Source: a virus. Taken from it: a DNA stretch of 51,710 nt. Below are positions 1-51,710 of this stretch, piece after piece. The DNA lies in the IMG/VR virus record IMGVR_UViG_3300006844_000014, positions 1 through 51,710 of that record; one strand, given 5' to 3'. Position 1 is the first letter of the stretch. The number at the start of each line of letters is the position of its first letter. Made by a program: the position numbers and the translations under genes. The notes below the pieces were generated by a model. It was not told where the DNA came from, did not search any database, and saw nothing but the letters and a program-made list of their open reading frames with translations.

Positions 1-875
1 CGCGGCTCGTCCTCGGGGAACTCGAGCGTCCGGCAGTGCGACGCCCAGTCGTGCCGGATCACCGCGAACGGGTCGCCGCCGACCGGGAAGTCTCCCTCGC
101 ACTTGGACTGGAAGAGCGCGGAATCCTCACCCCACTTGCCGCGCCGCTCGTCCACCCAGCGGCGCGACACCAGGTTCTCGAGCAGGCTGCGCGAGACGAC
201 CTCGCCGGTGAACGCCGGCGTGTTCCGGTACGAGATGTGAATGACGTGCCACTCACTGCCCGGCCGGCAGACCTCCTCGAACTCGCCGGGTCCGTCCGGA
301 TTCCCGATGGCCAGCTGGCGCGCGTACTCGTTCGAGGCCAGCGACGAACCCTCGTCCCACAGGTTCTTCGGGATGCCGTACGCCTCGTCGTAGACGACCA
401 GCAGGTACTTCGCGTGGATGCCCTGGAAGGCGGCCTCCTCGTGCTCCGGCGGCTTGCGCCCGAGCGCCACGAGCTCACGACCGATGTACCAGTCGCGCAG
501 GTTGCACTGGCCGCGCAGTCCGAGGCGCCGGTGCATCCGCCCGATCTCGTTCCACAGGACGGCGTCGACCTGCTTCGACGTCGGCGCGGTTGTGATCACG
601 CGCGCCAGCCCCGGCGGGTGAACGTCCAGCCACCAGCAGGTCAGTGCGGCAGACACATAACTCTTGCCAGCGCTGTGGCACGACTTGACCGCCGTGTTGG
701 GGTGGTCGCGAACGGACTCCATGATCTCTGCCTGCTTGGACCAGATCTCCATGCCGCCCCGCTCGCGCGCCCAGGCGACCGGGTCGTGCCGCCAGCGCAG
801 CTGCGGCGGGTCGACCAGGTCCGCGGCCGCGGAGTACGGACTCGCGGCGCCGGTGGTGAGGTCGCGCGTCGTCAC
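1..875 (-). CDS. terL: Terminase large subunit, 3' end outside window
   Basis: ATPase-nuclease motor that drives phage DNA packaging into the prohead. The frame stays open from a GTG at 875 to the left edge, so about 291 N-terminal residues are visible and the nuclease domain lies outside. A Walker A-like loop (SCHSAGKS, around residues 65-72), the following APTSKQ segment, and a Walker B-like strand (LLVVYDEA, around 158-165) support the assignment. The start codon overlaps the TGA of the kinase-like gene upstream (GTGA), which suggests coupled translation. The absence of a stop is explained by the window edge, not by a frameshift. Family assignment is by motif reading only. Confidence 0.85.
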   Translation of the reverse strand, partial: MTTRDLTTGAASPYSAAADLVDPPQLRWRHDPVAWARERGGMEIWSKQAEIMESVRDHPNTAVKSCHSAGKSYVSAALTCWWLDVHPPGLARVITTAPTSKQVDAVLWNEIGRMHRRLGLRGQCNLRDWYIGRELVALGRKPPEHEEAAFQGIHAKYLLVVYDEAYGIPKNLWDEGSSLASNEYARQLAIGNPDGPGEFEEVCRPGSEWHVIHISYRNTPAFTGEVVSRSLLENLVSRRWVDERRGKWGEDSALFQSKCEGDFPVGGDPFAVIRHDWASHCRTLEFPEDEP

Positions 876-1360
876 CGTCTCACCGCCCCGGACCGGTCGT
901 GCGGACAGCCGTTCCAGTTCATGTCGTAGTCCACCAGGACGAGTCGGCCGTTCAGTCGCCCCAGGTTGTCGTGCTTCAGGTCACCAGGACAGACCGGCAG
1001 GTCAAGCTGCGCCACCCAGCGCTGGGTGGCCTCGTCGAAGCGGGTGTCGTCCTCCTCGGCCGGCGCGCACCGCGGGTAGACGTTGACGATCCCGCCGAGC
1101 CACGAGTGCAGTACCGGGCACAGCGCGTCCTCAACCGGCGAGTTGCGCGACCACGTCGCCTCGGACTGGTTCGCCAGGACACCCCGGCACAAACCCCACA
1201 GGAGATCGGCCATACCGCGGCGCTCACGCCGCCCGTCGCGCATCCGGTACCGGCGCAGTCGCGGGACCTTGACAGCGTACCGGCGCGTCAGCAGCACGGT
1301 GCGCGTCACACCTCGTCGGATCGTCAGTCGCCCTCGCAGCACGGTGTCATCATACAACAC
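872..1360 (-). CDS. Small protein-kinase-like protein
   Basis: Encodes 162 residues with what look like minimal protein-kinase landmarks. There is a VAIK-like lysine (YAVKVPR, about residue 30), a catalytic-loop-like GDLKHDN segment near residue 133, and a DFG-like VDYD about 12 residues later. It is far shorter than a normal Ser/Thr kinase (about 250 residues), so it may be a degenerate or minimal phosphotransferase. Substrate unknown. It lies directly upstream of terL and overlaps its start. The chosen GTG at 1360 follows GGGGGAGG at about six bases, but that Shine-Dalgarno lies in the 3' arm of a strong hairpin. A start further in (GTG at 1342) is possible. Kinase activity is inference. 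Confidence 0.6.
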   Translation of the reverse strand: MLYDDTVLRGRLTIRRGVTRTVLLTRRYAVKVPRLRRYRMRDGRRERRGMADLLWGLCRGVLANQSEATWSRNSPVEDALCPVLHSWLGGIVNVYPRCAPAEEDDTRFDEATQRWVAQLDLPVCPGDLKHDNLGRLNGRLVLVDYDMNWNGCPHDRSGAVRR

Positions 1361-1393
1361 GCGGCGCCTCCCCCCACCCGGGGGAGGCGCCGC
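1361..1393 (-). terminator. Hairpin terminator that also holds the next gene's RBS
   Basis: Perfect inverted repeat: 14 bp arms and a 5-base loop. It lies 16 bases past the stop of the Ig-like gene. On the minus strand it is followed by T-containing GTGTTGT and immediately by the GTG of the kinase-like gene, so the Shine-Dalgarno is inside the stem. Confidence 0.75.
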
Positions 1394-1409
1394 GTCGAGA
1401 GGATCAGCC

Positions 1410-1928
1410 CTACGGAGTCGGAGGCTCGTCGGGGGTGACCTCCTCCTCGGGTCCCACCGAGATCGAGACCGCGAAGATCTCCGCGTCTCCCGGGACCACC
1501 TCGAGTGTCAGGACGTCCGTACCGGTGCGACCGGTAGGTGTGTGCGTGGCCGTCGCCGTGACCTGCGCCGTGCCGAGCGCGCCGGTCGCCGCCGCGACGG
1601 CCGTGCCGTCGCCGTTGTCCGTCAGGTTGATGAGCGACGGGTCGTCGACCGTGTAGGCCACGGTCACGTCCGCCGGGTCGAAGGTGGTGGGGTTGCCGAC
1701 CTCGTCCGTGGCGGACGGGGTCGCGGTCAGTGTGACCTTCTTGTCGGCGTGGATCTGCGCCACCGTGGCTTCCCTTCGTGTCGGGGGCTGTGACGGCTTC
1801 GGTCCGATCACCCTGTCCGCCGAGGTCGTCTCGACCGGGGCCCCGATGTGCCACACGAGGCGTGGCGGCCGGTGTCCCTTGACGAACAGGTTGAAGGAGG
1901 CGACGACGTCACCGAGGTCAACGTGCAC
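1410..1928 (-). CDS. Ig-like domain protein, probable virion decoration
   Basis: 172 residues. The C-terminal two thirds (from about residue 56) have alternating hydrophobic strands and the ADVTVAYT, GTAVAAAT and GTAQVTATAT patterns of bacterial Ig-like (Big_2 type) domains, which decorate phage capsids and tails. The tail is acidic and proline-rich. GTG at 1928 has GGGAGA upstream. A second in-frame GTG at 1763 has AAGGGAAG at a good distance, so a shorter 117-residue protein made only of the Ig domain is possible. It forms a single-gene unit with its own promoter (about 1974) and terminator (1361-1393). Role as decoration protein is inference. Confidence 0.65.
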   Translation of the reverse strand: MHVDLGDVVASFNLFVKGHRPPRLVWHIGAPVETTSADRVIGPKPSQPPTRREATVAQIHADKKVTLTATPSATDEVGNPTTFDPADVTVAYTVDDPSLINLTDNGDGTAVAAATGALGTAQVTATATHTPTGRTGTDVLTLEVVPGDAEIFAVSISVGPEEEVTPDEPPTP

Positions 1929-1973
1929 GCGGTCTCCCGGTGTGGTGCCGTCCCGTGTTGCCTGTCACGATCC

Positions 1974-1983
1974 ACACTACCAG
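1974..1983 (-). promoter_or_regulatory. Extended -10 promoter (CTGGTAGTGT)
   Basis: Minus-strand TGGTAGTGT matches the TG-N-TANNNT pattern found upstream of many units here. It lies 46 bases upstream of the GTG at 1928. No clear -35. Confidence 0.5.
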
Positions 1984-1999
1984 CCCCGGTCACCCGCCG

Positions 2000-2305
2000 C
2001 TAGGCGTCCCGCCCGAAGGCGCCGTCCCGCGCCCGGCGCAGGATCTGGATGAGTTCGTTGAGCTGGCGGCGCCTTGTGATGTTGGCGAACCAGCCGTCGT
2101 AGTGCGGTTGCGCCGGCGGCTTCCAGGCTGCCCGGAGCTTCTCCGGGTCGATTCTCGGCATGGCCGCACGCTCCAGCCACTCGTTGACCATCGCGATCAC
2201 GGCGTCGAAGCCGTCGTCACGCACCGAGCCGAGCTGCACGACGTCCTCTCCCCACTGGACGACGACGTCACTCTTGTCATCTCCGTACACGGTCTCCTTC
2301 GGCAT
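2000..2305 (-). CDS. Hypothetical protein, 101 aa
   Basis: Not recognised. Start ATG at 2305 has GGGAG six bases upstream; the in-frame ATG at 2317 has none. The protein begins MPKETVYGDD and has a basic C-terminal segment (ITRRRQLNELIQILRRAR) likely to be helical. It is a monocistronic unit: promoter at 2351-2360 and a terminator just upstream of that promoter separate it from the preceding gene. Confidence 0.7.
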   Translation of the reverse strand: MPKETVYGDDKSDVVVQWGEDVVQLGSVRDDGFDAVIAMVNEWLERAAMPRIDPEKLRAAWKPPAQPHYDGWFANITRRRQLNELIQILRRARDGAFGRDA

Positions 2306-2350
2306 CGCATCTCCCATCTCGGGTGGTTGGCGGGCCTCGCCGCCGTCCAG

Positions 2351-2360
2351 ACCGTACCAG
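2351..2360 (-). promoter_or_regulatory. Extended -10 promoter (CTGGTACGGT)
   Basis: TG-G-TACGGT on the minus strand, 46 bases upstream of the ATG at 2305 and immediately downstream of the preceding terminator. The same ten bases occur on the plus strand upstream of the DUF932-like gene near 48,830. Confidence 0.6.
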
Positions 2361-2371
2361 GCAGACGTGAA

Positions 2372-2404
2372 GAGGCGCCCGGTCTGGGTGAGACCGGGCG
2401 CCTC
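2372..2404 (-). terminator. Hairpin terminator
   Basis: Perfect 14 bp inverted repeat (arms 2372-2385 and 2391-2404, 5-base loop), 18 bases past the stop of the gene at 2422-2859. Confidence 0.75.
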
Positions 2405-2421
2405 GAGGTGCGGTTGTGTGC

Positions 2422-2859
2422 CTACCGGTGGTTGCGCGCCGTCTTCCGGCAGATGATCTTTCCCTCGGTCCAGCGGAGGTTGACGTCGGCAACCTCACCC
2501 GTGTCCAGGTTTGTGATCTTGCAGGCGATGAAGCCGGCGTCCCTGTCCGCGTATCCCTGCACCTGCGACACGTGAATCTGAATGTCGTCGACGCGCGTTC
2601 CGGTGACGATCTTCCTCCAGCCGGTGCGTGTGAACGCCATGTCCAGGGGAGCGGCGGGCGAGAGGTTCACTCCGTTGTGCTCGGCGTGCACCGTCACGGC
2701 CTTGGTGCGCGGCAGCGGAGAGATGTCCACGGTCAACTCGTAACGCCGGGGCTCGCCGTCACGCTCCCGGCGAACCCGGTCGCCGCTCGCGACCGCGGCC
2801 GCGATCGTCAGCACCATCGCGATCACCAGGATGGTTCCGTAGATCTTCACTTTCGTCAC
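2422..2859 (-). CDS. Membrane-anchored MmpS-like protein
   Basis: 145 residues. An N-terminal signal-anchor helix (residues about 5-22) is followed by a beta-rich extracytoplasmic domain with two conserved cysteines (FIACKI and KIICRK). It resembles the actinobacterial MmpS fold in layout only. It looks paralogous to the gene at 5309-5785: both read R-Y-x-V/L, then NGV, then IACxI and a final Cys. Start GTG at 2859 has GGACGGAG seven bases away. An upstream in-frame ATG at 2898 overlaps the promoter and is unlikely. It is probably exposed on the outer face of the host membrane; function unknown. Confidence 0.65.
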   Translation of the reverse strand: MTKVKIYGTILVIAMVLTIAAAVASGDRVRRERDGEPRRYELTVDISPLPRTKAVTVHAEHNGVNLSPAAPLDMAFTRTGWRKIVTGTRVDDIQIHVSQVQGYADRDAGFIACKITNLDTGEVADVNLRWTEGKIICRKTARNHR

Positions 2860-2897
2860 TCGGTCACTCCGTCCCTCGGCGGGTTTAGCTACCTCCA

Positions 2898-2926
2898 ACT
2901 ATATCTCATATGATGACACCGTGCAA
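2898..2926 (-). promoter_or_regulatory. Sigma-70-type promoter TTGCAC-N17-TATAGT
   Basis: On the minus strand TTGCAC (2921-2926) and TATAGT (2898-2903) are separated by exactly 17 bases. It drives the gene starting at 2859. The same -35 at the same spacing recurs at 10,071 and 48,811. Confidence 0.65.
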
Positions 2927-2939
2927 TCGCACCACGGTA

Positions 2940-3134
2940 CTACGACTGCGGCCGGGACGCCGTGCTCGGAAGCTGCGAGTACCCGGGACCGTCGCACGTC
3001 GGGCAGTACTTGCACGGGATCCGACCAAGCGGCGAGACGGCCGAGCCGCCGGGCAGGTGGTGCCGCGGTCCGACGCGGCACATGCTGCAGACGTCGGTGA
3101 AGATCTGCGCGGGTGTGTTCAGCGCGTCACTCAC
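2940..3134 (-). CDS. Zinc-ribbon-like small protein, 64 aa
   Basis: Not assigned to a family. Two CxxC knuckles are visible (CSMC and CKYCPTC), spaced like a zinc ribbon. The GTG at 3134 overlaps the TGA of the upstream gene by four bases, so the two are translationally coupled. The sequence between the knuckles is basic, which would suit nucleic-acid binding. Confidence 0.65.
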   Translation of the reverse strand: MSDALNTPAQIFTDVCSMCRVGPRHHLPGGSAVSPLGRIPCKYCPTCDGPGYSQLPSTASRPQS

Positions 3135-3382
3135 AGGCTCCACCACCTTCCGAGCTCGTAGTGCGCGACCAGCCAGTCGCGCGCCCTCTCCCAGGTGGCG
3201 CACCAGTGCCGGATCGTCCAGACGCCGTGCGTGCCGACCTCCACGAAGAACATGACGACCCACCGGCGATCCTCGTAGATCCACTCACCGTCACGCAGGC
3301 GCTGGATGCGCCACGGCGACCGGGGGAGTGGCCGGTCGTGCGGGTGAGGTGCGTAGCTCGGTGCCGGTGCCTGAATGCTCAC
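3131..3382 (-). CDS. Hypothetical protein, 83 aa
   Basis: No family recognised. Rich in Trp and Arg (WVVMFFVEVG, WCATWERARDWLVAHYELG), a small alpha/beta protein by appearance. GTG at 3382 has AGGAGGA seven bases upstream. First gene of a two-gene unit with 2940-3134, read from the promoter at 3401-3410. Confidence 0.65.
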   Translation of the reverse strand: MSIQAPAPSYAPHPHDRPLPRSPWRIQRLRDGEWIYEDRRWVVMFFVEVGTHGVWTIRHWCATWERARDWLVAHYELGRWWSL

Positions 3383-3400
3383 TTCGTCCTCCTCGGGTCA

Positions 3401-3410
3401 ACTCTACCAA
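3401..3410 (-). promoter_or_regulatory. Extended -10 promoter (TTGGTAGAGT)
   Basis: TG-G-TAGAGT on the minus strand, 18 bases upstream of the GTG at 3382, giving a short leader that contains the Shine-Dalgarno. Confidence 0.55.
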
Positions 3411-3416
3411 GCGAAA

Positions 3417-3448
3417 GGGCGCCCGCGACCTCACGGTCGCGGACGCCC
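3417..3448 (-). terminator. Hairpin terminator
   Basis: 8 bp CCGCGACC stem with TCAC loop, extended by one mismatch and five further pairs. It lies just past the stop at 3464 and is followed by CTTTC on the minus strand. Confidence 0.65.
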
Positions 3449-3463
3449 CGCGTGCGCCGCGCG

Positions 3464-3667
3464 CTAGCTGCCGTCGGTGTCGATCACGAGTCCCGGCGAG
3501 ACCTGGAAGCCGAGCGACCCGTCGGTCAGGTCGATCGCCAGTCCACCCCCGATCCCGATAGCCGGGTCACCGGACGTCGTCGGCGACACACTTCCGACGT
3601 TCGACCTCTCATCCCGGCAGGCCGGGTCCGGACAGTTGTGCCGGCTATGCGTTCGGCAGTTGTTCAT
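3464..3667 (-). CDS. Hypothetical small protein with N-terminal Cys cluster, 67 aa
   Basis: Unrecognised. Begins MNNCRTHSRHNCPDPACRDE, a Cys/His cluster that could bind zinc. The C-terminal half is Gly-rich and hydrophobic (GIGGGLAIDLTDGS). ATG at 3667 is preceded by AGGAAG. Sits immediately downstream of the SPFH lipoprotein gene, 17 bases from its stop. Confidence 0.6.
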   Translation of the reverse strand: MNNCRTHSRHNCPDPACRDERSNVGSVSPTTSGDPAIGIGGGLAIDLTDGSLGFQVSPGLVIDTDGS

Positions 3668-3684
3668 CTCGACGCTTCCTCTCC

Positions 3685-4614
3685 CTACTTGGCCTGGACG
3701 ATAGTGCCGCCCGAGCTTCCGAGGATGATCGTGCAGTTGGGGTTCTTGGCGCAGGCCTCCACCTTGGCGAGCTCGATCTTAGCCTTCTCCAGCTCGATCC
3801 ACGCCTGGTTCTGGTACAGCGCCGACTGGGCAGCCGCGGCGCGGACCTTACCCTCCGCCTCGGCGACCGCCGCGGCGGCCTTCTCGATCGCGGCCTGCTT
3901 CTCGTTGCGGGCTGCCTGGATACCCGGGTCGGTGTAGTCGACGTCCTTGACCAACACCTGGACGGGCGGGCACTTACCGGACGCGCGGTCGAAGGTCGGA
4001 CCGCAGAAGAAGTCCGCACCCACGAGGCGCTTCAGCTCGACCTGGAAGGCGTCCGAGACCTTAGTCTGGACGTCCGCTAGGACCGTGCCGGCAACCAACG
4101 GGTCGGCGTTGTAGCCGCGAACCACGTTGCGGAGTGCGGTCTCCAGCGCCGGAACGACGGTGGCGTAGAGCATGTTCTTCCAGCCCTCATCGGTGTCCGC
4201 GGCGTACCGGCGGCCGATGCGCTCCCACCACTGAACGGCGGGGCTGTCCTTGCCGCTGGCGCAGCTTGTGTTGAGCATGAAGTTCGTCTGGCTCCAGACG
4301 TTGACCTGAACGCCGGACGGCTGGTCCTTCTCCGGGGCCGACTGGACGGTGACCGGCTTGTCCGTGTCACCACCCTTCGCCGCGATGTTCCACGTCCGCA
4401 GGTTGGTCGGCAGCCACACGATTGAGTTGTTCGCCAGCCAGTCGTCCGATGAACCGGGCTCGACGCAGTGGCCGAACTTGTACCCGTCGCTCTGTCCCTC
4501 CATGTAGTACAGGCCCACCTGGTCCGGCGGGGCGATCTCCGAGCACGCGGTGCCCGCGACCGCCACCGCCAGAAGTGCCGCGGCCGTGACCGCAACCCGT
4601 GTGAACTTACGCAC
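3685..4614 (-). CDS. SPFH/band-7-like membrane lipoprotein
   Basis: 309 residues. Positively charged N-terminus, hydrophobic stretch (AALLAVAVAG) and a lipobox-like GTAC at residues 21-24 predict a lipoprotein outside the membrane. The C-terminal third is an Ala/Glu/Lys-rich helix (about residues 215-285), typical of SPFH/prohibitin/band-7 proteins. Three or four cysteines punctuate the middle. Such genes recur in actinophages; role unknown, possibly membrane remodelling or superinfection control. GTG at 4614 overlaps the TAA of the upstream gene. An ATG at 4635 is possible but weaker. Confidence 0.7.
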   Translation of the reverse strand: MRKFTRVAVTAAALLAVAVAGTACSEIAPPDQVGLYYMEGQSDGYKFGHCVEPGSSDDWLANNSIVWLPTNLRTWNIAAKGGDTDKPVTVQSAPEKDQPSGVQVNVWSQTNFMLNTSCASGKDSPAVQWWERIGRRYAADTDEGWKNMLYATVVPALETALRNVVRGYNADPLVAGTVLADVQTKVSDAFQVELKRLVGADFFCGPTFDRASGKCPPVQVLVKDVDYTDPGIQAARNEKQAAIEKAAAAVAEAEGKVRAAAAQSALYQNQAWIELEKAKIELAKVEACAKNPNCTIILGSSGGTIVQAK

Positions 4615-4921
4615 CTGTTCCCCACTTCTTGTCATCGTAGTCTCGCAGCCAGGCCGTGACGGCCCGCCTGGTCTTCTCGGAGAGGTAGTCGACCGACTCG
4701 ACCAGCGGGTCGCCGGTCCCGATGCCGCGCATGATGTGCGCGGCCTCGTCGAGTGTGTTGATGAGTGCCAGCTCCTGCGTGCGGTTCAGGTCGCCGCGCG
4801 TCGCGCGGCCGGCCCGGACGTCCTCACGCCGGGCCGTGTGACGACTGCGGTAGATGCCCCAGGCGGTGCCGATCAGCGCCAGAACGACGACGACACCGCC
4901 AATGATCGCTACCCTACCCAC
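4607..4921 (-). CDS. Small membrane protein, 104 aa
   Basis: One N-terminal transmembrane helix (VAIIGGVVVVLALIGTAWGI) followed by a basic cytoplasmic stretch and an acidic helical tail ending DYDDKKWG. GTG at 4921 has GAGG five bases upstream. Stop overlaps the start of the SPFH lipoprotein gene, so the two membrane proteins are made together and may interact. No family recognised. Confidence 0.65.
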   Translation of the reverse strand: MGRVAIIGGVVVVLALIGTAWGIYRSRHTARREDVRAGRATRGDLNRTQELALINTLDEAAHIMRGIGTGDPLVESVDYLSEKTRRAVTAWLRDYDDKKWGTGA

Positions 4922-4971
4922 GTCTGCCTCACTCGGTTTCTCCTCGGGTCGATGTGTCTCTTATAAAGAAT

Positions 4972-4981
4972 AATGTACCAG
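4972..4981 (-). promoter_or_regulatory. Extended -10 promoter (CTGGTACATT)
   Basis: TG-G-TACATT on the minus strand, 50 bases upstream of the GTG at 4921. The identical ten bases occur on the plus strand at 24,575. A TTGACA lies 8 bases upstream of this hexamer and 18 bases from a second candidate -10 (TTTATA, about 4961), so two overlapping promoters are possible. Confidence 0.6.
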
Positions 4982-4996
4982 GCTGTGTCAAACCAC

Positions 4997-5299
4997 TCAC
5001 GGGTGCGCGTAGCCGTCGCAGTAGCAGTCGACGATCCGGCACAGCTCGCGCGGTGACGACGGTAGCGGTGTCTCGCGCGTCTCCGTGTTTGCCTGCGCGC
5101 CGGCCTCCCGCAGCTCGCGGTCGACACTGGCCAGCGCGACCCGCAGGAGCACGCGCCGGATGTGCAGGTCGATGAGCTCGGGTTCCCGGCGCGGCCCCGG
5201 GAACGGCTTCCCGTCCGTCAGGTTGACGATCTCCCCGCCGGTGCGGTTGACGTACCACAACTGCGGTCCGCCACCCATCCTGATCGTAAAGTCACTCAC
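4997..5299 (-). CDS. Hypothetical protein, 100 aa
   Basis: Unrecognised. Two beta-strand-like segments at the N-terminus, then an amphipathic basic helix (LIDLHIRRVLLRVALASV) and a C-terminal Cys pair (CRIVDCYC). GTG at 5299 follows GAGAGAG. Last gene of the overlapping operon that extends rightward to about 9980. Confidence 0.65.
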   Translation of the reverse strand: MSDFTIRMGGGPQLWYVNRTGGEIVNLTDGKPFPGPRREPELIDLHIRRVLLRVALASVDRELREAGAQANTETRETPLPSSPRELCRIVDCYCDGYAHP

Positions 5300-5308
5300 G
5301 CTCTCTCC

Positions 5309-5785
5309 TCACGGATTTCCCGGGTGACGCGGGTTCACCCTGTGCCAGAACCTGTGGTTCATCCAGCAGTCGATCTCGCTGGCCTGGTCCGTCGTGCGCT
5401 CGGCCGAGTCGTAGACGGGCGCGACCGTGGGACTGGGTGTGCCGATGATCCGGCAGGCGATCCGCCCGGGCACGGTGCCGCGCGGCTGCCACACCGTGAC
5501 GCGAACGACGTCGTCGGCGCGGCCGTCGTACGTGTGTGTGTAGACACCGGTCGAGCCCGCTAGACCACCGGGTGGCGGCGGCAACACGTCGACTCCGTTG
5601 ATCTCTGTGTTCACCAGGATCGGCGGGTCGCGTGGCTGTGGCTCCCACGTCACGTAGACCGTGTACCGCCGGGGACTCGGGTCGTCGTTGATCATCAGGG
5701 CGCTGAAGCCAAGCACGCCGACCAGCGCCATGACCAGCGCGCCGATACCCACGCGCACTCCGACGCGCGCGCCTGTGTCACTCAC
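5309..5785 (-). CDS. Membrane-anchored MmpS-like protein, paralogue of 2422-2859
   Basis: 158 residues. N-terminal signal-anchor (residues about 10-32), then a beta-rich domain with RYTVYV, NGVDV, RIACRI and a closing Cys. It matches the gene at 2422-2859 in order and spacing of these elements. Proline-rich loop (DVLPPPPGG) in the middle. GTG at 5785 is preceded by GAGAGGAG. Probably displayed on the outer membrane face; function unknown. Confidence 0.65.
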   Translation of the reverse strand: MSDTGARVGVRVGIGALVMALVGVLGFSALMINDDPSPRRYTVYVTWEPQPRDPPILVNTEINGVDVLPPPPGGLAGSTGVYTHTYDGRADDVVRVTVWQPRGTVPGRIACRIIGTPSPTVAPVYDSAERTTDQASEIDCWMNHRFWHRVNPRHPGNP

Positions 5786-5797
5786 TCGTCACTCCTC

Positions 5798-6526
5798 TCA
5801 CTCTGGGTCACTCCTCTTCGCCACCGCGCCGCAGACGGAGCACGACGTCAGCAGCGACCCGGGCGTGTTGCACTCGACGCACCACCACGCCTGGGCCGTC
5901 ACCCGGACGATCTCGTCCAGGCTCTCCAGCGGCACCGGTGTGAAGTCCCACACGTCCACTCCGACGTTGATGTGCCGGTCCGCGGGCCGGACCTTCCACG
6001 CCTCGTGGACGTGGCCGTGCAGCATCCACATGTCCGGGCGCAGCGTCGGCCGCCACTCGGCGAAGCGGTCCTCGACGTCCGCCCGGCTCTCGCCGGCCAC
6101 CGGCAGGTGACACAGCTGGTACCGCGGTCTCCCGCCACCCGTGAGTGCCGCGTCCGGAATCATCGAGATGAACGCCGGAAACACCTGGAATCCGGCGGCC
6201 TCGTAGACCCGGGTGTCGGCCGGCCGGCGCCTGCGGTGGCCCGGCCAGCACCGGTCGTGGTTGCCCGGCACCAGGTACTTGGTACCGCGCAGTGTGGCGG
6301 CGATCGCCATGCTCTCGCGGAACGTACCGAGCGCCAGGTCGCCCAGGACGTAGACCCGGTCACGCTCGCCGACGACCGCGTTCCAGCGACGCACCAGCTC
6401 GTCGTTCATGTGGTCGACGTCCCGGAACGGACGCCCACACAGCTCGATGATTCGCGCGTGTCCAATGTGCAGGTCGGCGGTCAGCCACACCCGCGGCATC
6501 TCGTCGACGCCGGTGGTGTCAGTCAC
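5798..6526 (-). CDS. Metallophosphoesterase with C-terminal zinc ribbon
   Basis: 242 residues of the calcineurin-like phosphoesterase superfamily. All signature blocks are visible: DLHIGH (D-x-H, near residue 16), GD in VLGDLALG, GNHD (near 86) and GHVH (near 170), which bind two metal ions. The last 35 residues add CVEC...CSVC, a zinc ribbon uncommon in the family. It may hydrolyse phosphodiesters in nucleic acids or nucleotides; substrate not predictable. GTG at 6526 has AGGAGG at seven bases and overlaps the stop of the upstream small membrane protein. Confidence 0.85.
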   Translation of the reverse strand: MTDTTGVDEMPRVWLTADLHIGHARIIELCGRPFRDVDHMNDELVRRWNAVVGERDRVYVLGDLALGTFRESMAIAATLRGTKYLVPGNHDRCWPGHRRRRPADTRVYEAAGFQVFPAFISMIPDAALTGGGRPRYQLCHLPVAGESRADVEDRFAEWRPTLRPDMWMLHGHVHEAWKVRPADRHINVGVDVWDFTPVPLESLDEIVRVTAQAWWCVECNTPGSLLTSCSVCGAVAKRSDPE

Positions 6527-6690
6527 GTCAAACCTCCTACGATGCCTACTGCGAGTCCGTCGAGCGCGACGCCAACGGCGCCCAGGTAGATCCACGCCGG
6601 CAGCTCGATGTCATCGTCCACGAGTGTGCTAGCGAAGAACCTGAGGACGACCAGCGCTCGGTAGATGATGAGCGCGTCACGCCTGTGCAC
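6523..6690 (-). CDS. Small two-helix membrane protein, 55 aa
   Basis: Basic N-terminus followed by two hydrophobic segments (IIYRALVVLRFFAS and IYLGAVGVALDGLAVGIVGG) separated by an acidic DDDIE turn, i.e. a helical hairpin in the membrane. GTGA overlap with the metallophosphoesterase gene. It overlaps the end of the upstream gene by 14 bases. The start (GTG at 6690) has only a weak ribosome-binding site. No function proposed. Confidence 0.55.
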   Translation of the reverse strand: MHRRDALIIYRALVVLRFFASTLVDDDIELPAWIYLGAVGVALDGLAVGIVGGLT

Positions 6691-7078
6691 TCGGCAGCAC
6701 CCTCTCCCGGATCTCCTCACGTCGCTTCCGCCACGCCACCCATCGCCGCTTGGTCCGCTCCTGCTCCCGCTCGGAGTTGGTGATCTCCGCCAGGAGGTGG
6801 TGCGTGCAGTACGTCCCGGACGTGGCAACGCGCTCCCACCCGCCGGTCTTCCGCGACTCGAGCGCCGCCAGCAGCCAGGTGCTGCGCAGCCTGCACCGGA
6901 ACCTGTCCGTGCCGGTCGGCGGGTTGCGACGCCCGGGACCCCACGAGTACAGGGCGCGCACCGGAACCTCGGACCAGCGGATGCCCGCGCAGGGCACCCG
7001 CTCGTCGCCGAACAGCTCGTCGACGTACGGCAGGCTGCGCAGGAACGACATCCGCTCCTCGGTTGTGATCTCGGTCAT
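6677..7078 (-). CDS. Hypothetical protein, 133 aa
   Basis: No family recognised. N-terminal acidic helix, middle with spaced Cys/His (PCAG, RCRLRS, YCTHHLLAE) and a very basic C-terminal helix (ERTKRRWVAWRKRREEIRERV) that could bind nucleic acid. ATG at 7078 has GGAGGA at a good distance and overlaps the stop of the XRE gene (ATGA), so the two are co-translated. Confidence 0.65.
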   Translation of the reverse strand: MTEITTEERMSFLRSLPYVDELFGDERVPCAGIRWSEVPVRALYSWGPGRRNPPTGTDRFRCRLRSTWLLAALESRKTGGWERVATSGTYCTHHLLAEITNSEREQERTKRRWVAWRKRREEIRERVLPSAQA

Positions 7079-7332
7079 GACCCAGTCCTCCTGTCTCGCA
7101 GTTCCACGTGCAGGTCGAAGCCGAGGACGCGTGCGTAGTTGGCCAGGGTCGACAGCCGCGGCTCGGTGGACAGGAGTTCGATGTCCGAGACCTGCGACTG
7201 CGACACACCCGCGAGCCCGGCAGCTGCCCGCTGGGACAGCCTGAGCTCGGTGCGCCGCGCGTACAGCCGCAGCACCAGGTGACGCAGTGTCGGAGGCGCG
7301 CTCTGACCCCGCCAGGTTAGGTGACGAGCCAT
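7075..7332 (-). CDS. XRE-family helix-turn-helix regulator
   Basis: 85 residues. A helix-turn-helix is clear: RTELRLSQRAAAGLAGVSQSQVSDIE (about residues 27-52), with the SQ...S-x-x-S pattern of Cro/CI-like domains, followed by STLANYARVLGF, the usual last helix of XRE domains. Probable DNA-binding repressor; its operator is unknown. ATG at 7332 has GGGGAG six bases upstream and shares one base with the TGA of the preceding gene (TGATG). Confidence 0.8.
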   Translation of the reverse strand: MARHLTWRGQSAPPTLRHLVLRLYARRTELRLSQRAAAGLAGVSQSQVSDIELLSTEPRLSTLANYARVLGFDLHVELRDRRTGS

Positions 7333-7901
7333 CACAGACTCCCCGCGCACGGGTTGACCAGCGACCAGTCGGTCATCCAGAGCTTGCAGTGCGCGCAGTG
7401 CGGCAGCCGCTGGCCGGTCCGCACACACCAGCGGTGACCGGTTCGGTCATCACTCGCGATGCCGTGCACGCCGTCGTCATCATCCGTCGCCACACGCCGC
7501 GACACCGGCGTCGGCGACAGCACGAACTCTGCCCGCTCGAACGTTGGATCCTCGCCGGCGACGACCGCGCAGATGAGACCCGCGGTGAACACCGGAGTAG
7601 AGACGCGCGCGTCCAGCACGACGCTCTCGAGGTTGAGCCGCGGGTGCAGCTCGCCACGGTGCATGCGAACGACGGTCAGCGCGTCGCTGACCGCTCCCGC
7701 CGCCACCAGCCAGTAGTCGCCGGTGGCGCGCGACGTCATGGCGACGTGCGTCACCGTGCCAGCCGGCCGGAGGTCGTCCCCCACCAGTAGCGGCGCGACC
7801 CCGTCCGGTCGCAGTGTGAAATTGCCGTGCTCGTCGAGAACCCGACCGTCGGACGACGGCTGTCCCAGCGGTGCGAGCCAGCCAAACCACCCGATCGTCA
7901 C
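7332..7901 (-). CDS. Hypothetical protein, 189 aa
   Basis: Unrecognised alpha/beta protein. Contains GDYWLVAAGA, an acidic run (ATDDDDG) and a C-terminal Cys cluster (WCVRTGQRLPHCAHCKLW) that looks metal-binding. GTG at 7901 overlaps the previous stop by four bases. Confidence 0.65.
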   Translation of the reverse strand: MTIGWFGWLAPLGQPSSDGRVLDEHGNFTLRPDGVAPLLVGDDLRPAGTVTHVAMTSRATGDYWLVAAGAVSDALTVVRMHRGELHPRLNLESVVLDARVSTPVFTAGLICAVVAGEDPTFERAEFVLSPTPVSRRVATDDDDGVHGIASDDRTGHRWCVRTGQRLPHCAHCKLWMTDWSLVNPCAGSL

Positions 7902-8143
7902 GTGCACACCTCCGCTTCGCAGTCGTTCAGGGTGCCGACCACCCGGTAGGCGGCATTCGTCGCGTAGCACTCGATGTGCGGTTTCGGACAGCAGTCGTAC
8001 ACGCCGTGGTCGTCGAACCTGGCCGTCTCGTCGGGATCATCGGGATCAAAGTCGTGCGGCCCGCCCGGCTCCGCCGTGCGCGGGCAGTCCGGTCCAACAC
8101 CGGTGAGACCCTCACTGTCCGTTATGATCACACGCCAACCCAC
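7898..8143 (-). CDS. Hypothetical Cys-containing protein, 81 aa
   Basis: No family recognised. Acidic centre (HDFDPDDPDETARFDD) and six cysteines, including a CC pair (YDCCPKPHIECYA) and CEAEVC. Overlaps both neighbours through GTGA junctions, so it belongs to the same polycistronic message. Confidence 0.6.
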   Translation of the reverse strand: MGWRVIITDSEGLTGVGPDCPRTAEPGGPHDFDPDDPDETARFDDHGVYDCCPKPHIECYATNAAYRVVGTLNDCEAEVCT

Positions 8144-8361
8144 TACGCACTCTCCTCACGCTCGATGACGTAGCTCCCCCAGTCACCCAGGAGCACACCC
8201 CGGACGCAGATCTTCCAGCGCGCGGGGTCGGCCTGCTCGGTGATGAACGTCTTCGCCTTGCCCTCGCCGGCGGTCCCGTACCCGAGAGACAGCGGAACGT
8301 CCCGGCCGTCCTCGCGGACGCCGTACTCGATGACCGTGTTCGCGTAGACCGGGTCAGTCAC
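8143..8361 (-). CDS. Hypothetical protein, 72 aa
   Basis: Unrecognised, predicted soluble and mostly beta (VIEYGVREDGRD, SLGYGTAGEG, WKICVRGVLLGDWG). GTG at 8361 overlaps the 3' end of the upstream gene by eight bases. Confidence 0.6.
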   Translation of the reverse strand: MTDPVYANTVIEYGVREDGRDVPLSLGYGTAGEGKAKTFITEQADPARWKICVRGVLLGDWGSYVIEREESA

Positions 8362-8758
8362 GGCCGGCCTCCGCCGCGTCGAGCTGCTCGGACGCGCGCC
8401 GCCTCATGTCGCGGGTGAACCGCTTCGAGCTGAGGTAGGCGTACGCGTTGGCCAGCAGCGCGACGATCCCGGCGCCCCGCAACCCACCGGACGCGGTGAC
8501 CGCCACGTACAGCAGCGTTCCCCACGTCAGCGCGACCACGGCGAGCGACTGGAGCACCATCACCAGCGCCGGCCTCGCGGTGACGAGCTGGGCGTATGCG
8601 CGCTGCTGGATGTGCGGCGCGGCGGCGACCACCGCGACGGAGGCCCTGCGGACGTTCCCGAGCTGCGCGTCGCCCAGCAGCGGCGTCTTGTACTCGTCGA
8701 GCGCCGCGATCGCGGCGGCGAACGCGGCCTTCGGGATCGGAGCGACCAGCTCAGGCAC
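8354..8758 (-). CDS. Membrane protein with two transmembrane helices, 134 aa
   Basis: N-terminal Ala-rich amphipathic helix, then two hydrophobic segments (ALVMVLQSLAVVALTWGTLL and AGIVALLANAYAYLSS) and a basic tail (RFTRDMRRRASEQLDAAEAGRD) on the cytoplasmic side. GTG at 8758 overlaps the stop of the large gene upstream. Function unknown. Confidence 0.65.
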   Translation of the reverse strand: MPELVAPIPKAAFAAAIAALDEYKTPLLGDAQLGNVRRASVAVVAAAPHIQQRAYAQLVTARPALVMVLQSLAVVALTWGTLLYVAVTASGGLRGAGIVALLANAYAYLSSKRFTRDMRRRASEQLDAAEAGRD

Positions 8759-9980
8759 CGCTCGCCTCCGTCTCCGTCGACTCCGGTGTCGCCGCAGTCG
8801 TCCGGGCCAACACGATGTTCACTGAGCCCAGTGACTCAACGAACCAGCGCACCGCCGTGCCCCACTCGCCGGGCCACAGGTCGTTGACCGCGCGCCAGGC
8901 GCGCGCCGACGCGTCGCTGTCGATCGCCTTGCGCAGCGCGGTGTGAATGCCCTCACCAACGAGGCTGCACGCCTCGTCAAACGGCAGCGCGGTCAGTGAC
9001 GATGCGACGAGAGTCAGCTGCGTGACACCCACCGAGTTCAGGATGTCCTCCGCGGAGACCCGCTGGCCACGACCGAACGTGACCCGGGTCCCGCCGGACA
9101 CCACCTCGATGCGGTAGTCGTGCTCGGGAACGTCCTGCCCAGTGATCGCGGCCATCGCGGCGGGATCCATGCCGAGGCTCCGGGCCTCCGCCACCGCGTC
9201 GATGACGCGAACGGTGATCGGTGGTTCACCGGTAGCGGGAACCGGCTGTGCGACCTCGTCCGCGGCAGTGTGACCCGGAGTGACCCTGAGCCACTCGGCG
9301 ATGGCTCCGGTGTTCGCGGCCACAACCGCCACGAGCGGGTCGACCCTGCCGCTCAGCACCACGGCGACCAGGCCGCCGCGCAGCGACGCGGCCAGCAGGG
9401 GTGGCGCGTCCGCCAGAGCGTTGGTGAACGCCGCGGCGGGCTTCTCACCTACCGGTCGCACGGCTTCGTCCGGGTCGGTGTGACCCTCGTACCGCGCTAC
9501 GACGTTGTCCCGGACGCGCAGGCGCCACACGTCGTCGCGCCGCTGGCCGGAGGCCAGGACGTCACCCGACACGGTGTGGTCGAAGGTGAAGCGCGACAGC
9601 GCGGCGGGGAACCGCCAGCCGAGCTCGCGCTCCCGGAGTGCGTCCTCGCGCGCAGTCGCGCCGGGGCGCAGGAACGTGTCGATGAGGTAGCGCAGCCACG
9701 CCTCGGCTTCGTAGAACTTCTCCCCCCGGTCCCAGGCGATCGTCGCGCCGTCATCGGACGGCGTCCACTGACACCACAGGCCGGGAAGTCCCGGCACCGG
9801 GTAGTTGTAGTCGATGATCGCGCCGGGCGGCGCGTCCCAGCCGTCGACCGACACGACGTACGGCCCGTCCACGTGCTGGACGTGCCGCGTCCGCGCGAAC
9901 GCGCGCAGGTACGCGACCTCGTCCGGGTTGAGTGGTGGGTCCACGGTGAAGTGGCCCTCGAAGTCGGTGTCGTATCCCAT
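8751..9980 (-). CDS. Large hypothetical protein, 409 aa
   Basis: The N-terminal 120 residues (MGYDTDFEGHF..., DYNYPVPGLPGLWCQW, GEKFYEAEAWLRYLI) form a conserved-looking module that I associate with short actinobacterial and phage hypothetical proteins. The remaining 290 residues are Ala/Val-rich and not recognised. ATG at 9980 has GGGAGAG at six bases. First gene of the operon running left to about 4997, driven by the promoter at 10,021-10,030. Confidence 0.7.
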   Translation of the reverse strand: MGYDTDFEGHFTVDPPLNPDEVAYLRAFARTRHVQHVDGPYVVSVDGWDAPPGAIIDYNYPVPGLPGLWCQWTPSDDGATIAWDRGEKFYEAEAWLRYLIDTFLRPGATAREDALRERELGWRFPAALSRFTFDHTVSGDVLASGQRRDDVWRLRVRDNVVARYEGHTDPDEAVRPVGEKPAAAFTNALADAPPLLAASLRGGLVAVVLSGRVDPLVAVVAANTGAIAEWLRVTPGHTAADEVAQPVPATGEPPITVRVIDAVAEARSLGMDPAAMAAITGQDVPEHDYRIEVVSGGTRVTFGRGQRVSAEDILNSVGVTQLTLVASSLTALPFDEACSLVGEGIHTALRKAIDSDASARAWRAVNDLWPGEWGTAVRWFVESLGSVNIVLARTTAATPESTETEASGA

Positions 9981-10020
9981 TCGTCTCTCCCGTCGCTGGT
10001 GGTCTTCTGATCTACCTCTT

Positions 10021-10030
10021 ACTATACCAG
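10021..10030 (-). promoter_or_regulatory. Extended -10 promoter (CTGGTATAGT), leftward
   Basis: Minus-strand TG-G-TATAGT, the best -10 match in the window, about 40 bases upstream of the ATG at 9980. Faces away from the rightward promoter at 10,071-10,099. Confidence 0.7.
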
Positions 10031-10070
10031 GACGTGCCGACAGTTTGTCACAGGTGGCCGGGCCGACGGG

Positions 10071-10099
10071 TTGCACTGTGATGAGATATATGGTACAGT
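10071..10099 (+). promoter_or_regulatory. Promoter TTGCAC-N17-TACAGT, rightward
   Basis: TTGCAC (10,071-10,076) and TACAGT (10,094-10,099) with a 17-base spacer, plus a TGG extension. Drives the lone rightward gene of the left arm. The 90 bases between the two divergent -10 boxes could hold a shared operator. Confidence 0.7.
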
Positions 10100-10151
10100 T
10101 GTCGTAGCGGGATCGAATAGGACTCGATCTCCGAGCCCTTGGAGGGCACCA

Positions 10152-10691
10152 GTGAGTGATCGAAGTGACGGGAGCCCCGTGCTCCACGACAGCACGATCG
10201 AGCGGCTGTACATGGTCGACCTCGACGTCGTAACACAGGGCGACGAGACGGCCGAGGACGCGGCGGCGCTGCTGGCGCAGATGCTGCTCATCACGTTCGA
10301 CGTCCTGACCGAGCACGGCCCGGCCGGTGGCTGGCCCGTGGTCCGGTTCAGCGGCCCGAAGCGCGAGCTGCGCGAGCTGTTGGCGCGGTACGACGGGGCA
10401 CTGACCACGGCCGATGCTGAGCCGGGTAAGCGAAGTGATGATGACGATGACGACGACGAGTCACACACCGCTCTCGTGGTGCGGCCGCGAGTCAACTTGA
10501 AGGTCCTGGGTCGCGTGCTCGACGTAGCCAGGACGTCCGGGCTGGTCCACTCGAGTGACGCGCGAGTCACGTTCACGACACTGCGCATCCTGGCCCAGAA
10601 CGGCCGGATCGCCGACGCCAGCGGCACGACACTCGACCCGAGGTTGGAGCACGACACCTGGAAGGGAGAGCGTGACCACCTGGGTCTGTGA
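10152..10691 (+). CDS. Hypothetical protein with aspartate run, 179 aa
   Basis: Only rightward gene among leftward genes between 1 and 24.4 kb. GTG at 10,152 has GGAGGG six bases upstream. N-terminal half is alpha/beta (IERLYMVDLDVVTQG, GGWPVVRFSGPKREL). A low-complexity Asp run encoded by GAT/GAC repeats lies near residue 98. The C-terminal half (NLKVLGRVLDVARTSG...TTLRILAQNGRIADASG) could be a small winged-helix-like domain. No family recognised. Its isolation and divergent promoter suggest separate, perhaps regulatory, expression. Confidence 0.7.
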   Translation: MSDRSDGSPVLHDSTIERLYMVDLDVVTQGDETAEDAAALLAQMLLITFDVLTEHGPAGGWPVVRFSGPKRELRELLARYDGALTTADAEPGKRSDDDDDDDESHTALVVRPRVNLKVLGRVLDVARTSGLVHSSDARVTFTTLRILAQNGRIADASGTTLDPRLEHDTWKGERDHLGL

Positions 10692-10716
10692 GTGATGCGC
10701 TGAGCACGTAAGAAAG

Positions 10717-10756
10717 CGAGGAAGGCCCCCGCCCGGGTGGGTGGGGGCCTTCCTCG
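10717..10756. terminator. Bidirectional hairpin terminator
   Basis: Perfect 14 bp inverted repeat (10,717-10,730 and 10,743-10,756) with a 12-base loop. It lies between two convergent genes, so it can stop transcription from both sides. Confidence 0.8.
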
Positions 10757-10790
10757 TGCCTACGCACCTGCCAGTGTGTCTCTCGTTCAA

Positions 10791-11222
10791 TCACGCCGGC
10801 GAGCGCACCTGGGTAGGTTCAGGACCGTCGGGGTCCACCTCCCGCAGGCTGCGCCAGCCGCCCGGCTCGATGACCTCCGCGAGACGCTCACCCACGCGGA
10901 AGATCAGTGCGCCGCTGGCGCTGAACTCGACGCTCTCCGCGTCGACAGTCTGGGTGAACCCGGACCACGTGGTACACGTGAACCGGCGCATCACCACACC
11001 GTCGCCGTGGCGCGGGCAGCGCGGGTCGTGACCCCGGCCGCTCACCGAGGCCGCGCAGCACGGCGCGAAGAACCCGGTGCTGGGCTCGTGGAACGAGTTC
11101 CAGCACGGGTAGAGCTCGCCGTCCTCGGCCCGGCTGGCCGGGTGGAGGTTGGGTGCGGGCGACCCGCACGTGGTGCACTTCGGCGACGGCCCGTTCACGA
11201 CCACCACACTGTGCTCACTCAC
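10791..11222 (-). CDS. Cys-rich hypothetical protein downstream of TROVE gene
   Basis: 143 residues. The N-terminal half carries a CTTC knuckle, PCWNSFHEP, APCC and RCPRHGDG, suggesting one or two zinc sites. The C-terminal half looks like a compact beta domain (VEFSASGALIFRVGERLAEVI). GTG at 11,222 overlaps the TGA of the TROVE gene by four bases, so it is co-translated with Ro60 and is a candidate partner of it. No family recognised. Confidence 0.65.
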   Translation of the reverse strand: MSEHSVVVVNGPSPKCTTCGSPAPNLHPASRAEDGELYPCWNSFHEPSTGFFAPCCAASVSGRGHDPRCPRHGDGVVMRRFTCTTWSGFTQTVDAESVEFSASGALIFRVGERLAEVIEPGGWRSLREVDPDGPEPTQVRSPA

Positions 11223-12925
11223 GCGGTTGCCTCCGTCGTCGCCGTCGTCGCCACCGTCATCGCGGCGGCGAGTGGGGACATCTCCCACGGCCAGACGCCA
11301 CTCCGTCCCGACTCGAGCAGCGGGATCAGACCGAACATCCGGTCCGTCAGCCCGCCGAACGTGTGCCGGTACGTCGTGCCCGCCGGCGCGTGTCCGCGGG
11401 CGTAGCCGGCCAGGTTCCACGTGTACAGCGGAACCCGCTCCGGGACGCACGCGCCAACGTCGAGCGAGTCGACGCCGGCCTGCTCGTCCGTCAGGATCAC
11501 GACGCGTGCGTGGCCGGAGTACGTCATGCGCACCGCGGCCGCGGTCGCCGTTCCTCCGCCGAGGAAGAAGCCGTCACGCTTCCAGCGCGCGATCGCGCCG
11601 AGCAGCGACTCCGCCCCGACCGCGGGGAACTGGCGCGCGTTTCCGGCGTGCCGGTCGCCGTAGTGGCGAGCGGTCGACGAGAACGTGTACACGTCCGCGC
11701 TCTTCGCGCGGGCCGCCAGCGCCAGGCCGAATGCCACGGCGGCGTCCCAGCGCAGCAGTGACGAGCGCTCCGACAGCGGGTCGTGCATCGAGCTGGACGT
11801 GTCGACCAGCACCAGTGTGCGGCCGTCCAGCGCCGGGACGCTGCCCAGGCTGTGCTGCAGGGCGACCTCGAGCGCGTGCCCCCAGCGCAGGCTGGGTGCC
11901 TCGCGGTGGGCCGCCAGGAAGCGCAGCGGCATCTCCCGCGAGCGCAGCACCTGCTCCGGGTCGCGCAGCCGCGCGACCGCGCGCTCCGCGACGTCGTCGG
12001 GCACTCCGGCCTCGTCCAGGTTGCGCAGGTTCCGCAGCAGGGCAGTGTAGCCCATCACGGGAACCAGCGCGGACCACAGGTCGCGCTTCGGCACCCGGTC
12101 GCCGGCCAGCGACAGGACGTCCTCCCACGTCATCGCCGCGGCGTGCAGCAGGTTCGTGTCGAGCAGCGCCGCCGGGTCCTCGGCGGCGCGCAGCCGCAGC
12201 TGCCGGTTCGCCTCGACCACGTGCAGGCCCTCCGGCACGTCCTGGCGGCCGCGCCGGCGGTCCAGCGCGAACCGGAACAGCCGGTCCTGCCAGTCCGACG
12301 ACGGGTACGGGTGCACCAGCTCGATGACGTCACCGAACCGGAACCCGTGGCTGGGTGTGTCGTACTTGAGCAGCCCGCGCTGGGTGTACAGCCGCCGGAC
12401 CGCGTCGCCGATCCCGCGCTTGACGGGCATCGGGACCGCGCGGCCGTGGCGCTCGATCCAGTAGGCCAGCGCCTCACCCGGCTCGTCGGCCCGGTCGAGC
12501 GCGACGTCGACGATCGCGCGCAGGACGCCGCGCCCGTCGGGCATCACGCGCGTGCGCGGGCCGCCGGTCTCGTGGGTGGCTGGCGCGCTCGCCAGGACGG
12601 CGGCCACGGTCTCCAGCGCCGTCACCAGCGCGACGGAGCGCAGGCCGGCGCCGGTGCGCAGCCAGCCGGTCAGGTGCAGGAGCCACTCGGGATCCTCGAC
12701 GGCGACCGCGGCGACCAGCGCGCGGTAGCGGCTGTCCCGGTCCAGCGCCTGCTCGTAGAAGGTCTTCTCGGAGACCATGTTGGTCACAGCGAGTGTGAAC
12801 AGCTCGCTCTTCGCGTCCCGGGAGAACCCGGGACCACCCTGGTGCGTCGGCCCGGACGACGCCGGCTCGGTCGTGACCGGACTGGTCGTCGCGGCGCGGA
12901 CGCCGGGTGTGTTGAACTTGGACAT
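11219..12925 (-). CDS. rsr: TROVE-domain Ro60-like RNA-binding protein
   Basis: 568 residues, normal length for Ro60/Rsr. The N-terminal part reads like the TROVE HEAT-repeat ring: FTLAVTNMVSEKTFYE, DPEWLLHLTGWLRT, LRSVALVTALE, YWIERHGRAVPMPVKRGIGDAV, LRNLRNLDEAGVP. The C-terminal part is a vWA-like domain with an intact MIDAS motif DTSSSM (about residue 375) and VVILTDEQAG. Ro proteins bind Y RNAs on the outer ring and damaged or misfolded RNA in the central hole; in bacteria Rsr works with PNPase. ATG at 12,925 lies nine bases from AAGGG, which sits in a stem (12,929-12,967). The four RNA folds immediately upstream are its probable ligands. Homologues are known in some actinophages. Confidence 0.9.
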   Translation of the reverse strand: MSKFNTPGVRAATTSPVTTEPASSGPTHQGGPGFSRDAKSELFTLAVTNMVSEKTFYEQALDRDSRYRALVAAVAVEDPEWLLHLTGWLRTGAGLRSVALVTALETVAAVLASAPATHETGGPRTRVMPDGRGVLRAIVDVALDRADEPGEALAYWIERHGRAVPMPVKRGIGDAVRRLYTQRGLLKYDTPSHGFRFGDVIELVHPYPSSDWQDRLFRFALDRRRGRQDVPEGLHVVEANRQLRLRAAEDPAALLDTNLLHAAAMTWEDVLSLAGDRVPKRDLWSALVPVMGYTALLRNLRNLDEAGVPDDVAERAVARLRDPEQVLRSREMPLRFLAAHREAPSLRWGHALEVALQHSLGSVPALDGRTLVLVDTSSSMHDPLSERSSLLRWDAAVAFGLALAARAKSADVYTFSSTARHYGDRHAGNARQFPAVGAESLLGAIARWKRDGFFLGGGTATAAAVRMTYSGHARVVILTDEQAGVDSLDVGACVPERVPLYTWNLAGYARGHAPAGTTYRHTFGGLTDRMFGLIPLLESGRSGVWPWEMSPLAAAMTVATTATTEATA

Positions 12926-12928
12926 GAG

Positions 12929-12967
12929 GTGCGGCCCTTCCCTTCGGTGGTGTGGGGAGGGCCGCAC
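12929..12967 (-). promoter_or_regulatory. Leader hairpin covering the TROVE ribosome-binding site
   Basis: Perfect 10 bp inverted repeat (12,929-12,938 and 12,958-12,967). On the minus strand its 3' arm ends three bases before the ATG at 12,925 and contains part of the AAGGGAAGGG Shine-Dalgarno. When folded it should limit translation, so structure or Ro binding could regulate the gene. Confidence 0.6.
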
Positions 12968-12979
12968 GTGGTGCGTGGA

Positions 12980-13065
12980 GGTGCCCGGGAACGGGTGAGG
13001 GCGGATTTCGGGCTTCGCCTCGATTTGGCAATCGATGAAGTAACCGCACTCGCGCAGCGGGCACC
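12980..13065 (-). ncRNA. Y RNA-like ncRNA, unit 4 of 4
   Basis: 86 bases closed by a perfect 8 bp stem (GGTGCCCG with CGGGCACC). Inside the 5' arm is CTGCG and inside the 3' arm ACCCGTTCC, both shared with other units. An inner GCGG/CCGC helix follows, then TTACTTC, a 6 bp hairpin TCGATT-GCCA-AATCGA and a three-pair GGC-GAA-GCC hairpin. Ends about 55 bases before the TROVE start. Ro binding is inferred. Confidence 0.65.
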
Positions 13066-13078
13066 GCCGCGATGTGGG

Positions 13079-13151
13079 GCCCCCCGGGAACCGGTGTGCG
13101 ACGGGGATTTTCACCCTAAGAAGTACCCGTCACCACTTCGCAGCGGGGAGC
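13079..13151 (-). ncRNA. Y RNA-like ncRNA, unit 3 of 4 (minimal form)
   Basis: 73 bases closed by GCTCCCCG paired with CGGGGGGC (8 bp, one G-U). CTGCG follows on the 5' side and ACCGGTTCC precedes the closing arm on the 3' side. Inner helix GACGGG/CCCGTC (6 bp) leads to a 20-base apical loop beginning TACTTC. It has no tRNA-like arms, so it may contain only the protein-binding module. Confidence 0.65.
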
Positions 13152-13167
13152 TGCGTCTGCAGTTGTG

Positions 13168-13275
13168 CCCACCCGTGAACAAGCGGTCCGGGGAATGCCG
13201 CCAGCGGCACGTCCCCGTGTGGGGGGACGCTCGGAGTCGAACCAAGAAGTAACCCGGTCCTGCGCAGCGGGTGGG
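13168..13275 (-). ncRNA. Y RNA-like ncRNA with tRNA-like module, unit 2 of 4
   Basis: 108 bases closed by CCCACCCG/CGGGTGGG (8 bp). After CTGCG and an inner CCGGG/CCCGG helix comes a T-arm: CTTGG-TTCGACT-CCGAG (13,230-13,246), with the canonical TTCRANY loop. It is followed by a 7 bp CGTCCCC/GGGGACG stem closed by six bases, then T-G and a short hairpin CCG-CTGG-CGG with GG in its loop. The order T-arm, closed acceptor stem, D-arm is the permuted tRNA layout reported for bacterial YrlA Y RNAs. Not a functional tRNA: there is no anticodon arm and no free acceptor end. Confidence 0.75.
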
Positions 13276-13296
13276 AAAGCTCTGGAGTTGTGTGCC

Positions 13297-13417
13297 GGTG
13301 GCGGGCACCGGTTGGTCCGGGACTGCCGGGTCCGCGAGGAACCCGGTGCCGGGGGTTTCACGTCCCAGCCGTACCCTTGCGATGGTTGAAGTATCCCGAT
13401 CCGTTCGCAGCGCCACC
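13297..13417 (-). ncRNA. Y RNA-like ncRNA, unit 1 of 4
   Basis: 121 bases closed by GGTGGCG/CGCCACC (7 bp). CTGCG follows and ACCGGTGCC precedes the closing arm, matching the other units. Inner helix TCGGGA/TCCCGG, then TACTTC and two more stems (GCTGGG with CCCGGC, allowing one G-U; CCGGGT/ACCCGG extended past a bulge). Its 5' end is about ten bases from the -10 box at 13,428-13,437, so it is likely the first transcribed unit. Confidence 0.65.
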
Positions 13418-13425
13418 TGCGAGGA

Positions 13426-13722
13426 CTACTCTACCAGGTCTAGGTGATCAATGTTCGTGAGTTTGTCGCGAGCATCCCCGCCACCCGCGACGTGCAGCCG
13501 GATCGTCTCCCCGGTGACGTACCCGAGCCGGCGTCGCAGCTCCGCTACGTCGCGCTCGACGTCCCCGGCGCGGGAGACCAGCAGCGCGCGGGTTCGCCCG
13601 TGCGGGCAGTCGGCCCAGGCGACGAGGGGTTCCTCGGCGCCGGCGCGCCGCCGGCGGTGGTCGCGGCCGTCGCGTGCCCGGGCGTTGAAGATCTTGGGTC
13701 GTCCGACGTCGGCGAGGTTCAC
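13426..13722 (-). CDS. Hypothetical protein, 98 aa
   Basis: Not recognised. Basic N-terminal half (KIFNARARDGRDHRRRRAG), a CPHGRTRALLVSRAGD segment and an amphipathic helix (DVERDVAELRRRLGYV). GTG at 13,722 has AAGGGA eight bases upstream and overlaps the upstream stop. Its 3' end contains the promoter of the Y RNA-like array. Confidence 0.65.
   Translation of the reverse strand: MNLADVGRPKIFNARARDGRDHRRRRAGAEEPLVAWADCPHGRTRALLVSRAGDVERDVAELRRRLGYVTGETIRLHVAGGGDARDKLTNIDHLDLVE
13428..13437 (-). promoter_or_regulatory. Extended -10 promoter for the ncRNA array (CTGGTAGAGT)
   Basis: Minus-strand TG-G-TAGAGT overlaps the last codons of the gene at 13,426-13,722. A start about seven bases on would be near 13,421, four bases from the closing stem of unit 1. 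The identical ten bases occur on the plus strand at 44,689. Confidence 0.65.
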
Positions 13723-14087
13723 AGCGTGTCCCTTCCTCCCCGGCGCAGGCACCAGGCCAGCGCTGCGCAGACGATCCGGTCCGCGCGCCGGACCTGGTCC
13801 ACCTCGAGGTCGATGTCGTCGCCGTCCTCGCCGAGGGTTCCGGTCACGAGGTTGGCGCGAACCAGCGCCGCGTAGACGCCCCACTGCCAACCCGATCCAC
13901 CGAGCGGGCGCTTGCCGGAGAAGCCCTCGCCCTCCTCCCACAGTGCTGTGACGAGGCGGGTGAGGTAGTCGCGGAGTGGCTCGGTCACGGCGCCGTCGCG
14001 GACCTCGGCGTCCAGCGCCGCGAGAATGATCCTCTTCGACACGGGAGCGGGAACGCTCTCCGGCGTCGTCACCGGGTACCTACGCAC
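13719..14087 (-). CDS. Hypothetical protein, 122 aa
   Basis: Unrecognised, probably all-helical: SKRIILAALDAEVRDG, LRDYLTRLVTALWEEGEGF, WGVYAALVRANLVTG, RADRIVCAALAWCLRRGG. An acidic loop (GEDGDDIDLEVD) sits before the last helix. GTG at 14,087 has GGAGGG at six bases, located inside the end of the preceding gene. Confidence 0.65.
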   Translation of the reverse strand: MRRYPVTTPESVPAPVSKRIILAALDAEVRDGAVTEPLRDYLTRLVTALWEEGEGFSGKRPLGGSGWQWGVYAALVRANLVTGTLGEDGDDIDLEVDQVRRADRIVCAALAWCLRRGGRDTL

Positions 14088-14343
14088 GGTGCGCCCTCCG
14101 CCACGCGGCGACGCGGGTGCGGAGTGTGACGCGCGGGGCCGGCGCCAGCACCCGGCGCGCCCAGGCGACGACCTCGCGGAGAGCGGCGTCGCGCACCGCC
14201 GGGTCCGGGTCGCGCAGCTGGCGCCGCAACCGCCGGTCGCGAACACCCTCGACGGCCGCCCGGATGAACTCGCCCCCGATCGCCCACAGGACGCCGAGGA
14301 CGAGCGCCATCCCCACGATCCACAGCAGCGCGACGGGGTTCAC
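14080..14343 (-). CDS. Membrane protein with basic cytoplasmic tail, 87 aa
   Basis: One N-terminal transmembrane helix (VALLWIVGMALVLGVLWAIG) and a long Arg-rich tail. GTG at 14,343 overlaps the previous stop (GTGA). Minus-strand CTGGTAGGGT lies seven bases upstream and could make a leaderless message, although co-translation from the upstream gene is also possible. Confidence 0.6.
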   Translation of the reverse strand: MNPVALLWIVGMALVLGVLWAIGGEFIRAAVEGVRDRRLRRQLRDPDPAVRDAALREVVAWARRVLAPAPRVTLRTRVAAWRRAHRA

Positions 14344-15167
14344 GGGGTCGACCCTACCAGGTGAGCCACGGTGAGGATGATCACGAACCACATGATGACG
14401 AACATCCCAAACCACGCGGAGAGTGGGAGGCTCGCCCGCACCCGGCGCGGTTCCGGTCGCGGGTTTACACCCGCGCACAGGCGCCGGTTCGCCGCCAGCC
14501 ACTCGTCCTCCTCGGCGCGGCGCACCTCCTGCGGGGTGCGCCCCCGGGGCGGAAGGCGGTCCGGGTTGTCCTCCGGGAGCGGCGCGCCGGTGACGTGGGC
14601 GGTCGACGTCTCCAAGTCGATGACGGTGGCACACTCGCAGTCTGTGAGCTCTAGGTCGCCGTGAACGTGCGGTGCCTCCGCCGCGTGCGGAAACTCATAC
14701 CTCCGGCCACTGAGTGTGGTCACCACAATGACGTCATCCGGCTCCAGGCGGCGCTCCCGGCGCACGCGATCGTGCTCGCGCCGGGCGGTGAGAAACTCAT
14801 CCTCGAGGTCGGCGCGTGAGCCGGCGTAACCCGCGCACGTGCAGTGTGACACGCGCGCAGCCCACCCCGTCGTGGTGATCACGTCGTGTGTGTGGCCACG
14901 CCCGGGCGCCGCCGGCGTGCTGCGCCGATCCACGACGGCGAACGACGAGCCGCCGGGGAGTTTACGAACCGCGCGGACCGGGTCGGTGGCGGCGCGCCGC
15001 GTCCGGGGGACGAGTTGCCGGGCGCGCTCGGCGACTCGCTCCTCCTGCGCCAGGACAGCGGCCCCGACCCGGCGGTTGAAGTCGCGGATTCGCGCGTCCT
15101 CGAGCTCACGTCGCCGAGCCTCACGCTCACGCCGCGCCTCGAGGTTCCGCCGCCGGTGGGCCCTCAC
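14340..15167 (-). CDS. Coiled-coil, tail-anchored membrane protein, 275 aa
   Basis: N-terminal 60 residues are a charged helix (NLEARREREARRRELEDARI). The centre contains a Cys pair (HCTCAGYAGS) and a beta segment (DDVIVVTTLSGRRYEFP). The last 25 residues are a transmembrane helix (FGMFVIMWFVIILTVAHLVG), so the protein is probably anchored by its C-terminus. GTG at 15,167 has AGGAGG at seven bases. No family recognised. A candidate for linking a phage process to the host membrane. Confidence 0.65.
   Translation of the reverse strand: MRAHRRRNLEARREREARRRELEDARIRDFNRRVGAAVLAQEERVAERARQLVPRTRRAATDPVRAVRKLPGGSSFAVVDRRSTPAAPGRGHTHDVITTTGWAARVSHCTCAGYAGSRADLEDEFLTARREHDRVRRERRLEPDDVIVVTTLSGRRYEFPHAAEAPHVHGDLELTDCECATVIDLETSTAHVTGAPLPEDNPDRLPPRGRTPQEVRRAEEDEWLAANRRLCAGVNPRPEPRRVRASLPLSAWFGMFVIMWFVIILTVAHLVGSTP
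14351..14360 (-). promoter_or_regulatory. Possible leaderless promoter (CTGGTAGGGT)
   Basis: TG-G-TAGGGT ends seven bases before the GTG at 14,343, the spacing expected if transcription starts on the start codon. It sits inside the 3' end of the upstream gene, so chance cannot be excluded. Confidence 0.35.
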
Positions 15168-15334
15168 CGGCCACCTCCTCTCGTCGCGGGTGGTGCCGTG
15201 GTCACCGGTGGATCGGGAAGCTCGCGCAGCGGCCTCGTCAGCGTGCTGGTGCAGAGCGCGAGCGCGACCAGAAACGCGGCGATCGCCACCAGCCACATCG
15301 CGGTGACGAGGGGATCGCGACCGGAGCCGCTCAC
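15164..15334 (-). CDS. Small membrane protein, 56 aa
   Basis: One strong transmembrane helix (AMWLVAIAAFLVALALCTST) followed by a short Pro/Thr-rich tail, probably outside. GTGA overlaps with both neighbours. Second or third base GC in most codons supports coding. Part of a chain of four tiny membrane genes. Confidence 0.6.
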   Translation of the reverse strand: MSGSGRDPLVTAMWLVAIAAFLVALALCTSTLTRPLRELPDPPVTTAPPATRGGGR

Positions 15335-15420
15335 CGCGCACCGCTACCGAAGTAGACCGCGAGTCCCAGAACCGCGGCCAGGAGAGCGACCAGGTATGCG
15401 ACTTGCCACAGGCCCCTCAC
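15331..15420 (-). CDS. Very small membrane protein, 29 aa
   Basis: VRGLWQVAYLVALLAAVLGL and nine more residues: almost entirely one transmembrane helix. Start and stop both overlap neighbours by four bases, which is the main evidence that it is translated. Confidence 0.55.
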   Translation of the reverse strand: MRGLWQVAYLVALLAAVLGLAVYFGSGAR

Positions 15421-15491
15421 AGCAGGATCACCCCCAGCACAACGAGAACCACCGAGCCGATGACGATGAACCACTTTAGGCCGGCACTCAC
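15417..15491 (-). CDS. Very small membrane protein, 24 aa
   Basis: Single transmembrane helix (LKWFIVIGSVVLVVLGVILL) with a four-residue N-terminal cap. GTGA junctions on both sides. One of the smallest genes in the window; it could be a membrane-active peptide or a subunit of a small complex. Confidence 0.5.
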   Translation of the reverse strand: MSAGLKWFIVIGSVVLVVLGVILL

Positions 15492-15676
15492 CGCGTCACC
15501 TCCGGCTGGATCGTCACGATGATGACGGGGTGGTGGTCGGAGGTAGGCGTGGGAGACTCCGGGCCGATTCCCGGCGGGGGTGTGTGCAGGTCGAGACGGC
15601 TCGCGACCACGTTCGCCACCACGAGGATGGTGGCGAGCAGTGCGGTCAGGCCGACCAGCTTGAGTGCGTTCTTCAC
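15488..15676 (-). CDS. Small membrane protein, 62 aa
   Basis: N-terminal transmembrane or signal segment (LVGLTALLATILVVANVVAS) and a Pro/Ser/Thr/His-rich outer domain. GTG at 15,676 has GAGG upstream. First of four consecutive small membrane genes under the promoter at 15,713-15,722. Confidence 0.65.
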   Translation of the reverse strand: MKNALKLVGLTALLATILVVANVVASRLDLHTPPPGIGPESPTPTSDHHPVIIVTIQPEVTR

Positions 15677-15712
15677 CGGCTACCTCACTTCGTCGCTGGG
15701 TTCCTACGCTCG

Positions 15713-15722
15713 ATCATACCAG
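15713..15722 (-). promoter_or_regulatory. Extended -10 promoter (CTGGTATGAT)
   Basis: Minus-strand TG-G-TATGAT, 36 bases upstream of the GTG at 15,676. Confidence 0.6.
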
Positions 15723-15733
15723 GATCACCCGAT

Positions 15734-16321
15734 CTACGACGTGAGAAGTGACACGATCACCGCCGCGATGATCGCGGCGATAAAGACGGCCGTCACCAAG
15801 CGGCTGCGGCGGCGCACGTGACGCAGCGCGAGCTCGTGGGTTGCATCCGCACGCTCCTGCCACGCCCAGCCGTCCGGTGGCAGCGGCCACCGGGCCACGG
15901 GTTGGTCACTCCGAGTCTCAACACGGTCCCGGGCCAGGTCGATGAGCTGCTGAACCCAGTGGTCACCCTCCGGACCCGGCACCGTGTCGAGCTCCAGGAT
16001 CACACGAACGTGGTGCCCGGTCGCCGGCACGGGGCCGCCGTCATCGCGCGGGTTCTCGCCGAGTGTGGTCGTCTGCTCGACCGTGACGAAGATGCCGTTC
16101 GTCCACCACACGTACTCCGGGGACAGCTCGCCGGACGCGGGACCCGGCTGCGTTCGCAGGAAGAGGCTGCGCGGGGACCGGAAGTCGGCGTACCGGAACA
16201 CAACCGTCTCGGCGACGCCGTGAACGGGCGCCCAGCACAGGCCGGTGAACGCCTCATCCTCGTCCTCATCCCCGTCCCCCGTCTCCGGGACATCGTGGAG
16301 GTGGTCGTCGTCCTCAGTCAC
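15734..16321 (-). CDS. Tail-anchored hypothetical protein, 195 aa
   Basis: Very acidic N-terminus (EDDDHLHDVPETGDGDEDEDE), a beta-rich centre (ETVVFRYADF, YVWWTNGIFVTVEQ, HHVRVILELDTV), then a C-terminal transmembrane helix (LVTAVFIAAIIAAVIVSLL). No family recognised. GTG at 16,321 overlaps the stop of the preceding zinc-ribbon gene. Confidence 0.65.
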   Translation of the reverse strand: MTEDDDHLHDVPETGDGDEDEDEAFTGLCWAPVHGVAETVVFRYADFRSPRSLFLRTQPGPASGELSPEYVWWTNGIFVTVEQTTTLGENPRDDGGPVPATGHHVRVILELDTVPGPEGDHWVQQLIDLARDRVETRSDQPVARWPLPPDGWAWQERADATHELALRHVRRRSRLVTAVFIAAIIAAVIVSLLTS

Positions 16322-16470
16322 AGTTGGGTCCTCGCACTCCTCCAGGTGTGGCAGCACAGCTTGTAGTCCCTGCACAGCGTCAGCGTGATCCCGTCGCGCA
16401 CCTCACGCGTGAGCTCACGCCCGGTGTGATCGCAGGCGTCGCACCGCGGGGTTTCCCTAGTCATCGTCAC
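16318..16470 (-). CDS. Zinc-ribbon-like small protein, 50 aa
   Basis: CDAC near the N-terminus and C...CC near the C-terminus (LCRDYKLCCHTW) could form a zinc ribbon. GTG at 16,470 has GGAGGT five bases upstream and overlaps the upstream TGA. Confidence 0.6.
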   Translation of the reverse strand: MTMTRETPRCDACDHTGRELTREVRDGITLTLCRDYKLCCHTWRSARTQL

Positions 16471-16703
16471 CGCGACCTCCGTCCCTCGTCGTAGCCAACC
16501 TGCAGGCCGGCCGCGTATCCGCCGCACCGCGTCGTCGTCTCGCTGATCACCACCGCGGGAGTGACCGGGCCGCGGAGGACCAGGTCCCGGATGTGCTCCG
16601 ACAGCGTGACCCCGCGCGCCGCGGCCCGGCGGTGCAGCGCGTCTCGCTCGCGCAGCGTCACGCGGAACGACACCGTGGTGACCCGGATGACGCGGTCACT
16701 CAC
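16467..16703 (-). CDS. Ribbon-helix-helix-like DNA-binding protein, 78 aa
   Basis: VSFRVTLRERDALHRRAAAR followed by GVTLSEHIRDLVLRG matches the strand-helix-helix order of Arc/MetJ or MobC-type ribbon-helix-helix proteins: a beta strand, a basic first helix, then S-E-H-I-R-D in the second helix. Probably a dimeric transcriptional regulator. Target unknown. GTG at 16,703 overlaps the previous stop. Confidence 0.65.
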   Translation of the reverse strand: MSDRVIRVTTVSFRVTLRERDALHRRAAARGVTLSEHIRDLVLRGPVTPAVVISETTTRCGGYAAGLQVGYDEGRRSR

Positions 16704-16861
16704 GTGAACCACACTCGCCCGCACTCGGTGCACGTGAACATCTTGCGCCGACCCAGGTCGATGAGCTCGCCGCGAATCCACGACACCGTGGGGTGGTCGC
16801 CGGATCCCGGCGCGTGGTGCCAGCACTCCCGCCGCCGGCGCCACCGGTCCCAGAACCTCAC
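16700..16861 (-). CDS. Small basic zinc-knuckle protein, 53 aa
   Basis: Arg/Trp-rich N-terminus (RFWDRWRRRRECWHH) and one CTEC knuckle near the C-terminus (MFTCTECGRVWFT). Similar in build to the 52-residue protein at 40,627-40,785 (W- and R-rich start, C-terminal CxxC). GTGA overlaps on both sides. Confidence 0.55.
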   Translation of the reverse strand: MRFWDRWRRRRECWHHAPGSGDHPTVSWIRGELIDLGRRKMFTCTECGRVWFT

Positions 16862-17172
16862 GTGTCCCAACTCACCCACTCGACGCTGGCCGGCAGCACG
16901 ATGACGTGACAGTCGGCGGCCTCGACGTCCGCGCGCAGCAGGCTCACCTCTCCGTCCGACGTGGTGTCGGTGCGCCGGACGACGGCGATTCGCCGGAGCA
17001 GCCTCTCGCCGGGCGCTCCCGGGTCTCGGCCGGAGTCCCCGGGGTGCGGAACGCCGGGGCACGGGTTGCCACCCCGGTCCGTGTGCGGAGTGAAGAAGTT
17101 ATCCGAGCCGGGGTCTGCGAGCTGCCGGTTGTCGCCGCAGACACACATCGTCGACCAGACGGTCTTTCCCAT
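16858..17172 (-). CDS. Hypothetical protein, 104 aa
   Basis: N-terminus MGKTVWSTMCVCGDN has a CVC pair; a further Cys lies in GGNPCPGVPH. C-terminal half is alpha/beta (LLRRIAVVRRTDT, EAADCHVIVLPASVEW). Not recognised. ATG at 17,172 has GGAGGG about eight bases away. Confidence 0.6.
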   Translation of the reverse strand: MGKTVWSTMCVCGDNRQLADPGSDNFFTPHTDRGGNPCPGVPHPGDSGRDPGAPGERLLRRIAVVRRTDTTSDGEVSLLRADVEAADCHVIVLPASVEWVSWDT

Positions 17173-17173
17173 C

Positions 17174-17818
17174 CTACGACCCTCCCGGGTTGAGCGCCTC
17201 GGCTATGCGTGAAAATCCTAGCAGGAACGGTTTCGTGTCCTCGACGTGCCAGTCGGGAAGGTGAACCACCGGCCCGCCGGTCAGGTTCTCCAGCGGGGCG
17301 ACCAGGTACTCCCACGACGTCGTGACGCAGTCGGCCGCGCACAGCGCGCTCTCGAGCACGCTCCGCGGCTCGTCCTGGGCCCAGAACGCGTTGGTCTCGT
17401 CCGTGTTGCGGAGTCCCGCCAGGTCCGCGTCCAGCGGCGTCTCGCGAGCCAGTCCGAGGGTGTCGCCCGTCACGTCGACGACCAGGCGCGCGCCGACACT
17501 CCGGCACAACTCGACGAGCTCGGCGTGGTGCGGCAGGCACGGCATCTCCACAATGACGACGTCGCGGGTCCGGATCGTGACGCGCCGCTCCGCGGCTCCC
17601 ACGATCGTCACGCGGCCGGTACTGCCGAGCATCCGCAGGATCGTCGCCTGGGACTGCAGGACGCGGTAGAAGGGTTCCCCGCGCAGCCGGTCCGCCCACG
17701 GAACCCCGAACGGGACCCAGGTGACCGACGCCAGCCGGGTCCGAACTCGCCAGAGCCTGCGCAGGAGTGCCCAGCGGCCGAGCCGCACCCACGGAACATC
17801 GTCGTCCACGGCGTCCAC
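17174..17818 (-). CDS. Glycosyltransferase-like protein, apparently truncated
   Basis: 214 residues. RLVVDVTGDTLGL and AADCVTTSWEYLVAPLENL resemble the corresponding segments of the GT4-type protein at 50,302-51,396 (VVIDMDDDLTRIHP and NATLVTVSTPALAQRYG). The second Rossmann lobe that binds the sugar nucleotide is absent; the chain ends shortly after the VHLPDW segment. It may be a binding remnant or a specialised half-enzyme. GTG at 17,818 follows AGGAA closely. The family link is inference. Confidence 0.5.
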   Translation of the reverse strand: MDAVDDDVPWVRLGRWALLRRLWRVRTRLASVTWVPFGVPWADRLRGEPFYRVLQSQATILRMLGSTGRVTIVGAAERRVTIRTRDVVIVEMPCLPHHAELVELCRSVGARLVVDVTGDTLGLARETPLDADLAGLRNTDETNAFWAQDEPRSVLESALCAADCVTTSWEYLVAPLENLTGGPVVHLPDWHVEDTKPFLLGFSRIAEALNPGGS

Positions 17819-17824
17819 GGCTTC

Positions 17825-18034
17825 CTACCCAGTCCAACCCAGGTAGCCGGCGGCGGCGACCGCGACCCACAGCAGCGACCAGAGCCCGATCGCCGTGGCG
17901 CCAACGTACCCGGCGTGTCCGACGGCGCTGAAGTCAGGTGCCCGCGGCGTCCCGAGTGAGGTGTGGTAGGCCGCGGACGACTCCGGCGGCCACCGGCGGC
18001 AGAACCCGGGTGGCTCGGTGGGAAAGTGTGCCAC
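17825..18034 (-). CDS. Small tail-anchored membrane protein, 69 aa
   Basis: Pro/Arg-rich N-terminal half and one or two C-terminal hydrophobic segments (YVGATAIGLWSLLWVAVAAA). GTG at 18,034 has a strong AGGAGG seven bases upstream. No family recognised. Confidence 0.65.
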   Translation of the reverse strand: MAHFPTEPPGFCRRWPPESSAAYHTSLGTPRAPDFSAVGHAGYVGATAIGLWSLLWVAVAAAGYLGWTG

Positions 18035-18042
18035 GAGTCCTC

Positions 18043-18486
18043 CTAGCCGTAGTCCGCGACCAGGAGCCAGCGCGGCTCCGGGTTCTCCGGTGTGACGCCG
18101 AGCACCTCGAGCGCCCGTGCGATCCAGCGGTCCCACTCCGTTAGCGGGTAACCTCCCTCGCGCGAGGCAGCGGGAACGGCCGTGACGGCAATGACGTCAG
18201 TGACGTCGCCCCAGTCGGCTGTGACCACCGAGTCGCACACGACCAGGAGGTAACCCGGGAAGTCGTAGTGCCCGTGAGTGACGATCTCCACGCCGTGCGT
18301 CTCCCGCGCCGTCTGCCGCTCCGCGTGCGAGAGGCGTCCGGCACCGTGCCCGGTGGCCAGCTTCCGCGCGACGTAGTCCTCGACGTCGTAGTGGTCCGTG
18401 AGCTCGTCATCCGTGATCTTCCAGCCCCGGTCCGGTCCGCCGAGGTCGACGCCGTAGGCCAGGGTGGCCGTTGCCGTGAATCCCAT
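18043..18486 (-). CDS. Hypothetical protein, 147 aa
   Basis: MGFTATATLAYGVDLGG at the start and a C-terminal WDRWIARALEVLGV...PRWLLVADYG are reminiscent of short hypothetical proteins common in actinophages, with no known function. The ATG at 18,486 has no good Shine-Dalgarno but lies six bases after a -10-like TAGTAT, so the transcript may be leaderless. Confidence 0.7.
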   Translation of the reverse strand: MGFTATATLAYGVDLGGPDRGWKITDDELTDHYDVEDYVARKLATGHGAGRLSHAERQTARETHGVEIVTHGHYDFPGYLLVVCDSVVTADWGDVTDVIAVTAVPAASREGGYPLTEWDRWIARALEVLGVTPENPEPRWLLVADYG

Positions 18487-18492
18487 GAGCTC

Positions 18493-18498
18493 ATACTA
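18493..18498 (-). promoter_or_regulatory. Putative leaderless -10 (TAGTAT)
   Basis: Ends six bases before the ATG at 18,486. Two direct copies of TCCCGGACAC (plus strand 18,499-18,508 and 18,514-18,523) lie just upstream and could be an operator. Confidence 0.4.
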
Positions 18499-18651
18499 TC
18501 CCGGACACGCGGTTCCCGGACACCACCGTGCGCCCTCGGGGTTCAGTCCAGGCACCTCCAGTCGGCCGTCGAGCTTGGTTCCGTCGTACAGGTTCTAGGC
18601 GTGCTCGGCGTACTCGACACATTCCGGGTCACCGTGTCTCGGGCACCTCAT
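18496..18651 (-). pseudogene. Small zinc-binding gene interrupted by an in-frame TAG
   Basis: From ATG 18,651 the frame reads 18 residues (MRCPRHGDPECVEYAEHA), a TAG at 18,595-18,597, then 32 more residues in the same frame (NLYDGTKLDGRLEVPGLN...CPGTACPG) to a second TAG at 18,496. Composition and the C...C / C...C spacing continue across the stop. Just upstream is an 11-codon frame from GTG 18,686 whose TGA overlaps this ATG. Either a recent nonsense mutation, amber readthrough, or a sequencing error. Also possible that only the second part is expressed. Confidence 0.45.
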
Positions 18652-18704
18652 CACCGACACACCGGGTGGTGCATCAGATTCTTCACGGTCCGGGGGAATG
18701 CTCC

Positions 18705-19241
18705 CTAGGAGACGTCACGGAGGTGTCCCAGTCTCTCGGCGAGTCGCTCGCGGTGGGAGCGCCAGTAGGAGGAGTTGACGACCTCGTCGCCCCAGCACCG
18801 GCGCAGGAGGGCGTCGCGTGCCCCCGGTGGGAGTTCGGTCAGCGCGCGCAGGATCTCACCGTCGTGGTATGCCAGCTCGACGTCATCGTAGGCGCGGGAG
18901 TGACACGCGACGTCGCGAACCAGCGGGCTCGCGGGATCGACGGGTCGCGCCGGCTCCTCGCGGTGGTGTCCCCGAACCCCCGGTGTCCCGGTCCACGTGG
19001 ACCGGCGCGCGACGTCGGTCATTCGCAGGCGTGCCGCGCCCGTTAGCCACACCGGCAGCGCGCCGCGAGTCGCGTCGTGCGTCCGCAGCGCCCGCCACAT
19101 GGCGATCCAACCCTCCTGGGCCAGGTCCTGCCACTCGCCGGGGCGGTGCGGGATCATCTCCGAGGCGACCTTGAGCAGCCAGCGACGGTAGCGCGCCAGG
19201 ATGACGTCGTCCGGCTCCGTCCGCTCCGCCCACTCAGCCAC
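18705..19241 (-). CDS. Sigma-70-like (ECF-type) factor
   Basis: 178 residues. Region 2 is visible: PDDVILARYRRWLLKVASEM, then EWQDLAQEGWIAMWRALR (the DLxQEG...ALxxxD signature of sigma region 2) and LTGAARLRMTDVARR. A region 4-like tail (LTELPPGARDALLRRCWGD...) is weaker. If functional it would redirect host RNA polymerase to phage promoters. GTG at 19,241 overlaps the preceding gene by eight bases. The alternative is a sigma-fold regulator without core binding. Confidence 0.7.
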   Translation of the reverse strand: MAEWAERTEPDDVILARYRRWLLKVASEMIPHRPGEWQDLAQEGWIAMWRALRTHDATRGALPVWLTGAARLRMTDVARRSTWTGTPGVRGHHREEPARPVDPASPLVRDVACHSRAYDDVELAYHDGEILRALTELPPGARDALLRRCWGDEVVNSSYWRSHRERLAERLGHLRDVS

Positions 19242-19470
19242 GGTCCACCCGCCCGCGACACGTCTCGTCCACGCAGGTTCGGAGGTGTGCCTCCAGGTCG
19301 GCGAGGTGACTCGATCGGGGCTCGACCCGTCCCGTCTTCGCGTTCCAGGCGAAATCGGGATCAACGCGCTCGCCGCGCTCGATCGCGTCGAAGAGTGCGC
19401 AGGCGTAGCACCCGTCCCCGCCGGGTCCGTAGACCCCGCACGGGCGCTCACCGCACTCGAACGGCCTCAC
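19234..19470 (-). CDS. Cys-rich hypothetical protein, 78 aa
   Basis: CGERPC, CYACALFDAIERGE and CVDETC give six cysteines in three pairs, suggesting metal binding. It immediately precedes and overlaps the sigma-like gene, so an anti-sigma or redox partner is conceivable, though nothing in the sequence shows this. GTG at 19,470 overlaps the upstream stop. Confidence 0.6.
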   Translation of the reverse strand: MRPFECGERPCGVYGPGGDGCYACALFDAIERGERVDPDFAWNAKTGRVEPRSSHLADLEAHLRTCVDETCRGRVDRG

Positions 19471-20117
19471 GACGGCGTCAGCACCTCGACCGCCGGGGTC
19501 AGCATCCAGAGCCGGCCCGCGGGAGGCGCCTCTCCGTCGGCGGGCCAGATGCCGTCCTCGTCGGACAAGTGCAGCCACACACTCTCACCCGATGACGACC
19601 ACCCCTCCGCCAGGAACCACAGGTTACCCGCCGCGTCCTCGCGGACCTCGATGATCCGGTTGCGCCGGTACCCGGTTCGCGGGTCGTCCGGTGGTTCGCT
19701 GAGCTTCCGCTGATCGTCGAGCGCAGCCTGTGATTCGGCCGGAGCGTCCGGTGCGACACTCACGGTTTCCACTTCGTCACTCAACTCGCCGAGCACCTCC
19801 GTGAGGAGCAGGTACGTCCGGGCGTCGAGGTTCTGGAAGTACCCGGTGCCTTTCGGCACGCCGGCCATGTCGAGGAGGTGGTGAACGTTGCGCGCCTCCT
19901 GGAACACCTCGCCGTCCCACGGGCAACAGTCGTGGTCGTGGTCGCGGTCCGTGTTTAGCAACTCGTGTGGCCTGGCGCTCAGTTGCTTGAGCAGTTCGAA
20001 GTCGACCCACAGGCCGTGCTCACGGAGCATCTCGTCGTACCGCTCGGCGGAGAAGTCGGGGGTCCCACCACCCGCTCGCACCCAGAGGTCGTGCTGTGTG
20101 ACATCTTCGGTGCTCAC
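19467..20117 (-). CDS. Hypothetical protein, 216 aa
   Basis: Not recognised. A His/Cys/Asp-rich stretch (DRDHDHDCCPWDGEVF) near residue 60 may bind metal. The C-terminal part is beta-rich (NRIIEVREDAAGNLWFLAEGW, RLWMLTPAVEVL). GTG at 20,117 overlaps the small-terminase-like gene. Confidence 0.65.
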   Translation of the reverse strand: MSTEDVTQHDLWVRAGGGTPDFSAERYDEMLREHGLWVDFELLKQLSARPHELLNTDRDHDHDCCPWDGEVFQEARNVHHLLDMAGVPKGTGYFQNLDARTYLLLTEVLGELSDEVETVSVAPDAPAESQAALDDQRKLSEPPDDPRTGYRRNRIIEVREDAAGNLWFLAEGWSSSGESVWLHLSDEDGIWPADGEAPPAGRLWMLTPAVEVLTPS

Positions 20118-20827
20118 GATTGCACCGCCACCTCTCCCTCGATCGCTAGCGGCTCGCGCCGGTCCTCTGCCTCGATCGCCAGCAGCTCCCGGCGCATCAG
20201 CTCACGCATGCGGCGCTCGAGCTCGACCGGGATCTCGCCGGCGACGCCGTCCATCGCCGCGTTGAGGACCCGCGCGATCCGCGAGCCCTCCAGCTCGACC
20301 TGCGCGACCAGGCGCTCGGCGACGCCGGCGTCGACCGCCATCTTCGCCGACCGCAGCAGGCGGTCGTGCCAGAACTGCGCGCCGGCGACCCAGTCGTACC
20401 CCGCGCCACCCATCCGCAGTTCGTCATCGCTCTCCGTGTCCGCGAGCTTCGCCTGGTACCACGCCAGCTTCCCGTGCGCGACCCGGACCGCCAGCAGCAG
20501 CGCCTCCCACGGCGACGTGTCGTACTCCCTCGCGATCGCGTGCGCCGCCATCCAGGCCCCCAGTGCTCGTCCGCGGTACTTCGCTCCCCCGTGCGCCAGG
20601 CACGGGCCGTAGCCCTCGTGAACCGTTCCCAGGCCCGCCGGGTTCAGGCAGTTCTTCCCCGCCCACGGACCCCGCATGACCGGAACCCCGCAGGTCCGCG
20701 GAGCCAGCCCCGTCTCCCGCAGCGACTCCGCCGCCAGCTCCTCCGCGAGAGCCCGCGCCTCCGCCCGCGGCCGGTCCAGTCCGTCCGCCGAACCGTTCGC
20801 CGAACCACCCGACCCACCCTCGTCCAC
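20114..20827 (-). CDS. Terminase-small-subunit-like protein
   Basis: 237 residues. A Cys/His motif CGVPVMRGPWAGKNC...GTVHEGYGPCLAHGG (about residues 46-82) is typical of proteins annotated as small terminase in actinophages. The rest is helical with a charged C-terminal coil (ELERRMRELMRRELLAIEAED). It would recognise packaging sites for TerL, although terL lies 19 kb away in this window. GTG at 20,827 is six bases after a -10-like TAGGAT, suggesting a leaderless message. Function is inferred from the motif only. Confidence 0.55.
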   Translation of the reverse strand: MDEGGSGGSANGSADGLDRPRAEARALAEELAAESLRETGLAPRTCGVPVMRGPWAGKNCLNPAGLGTVHEGYGPCLAHGGAKYRGRALGAWMAAHAIAREYDTSPWEALLLAVRVAHGKLAWYQAKLADTESDDELRMGGAGYDWVAGAQFWHDRLLRSAKMAVDAGVAERLVAQVELEGSRIARVLNAAMDGVAGEIPVELERRMRELMRRELLAIEAEDRREPLAIEGEVAVQS

Positions 20828-20833
20828 CGGTCG

Positions 20834-20843
20834 ATCCTAGCAG
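20834..20843 (-). promoter_or_regulatory. Leaderless extended -10 promoter (CTGCTAGGAT)
   Basis: TG-C-TAGGAT on the minus strand, ending six bases before the GTG at 20,827. Confidence 0.5.
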
Positions 20844-20873
20844 GTCACACTAGCCGCGCGATCCTCACCACCC

Positions 20874-21392
20874 TCACGGTTGATCTTGCCGGTCGCTCCG
20901 CGCGACGTCCCGCCCACCGTCCGGGACCAGCACACCCGCGACCCCGTCCCCGAAGCGGCTCCCGGGGTTGCGCGCGAGCTCGTGCGCGTCCGCCAGCGAC
21001 GTGACGAGCCGCCACGTCCACCTCCCGTCCGGCAGCCCGAGCGGGTCCCGGTCCGGCGTCCCCTCCGACCCGATCCGGGTGGCCAGGACGGGCAGCACTT
21101 CCACGCGGTGCGACTCGGCGCCACCCACCTCGTCCGTCAGCGAAACCCGGGTCTCGACCAGCGCGAGCGCGACCACTCCCCGGATGACGGTCCGGATCCC
21201 CCGGGCGACCCCGGCGACACCCGTCTCGAGTGTGACCACGTGCGTTCCCGGTACCGCCGGCACCAGGCTCACCACCCGGCGACGCGTCCGCTCCGTCGCC
21301 GCGACCACTACCGGAACCTCCTCCTCGATCTCCGCGGTGAGTGCTTGCACTCGCTCCCCGAGCCTCCGCACGTTCTCGTCAATCTCACTCAC
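20874..21392 (-). CDS. Hypothetical protein, 172 aa
   Basis: N-terminal helix (EIDENVRRLGERVQALTAEIEEE) with heptad character, then Val-rich strands (EVPVVVAATERTRRRVVSLV, THVVTLETGVAGV). Unrecognised. GTG at 21,392 has GGGAGAG upstream. A possible -10 (TACAAT, 21,427-21,432 minus strand) lies 34 bases upstream, inside the AT-rich region. Confidence 0.65.
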   Translation of the reverse strand: MSEIDENVRRLGERVQALTAEIEEEVPVVVAATERTRRRVVSLVPAVPGTHVVTLETGVAGVARGIRTVIRGVVALALVETRVSLTDEVGGAESHRVEVLPVLATRIGSEGTPDRDPLGLPDGRWTWRLVTSLADAHELARNPGSRFGDGVAGVLVPDGGRDVARSDRQDQP

Positions 21393-21416
21393 GATCTCTC
21401 TCCCTTCCCGTGAACG

Positions 21417-21750
21417 TCATATCGACATTGTAAGTTGTATGCAGGTTTCCCGAAAAAGTTTCCCTACAGCCACTAGAGCCTCTACGGAGAGAAACCCCAC
21501 TAGTGCTCCATGCGTACTATCTCTACTCTCTAGTTACATGACTACAAAATATATACACTAGATACCCTGACCTGGTCAAATGAAGATCAACAAGCGGTAA
21601 GTGTGTCCTCCAACCTGCCTACAAAACCGGCCCTGAAGTTGCAAAACATCCTCCGTCGTTCTCTTTCACACCACGTGAGACAATCACACATAAGTTAAGA
21701 TTTATGACTTATCTGGGAGTTTGTAGGTGTTTTGTAGGAGTTTTTGAAGG
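21417..21750. other. AT-rich non-coding region, candidate replication origin
   Basis: About 330 bases without a gene and clearly richer in A+T than the rest of the window. TTTGTAGG or its complement occurs at 21,542-21,549 (partial), 21,618-21,626, 21,720-21,727 and 21,731-21,738; the last two are 11 bases apart and a degenerate third copy follows, so they face the same side of the helix like iterons. An ATAAGT/ACTTAT inverted repeat lies at 21,690-21,712. It is next to the helicase and primase genes. Origin function is inference. Confidence 0.5.
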
Positions 21751-21761
21751 CAGAAGTGCCA

Positions 21762-21781
21762 CGGTTACCCACCGGTAACCG
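21762..21781 (-). terminator. Hairpin after the helicase gene
   Basis: Perfect 8 bp CGGTTACC/GGTAACCG stem with a CACC loop, about 80 bases downstream of the helicase stop. No U-tract directly after it. Bases 21,782-21,861 hold nothing else recognised. Confidence 0.5.
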
Positions 21782-21861
21782 ACCCGCTCTCACACCCGCC
21801 GGGCGACCCAGGTTCCACGAAACACACCCGAGTCTCACCTCCCGCCGCGCCCCGGGGATCC

Positions 21862-23370
21862 TCACAGGCCCATTCCCGCCCACGGTCCAACCGGCGTCGC
21901 CAGCCGGACGCCGAGCCAGCGCGTGCCCCCGGACAGCCGCGACTCCCAGCCCCGCTGGCGCAGCGCCCTGCCCAGGTCCTTCATCGACAGCGCCTCCTGG
22001 CGGTCCTGGCGGTCGCCGTGCTTGCGGACCCAGGCGCCGTACCACTCGTGCAGCTCCGACGCCTGGGCGCACTTCGAGGCCGGCGTCTCGGTCATGTCCA
22101 CGACCTCGAGGATGCCCCGGTCTCGCAGCCACTCGAGGAACTCGCCGACGTGGTCCAGCTCGTCGAACGACGATGCCGTGGCCTGCGCGTACCGCTCCGG
22201 CATCAGAGACCACTTGACGCCGTCGCGCAGTAGCGGCGACCCCGCGCCCCGGACGATCCGGGCCAGCAGCGCCCGCAGGCACCCCTCGTCCCGGACGAAC
22301 GCCTCCTTGACGCGCGTGTCCTCGAGTTCCGGCGGCAGCGTCCGGGAGAACGTGACGACGACCAGCCGGCGGCGCAGCGCGTCGTCCGCACCCTTGATCC
22401 GCGGCATCTCGTTGGTGACGATGAGCGGCGTGAAGCGCGGCACGCGCTCCTCGGACTGGGAGTAGAGGTTGCGGTACGGCACGGCGTCGCCGCCGGTGAT
22501 CCGCTTGATCTGGTCCGCGTGCAGCTCCCAGACCTTCGAGGCCTCGACGGCGTACGCGACGCGGTGGTCCATGGCGCGGACCAGGTCCGGCCGCGGCTTG
22601 TCGTCCAGGTTCCCCCGGAACACCGAGGCGTTGATCGTGCAGACGTAGCGGCCCAGGAGTCGCGCCAGCGCGGCCACCAGCTGGCTCTTACCCGAGGTCG
22701 TGGCACCCAGCAGGATCGGGAGGAGCCGCCCGGGGTTGCCGCCGCGCAGCGCCGTTCCCAGGACGGCGAACAGTACCTCCTGGTCGTCCGGCTCCGGCAC
22801 GAACGTGTCCAGGTACCGGTCCAGCAGCGGCGACCGGGCGTCCTCGTCGTAGCCGACCGACGTGATCCGCGTGACCAGGTCCTCCGGTCTGCCGTCCCGC
22901 ACGGCCCCGGACAGCAGGTCCACGACGCCCGCCGGGGTCGCCAGCTCGTCCGCGCCGCCGTCCAGCTGGTCCGGGTTGACCAGCAGCCGGGGGTGCTCCG
23001 GGGCGGTGGTCAGGATGCGCCGGCGCGCCTTCTCGGACTCCGTGGCGGTCGCCCAGCGCAGGACGCGCTCGCGCGGCGAGACCGCGCCGGGTCCGCCGCC
23101 GGCCACCTCGTCCGGCAGCGCCAGGGCGTGCGCCCGCAGCGCGCGGATCACCTCGGCCGTCAGGGCGAACACCCGGACCCGGTGCGGGTCCGGCTCCCAG
23201 TGCGTCCCGACCCAGACGTACCACGTGTCCAGCTCCGGGCAGTAGCGGACCACGTCCCCGAGCAGCTCCGCGAACCGGGCGGCGTTGCCCTTGTCCGATA
23301 GGAAGACGTCGTCCGCCGCGTTGGCCGCGATGATGTCGTCGACGCCGGGCACCGACCCGGGTGCGGTCAC
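21862..23370 (-). CDS. D5/P4-type superfamily 3 replicative helicase
   Basis: 502 residues. N-terminal D5_N-like part (RYCPELDTWYVWVGTHWEPD) is followed by a superfamily 3 helicase core: Walker A GATTSGKS (about residue 220), a motif B region (VAYAVEASKVWELHADQIK), motif C ending in IVTNEMPRI, and an arginine-rich DDALRRRLVVV segment. It would unwind DNA at the origin in partnership with the primase-polymerase encoded just upstream. The GTG at 23,370 overlaps the primase TGA (GTGA), so the two are made together, like the fused primase-helicases of other phages but split in two. Confidence 0.85.
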   Translation of the reverse strand: MTAPGSVPGVDDIIAANAADDVFLSDKGNAARFAELLGDVVRYCPELDTWYVWVGTHWEPDPHRVRVFALTAEVIRALRAHALALPDEVAGGGPGAVSPRERVLRWATATESEKARRRILTTAPEHPRLLVNPDQLDGGADELATPAGVVDLLSGAVRDGRPEDLVTRITSVGYDEDARSPLLDRYLDTFVPEPDDQEVLFAVLGTALRGGNPGRLLPILLGATTSGKSQLVAALARLLGRYVCTINASVFRGNLDDKPRPDLVRAMDHRVAYAVEASKVWELHADQIKRITGGDAVPYRNLYSQSEERVPRFTPLIVTNEMPRIKGADDALRRRLVVVTFSRTLPPELEDTRVKEAFVRDEGCLRALLARIVRGAGSPLLRDGVKWSLMPERYAQATASSFDELDHVGEFLEWLRDRGILEVVDMTETPASKCAQASELHEWYGAWVRKHGDRQDRQEALSMKDLGRALRQRGWESRLSGGTRWLGVRLATPVGPWAGMGL

Positions 23371-24416
23371 CGGGCGCGCCCCGCGACGGTGACGCGCCCG
23401 ACGGCGACAGCCTCACCGGGGCCCGCCGCGGCGGCCTCGGCCCACTGGCGGCGCACGAAGCCGGCGCGCGCGTCCGGCTCCACCGTCCGCCAGACGTGAT
23501 CCAGCTTGTACGCCACGTGCTCCCACGGCATGTACCAGCGATACTCCGGCGGCTGCGCGCACGCCCGCCACGAGTGCCGCGCCCGCGCCTCGGCCACCTC
23601 GCGATCCACTCCGGCGCGCCGCAGCCGGAACAGCAGGTCGTTGAAGAACTCGTCGCGCATCCCACCCGGGCATCCGCCCAGCAGGAACGCGGTGAAGTCA
23701 TAGCCGCCGGTGTGGCCGCCACCCCCACCCGCTCCGCCACCCACCCCGCGGCCGCCGCGCGTCCGGGCCCACCAGGCGGCCAGTGACGCGGGCAGCTCCG
23801 CCGGCAGGCCGCGCCCGACCCACTCCCGGCCCGGCGCGGGTGGCAGCACGACGTAGCCGCCGTCGCCCTTGAGGTCCGTGGCCGGCAGGACCCGGTTGCG
23901 GCTCGGGAGCGGACCGCCACCCGCCCAGGCCCACTCCGGGTCCGGTACCCGGTACAGCAGGTGCAGCCCGCCCGAGGCGGTTCGCGCCCGCAGCGTCGGG
24001 GGGAGCTCGACCGCGCCGCCGGTCCAGGACTCCCAGGCGTCCAGGACGTCCAGCCCGGACTCGCCGCCCTCGCCGTCCGGCCGCGACTCGAAGTCCAGCA
24101 CCACGACGCCCGACGCCCGCCCGGTCCGCAGCGCCAGCAGTCCCTCCGGCCACACGTCCAGGACCCGGGACAAGACCGCCGCGTCGCGGGTCGCGGCGTA
24201 GAACCCGTGGCACGTCTCGTGCCCACGCGACCCGCCGCAGGCCTCGCGGTCGTGGCCCGGGCCCGCCTCGCGGCACGCGTCGCAGCCCGGCAGCGTCCGC
24301 TTGTCCGGCCGGACGATGAAGATCCTCCAGCCGGCGGCGGCGTACCGCTCCGCGGCGCGGAGCAGGACTGCCACTCGCGCCCCCGCGCGCCCGTCTGGTA
24401 TATTGACTCCCAGCAC
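23367..24416 (-). CDS. Primase-polymerase (prim-pol) domain protein
   Basis: 349 residues from GTG 24,416, which has AGGAGGT five to six bases upstream. Prim-pol signatures: AAGWRIFIVRPDKRTLP near the N-terminus, VVVLDFES (acidic metal-binding motif, about residue 110) and ASGGLHLLYR (the ShxH-like motif). A zinc-binding insert (CDAC...CGG...CHGF) sits at about residues 40-65. Gly-rich linker near residue 225, then a helical C-terminal part. It makes primers at the origin and is paired with the SF3 helicase that follows. Confidence 0.8.
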   Translation of the reverse strand: MLGVNIPDGRAGARVAVLLRAAERYAAAGWRIFIVRPDKRTLPGCDACREAGPGHDREACGGSRGHETCHGFYAATRDAAVLSRVLDVWPEGLLALRTGRASGVVVLDFESRPDGEGGESGLDVLDAWESWTGGAVELPPTLRARTASGGLHLLYRVPDPEWAWAGGGPLPSRNRVLPATDLKGDGGYVVLPPAPGREWVGRGLPAELPASLAAWWARTRGGRGVGGGAGGGGGHTGGYDFTAFLLGGCPGGMRDEFFNDLLFRLRRAGVDREVAEARARHSWRACAQPPEYRWYMPWEHVAYKLDHVWRTVEPDARAGFVRRQWAEAAAAGPGEAVAVGRVTVAGRAR

Positions 24417-24502
24417 CTGACACCTCCTCGTTCCACCGCGCGACGGGCGTCCCGGCCGGCGAAAGCTTGGGGCGCCCGCCCCGTGTCTGGCGTAGAACGG
24501 CA

Positions 24503-24511
24503 ACACTAGCA
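24503..24511 (-). promoter_or_regulatory. Extended -10 promoter (TGCTAGTGT), leftward
   Basis: TG-C-TAGTGT on the minus strand, about 87 bases upstream of the prim-pol GTG. A GC-rich hairpin (GGGGC/GCCCC) lies in the leader. Confidence 0.5.
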
Positions 24512-24574
24512 TCCGGTCACCCGCGGCCGCCCGCACCGGGCGGTGATCTCCGGTCCCGGTCGCGGCGGCGCTTC

Positions 24575-24584
24575 CTGGTACATT
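24575..24584 (+). promoter_or_regulatory. Extended -10 promoter (CTGGTACATT), rightward
   Basis: TG-G-TACATT, 34 bases upstream of the ATG at 24,619, starting the long rightward arm. A second match, CTGGTATATT, lies at 24,395-24,404 inside the prim-pol gene. The 24,417-24,618 gap is a divergent promoter region with no gene recognised. Confidence 0.6.
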
Positions 24585-24618
24585 GGGACCAACGACGGCC
24601 AGCGACGGAGGGACACCC

Positions 24619-25149
24619 ATGATGACAGGTTCGGCGGCCCCCAACCCGCCGGCGGCGCCGGTGGCGAGCCCGCCCCGGCCCGCGCCGACCGAGCACACCG
24701 TGCTGGGCCGCGACGAGAGCCCCGTGACGTTCCGGGGCTGGCTTCTCGGGCGGGCGACGTCCCGCGAGAGGGCACACACGCACCGCGGCGAGTTCGCGCC
24801 ACCCGGCTACCGCTGCCGCAGGTGCCGCTGGTTCGAGGTGACCATCTACCGCGTCGACCCGGCCGTCCCGGCCGATCCGCCGTGGACCGCCGGCGAGCCG
24901 CCGGCGTACGTCGTGCACACCCTCGGCCGCAGCGCGGTCCCGGAGGAGCTGACGTTTGCCCGCGTCGCGGAGGCCGAGACCGCACACAAGATCATGCAGC
25001 TGCTGGTCTCGTACGGCCGCCGCGGCGGCGACGAGAGGACCGGCCCCCGGCTACCCGAGGCGTCCGCCCGGGCGATCGAGCGCGCGGCCGACGCCGACCC
25101 GGAGCTGTCCGCGGCGTACGACGCCTGGCTCGCGGCGGGTGTCCAGTGA
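24619..25149 (+). CDS. Hypothetical protein, 176 aa
   Basis: Pro/Ala-rich disordered N-terminus, then a domain with CRRCRWFEVTIYRVD (a lone CxxC) and a helical C-terminus (EASARAIERAADADPELSAAYDAWL). ATG at 24,619 has GGAGGG at a good distance. First gene of the rightward arm. Unrecognised. Confidence 0.65.
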   Translation: MMTGSAAPNPPAAPVASPPRPAPTEHTVLGRDESPVTFRGWLLGRATSRERAHTHRGEFAPPGYRCRRCRWFEVTIYRVDPAVPADPPWTAGEPPAYVVHTLGRSAVPEELTFARVAEAETAHKIMQLLVSYGRRGGDERTGPRLPEASARAIERAADADPELSAAYDAWLAAGVQ

Positions 25150-25397
25150 GGCTGCCGCAGCTGGTCGTCGACCCGGACGACGAGGCCGCGCGTGACCGCG
25201 CGCTAGGACAGTTCATCACGGAGCTGTCCCGCGCCTTCGCCTCCGAGTTCGACGGACCCAGCCGCGCCCGCCAGCTGCTGCGAGACCGTGTGACGGAGTC
25301 CGCGACGCGCCTGGCCTGGGCCTCGGCCGCGGCCGGCGCCGCGCTCGGCGCGTTCTTTGGACTCGGCATCGGGTACATCCTGGGTGTGCCGTCGTGA
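25146..25397 (+). CDS. Tail-anchored membrane protein, 83 aa
   Basis: Charged helical N-terminal part and one C-terminal transmembrane segment (AAAGAALGAFFGLGIGYILG). GTG at 25,146 overlaps the upstream TGA. Unrecognised. Confidence 0.65.
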   Translation: MRLPQLVVDPDDEAARDRALGQFITELSRAFASEFDGPSRARQLLRDRVTESATRLAWASAAAGAALGAFFGLGIGYILGVPS

Positions 25398-25696
25398 CCG
25401 CCCGGCGTGTGACCCCGGGCTGCCACCGCGACCGACCCGCCGCCGCGTCCAACGTCCGCCAGTCCGACGAGTCGCGCGCCCTCGGGCTGCGCGACTACGA
25501 AGAGCTGGGTCCACTGACGCCCGACAACCTCGGCTACCTGGCGCGGCGCGCCTCCGACGAGCAGCGTCGCGCGGTGCTGAGCCGCTGGTACGGGTTCCAC
25601 GGCGCCAAGATCGCGTGGGATGAGTACACCCGACTGCGCGCCGCGGCCCTGACGTCCGACAACCTGGTGGACCTGGCGCCTGATCCTGTGCTATAG
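25394..25696 (+). CDS. Hypothetical protein, 100 aa
   Basis: Two repeated phrases, LTPDNLGYLARRASDEQ and LTSDNLVDLAPDP, suggest an internal duplication of a short helix-start motif. Otherwise unrecognised and helical. GTGA overlap with the gene before. Its stop codon lies within the next promoter. Confidence 0.6.
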   Translation: MTARRVTPGCHRDRPAAASNVRQSDESRALGLRDYEELGPLTPDNLGYLARRASDEQRRAVLSRWYGFHGAKIAWDEYTRLRAAALTSDNLVDLAPDPVL

Positions 25697-25697
25697 T
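25689..25697 (+). promoter_or_regulatory. Extended -10 promoter (TGCTATAGT)
   Basis: TG-C-TATAGT overlapping the stop of the preceding gene, 32 bases upstream of the GTG at 25,730. Confidence 0.6.
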
Positions 25698-25729
25698 GCT
25701 TGAGAGAGACCTAGTGACGAGGAGACTAA

Positions 25730-26263
25730 GTGAGGAAGATCACAACACGTCCCGGACTCATCGCACTCATGCCCGAGATCGACTGGCGCCGGGACGAGAT
25801 CGCCGCGGAGATCCGCGGCAGAGTTCTCGGTGTCGCCGGGTCGTGGCCCGACCCGAACTCGGGCGCCGAGGAGCAACTTCACCTCGTGCTGCTCGACCGC
25901 GGTGACGGCGAGCTCGCGTGTCTCAGTCTGGCGCACCTGCTGTCTTGGGCCGCCGACTCCGGAACCGTTGATGACGCTCTGCGTGCTTGGCAGGAGTATC
26001 ACGAGCGCGGCGCCGACGCCGCCAACAGCGTGACCGGGCGGACCCTGGACCTGGTCCTGGCCGACGCGTTCCGGCGGGCGCGCGGCTCCGCACCGCCGGT
26101 CACACCGGACGGCGCGCCGGACGTGAACGTCACACGGTGCCGCTGGCACCTCGGCCGCGAGCGGTGCGTCATGTGGCGCGACCACCTGGCCGACGACCCG
26201 CGCGAGCGTCACATGACTCGTGACGGCACCTGGCACCGCGACGAGGAAGGTTTCCTACCGTGA
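25730..26263 (+). CDS. Hypothetical protein, 177 aa
   Basis: Not recognised. LHLVLLDRGDGELACLSLAHLLSWAAD in the middle; a C-terminal CRWHLGRERCVMWRDHL segment. GTG at 25,730 has GGAG about seven bases upstream, in purine-rich GACGAGGAGACTAA. Confidence 0.65.
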   Translation: MRKITTRPGLIALMPEIDWRRDEIAAEIRGRVLGVAGSWPDPNSGAEEQLHLVLLDRGDGELACLSLAHLLSWAADSGTVDDALRAWQEYHERGADAANSVTGRTLDLVLADAFRRARGSAPPVTPDGAPDVNVTRCRWHLGRERCVMWRDHLADDPRERHMTRDGTWHRDEEGFLP

Positions 26264-26382
26264 GAGAGCCGCGCCTGGTCTCGCTGCGCCGATTCGTGCT
26301 GACGGTCGCCGCACTCTTCATCGCGGTGGTAGCGGTCGTCACCTGCGGCGGCGCACTCATCGAGGACGTGACGCGGAGGTAG
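26260..26382 (+). CDS. Small membrane protein, 40 aa
   Basis: Basic N-terminus (REPRLVSLRR) then one transmembrane helix (FVLTVAALFIAVVAVVTCGG) and a short charged tail. GTG at 26,260 overlaps the upstream TGA by four bases; the stop is followed two bases later by the next start. Confidence 0.6.
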   Translation: MREPRLVSLRRFVLTVAALFIAVVAVVTCGGALIEDVTRR

Positions 26383-26384
26383 CC

Positions 26385-26807
26385 GTGACCAAGAAGATTG
26401 TCGACGACCTGTATGTCAAGATGCTGCGGGACGTGCGCAGCGCCGAGAAGTGCTGGGACCTGTCCCGCGAGATCCTCCGGGACGTGTGCGCGGAGGCGCC
26501 GGGTCTGTCCGCGGTCGAGGTCGACATCCGGCTCGACTCGGACCGGGAGTACACGACCGCGGTCAAGGACTCGGTCTTCTTCATGAGCCGCGCGGCCGCG
26601 TACGCCGCCGTGCACGACACGGTGCTGGCGCGCATGCTGCACCGCGTCAGCAACCCGGACGGCTCGCCGGCCGCGTCAGTTGGTCAGCGCGGGAATGACA
26701 CCCACTGCCACGACGAACAGGCACAGGCCGAGCGCCAGCGCCCGGGCCCACAAGTCGCGGGCGACCCAGGTGGCCACACCCAGGCACGCCGCCGAGATGA
26801 TGAGTAG
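26385..26807 (+). CDS. Hypothetical protein, 140 aa
   Basis: The first 98 residues look like a normal small helical domain (KKIVDDLYVKMLRDVRSAEK, EVDIRLDSDREYTTAVKDSV). The last 42 are Gln/Arg/His-rich, low in hydrophobic residues and look like antisense shadow. They overlap a minus-strand frame (26,676-26,816) that reads as a membrane protein. A true stop nearer 26,680 lost by mutation is possible. Unrecognised. Confidence 0.55.
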   Translation: MTKKIVDDLYVKMLRDVRSAEKCWDLSREILRDVCAEAPGLSAVEVDIRLDSDREYTTAVKDSVFFMSRAAAYAAVHDTVLARMLHRVSNPDGSPAASVGQRGNDTHCHDEQAQAERQRPGPQVAGDPGGHTQARRRDDE

Positions 26808-26816
26808 GAGCGTCAC
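26676..26816 (-). CDS. Possible antisense-encoded membrane peptide, 46 aa
   Basis: On the minus strand GTG 26,816 opens a frame reading VTLLLIISAACLGVATWVAR, then ALALGLCLFVVAVGVIPALTN: two transmembrane helices with a short loop, and G or C in nearly every third codon position. It is opposite the 3' end of 26,385-26,807 and stops there. The ribosome-binding site is weak and no minus-strand promoter is evident, so expression is uncertain. Confidence 0.35.
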   Translation of the reverse strand: MTLLLIISAACLGVATWVARDLWARALALGLCLFVVAVGVIPALTN

Positions 26817-26817
26817 A

Positions 26818-27480
26818 ATGAGTTCCACGGACGCTCAGTTGCCACCGGGACCGGCGGCTAAACTCACGCGACACGGTCCGGTCGCCGTCGACACGCCCGA
26901 GTTGCCCGCCGACCCTGACAGCCTACTGCGCGCGGTCGAGCTATCGCGTCGCGTGCTCCGCTCGTACGGACACACCTGGACCGCCGAGCGTCCGCTCGAG
27001 CTGCTGACGACCTCGGCGTCGGTGGCGCTGGCCTGGGTCGGCGACCCGCGCGCCGTCGAGCGGTGGAACGCCGACGACCTCGGGGTGTGCTGGTCGACGC
27101 ACGGTGTGATCTGGGTCTCACCGACGACGCGGCTGGGTGACGCGGTCACCCCGCGCAGCCCGTCCGACATGCTCGCGACGCTGGCGCACGAGGTCGCGCA
27201 CCTGCTGACCCGCGGGGTCCACCCGGAGGTCTGGCGCCACGCGTTCCTGGTGCTGCTGCCGCTGTGGCTGAACCGCGACCCGCGCCCGGTCGGGGACGAC
27301 TTCGACCGCTGGTGGCACGCCGGACGCTCACGCGCGATCGTCGCCCGGTACTCGCGCAACCGCCGACCACCCGGCGCCGAGGCCGCCGAGGTCGAGCGCC
27401 ACCACCGTGCCGCCTGCCGCGCCTGGGACCGCTGGCACGACAGGTTCACAGATGCTATGCTGACCGAGAGAGTTAAGTGA
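26818..27480 (+). CDS. Putative zinc metallopeptidase (HExxH), 220 aa
   Basis: LAHEVAHLL (about residues 122-130) is an HExxH zinc-binding and catalytic motif in a helix after a beta segment (GVIWVSPTTRLGD). This layout occurs in SprT-like and ImmA/IrrE-like proteins. A downstream acidic ligand is not obvious. C-terminus is Arg/His-rich (RHHRAACRAWDRWHDRF). In phages such enzymes may cleave regulators or protein-DNA crosslinks. ATG at 26,818 has AGGAG seven bases upstream. Confidence 0.6.
   Translation: MSSTDAQLPPGPAAKLTRHGPVAVDTPELPADPDSLLRAVELSRRVLRSYGHTWTAERPLELLTTSASVALAWVGDPRAVERWNADDLGVCWSTHGVIWVSPTTRLGDAVTPRSPSDMLATLAHEVAHLLTRGVHPEVWRHAFLVLLPLWLNRDPRPVGDDFDRWWHAGRSRAIVARYSRNRRPPGAEAAEVERHHRAACRAWDRWHDRFTDAMLTERVK
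27453..27461 (+). promoter_or_regulatory. Extended -10 promoter (TGCTATGCT)
   Basis: TG-C-TATGCT with TGGCAC at exactly 17 bases (27,433-27,438), 29 bases upstream of the GTG at 27,491, inside the end of the metallopeptidase gene. Confidence 0.55.
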
Positions 27481-27490
27481 GGAGAGAGAC

Positions 27491-28261
27491 GTGACGCAGC
27501 CAACAGATCCCCGGACCGTCATCGCCCGTGAGCCGGCGACCGGACCCCACCCCCACCCGAGTCAGAAACGCCGGGTGGTCGAGATCTCCGGCGTCGACCG
27601 GGTTCTGCTCGGTGACGACACCGAGCTCTACGAGTGCACTCGCGGCAGCGCCGAGAGTCCGTGCAGCCGCGAGGGAAAGTATGACGGACCGTTCCGCAGC
27701 CCCAATCTCCAGTCGGTGGTCGCCCACACCGGCCGGCACACCACTGCCCGGCCGGGCACGGAGTATGACGACGCCACACTCCGCGTGGTGATCCGGACCG
27801 TCTCCCAGGTCAAGGGCCGACCCCGGACCGCGTCGGGTCGCCGCAGCGTGTTCCAGGAGGCGGCCGACGAGCTGAACCGGCGCGGTATCACAACCGCCCG
27901 CGGCCGCCCCTGGCTGGCCAAGACCGTCAACTCGGTCTACCTGGCGTGGCGGGACGCGTATCCGTCGCAGGCGCGGGTGCGCCGCGCGCGGACCGTCACG
28001 CCGGTCGGACCGGTGGCCGACACCGCCGTGGCCGTCACGCGCGGCGCGCCCCCACCTGGACGCTCACCGAGTGTGAGTGCGCTGTCCAAGCACCTCACGG
28101 AGCTGGCGGGCGCCGCCCGGCACTACGGCCAGCTCATGACTAACCTCGCGACCGAGTTGGATCGCGTCTGCGCGGACGTCACGCAACTCCGGGTCGTGGA
28201 TCCGCGTGCTGCCGAGCAACTCTCACAGCTCCAGAGTGCGCTGCGCGGACTGGTAGGATGA
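27491..28261 (+). CDS. DNA-binding protein with recombinase-like helix-turn-helix
   Basis: 256 residues. The middle contains QEAADELNRRGITTARGRPW, then KTVNSVYLAW: the LNxxGixTxxGxxW signature of the Recombinase domain that follows the catalytic domain in large serine recombinases. No catalytic domain is present, so this is not an integrase; it is more likely a DNA-binding regulator. N-terminal part has a CTRG...CSRE pair in a beta context. C-terminus is a coiled-coil (LTELAGAARHYGQLMTNLAT). GTG at 27,491 has GGAGAGAG upstream. Confidence 0.6.
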   Translation: MTQPTDPRTVIAREPATGPHPHPSQKRRVVEISGVDRVLLGDDTELYECTRGSAESPCSREGKYDGPFRSPNLQSVVAHTGRHTTARPGTEYDDATLRVVIRTVSQVKGRPRTASGRRSVFQEAADELNRRGITTARGRPWLAKTVNSVYLAWRDAYPSQARVRRARTVTPVGPVADTAVAVTRGAPPPGRSPSVSALSKHLTELAGAARHYGQLMTNLATELDRVCADVTQLRVVDPRAAEQLSQLQSALRGLVG

Positions 28262-28262
28262 C

Positions 28263-28757
28263 GTGACGTACCTCGCCGCCGATCACCCGGTCACGGCGAC
28301 GCTGTCGGTCGTCGCGGCGGTGCTCGTTGCCGCCGCGGCGCTGGCCGTCATCCGGTTCGGCTTCAATGACGCGTACCTAGACGATCGTTTGGTCGCCGTG
28401 ACACCGCTGGACTCCGGTCTCGACATCCTGCGACCGCGGCCGCCGGTCGAGCCCGCGGGCTTCGGCGCGCCGCGCGGCGGTCAGCACGCGGTGCGGCGTG
28501 TCGGTCGTCATCGCCCGCGGACCGGCTGCCGCTACGTCTATGAGCTGTGTGGCCCAACACCGACCAAGGGAGACCTCGAGTGGGTAGCCATGGGCGGCCC
28601 GCGGCGGGCCGCTGCCCAACGTGCACGCCGGTTCCGGTGGCCGCGTTTGCCGGAGGTGACGTGGCCTACGTTGAGTATCGGCACGTGGGCGTCCGGTGCC
28701 TCGGTCACGTCGTTCAGATCACTGCACGCGAGTTCCTGGGGGTGGGTCGGTGAGTGA
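28263..28757 (+). CDS. Membrane protein, 164 aa, C-terminal part uncertain
   Basis: N-terminal transmembrane helix (LSVVAAVLVAAAALAVIRFG), then an Arg/Pro-rich stretch and CRYVYELCGPTPTKGDLEWV. From about residue 106 the frame overlaps a second, more convincing same-strand frame (28,580-28,753) and the protein becomes Arg/Trp/Ser-rich. The true end may differ. Unrecognised. Confidence 0.5.
   Translation: MTYLAADHPVTATLSVVAAVLVAAAALAVIRFGFNDAYLDDRLVAVTPLDSGLDILRPRPPVEPAGFGAPRGGQHAVRRVGRHRPRTGCRYVYELCGPTPTKGDLEWVAMGGPRRAAAQRARRFRWPRLPEVTWPTLSIGTWASGASVTSFRSLHASSWGWVGE
28580..28753 (+). CDS. Small Cys-containing protein, 57 aa, overlapping frame
   Basis: GTG at 28,580 has AGGGAG seven bases upstream. 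Reads a CPTC knuckle (GRCPTCTPVPVAAF) followed by VAYVEYRHVGVRCLGHVVQI, a plausible small beta domain. Its stop overlaps the next start (GTGA), the usual junction here. It lies entirely within the 3' part of 28,263-28,757 in another frame; both being real would be an unusually long same-strand overlap. Confidence 0.5.
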   Translation: MGSHGRPAAGRCPTCTPVPVAAFAGGDVAYVEYRHVGVRCLGHVVQITAREFLGVGR

Positions 28758-37825: not shown

Positions 37826-38619
37826 CGTACGACACAACCTCCGCGCTGATTCACGGTGCGGCCAAGGTCGGTAAGACCACACTGGCCACCACGGCCCCGC
37901 CGCCGATCTGCGTCCTCGACGCCGAGGGTGGCTGGAAGTACGTCAAGCGCGCCGGCTACCGCGGGGAGAGGGTGCTGCGCCGGACCGAGTGGGACCCGGT
38001 TGCCGGCCCACCTCCGCGGCACGACGGAAGCTGGGACTTCTGCCACGTCATGGTGCGAAGCTGGCTGACGCTGACCCAGGCACACGTGCACCTGGCACAG
38101 TCGCCGCACGACTTCCGCAGCCTGGTCCTGGACTCCGTGACGGAGACCCAGCGCAAGCTGAAGACGCACCTCCGGGGGATCGAGCAGATGCGCATTCAGG
38201 ACTGGGGTGATCTGCTCATGCACATGGACCGACTGGTCCGCGACATGCGTGACCTGGTCCTGCTGCCGCCGCCCAACCCGCTGCGCCTCGTGATGTTCAT
38301 CGCCGAGTCGGAGATGAAGGACGGCGCGTGGCGTCCCGCGATGCAGGGTCAGATCGGCCGGGCGCTCCCGTACTGGGTCGACATCTGCGGCTACATGTTC
38401 ACGGTCAACGCCCTCGACGAGCGCGGACAGCCGACGGGTAAGCAGAAGAAGCTGCTGATCGGTGAGGGCGTCTCGGCAAACATCGTCGCGGGTGAGCGGG
38501 TCCAGGGCGCGCTGCCCGACATCATCGACAACCCCAACATCACGGATATGATGACCACGCTGTTTGGCACCAACACGTTCGCCGGACAGCCGAGGAGAAC
38601 CGAGGAGGTACTTGGATGA
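37822..38619 (+). CDS. RecA/Sak4-like recombination ATPase
   Basis: 265 residues. Walker A GAAKVGKTTL (about residues 12-21), a Walker B-like strand FRSLVLDSVTE (about 95), RLVMFIAES and a C-terminal segment ending GTNTFAGQ. Matches AAA_24/Sak4-type phage proteins, which promote single-strand annealing with the phage SSB. The nuclease two genes upstream and the SSB-like gene directly downstream form the same functional set. GTG at 37,822 overlaps the previous TGA. Confidence 0.75.
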   Translation: MTYDTTSALIHGAAKVGKTTLATTAPPPICVLDAEGGWKYVKRAGYRGERVLRRTEWDPVAGPPPRHDGSWDFCHVMVRSWLTLTQAHVHLAQSPHDFRSLVLDSVTETQRKLKTHLRGIEQMRIQDWGDLLMHMDRLVRDMRDLVLLPPPNPLRLVMFIAESEMKDGAWRPAMQGQIGRALPYWVDICGYMFTVNALDERGQPTGKQKKLLIGEGVSANIVAGERVQGALPDIIDNPNITDMMTTLFGTNTFAGQPRRTEEVLG

Positions 38620-39176
38620 CCACGATCCCGTGGGGTCAGCTCAAGAAGACGGCGGGAGACGCCGCCAAGCCGGTGCCCGCCGACTGGTATGACGTCACCG
38701 TGTCACAGGCCGACGCCACGATGTCCAGCACCGGCAAGCCGATGATCAAGGTTCGGCTGAAGATCAACGGTGGGCCGTACGACGGTCGCATCCTGTTCGA
38801 CCAGTACGTGCTGTCACCGGAGAGCCCGTTCGCACTCATGATCTTCTTCGGCACGATGGCGGCGTTCGGTGTCGATCCGGAGGCGGTCTCACCCGACGGC
38901 AGCCTGGACCCCGTCGCGGCCGCGCTGGTCAACCGGCGCGCCCGGGTCCAGGTCGAGCACCGTGAGTTTCAGGGACGGATGCGGGAGGACATCAAGCAGT
39001 ACGTCGAACCGACCGGTGGCCAGGTCGCGGTCGGTGCCGGGATTCCCGTCCCGGGTGCGGTCGTCCCGGGCTCACCGGTGGTTCCAGCCACGGTTCCGGT
39101 TCCGGCAGCGTCGCCGGTACCGCAGGTGACCACACCGCAGTCGCCGGTGACCGCGGCGCCGGACCTGCCGTTCTAG
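38616..39176 (+). CDS. ssDNA-binding-protein-like protein
   Basis: 186 residues. N-terminal 125 residues look like an OB-fold (WYDVTVSQADATMSSTGKPM, VRLKINGGPYDGRILFDQYV, RRARVQVEHREFQGR). A Pro/Val-rich linker follows and the protein ends in APDLPF, which imitates the acidic DDIPF tip by which bacterial SSBs recruit partners. Binds ssDNA during replication and works with the upstream Sak4-like ATPase. ATG at 38,616 overlaps the upstream stop. Confidence 0.75.
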   Translation: MTTIPWGQLKKTAGDAAKPVPADWYDVTVSQADATMSSTGKPMIKVRLKINGGPYDGRILFDQYVLSPESPFALMIFFGTMAAFGVDPEAVSPDGSLDPVAAALVNRRARVQVEHREFQGRMREDIKQYVEPTGGQVAVGAGIPVPGAVVPGSPVVPATVPVPAASPVPQVTTPQSPVTAAPDLPF

Positions 39177-39177
39177 G

Positions 39178-39217
39178 TGGTACGATTTGGTGGGTGACCC
39201 AGACACGGGTCACCCAC
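39178..39217 (+). promoter_or_regulatory. Promoter TGGTACGAT followed by an 11 bp inverted repeat
   Basis: TG-G-TACGAT (39,178-39,186) is followed within three bases by a perfect inverted repeat (39,190-39,200 and 39,207-39,217, loop AGACAC). The repeat would be at the very 5' end of the transcript, before a purine-rich leader. Operator, attenuator or 5' stabiliser are all possible; no U-tract follows. Confidence 0.5.
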
Positions 39218-39244
39218 CGGAGGCGGAGAGACGGAGAGAGTGAA

Positions 39245-40630
39245 GTGATCGTAGGATACGGGAAGATCGGCCGCTCGATGCCGCTGACACTCGCCAAGTG
39301 CGGAAACCTCGGCGGTGACGTCGAGTGCGCCGCCGTCGTCGGTGAGCTGGCGCGACGACACCCCGAGGACGTGTTCGTTCTCATGGGGCGCAACACCGGT
39401 GAGGTTCCGACCGACGTGGGGCTACCGGTCAACGTCGTCAACCCGTGGACGGCGTGGTCCGCCGTCCTGCGACGTGAGCTCAACGAGGCCGACCTGAACC
39501 ACGCGAACCTGACGATCGAGGAGCACGTGCGCTGCCGTGAGATCTTCGACCGCCTGACTCTGCCCGCGTTCGGCAAACTCGACGCCATGGTGGTCTGGAT
39601 CGGTCAGCACGGCACGTCGAACGCGCCGATCCCCGGCGTCGCCAAGACGGGGCTCACCAAGCCGCAGGACGCGTTCGCCTACTACGCCTCATACCTCCTC
39701 CGCGGGATCAACCACTGGCGAGACGTCGACCCGCTCGGCCGTGAACCGGTGTTTCTGAACGCCGATCCGCGCAACTACCTCAAGATGCGTGACATGAAGT
39801 GGCCACTCCGTCACCCGGTCCTGACGCAGTACACATTCGTGCACAACATCAAGCACGCGCGCTACGGCGCCGGAACCACCGGCTGGGACGAGTTAGCCGC
39901 GGCACCCGAGGTCTTCCCCGCGGAGCGCGCCGGCTACCAGGATCTTAAGAGCTGGAGCCTGGGTGCCAACCTCGGCTATGAGCACGGTGGTGAAGTCTGG
40001 ACGGCGATCGTTCGCAACGTCTACGCCCGGCTGGAGGTCAACGGCCTGGCACCGGGGACGCCGTTTGGTGACCTAGTCTCATACGACGAGACCTGGGAGG
40101 GCCGCCGGCACTTCGGAATGTTCATCAATGAGGCGCGCCGCCAGGTCGCTCCCGCCGTCCAACGCGTTAACGCGCTGCGGGAGTGGGTGCTTCCCGTCGA
40201 GCCCGCGTGGCTCCACGGTACCTGGTCACGGGAGTCGCTGAAGGTCCTCGACATGGAGATCAAGCCGGCGCCGTGGGACCGGTACTACCCGCTGCTCCAC
40301 TCGGTGCGCTGCACCTTCACGACGCCGTCCAGCGGCTCGGGCTGGGCCACCGCCAAGCCGTGGGAGGCGTTCGCCGCCGGAACGGTGTGCTTCTTCCACC
40401 CAGCCTACGACACGCAGGACAACGTCCTCGGCGACGCCGATCCGGTGCTTCGGAAGTTTCTCCGCGTCAAATCTCCGACCGAGCTTCGCGCGCGGGTTTC
40501 GAACCTACAGCACGACCGGCCCGCCTGGGAGTGGCTGGTGCGAACTCAGCGCCAGCACTTCGAGCAAGCGCTGGCTGAGCGCCGGTACCTCACCATGATT
40601 GAGGACCGGCTCTACGGGGAAACACCGTGA
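39245..40630 (+). CDS. Phage glycosyltransferase
   Basis: 461 residues. VGYGKIGRSMPLTLAKCGN, followed by GDVECAAVVGELARRHPEDV and VFVLMGRNTGE, is a start I associate with a glycosyltransferase group common in actinophages. The central YASYLLRGINHWRDVDPLGR and the C-terminal FTTPSSGSGWATAKPWEAFAAG (a GT-B-like sugar-nucleotide loop) fit. Probably glycosylates virion proteins or DNA. GTG at 39,245 follows GGAGAGAG. Followed by a second glycosyltransferase and a sugar epimerase, so the three likely act in one pathway. Confidence 0.75.
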   Translation: MIVGYGKIGRSMPLTLAKCGNLGGDVECAAVVGELARRHPEDVFVLMGRNTGEVPTDVGLPVNVVNPWTAWSAVLRRELNEADLNHANLTIEEHVRCREIFDRLTLPAFGKLDAMVVWIGQHGTSNAPIPGVAKTGLTKPQDAFAYYASYLLRGINHWRDVDPLGREPVFLNADPRNYLKMRDMKWPLRHPVLTQYTFVHNIKHARYGAGTTGWDELAAAPEVFPAERAGYQDLKSWSLGANLGYEHGGEVWTAIVRNVYARLEVNGLAPGTPFGDLVSYDETWEGRRHFGMFINEARRQVAPAVQRVNALREWVLPVEPAWLHGTWSRESLKVLDMEIKPAPWDRYYPLLHSVRCTFTTPSSGSGWATAKPWEAFAAGTVCFFHPAYDTQDNVLGDADPVLRKFLRVKSPTELRARVSNLQHDRPAWEWLVRTQRQHFEQALAERRYLTMIEDRLYGETP

Positions 40631-40785
40631 TAGCGTGGGTCCGCGAGCTCGTGTCGTGGTGGCGCCGGGACCGGGAGGCGCGCCGGCGACACCACGGCCA
40701 CGCCTGGAAACCTGACAGCTACTGGTACTGGGAACCCGACGGGTTCGCCGACTGGAAGTGCAGTGAGTGTGGCTATGAGCGGTAG
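40627..40785 (+). CDS. Small Trp/Arg-rich zinc-knuckle protein, 52 aa
   Basis: WVRELVSWWRRDREARRRHH at the N-terminus and a C-terminal CSEC knuckle (WKCSECGYER). Overlaps the glycosyltransferase stop (GTGA). Resembles the protein at 16,700-16,861 in build. Confidence 0.55.
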   Translation: MIAWVRELVSWWRRDREARRRHHGHAWKPDSYWYWEPDGFADWKCSECGYER

Positions 40786-40794
40786 GAGACTCTC

Positions 40795-40896
40795 GTGAGT
40801 GACCTGGCACGCGGGCTCATCATCTTTGGTGTGGCCGGGCTCATCGTGTCCGTGTCAGGACTGCTGTTGGTGCTCATTCGAGATCGGAGGAGGTAG
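40795..40896 (+). CDS. Very small membrane protein, 33 aa
   Basis: GTG at 40,795 has GGAG six bases upstream. One transmembrane helix (LIIFGVAGLIVSVSGLLLVL) with a short acidic front and an RDRRR tail that would stay in the cytoplasm. Confidence 0.55.
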   Translation: MSDLARGLIIFGVAGLIVSVSGLLLVLIRDRRR

Positions 40897-40899
40897 GAC

Positions 40900-41952
40900 G
40901 TGCGACGCGTGCTCATCACAACAACGATTCACGTTCCGGAGAGCCTGCGCGCGTGGCGCGCGGCTGGCATGGCCGATGACGACGTCATCATCGTCGCCGG
41001 CGACCGGAAGACCCCGCACGACGAGGTCACTGAGCTGCTCGCCGACATGCCCGGCGACAACCGCTACGTCAGCCCGAGCACAGACATCGGCTCGCCGATC
41101 AGCACAGCGGTTGGCTGGAACTGCGTGCAGCGGCGCAACGTCGCGCTGGCCGAGGCGATCCGGCTGCAGCCGCGGTACATCATCACCGTTGATGACGACA
41201 ACTGGCCGACCGCGACCGACCAGTTCGACCGATACGATCGGCTACTCGATCCCGAGGGGCCGGAGCAGCTGTTCCGGGAGATCCCACTCACCGCGTCTGA
41301 GAGCGGTTGGTACGACGTGGGGCAACTCCTCGACCCGGCGACATCCCACCGCGGCTTTCCGTTCTGGCTGCGCGGGATGCGTGAGCCACGCCCGCGCACC
41401 ACGCCGCTGGAGATCGTCGACCGAGTCGGTGTCGCGGCCAGCCTGTGGCTCGGCGACCCGGACGTCGACGCCGTCGCACGGCTGGCGCTCGGGCAGAACC
41501 TGAGCGTCCGCCGGATGGCGAACGCCCTGGAGGACGGCGTCGCACTCGACGTCGGCACGTGGTGCCCGTTCAACTCGCAGGCCGTGGCGTACCGGACTGA
41601 ACTCGCCCCGCTGATGATGGTCTGGCCCGGCGTCGGTCGCTACGACGACATCTGGGCGTCCTTCCTGGCACGCCGCGTCATGGACGCGCTCGGTTTCGTC
41701 GCCTGGTACGGTGAGCCACTGGTCGAGCAGCGTCGCAACCCACACGATGTGCTGGCCGACCTCGACGCGGAGATACTCGGCATGCGCCACAATCACGAGG
41801 TCGTTCGGTGCCTGCGCAACGTCGACCTGGACGGCATCAAGGACGCTGAGGACGGCATGGCCCGCTGCTTCGACGCACTCACACTGCTGCCGTGGCTGCC
41901 GCCCGTCACCGCGAGTGCGTTCGTCGCGTGGCAGATGGAACTCGACCGGTGA
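40900..41952 (+). CDS. GT75/STELLO-like glycosyltransferase
   Basis: 350 residues. RRVLITTTIHVPESLRAWR, VIIVAGDRKTPHDE, and a DxD-like VDDDNWP (about residue 91) in a GT-A-type arrangement. DGVALDVGTWCPFNSQ and RYDDIWASFLARRVM recall reversibly glycosylated polypeptide and DUF288 families. Transfers or isomerises a nucleotide sugar. GTG at 40,900 has GGAGGAGG upstream and overlaps nothing; the epimerase gene follows with a GTGA overlap. Confidence 0.65.
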   Translation: MRRVLITTTIHVPESLRAWRAAGMADDDVIIVAGDRKTPHDEVTELLADMPGDNRYVSPSTDIGSPISTAVGWNCVQRRNVALAEAIRLQPRYIITVDDDNWPTATDQFDRYDRLLDPEGPEQLFREIPLTASESGWYDVGQLLDPATSHRGFPFWLRGMREPRPRTTPLEIVDRVGVAASLWLGDPDVDAVARLALGQNLSVRRMANALEDGVALDVGTWCPFNSQAVAYRTELAPLMMVWPGVGRYDDIWASFLARRVMDALGFVAWYGEPLVEQRRNPHDVLADLDAEILGMRHNHEVVRCLRNVDLDGIKDAEDGMARCFDALTLLPWLPPVTASAFVAWQMELDR

Positions 41953-42899
41953 CTGACCGGACGCGACACGCACTCGTCACAGGCTCGGCGGGCTTCGTCG
42001 GCCGACACATGACTCAGCGGCTGCGGGATGACGGCTGGTGGGTCACGGAGTGTGACTTCAAGACCGGGCAGGACGCGCGGTCGGCCTTCCGCAACCGCGA
42101 CCCGCGGATCTTCGACCTGGTCATTCACTGCGCCTACCACGTCGGCGGCCGCGCCCGAATCGACGGTCGCAACCACGACCTGGTGCTGAACCAGGAACTC
42201 GACGCCGCCATGTTCCGCTGGTCGCTGCAGACGGGTCAGCGGCGGGTCGTGTACTTCTCATCATCGGCCGTGTATCCGGTCGAGCTGCAGACGCGGGGGA
42301 TCAGCGTTCCTCACGTTCAGCTGACCGAGGACGACGTCAACCTCGACGACCCGGAAGTTCGGATCCCGGACGCCGACTACGGCTGGGCTAAGTACTGCGG
42401 GGAGAGAATGGCGAGGCGCGCCGCGGAGTCCGGTCTCGCGGTTCACATCCTTCGTCCGTTCTCCGGCTACGGCGAGGACCAGAACCCGGACGAGTACCCG
42501 TTCCCGGCGATCATCCGGCGGGTGCGAACCGGTGACCTCACGGTGTGGGGCCCACCCGGCCAGCTCCGCGACTGGATTCACATCGATGACGTCATCGCCG
42601 GCACACTCGCGGTGGTCGACGCCGACGTCAGGTTGCCGGTCAACCTGTGTAGTGGCGTGCCCACCGAGATGGGACACCTCGCGCGCCTCATTCACTACGA
42701 GGTGTGCGTGCGTGGTTTCTGCTCCGCACCCGGACCCAGCGCCACGCACGGGCCCATCAGGTACGATGAGTCAAAGCCAACCGGCGTCTTCGCGCGGGTC
42801 GGTGACCCGACACGAATGCTCGACATCTACAAGCCTAAGATCACGCTCACGGAGGGGATTCGCCGTGCAGTCGACGTCATCGCACGTTCCACCTCATGA
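41949..42899 (+). CDS. NAD-dependent sugar epimerase/dehydratase
   Basis: 316 residues, short-chain dehydrogenase superfamily. N-terminal GSAGFVGRH (GxxGxxG-like NAD motif), HCAYHVGG, YFSSSAVYP, then catalytic YGWAKYCGE (YxxxK, about residue 155), RPFSGYGEDQNPDEY and WIHIDDV. Makes an activated sugar, presumably for the two glycosyltransferases just upstream. The 3' end overlaps the next gene by 35 bases. Confidence 0.85.
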   Translation: MTDRTRHALVTGSAGFVGRHMTQRLRDDGWWVTECDFKTGQDARSAFRNRDPRIFDLVIHCAYHVGGRARIDGRNHDLVLNQELDAAMFRWSLQTGQRRVVYFSSSAVYPVELQTRGISVPHVQLTEDDVNLDDPEVRIPDADYGWAKYCGERMARRAAESGLAVHILRPFSGYGEDQNPDEYPFPAIIRRVRTGDLTVWGPPGQLRDWIHIDDVIAGTLAVVDADVRLPVNLCSGVPTEMGHLARLIHYEVCVRGFCSAPGPSATHGPIRYDESKPTGVFARVGDPTRMLDIYKPKITLTEGIRRAVDVIARSTS

Positions 42900-43470
42900 C
42901 CGTCTCAGCACGATGCTCGCCATGCAGCGCGCGCTGCAGGAGCGTCACATGGGTGTTGACTTCTCCTTCATGCCGATCGAGAAGCGCGTCCAGTACGTCA
43001 AGGACATGGTACTGGCGCTCTCCAACGAGCTCCAGTCCGAGGTCCTAAATGAGGTGACGTGGAAGCCGTGGTCGGCGGCGCAGCCGCACGTCAACTCGCA
43101 ACTGATGTTCAGGGAACTCGTGGACTGCTGGCACTTCCTCATGAACCTCATGTGGGCCACCACCGCCGGCCCGACCTCTCCCGAGCAGTTAGCCCAGCTG
43201 CTGTACGAGGAGTACCACGCCAAGCACCGCGTCAACGTCCGACGCCAGGAGACCGACTACGACGGCTCGGGGAAGTGTCACGCGTGCACCCGGTCGCTGG
43301 ACGACGTTGGGGTCGACCAGCGCGCGTCGAGGGGCCCGGACGTCGGTGAGCCGTCCGGTGGAATGGTGTTCGTCTGCGGCGCCTGCGGCGCGCATCTCAA
43401 CACCGAGAAGGTGCTCGGACCGGAGATCATCGCGACGCACGACAGCCACCGAGTCACCTCGACAGATTAG
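42865..43470 (+). CDS. All-alpha NTP pyrophosphatase (dUTPase/MazG-like) with zinc ribbon
   Basis: 201 residues. MLAMQRALQERHMGVDFSFM, ALSNELQSEVLNEVTWKPW and FRELVDCWHFLMNLMW show the E-x-x-E and E-x-x-D helices of dimeric dUTPase/MazG-type enzymes, which hydrolyse dUTP or related nucleotides. The C-terminal 65 residues add CHAC and CGAC knuckles, a zinc ribbon not usual in this family. GTG at 42,865 has GGAGGGG seven bases upstream and lies inside the epimerase gene. Removing dUTP would matter if cytosine or uracil nucleotides are specially handled here. Confidence 0.65.
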   Translation: MQSTSSHVPPHDRLSTMLAMQRALQERHMGVDFSFMPIEKRVQYVKDMVLALSNELQSEVLNEVTWKPWSAAQPHVNSQLMFRELVDCWHFLMNLMWATTAGPTSPEQLAQLLYEEYHAKHRVNVRRQETDYDGSGKCHACTRSLDDVGVDQRASRGPDVGEPSGGMVFVCGACGAHLNTEKVLGPEIIATHDSHRVTSTD

Positions 43471-43479
43471 TATCGATCG

Positions 43480-44706
43480 GTGGTGTACAGTGCGGTAGAC
43501 GTGATGGGCTTCGCCGGAGGGTTCACCCTCGGTATGGTGCAGGCGGGGTTTCACCTGGTCGGTAAGCGCGAGATGATCGGTGGCTTCGGCGTTCCCAACT
43601 GCCAGGCCAACCGGCACCTCCTCGGTGACGACTGGGACGTCGAGGCGACGGACCCGGCGTACTGGTCGGTCCCACCCGGCGGCGTCGACGTCGTCTTCGG
43701 CAATCCACCCTGCAGCGGGTTCTCCGTCATGTCCTCGAAGGAGTTCCGTGGCGCCGACTCGAAGATCAATCACTGCATGTGGTCGTTCGCCGAGTACGTG
43801 ATCCGCGCGATGCCGACCGTCGCTGTGTTCGAGTCCGTCCAGCAGGCGTTCACCAAGCCCGACGGCTACGACCTGATGCTGCGACTGCGCGCCCGGGTCG
43901 AGGACGGCACGGGCGTCGGGTGGGCGCTTCACCACGTCAAGCACAACGCGTACTCGGTCGGTGGTTCCGCCCAGCGGCGGCGCTACTTCTGGCTCATCAG
44001 CCGGGTACCGTTCGGCATTGAGGAGCCGACACCCGACCACCTGCCAGTACTGGACGACGTCATCGGTGACCTGGCACCTCTCGGCCGGACGTGGCACCCG
44101 CAACCGTACCGGGCGCCGGCCAGCCGCTGGGCGCGGCGGCTGCTCTCGAACTCGGGAACGGTCGACGGTCACCACGACGCGGACACTCCACTGACTCGCC
44201 GCATCAAGGACCTCGTGGCGGGCGTCCCGTGGCATCCCGGCGAGTCGATCTCAACTGTGGCCCGCCGGTACCGCGACGAGTTTGCCCGGCTGCCCGCGTC
44301 GTTCGAGGCGTCGGAAGAGAAGATCGTCAAAAACGACTTCATGATGGGGTTCACGACGCCCGTCCGCTGGGACGGCACGCGCGCGGCCCGTGTCGTGACC
44401 GGCGGCAGTCTCGTCATGGTGCTGCACCCGTGGCTGGATCGGGTGATCACACACCGCGAGGCCGCGCGAATCCTCGGTTTCCCGGACGACTGGCGAATCG
44501 CGCCACTACGCCGCAGCTCCGGGCTGCAGATGACGTGGGGCAAGGGGATCACCGTCGACTGCGGTCGGTGGATCGGGCAGTGGATCCGGCGCGCCCTGGA
44601 CGGGTCTCCGGGTCCGGATCCCGGACGAGAGCTCCGTGATCGCGAGTACCTGATCGACGTCACAGACTCGTGGAAGAAATCACAAACTCTGGTAGAGTTG
44701 AACTGA
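43480..44706 (+). CDS. C5-cytosine DNA methyltransferase
   Basis: 408 residues. Motif I DVMGFAGGFTLGMVQAGF, motif IV GNPPCSGFS with the catalytic Cys (about residue 76), a motif VI-like FESVQQ (the usual ENV is ESV), motif VIII SAQRRRYFW, and a C-terminal motif X-like region (QMTWGKGITVDCGRWIGQW). Methylates cytosine in a specific DNA context, perhaps to evade host restriction. Start could be GTG 43,480, 43,483 or later; none has a strong ribosome-binding site. Confidence 0.85.
   Translation: MVYSAVDVMGFAGGFTLGMVQAGFHLVGKREMIGGFGVPNCQANRHLLGDDWDVEATDPAYWSVPPGGVDVVFGNPPCSGFSVMSSKEFRGADSKINHCMWSFAEYVIRAMPTVAVFESVQQAFTKPDGYDLMLRLRARVEDGTGVGWALHHVKHNAYSVGGSAQRRRYFWLISRVPFGIEEPTPDHLPVLDDVIGDLAPLGRTWHPQPYRAPASRWARRLLSNSGTVDGHHDADTPLTRRIKDLVAGVPWHPGESISTVARRYRDEFARLPASFEASEEKIVKNDFMMGFTTPVRWDGTRAARVVTGGSLVMVLHPWLDRVITHREAARILGFPDDWRIAPLRRSSGLQMTWGKGITVDCGRWIGQWIRRALDGSPGPDPGRELRDREYLIDVTDSWKKSQTLVELN
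44689..44698 (+). promoter_or_regulatory. Extended -10 promoter (CTGGTAGAGT)
   Basis: TG-G-TAGAGT at the end of the methyltransferase gene, 39 bases upstream of the GTG at 44,738. Identical to the box in front of the Y RNA-like array. Confidence 0.6.
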
Positions 44707-44737
44707 CTAGCTCACAGTGCAAAGGAAGGAACACACG

Positions 44738-44992
44738 GTGACGGAACCCGCTGCCGAACCCACCGCTGCCGCGGCGCGGCGTGGTCGGCCACGCCCGGAG
44801 CACACCATCGCGCAGGACGAGAAGGTCTTCGCCGCGCTCACCGGACCGAAGACTCGCGCCCAGCTCACGACGGACACCGAGCTCGGCCCGAACCAGGTCT
44901 ACCTGTCGCTCTACCGCCTCAAGCGCGACGGCCGCATTGTGCGGACACGCCAGGGCGGCGATCACGTCTGGGCGCACGTGTCAGCTGAGTAG
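44738..44992 (+). CDS. AT-hook plus winged-helix-like DNA-binding protein, 84 aa
   Basis: An RRGRPRP AT-hook-like motif near residue 16, then a small winged-helix-like domain (DEKVFAALTGPKTRAQLTTD, LGPNQVYLSLYRLKRDGRIV) ending in a beta hairpin (RTRQGGDHVWAHV). Probably a nucleoid-type or regulatory DNA-binding protein. GTG at 44,738 has GGAAGGA seven bases upstream. Single-gene unit bounded by the hairpin at 45,018-45,039. Confidence 0.65.
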   Translation: MTEPAAEPTAAAARRGRPRPEHTIAQDEKVFAALTGPKTRAQLTTDTELGPNQVYLSLYRLKRDGRIVRTRQGGDHVWAHVSAE

Positions 44993-45017
44993 CCGGTGGC
45001 GCGTGCTCTTCCGGGGG

Positions 45018-45039
45018 CCGACTCTCTCCAGAGGGTCGG
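45018..45039 (+). terminator. Hairpin terminator
   Basis: CCGACTCTC/GAGGGTCGG (9 bp with one G-U) and TCCA loop, extendable by two or three pairs, 25 bases after the stop at 44,992. Confidence 0.65.
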
Positions 45040-45065
45040 TCCTCGTGTCGTCTCAGGGAGTTGAG

Positions 45066-45464
45066 ATGAAGTTGGTCATGCTGGGCCGCGACATGCCTCA
45101 CGAGGTTCTCTTTCTCGTCCTGTCAGTGGTGCTCGGGATCAACTACCTCATCGGAGGTGCACCTCACGACAGCCTAGCGGCACTTCTCGACCCGTGGAAG
45201 TTCACGGCCTGGGCAGCGCTCCTGCTGTTCTCTGGCACAGTTGGGTTGGTCGGCTGCTACTGGCGCGGAGACGTCGACTTCAGTCTCCGCCTCGAGCGCG
45301 GAGCACTCATAATTCAGTGTGCCGTCGTCTTTCTGTATACGATAGCACTGTTCGACGCCGGCGGACGGCGGGCCGCAGTTGCCGGTGGTGTCGCGGCCGT
45401 CTGGGTCGCAGCACACGTACTGAGGGTTATCCGCATCACAAGAGACCTTCGACCAGCTACGTGA
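45066..45464 (+). CDS. Four-helix membrane protein, 132 aa
   Basis: Predicted transmembrane segments at roughly residues 12-28, 41-58, 74-95 and 100-120 (e.g. AAVAGGVAAVWVAAHVLRVI). ATG at 45,066 has GGGAG six bases upstream. First gene of the lysis region; could be a holin-type or anti-holin protein, but no family is recognised. Confidence 0.65.
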   Translation: MKLVMLGRDMPHEVLFLVLSVVLGINYLIGGAPHDSLAALLDPWKFTAWAALLLFSGTVGLVGCYWRGDVDFSLRLERGALIIQCAVVFLYTIALFDAGGRRAAVAGGVAAVWVAAHVLRVIRITRDLRPAT

Positions 45465-45473
45465 GGCCCATGC

Positions 45474-45902
45474 ATGGACCTGGGAAACCTCCTCCAGATC
45501 GTTGTTGCCGTCATCGTCGCGATCGGCGGCCGTGACATCATCACTTCGATCGCCCAGCGGCGCACACGCAGCGCGGACGTGGCGGATCGTCTGGCGAAGT
45601 CGACCATCGGGTGGGCGGAGAAGCTGGAGGCGCAGGCGTCGGCCGCGCACACCGAGGCCACAGCCGCCCGGCAGGAGGCAACGACGGCGCGCAGTGAGGC
45701 CGTTCAGATCCAGCGGCAGCTCGCCCGCGCGTACGATGACGCCGAGAAGATCGGAACGTACCTCCGGCGACTCGTCAATATGATCCACGATCCGTACATG
45801 ACCATCGACAGGCTGCGCGCAATGGTTGGTGATCCCGGCGGCAACGGCGGGCTCATTCTGCCTGAGATCCGCGGCCTCGACCGGAAGTCGGAGGGAGAGT
45901 GA
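45474..45902 (+). CDS. Membrane-anchored coiled-coil protein, 142 aa
   Basis: N-terminal transmembrane helix (LGNLLQIVVAVIVAIGG) and a long Ala/Glu/Gln-rich coiled coil (EKLEAQASAAHTEATAARQE). Layout resembles phage lysis accessory proteins that sit next to endolysins. ATG at 45,474. Immediately upstream of the endolysin gene. Confidence 0.65.
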   Translation: MDLGNLLQIVVAVIVAIGGRDIITSIAQRRTRSADVADRLAKSTIGWAEKLEAQASAAHTEATAARQEATTARSEAVQIQRQLARAYDDAEKIGTYLRRLVNMIHDPYMTIDRLRAMVGDPGGNGGLILPEIRGLDRKSEGE

Positions 45903-45908
45903 GGGAGA

Positions 45909-46760
45909 GTGGCGTCGACATACTACTTCCAGTGGCTGGCGCTGAATAAGCCGTACACGCTAATCCGGCCGGCCCGAGACCTCCAGCGCATCATCCGCCG
46001 GTACGGCATCACGGTCTGGGACTATCCGAACGAGGCACACCAGAAGGCCGACCCGCCGGAGGACCACACGCCGTACAGCGCGACCGGCTGGCCGGGTGCC
46101 AACACCCGCTGGAACGCGCGGGGACTCGACGTGATGCCCCGGGCGCAGACCAACGCCGGGCGGGCGGAGAACGCCGCGATCGCCGAGCAGATCATCGCCG
46201 ACAAGGACGCCGGGGTCCCGGGCACGGAGTGGATCAAGTACCTGAACTACACCGACCTGGACGGCAACTGCTGGCACGTCTCGTGGCAGCCGGCCAAGCG
46301 CGTGACGCGGTCGACCGACCGGGATCACATTCACGTCAGTGGTCGGTCGGACATGGACAACTGGGCCGGCGCGGTGGAGTACGATCCGATCGCGCGGATG
46401 AGGGGAGACACCGAGGTGGTAACTGATGATGACGTCCGACGCATCGCTCTAGGCGTCTGGGAGCTGTTCCGGGCACCGGTCGGGCCGAACGGCACCACGT
46501 ACAACATGCAGGACCACGTAGTAAAGACCGAGTTCGGGGTCTCGGATCTTGGCACAGCAGTCAAGGCGCTGGCGGCCGAGGTCGCTCGCCTGGCGACGCT
46601 GGTTGAGGGGGCCGAGGGCGGTAGCGCCGACGTGGTCGCGATCCTGGCCGGCGTTCAGACCAAGCTGGACGCGCTGCGAAAGCAGCTCGACGAGGATACC
46701 CGGGACGCGGTCGCGGACCTGGGTGAGGGCGGCGCGGAGAAGGTGCGTGCCGGCGCGTAG
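45909..46760 (+). CDS. Endolysin, M15-like peptidase
   Basis: 283 residues. N-terminal catalytic domain: TRWNARGLDVMPRAQ (the GxAxD-like segment of D-Ala-D-Ala/M15 peptidases, with Asp as zinc ligand), a Trp/His segment GNCWHVSW, and DRDHIHVSG supplying the last His. The usual first His of SxHxxG is not obvious. A linker and a C-terminal helical coiled coil (AVKALAAEVARLATLVEGAE, KLDALRKQLDEDTRDAVADL) follow, perhaps for oligomerisation. Cleaves peptidoglycan peptides at the end of infection. Next gene is the holin. Confidence 0.7.
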   Translation: MASTYYFQWLALNKPYTLIRPARDLQRIIRRYGITVWDYPNEAHQKADPPEDHTPYSATGWPGANTRWNARGLDVMPRAQTNAGRAENAAIAEQIIADKDAGVPGTEWIKYLNYTDLDGNCWHVSWQPAKRVTRSTDRDHIHVSGRSDMDNWAGAVEYDPIARMRGDTEVVTDDDVRRIALGVWELFRAPVGPNGTTYNMQDHVVKTEFGVSDLGTAVKALAAEVARLATLVEGAEGGSADVVAILAGVQTKLDALRKQLDEDTRDAVADLGEGGAEKVRAGA

Positions 46761-46769
46761 GAGGTACCA

Positions 46770-47111
46770 ATGGACATTCCCACCCTGCCGAACTTCCTGT
46801 TCGAGCCGAACCTGGCCGGCATTCTGAGTCTAGTAGTCACGTTCGTGCTGCCGTACCTGGCCGCACTACTGTCTCGCCAGTCGTGGCCCGCCTCGGCCAA
46901 GGGTATGATCCTCCTGGGTCTGGCGACGGCCAAGGCAGTCGTCGAGGCCGCGATCGCGGGCGGTGCGAACTTCAACCTGTGGACGACGCTGTACACCGCC
47001 GCGATCAACTTCACGATCGCACTCGCGGCGTACTTCGGCTTTCAGCGATCGGGTAAGCTGAACCAGCGGGCGCAAAACTCCGGCGTCACCGACGAGGCGC
47101 CGGGCCGGTAG
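46770..47111 (+). CDS. Holin, 113 aa
   Basis: Three hydrophobic segments (LAGILSLVVTFVLPYLAALL, GMILLGLATAKAVVEAAIAG and TAAINFTIALAAYFGF) and a charged C-terminal tail. Small size, position right after the endolysin and a strong GTAGGAGG ribosome-binding site fit a holin that releases the endolysin. No sequence family is certain. A terminator follows at 47,121-47,152. Confidence 0.7.
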   Translation: MDIPTLPNFLFEPNLAGILSLVVTFVLPYLAALLSRQSWPASAKGMILLGLATAKAVVEAAIAGGANFNLWTTLYTAAINFTIALAAYFGFQRSGKLNQRAQNSGVTDEAPGR

Positions 47112-47120
47112 CGCGCGACG

Positions 47121-47152
47121 GGGTCGCCTAGAAAAAATCTTGGGCGACCCCG
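47121..47152 (+). terminator. Hairpin terminator after the lysis genes
   Basis: Perfect 9 bp GGGGTCGCC/GGCGACCCC stem with an A-rich 14-base loop, ten bases past the holin stop, followed by an ACATTAATGT palindrome. Confidence 0.75.
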
Positions 47153-47162
47153 CACATTAATG

Positions 47163-47191
47163 TTTACATCATCACACTACCGTGCTAGTAT
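47163..47191 (+). promoter_or_regulatory. Promoter TTTACA-N17-TAGTAT with TG extension
   Basis: TTTACA (47,163-47,168), 17-base spacer ending TGC, TAGTAT (47,186-47,191). Lies between the lysis terminator and the GTG at 47,224. Confidence 0.7.
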
Positions 47192-47223
47192 GAGACTAAG
47201 AGACCGAGTGACGGGAGATCAGA

Positions 47224-47709
47224 GTGACCACTACCGCCGGGAAACCCTTCCAGCCCACAATCACCCGGAAGTTCAGCGTCGGAGATCTCGTCCAGGTCGA
47301 TCCCGGGTTCGACCCACGTCGCCGCTGGACGGGTGTCACCTTCCGCGTTGCAAAGATCAACAAGGTTAACATGGTGATGACGCGTGTCGGCGGCGGCCAG
47401 GGGTTGCGCGCCGCGCCATCCGTGATGATGCCGGCCACCACCACTACCGGGACAGATGTCGTCGTCACCGCCGTGCCGCTGGTCGACCTGCCAACGCTGC
47501 ACCCCGGCCAGGTCGTCAAGATCTCGGGTGCCGGCTGGCGCCAGCCGGCCGGGAAGCTCTGGGTCATCACGGGATCGGTGCCGAAGGGCTACCGCGTCGC
47601 GCTGCTGGGTGGCGACCCGGCCGGTCGCTACTTCACCGGCGTCCCGCGCTCCATGATCACCGTGGTGGAGAACTTGGTGATCAGCGAGAAGGAGTGGGCC
47701 GCCAAGTGA
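47224..47709 (+). CDS. Hypothetical protein, 161 aa
   Basis: Beta-rich: RKFSVGDLVQVDPGFDPRRR and WTGVTFRVAKINKVNMVMTR suggest an SH3/KOW-like barrel, repeated later (LHPGQVVKISGAGWRQPAGK, LWVITGSVPKGYRVALLGGD). It may be two tandem barrels that bind nucleic acid. GTG at 47,224 has GGGAGA upstream. No family recognised. Confidence 0.65.
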   Translation: MTTTAGKPFQPTITRKFSVGDLVQVDPGFDPRRRWTGVTFRVAKINKVNMVMTRVGGGQGLRAAPSVMMPATTTTGTDVVVTAVPLVDLPTLHPGQVVKISGAGWRQPAGKLWVITGSVPKGYRVALLGGDPAGRYFTGVPRSMITVVENLVISEKEWAAK

Positions 47710-47918
47710 GTGCCCAGCGCAACAGGGTCGAAACGTACCTCGGCAAGCGTGCATTCTACCGCAAGGACATGGCCAAGAAGCACCAGGCGGCGCAGAGAAC
47801 CGACCTGCCACCACGCTGCGCACACTGCCGGATGCCGGGCACGATCATGGTCGACGGTCAGCCGCACTGCGCAACACACACCCTGAACTGCGAGTGCTCC
47901 GGAGAGGACACAGCGTGA
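47706..47918 (+). CDS. Zinc-binding small protein, 70 aa
   Basis: Basic N-terminus (SAQRNRVETYLGKRAFYRKD) and a CAHC...CATHTLNCEC cluster that could hold one zinc. GTGA overlap with both neighbours. Confidence 0.6.
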   Translation: MSAQRNRVETYLGKRAFYRKDMAKKHQAAQRTDLPPRCAHCRMPGTIMVDGQPHCATHTLNCECSGEDTA

Positions 47919-48028
47919 CCCTCGTTCTGCTCTTCCTCGACATGCACAATCACATCAACTACTCACCCGGCATCTGGTACCTGTGGGCGTTCATCTTTGA
48001 CGTCGCCGTCATCGGCGGCGCGCGTTAG
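47915..48028 (+). CDS. Very small membrane-associated protein, 37 aa
   Basis: TLVLLFLDMHNHINYSPGIW then YLWAFIFDVAVIGGAR: hydrophobic ends with a His/Asn centre. GTG at 47,915 overlaps the previous stop. Short but with the usual junction. Confidence 0.5.
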   Translation: MTLVLLFLDMHNHINYSPGIWYLWAFIFDVAVIGGAR

Positions 48029-48152
48029 CTCTGGTTGCTTCCCCGTGCGCACCTCACCTCGGGTGCGTACCGGTGGCCACCAGGCCTAGCAGACCACCCC
48101 CGCGTCGCAGCGCCCTCGCGCTCCGCGGGCACACACCGTCCGGGAGGACACA
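48029..48152 (+). promoter_or_regulatory. Highly structured leader of the DUF2637-like gene
   Basis: 124 bases without a frame. GTGCGCACC/GGTGCGTAC (48,045-48,070, one G-U), a GGTGGCCACC palindrome, and a two-level hairpin (CCCGCG/CGCGGG, 48,099-48,129, enclosing AGCGC/GCGCT). Could be an attenuator or a small RNA; no known riboswitch recognised. Confidence 0.4.
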
Positions 48153-48800
48153 ATGACCAGCATCACCGCACAGGTCAACAAGCACCGCAAGGACCGCGTC
48201 CTGGTTCGCTGGGCCGTCGGCATCGGTGTCTCCGTCTCGGTAACCGCGAACGCGGTCGGCTCCGAGACGGTTCTCAACGCCGCGTTCGCGATCTGGCCAC
48301 CACTGGCCCTGCTGCTGACGCTGGAACTGCTACCCCGCATCCCGATCGGTCGCTGGTACGTCAGCCTCCTGCGAATCCTGGCGACGCTGGCCGTCGCGGG
48401 TGCCGCGGCCTGGCTGTCCTACACGCACATGGCCACGACCGCCGCGCAGCACGGTGAGGAGGGCATCAGCTCCCTGATCTGGCCAATCTCGGTCGACGGT
48501 CTGATGACCGTGGCCGCGATCGCGCTGGTCGAGATTGGCGCGCGGATCCGTGATCTCGAGTCTCGGATCACCGAGTCGACTCACGCACCAGTCGCTGCTA
48601 CCGTCACACCTGCGCCGGTCGCGGTAGCGGCCACCACGCCGGCGATCACCGTCACGCCGAACACCGCACCTCCGGTCGACAACCGCCCGATCTGGGCACC
48701 GGAGCGCGTTCCCATGCACTCCGTGGCAATTACTCGGCAGCGCCCGCCTGTGCGTGAGTTGCGCACACTGCGCGGTGCCGCCGATGCGCCGGCAGCGTGA
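48153..48800 (+). CDS. DUF2637-like membrane protein
   Basis: 215 residues. Four hydrophobic segments in the first 130 residues (VLNAAFAIWPPLALLLTLEL, LLRILATLAVAGAAAWLSYT, ISVDGLMTVAAIALVE), with SVDGL typical of DUF2637 proteins found on actinobacterial plasmids and phages next to replication or transfer genes. The rest is a Pro/Val/Thr-rich linker. In plasmids such proteins are linked to conjugative spread; role in phage unknown. ATG at 48,153 has GGGAGG upstream. Confidence 0.75.
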   Translation: MTSITAQVNKHRKDRVLVRWAVGIGVSVSVTANAVGSETVLNAAFAIWPPLALLLTLELLPRIPIGRWYVSLLRILATLAVAGAAAWLSYTHMATTAAQHGEEGISSLIWPISVDGLMTVAAIALVEIGARIRDLESRITESTHAPVAATVTPAPVAVAATTPAITVTPNTAPPVDNRPIWAPERVPMHSVAITRQRPPVRELRTLRGAADAPAA

Positions 48801-48810
48801 TCCGAAATCA

Positions 48811-48839
48811 TTGCACAGTGTTGTGCTACCTGGTACGGT
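48811..48839 (+). promoter_or_regulatory. Promoter TTGCAC-N17-TACGGT
   Basis: TTGCAC (48,811-48,816) and TACGGT (48,834-48,839) with 17-base spacer and TGG extension, 47 bases upstream of the GTG at 48,887. Confidence 0.7.
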
Positions 48840-48886
48840 TAGACTCGACGAACAAGAGACTGTTGACGAAGAGACAGGAGTGATCA

Positions 48887-49828
48887 GTGACACTCGACAC
48901 AACAATCCCCGAGGCAGGTGGCAACGTTCTGGTCTCGGAGCGCCAGGTACCCTGGATGACCCTGGGTCAGCTGGTCGACGAGCCGATGACCGCGACCGAA
49001 GCTGCTAAGCTGGGCGGACTCGACTTTGACGTCGAGCTCCGACCGGTCTACTACGGCGCCGTTGACGGCGGCGACTACGTGAAGATCACGAACCGGCGGG
49101 CAGTTATCCGCTCGGACACCGGCACACCACTCGGCATCGTGTCCAAGAACTACCCGGTCCTGCAGTACGGCGAGGCGTTCAGTTTCATGGACGGCGTCTC
49201 ACCGCACTACGTGGCGGCGGGCGCACTCAAGGGTGGACGGCAGGGCTTCATGGTCGTCAAGGCACCGGGTACCACCAAGCTGCTCACACGAGTCGACCCG
49301 CACGACCTGTACCTGGTGCTGCGAACGTCGCACGACTGCACACGTGCCATCGAGGTCACCGCGATGCCGCTCCGCGGGCGGTGCATGAACCAGCTGACAC
49401 TGCGGTCCTTCACATCGGGTGTTCCCTACCGGTGGACTGTGCGTCACACCACCACGATGCGTGAGCGTCTGGCCGAGGCGCAGCTGTCGCTGGAGAACCT
49501 CGGCGCGTACGGTAAGCAGTACGAAACGGTCGCCAAGCGGCTGATCGAAATCAAGATCACCAAGCCGCAAGCGACGAAATTGCTCGAGAATGTGTTTCCG
49601 GACCGGCCGCAGCGCGGTAGCCGGATCGAGCAGATCCTGTCCTCCTGGACCACCGACCCGACCGTCGGGTTCGACGGCACCGGTTGGGGACTGCTGAACG
49701 CCGTCAGCGGGCACATGGAGTGGCAGCGTCCGGGTGGAAACCCGGAGTCCCGGTTCGTCGGCGCGCTCCAGGGTCCGACGCACCAGACGATCAACCGTGT
49801 GGCCGCGAGACTGCTCAGCCGCGCGTAG
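48887..49828 (+). CDS. DUF932-like phage/plasmid protein
   Basis: 313 residues. Blocks typical of DUF932/TIGR03299-type proteins: LGIVSKNYPVLQYGEAFSFMD, GGRQGFMVVKAPG, DPHDLYLVLRTSHDCT, RGRCMNQLTL and WGLLNAVSGHMEW near the end. Such proteins occur widely in phages and plasmids; function unknown. It has its own promoter and a strong terminator, so it is likely expressed at high level. Confidence 0.8.
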   Translation: MTLDTTIPEAGGNVLVSERQVPWMTLGQLVDEPMTATEAAKLGGLDFDVELRPVYYGAVDGGDYVKITNRRAVIRSDTGTPLGIVSKNYPVLQYGEAFSFMDGVSPHYVAAGALKGGRQGFMVVKAPGTTKLLTRVDPHDLYLVLRTSHDCTRAIEVTAMPLRGRCMNQLTLRSFTSGVPYRWTVRHTTTMRERLAEAQLSLENLGAYGKQYETVAKRLIEIKITKPQATKLLENVFPDRPQRGSRIEQILSSWTTDPTVGFDGTGWGLLNAVSGHMEWQRPGGNPESRFVGALQGPTHQTINRVAARLLSRA

Positions 49829-49842
49829 GACAGCACAGTGAC

Positions 49843-49875
49843 GCGCACCCGGTAACACACACACACCGGGTGCGC
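49843..49875 (+). terminator. Hairpin terminator
   Basis: Perfect 11 bp inverted repeat (49,843-49,853 and 49,865-49,875) with an AC-rich loop, 14 bases past the DUF932-like stop. Confidence 0.75.
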
Positions 49876-49913
49876 CACTCTACACGTAGACTCGAGTGAC
49901 TCGGAGTGACACT

Positions 49914-50237
49914 GTGATGGTAACGGACTGGGCCCTCGGGCTGTGCAATTCCGGTCACGGGAAGTTGGGCTACGACCCGGAAATCTTCTTCACACCGGAA
50001 CTATCGTACGTCGCCAAGGGGATCTGCTCCCTGTGCCCGATCAGGTGGGACTGCCTGGACCGGGCACTCGCGGAGGGGATCCCCTTCGGTGTCTGGGGCG
50101 GAATGGACGAGGACGACCGGCGCAAGCTGTCATACCCGTACCACCGCGTCCGGTGTCCCGGCTGCCGCTCGACGGCGGTCGAGTCGAACGGCCACGTCGA
50201 GATCTGTCACCTCTGCGGTCTGTCGTGGCGCATCTAA
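49914..50237 (+). CDS. WhiB-family transcription factor with extra zinc ribbon
   Basis: 107 residues. WhiB core: LCNSG, then C-x-x-C in GICSLCPIRWDC, giving the four Fe-S cysteines, and the GVWGGM turn before a basic stretch. Phage WhiB proteins can displace host WhiB from the sigma factor and silence host genes. Unusually the C-terminal 30 residues add CPGC...CHLC, a second metal site. GTG 49,914 (or ATG 49,917) follows GGAG. A TAGACT at 49,887-49,892 may be its -10. The 64-base gap to the convergent gene holds nothing recognised. Confidence 0.85.
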   Translation: MMVTDWALGLCNSGHGKLGYDPEIFFTPELSYVAKGICSLCPIRWDCLDRALAEGIPFGVWGGMDEDDRRKLSYPYHRVRCPGCRSTAVESNGHVEICHLCGLSWRI

Positions 50238-50301
50238 CCCGATCTCACGTCCCCGAGTCATCCCGGTGCCACGGGTATGTCGAGTCCGTTAGTACCTACC
50301 G

Positions 50302-51396
50302 TCAGGCACCAAACGTGCGCCTGGAGAGCACCGAGGCGCCCTGCCGCTGGTTCAGCCAGGCCTGCTCCCAAACCTCAGCCCAGCGCCACGCGTTGGCCTC
50401 GATTGTCATGTCGCGGACGGTCTCGAAGGCCCGACCGGCCACGTCGGCACGCATCTCAGCACTAGCACGCAGCGCGGCGATCCGCGCCATCCAGTGGCGT
50501 GGCTTCTCGGCTAGGATGCCGACACCTTGGCCCATTCGGTGCAGGCGCACGTACTCCGTTCGCGGTGAGATCACACAGGGAACACGCAGTGCGGCGTACT
50601 CCAGCGGCTTGAGCCACGACTTGGCCGCGTTGAACTGCGTGTCAGCCAGCGGCGCCACGCCGATACCGAGCGCCGCCAACTCACGTGGCCAACCCTCGTG
50701 CATGTCAACCACGCCGCTGGTCTCCAACTCCGTACCATCGTCGAGGCCGAGCGCGTCGTGGGCATAAGTCGGTGGGCCGACCAGGCGGAACCGACCACCC
50801 GCTCGCAGCAACTGCGCGACGGTCGTACCCATGACCTGCAGGTCGTCCGGGTGTGAGTAGACCGCCCCGCCCCAGCCGACGACATCCGAGTCGGTGTGCT
50901 CGTGCCCCAGGTAGAACTCCGGGAAGCAGTTGAACAGGACCCGCGCGTGTCCCCGCGCTCCGTACCGCTGGGCCAGCGCCGGCGTCGAGACCGTCACCAA
51001 CGTCGCGTTCTCGCAGGCTCGGGTCGTGTTGTGCCAGCTGTGATCCTTGACCCCGTGAGTCGGGTGCATCGCGCCAAACGCCGGGTTGGCTGGGTGAATC
51101 CGCGTCAGATCGTCGTCCATGTCGATCACCACCGCGACACCCTTGTCCCTGATCAGGCTCACCGCCCGGACCAGGTGTCGGTGCGTTACGCGCTGCATCA
51201 CAACGACGTCGGCGTCCTCGGGAATCCGGACGCCGACGAGCTCATCATTCTTGAGCTCTCCCTGCAGCGACGACTGCCGCTCACTGGGTGGCACAATGAC
51301 AATGTCGTGTCCGGCCGCCTGCAGCACCCTCGACGGCCAGATCAGCCGGAAGTGGCCGCAGCCGTACTCGTCGGCGGGGTAAACGTAGACCCTCAC
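50302..51396 (-). CDS. GT4-type glycosyltransferase
   Basis: 364 residues with GT-B architecture. VYVYPADEYGCGHFRLIWPS at the start, VVIDMDDDLTRIHP in the first lobe, VSTPALAQRYG and VLFNCFPEFY, then GVAPLADTQFNAAKSWLKPLEYAALRVPCV, the E-x-x-x-x-G-like sugar-nucleotide loop of GT4 enzymes. Probably glycosylates virion or cell-surface targets. Convergent with the WhiB gene; GTG at 51,396 overlaps the TGA of the gene before it. Confidence 0.8.
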   Translation of the reverse strand: MRVYVYPADEYGCGHFRLIWPSRVLQAAGHDIVIVPPSERQSSLQGELKNDELVGVRIPEDADVVVMQRVTHRHLVRAVSLIRDKGVAVVIDMDDDLTRIHPANPAFGAMHPTHGVKDHSWHNTTRACENATLVTVSTPALAQRYGARGHARVLFNCFPEFYLGHEHTDSDVVGWGGAVYSHPDDLQVMGTTVAQLLRAGGRFRLVGPPTYAHDALGLDDGTELETSGVVDMHEGWPRELAALGIGVAPLADTQFNAAKSWLKPLEYAALRVPCVISPRTEYVRLHRMGQGVGILAEKPRHWMARIAALRASAEMRADVAGRAFETVRDMTIEANAWRWAEVWEQAWLNQRQGASVLSRRTFGA

Positions 51397-51710
51397 GCCC
51401 GGTCACCTACAACCAGCGTTCGGTCGTCGCCCGCCAGGCTGCACCGGTAGCGTCCCACACCGCCGGGTGGCGGACCGTCGACGTTCCGAATCGCCCGGTT
51501 CATTGGGCAGCTGAAGAGGTTGGGTCGACAGGATAGCGGGTGCATGATCGTCCAACCGTCATCACGAAACTCGATGATGTGCGACTGCTCCTCACCGGTG
51601 AGCTCATCCCGCCGCCACCGCAGCCAGTTGCGACCGTAGACCCAGGCGTACGCGACCGCCGAGATGATGAACCCGTACTGGTGCGTCGCCACGGCATAGG
51701 TGATCCACAG
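51393..51710 (-). CDS. Partial membrane-associated protein, 5' end outside window
   Basis: Frame open to the right edge, so the first residues seen (LWITYAVATHQYGF) may not be the start; GTG 51,692 is an internal possibility. Hydrophobic segment (FIISAVAYAWVYG), then HIIEFRDDGWTIMHPLSCRP...FSCPMNRAIR, a block I associate with short actinobacterial DUF6085-like proteins. That assignment is tentative. Overlaps the glycosyltransferase start. Confidence 0.5.
   Translation of the reverse strand: MWITYAVATHQYGFIISAVAYAWVYGRNWLRWRRDELTGEEQSHIIEFRDDGWTIMHPLSCRPNLFSCPMNRAIRNVDGPPPGGVGRYRCSLAGDDRTLVVGDRA

Follow-up and report, generated by a model that had tools for sequence, protein, structure and literature searches.

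A Ro60/Rsr gene preceded by a tandem array of four Y RNA-like units in a phage record from IMG/VR

The Ro gene and the units in front of it

The DNA analysed here, which we call the window, comprises 51,710 bases at 68.6% G+C from the IMG/VR virus record IMGVR_UViG_3300006844_000014, and its phage genes include those for a family A DNA polymerase, a SNF2-type helicase, a D5-type primase and a Sak4-like protein. On its minus strand, where all features described below lie, positions 11,219–12,925 (ATG at 12,925) encode a 568-residue Ro60/Rsr homologue with TROVE and vWA domains. The product scores 54.9 bits against Pfam TROVE (PF05731; cut-off 23; E 1.2e-14) and is assigned to PHROG 850 (8e-38), while a profile of its family recovers from the PDB the TROVE proteins 9kop/9l5y, Rsr (2nvo) and Ro60 (1yvp), the last two at E 1e-13. 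The vWA MIDAS motif, DxSxS, is intact (D375, S377 and S379) and invariant in 48 sequences; with both TROVE and MIDAS present, the sequence identifies the gene as a real TROVE/Ro60 homologue. Phages of Gordonia, Arthrobacter and Streptomyces encode relatives that share ~35–44% identity with it and bear the annotation Ro-like RNA binding protein; the highest identities are 60% in IMG/VR and 57% in Glycomyces. A nucleotide search of the window against phage records gave no match, Pfam searches of ten neighbouring open reading frames returned two sub-threshold matches and nothing else, ARAGORN found no tRNA in the window, and no RtcB or PNPase-type gene was found in this record, which may be a fragment.

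Directly before the Ro gene, and codirectional with it, lie four Y RNA-like units: unit 1 (13,297–13,417; 121 nt), with a large apical module, no clear T-arm and a 7-bp closing stem, GGTGGCG/CGCCACC; unit 2 (13,168–13,275; 108 nt), which is tRNA-like and closed by an 8-bp stem; unit 3 (13,079–13,151; 73 nt), a short form whose 8-bp stem includes one G-U pair; and unit 4 (12,980–13,065; 86 nt), again with an 8-bp stem. A sequence-only reading of this DNA had described four such units, closed by stems of 7–8 bp, separated by gaps of 13–21 nt, and sharing CTGCG just after the 5′ arm and TACTTC after the inner helix; sequence and folds bear this out, with the units on the Ro-gene strand only and spacers of 21, 16 and 13 nt, and the 3′ strands that it quoted are exact. 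As far as sequence and folding tell, the units differ in their apical modules only.

A loose stem-plus-CTTC descriptor, which gave 501 upstream matches against 200 in coding controls, was of no use, and we relied instead on a strict descriptor and on covariance models. The strict descriptor (a stem of at least 7 bp, CTGCG, TACTTC and the partner arm) matched the window four times on the Ro strand and not once on the other, against a chance expectation of 0.015 units per window on both strands, estimated from 200 dinucleotide-preserving shuffles.

Arrays and transcription signals in related phages and bacteria

A covariance model built from 41 aligned short units of relatives, and holding no window sequence (R1), was searched over both strands of the whole 51.7 kb. 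Its three best matches were unit 3 (48.2 bits, E 1.1e-8), unit 4 (33.1 bits, E 2.7e-5) and unit 2, which scored 23.8 bits (E 0.003) when filters were off and 38.4 bits (5e-6) under default filters, the next match lying at E 0.15; unit 1 was not found in this whole-window search. With window units 2–4 added, the model (R2) placed both ends of unit 1 exactly, at a score of 17.2 bits (E 0.0015 over 575 bases, or ~0.1 for the whole window). Models thus lend unit 1 weak support, yet it fits the common design: we accept it for its stem in the same register, its CTGCG, TACTTC and 3′ loop ACCGGTGCC, and its place after a −10-like element, as in the first units of relatives.

The closing stems had also been said to covary within the array. 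Four units by themselves are few for such a claim, but the stem covaries strongly among relatives: there, 8 of 11 pairs of the stem have changed on both sides, and the covariation score is 0.43 against 0.11 in shuffles, with the caveat that the seed set was picked for having the stem, so that the percentage paired is biased. The units carry the marks of bacterial Y RNAs in the broad sense: a place beside and codirectional with Ro, and a covarying terminal stem with a conserved core. The proposal that Y RNA-like RNAs adjoin a phage Ro gene is well supported.

The relatives were drawn from 80 viral and 80 bacterial Ro loci together with several annotated phages, 155 distinct loci being searched. 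R1 gave 330 matches at E ≤0.1 in 149 of these, every one on the strand of Ro, with 327 of them upstream of it. In the related viral contigs, two or more units precede Ro in at least 61 of 75 and three or more in at least 26; in the actinobacterial loci, the corresponding counts are at least 54 of 80 and at least 27. These counts are lower bounds because R1 misses some long units. By eye, we count four units in VanLee, five in pSt2308, four in BRock and three in each of the IMG/VR contigs L002–L005. Short units without a T-arm have the common core and covary. By these sequence comparisons, tandem Y RNA arrays with mixed modules before Ro are general in actinobacteria and their phages, and the array is therefore not peculiar to the phage of the window. 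A phage Ro protein serving four RNA ligands with different apical modules had been put forward as not seen described before; this claim to novelty is weaker, since Y RNAs of phages and mycobacteriophages are already cited from earlier work (PMC12282133, PMC7765460) and arrays of two to five units are usual. The window array is a new member of the known Y RNA–Ro loci. Chen et al. (2014) reportedly list phages with Y RNAs.

Some loci depart from this arrangement. Streptomyces phage Kela has an RNA ligase gene immediately ahead of Ro, in the usual place of the array (L010:2229-2981), with one weak Y-like match farther upstream; in phage Atuin, YrlA-like and Y-like matches lie downstream of Ro amid tRNA genes (L007:5094-5152 and L007:4748-4820); and in Virgisporangium ochraceum, perhaps within a prophage, a tRNA cluster is continuous with the Y RNA array upstream of Ro (L138:1604-2135).

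Several signals bear on how the array might be transcribed. A −10-like TAGAGT (13,428–13,433), which the sequence-only reading had missed, lies 10 nt before unit 1 and is the probable array promoter; among relatives, TANNNT occurs within 36 nt upstream of 114 of 181 first units, as against 3 of 144 inner units and a background of 4.5%. Scans of the array region of the window found no sigma-70 promoter, there being no −35 match, and no U-run terminator. The spacer between units 1 and 2, GGCACACAACTCCAGAGCTTT (13,276–13,296), contains CACAACTNCAGA, a motif that recurs in the spacer between units 2 and 3, CACAACTGCAGACGCA (13,152–13,167), and that is possibly a processing site. ACAACTTCAGA-like motifs, present in two of the three window spacers, are frequent in the inner spacers of relatives, where ACAACT lies upstream of 45 of 138 inner units. 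CACAACTNCAGA itself is conserved between Y RNA units (L012–L170) and is also seen before some first units. Finally, a 10-bp GC-rich hairpin, GTGCGGCCCT/AGGGCCGCAC (12,929–12,967), separates the array from the start codon of Ro and is a candidate attenuator or RBS-occluding element; a T-run follows the corresponding hairpin in 18 of 101 relatives and in 2 shuffled sequences, and the window hairpin has none. A −10 confined to the first unit, conserved spacers and the hairpin ahead of Ro together give each array the look of a single transcription unit.

The same region could be taken for a cis-acting leader that regulates transcription or translation of ro and yields no free Y RNAs. In relatives, a median of just 73 nt separates the last unit from ro, a hairpin stands ahead of the start codon in 86 of 101 of them as against 30 of 101 shuffled sequences, and autoregulation by Ro would be natural; yet such a leader would not need as many as two to five near-complete repeats that each have a closing stem and that carry varied modules, whole tRNA mimics among them, some relatives have terminator-like signals between array and ro, and in the bacteria studied Y RNAs encoded adjacent to ro exist as free RNAs (PMC7790460). 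We consider a leader of this exclusive kind improbable, while noting that a leader role and free Y RNAs are compatible.

tRNA-like modules and a proposed anticodon arm

The apical module of unit 2 contains a T-arm that the sequence-only reading had not recorded, CTTGG-TTCGACT-CCGAG (13,230–13,246), directly after UACUUC and with a 7-nt loop that fits the T-loop consensus TTCRANY. In the predicted fold, it is followed by an acceptor-like hairpin, CGTCCCCCCACACGGGGACG (13,210–13,229), which has the same place and form in the pSt2308 unit (L008_1t), and by a short hairpin, TGCCGCTGGCGGCA (13,196–13,209), which occupies the place of the D-arm and is not a canonical one. This design matches that of unit 1 of Streptomyces phage pSt2308 (L008:2308-2416). 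Unit 3 has a minimal anticodon-like hairpin, TTC-TTAGGGT-GAA (13,110–13,122), with Y32, U33 and R37 assigned on the pattern of relatives. A clear T-arm is confined to unit 2 and the minimal hairpin to unit 3; the permuted T-arm/acceptor/D-arm domain was not found in units 1, 3 and 4, and the apical folds of units 1 and 4 are of other kinds.

Among relatives, the T-arm motif occurs in 163 of the 330 R1 matches, and hairpins that start at the UUC of UACUUC most commonly have a loop of 7 nt. Of 90 unique 7-nt loops, 78 have U33 and 65 the full Y32-U33-R37 pattern, against 52 and 29, respectively, of 152 control hairpins selected in the same manner outside the units; in units with a T-arm, the distance from UUC to that arm peaks sharply at 21–22 nt, which corresponds to a stem of 5 bp, a loop of 7 nt and a variable loop of 4–5 nt such as AGGUC or UGGUU; and at a distance of 22 both pairs next to the loop covary (each paired in 35/41, compared with 18 and 20 after shuffling), all of these statistics coming from related, non-independent sequences and from shuffles that ignore kinship. 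ARAGORN, moreover, reads anticodons in the UACUUC hairpins of relatives. The commonest triplets upstream of Ro in L011–L170 are GTT, GCT and CTT.

In many actinobacterial and actinophage units, then, the UACUUC hairpin looks like a covarying anticodon arm. Loop pattern, spacing, covariation and the ARAGORN anticodons together suggest that many units of relatives would amount to a complete tRNA circularly permuted at 26/27, in the order anticodon arm, variable loop, T-arm, acceptor-like hairpin and D-arm, closed by the putative Ro-binding stem. This proposal draws mainly on relatives rather than on the window, whose reduced tRNA-like features mark it as a real but divergent member. The Rfam YrlA consensus does not include an anticodon arm, and a review of YrlA describes D, T and acceptor arms only (PMC8394870). 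As far as the accessible literature shows, the presence of a T-arm in about half of the units of relatives and of an apparent anticodon arm in many is new, though priority is not established and the design is at most a variant of a known one.

Four tRNA annotations immediately upstream of Ro overlap with Y RNA units: tRNA-Arg in VanLee (L006:2704-2775), tRNA-Ser in Alone3 (L171:2274-2347), tRNA-Arg in GiJojo (L172:2269-2343) and tRNA-Pro in Frankenweenie (L174:2245-2335). All four have a T-arm, and where a tRNA would have its D-arm they have the TACTTC core of Y RNAs, joined in all but L174 by the GATG core; from these features, they are probably misannotated.

These calls, by annotators and by ARAGORN, and the T-arms themselves might suggest that the units are degenerating phage tRNA genes or the remnants of a tRNA array, not Y RNAs. 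Such an origin seems very unlikely, given that a long stem closes the units around a domain of permuted order, that the window itself yields no ARAGORN tRNA, that short units devoid of a T-arm have the same core and covary, and that the place of the array before ro is kept across actinobacterial hosts and phages.

A probable phage-borne Ro RNP locus

Chance hairpins, which 68.6% GC would make easy to form, can be set aside with near certainty in view of four observed units where 0.015 are expected, the R1 E-values, the restriction to a single strand and the fixed position in relatives. The window very probably holds a phage-borne Ro RNP locus, in which a promoter-proximal array of four bacterial-type Y RNAs is followed by the Ro60/Rsr gene. 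This reading draws on the array directly before, and codirectional with, a bona fide Ro gene; on the ranking of units 3, 4 and 2 at the top by R1, the R1 matches before Ro in relatives and the stem covariation; and on the YrlA matches to units of relatives, the pSt2308-like T-arm, the array-level signals and the literature on Deinococcus, Salmonella and CKA15. Counting against it are the Rfam non-match, the weak unit 1, the divergent 3′ loop, the non-canonical D-arm of unit 2 and the lack of RtcB and PNPase genes. The four units are very probably the RNA partners of the Ro protein, the natural inference from their common stem and CTGCG/UACUUC core.

Among the closest known systems are the arrays before Ro in the actinophages VanLee, pSt2308, BRock and Atuin and in Streptomyces, Nocardiopsis, Glycomyces and other hosts, which share the core, position and direction of the window array and have two to five mixed units. 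Their usual GGTGCG and GATCTC are replaced in the window by GCTGCG and, in the 3′ loop, GGTTCC; the window loop ACCGGTTCC thus diverges from their GATCTC, and its tRNA-like domain is reduced. T-arm units of relatives match Rfam YrlA exactly on the units, with E down to 1e-7 and below the gathering score (RF02553, 69 bits; relatives ≤48 bits), whereas Rfam scans of the window and of the array alone found neither YrlA nor any other relevant family, even at E 10. Like the YrlA-type loci with Rsr, such as rsr-yrlBA-rtcBA of Salmonella, the window has more than one Ro-adjacent Y RNA with a terminal stem, and some YrlA-type Y RNAs share with units of relatives a permuted tRNA-like domain of T-arm, acceptor-like hairpin and D-arm; the window differs from the Salmonella locus in its four units before ro, the absence of rtcB from the record and the lack of an Rfam match. 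Deinococcus radiodurans RYPER likewise pairs a Ro orthologue with a Y RNA, which tethers Ro to an RNA machine; that bacterium is not known to have as many Y RNAs as the window or a row of different modules. In Listeria phage CKA15, an Rsr-like gene has highly transcribed small RNA regions within the 2 kb upstream of it and in the same direction, and the authors of that work suggest that they are Y RNAs (PMC12282133); that phage has a host of another phylum, and the comparison drawn here is one of position.

At such a Ro RNP locus, we infer that a single transcript most likely begins at TAGAGT, that cleavage within the spacers frees the individual Y RNAs (73–121 nt), and that the transcript continues past the hairpin into ro. 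Ro would grip each Y RNA by its closing stem and CTGCG/UACUUC core, leaving a different, exchangeable apical module on display in each, among them the compact tRNA-like module of unit 2 and the minimal anticodon-like hairpin of unit 3. By analogy with the Rsr–Y RNA–PNPase complex of Deinococcus and rsr-yrlBA-rtcBA of Salmonella (PMC7790460), these modules may tether Ro to other RNA-handling proteins or gate access to them. Because the record holds no PNPase or RtcB gene, the partners would be the host's, probably PNPase and tRNA-recognising enzymes, and an infecting phage might benefit by steering how structured RNA and tRNA are degraded or repaired.

A more speculative extension, to which we lend limited credence, is that arrays of actinobacteria and actinophages are tRNA mimics held by Ro and equipped with the UACUUC anticodon arm, such that the larger units would be whole tRNAs, circularly permuted and differing in anticodon triplet, and the short units would display just the anticodon-like hairpin; the phage set might then serve as Ro-protected decoys or baits for host anticodon-loop enzymes such as the anticodon nucleases of phage defence. 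YrlA is modified by the tRNA enzymes TruB and DusA (PMC8394870), and its tRNA-like domain has been suggested to inhibit an anticodon nuclease (PMC7790460). The decoy idea would extend that suggestion.

Bacterial Y RNAs are regarded as tethers and gates of Ro, and discussion has usually centred on one or two of them. With three to five different modules side by side in an array, in phage and host, one can ask which partner each module brings in. The anticodon arm of relatives, besides explaining several probably wrong tRNA annotations in phage genomes, would turn a vague tRNA mimic into a testable decoy that predicts which tRNA-acting enzymes bind.
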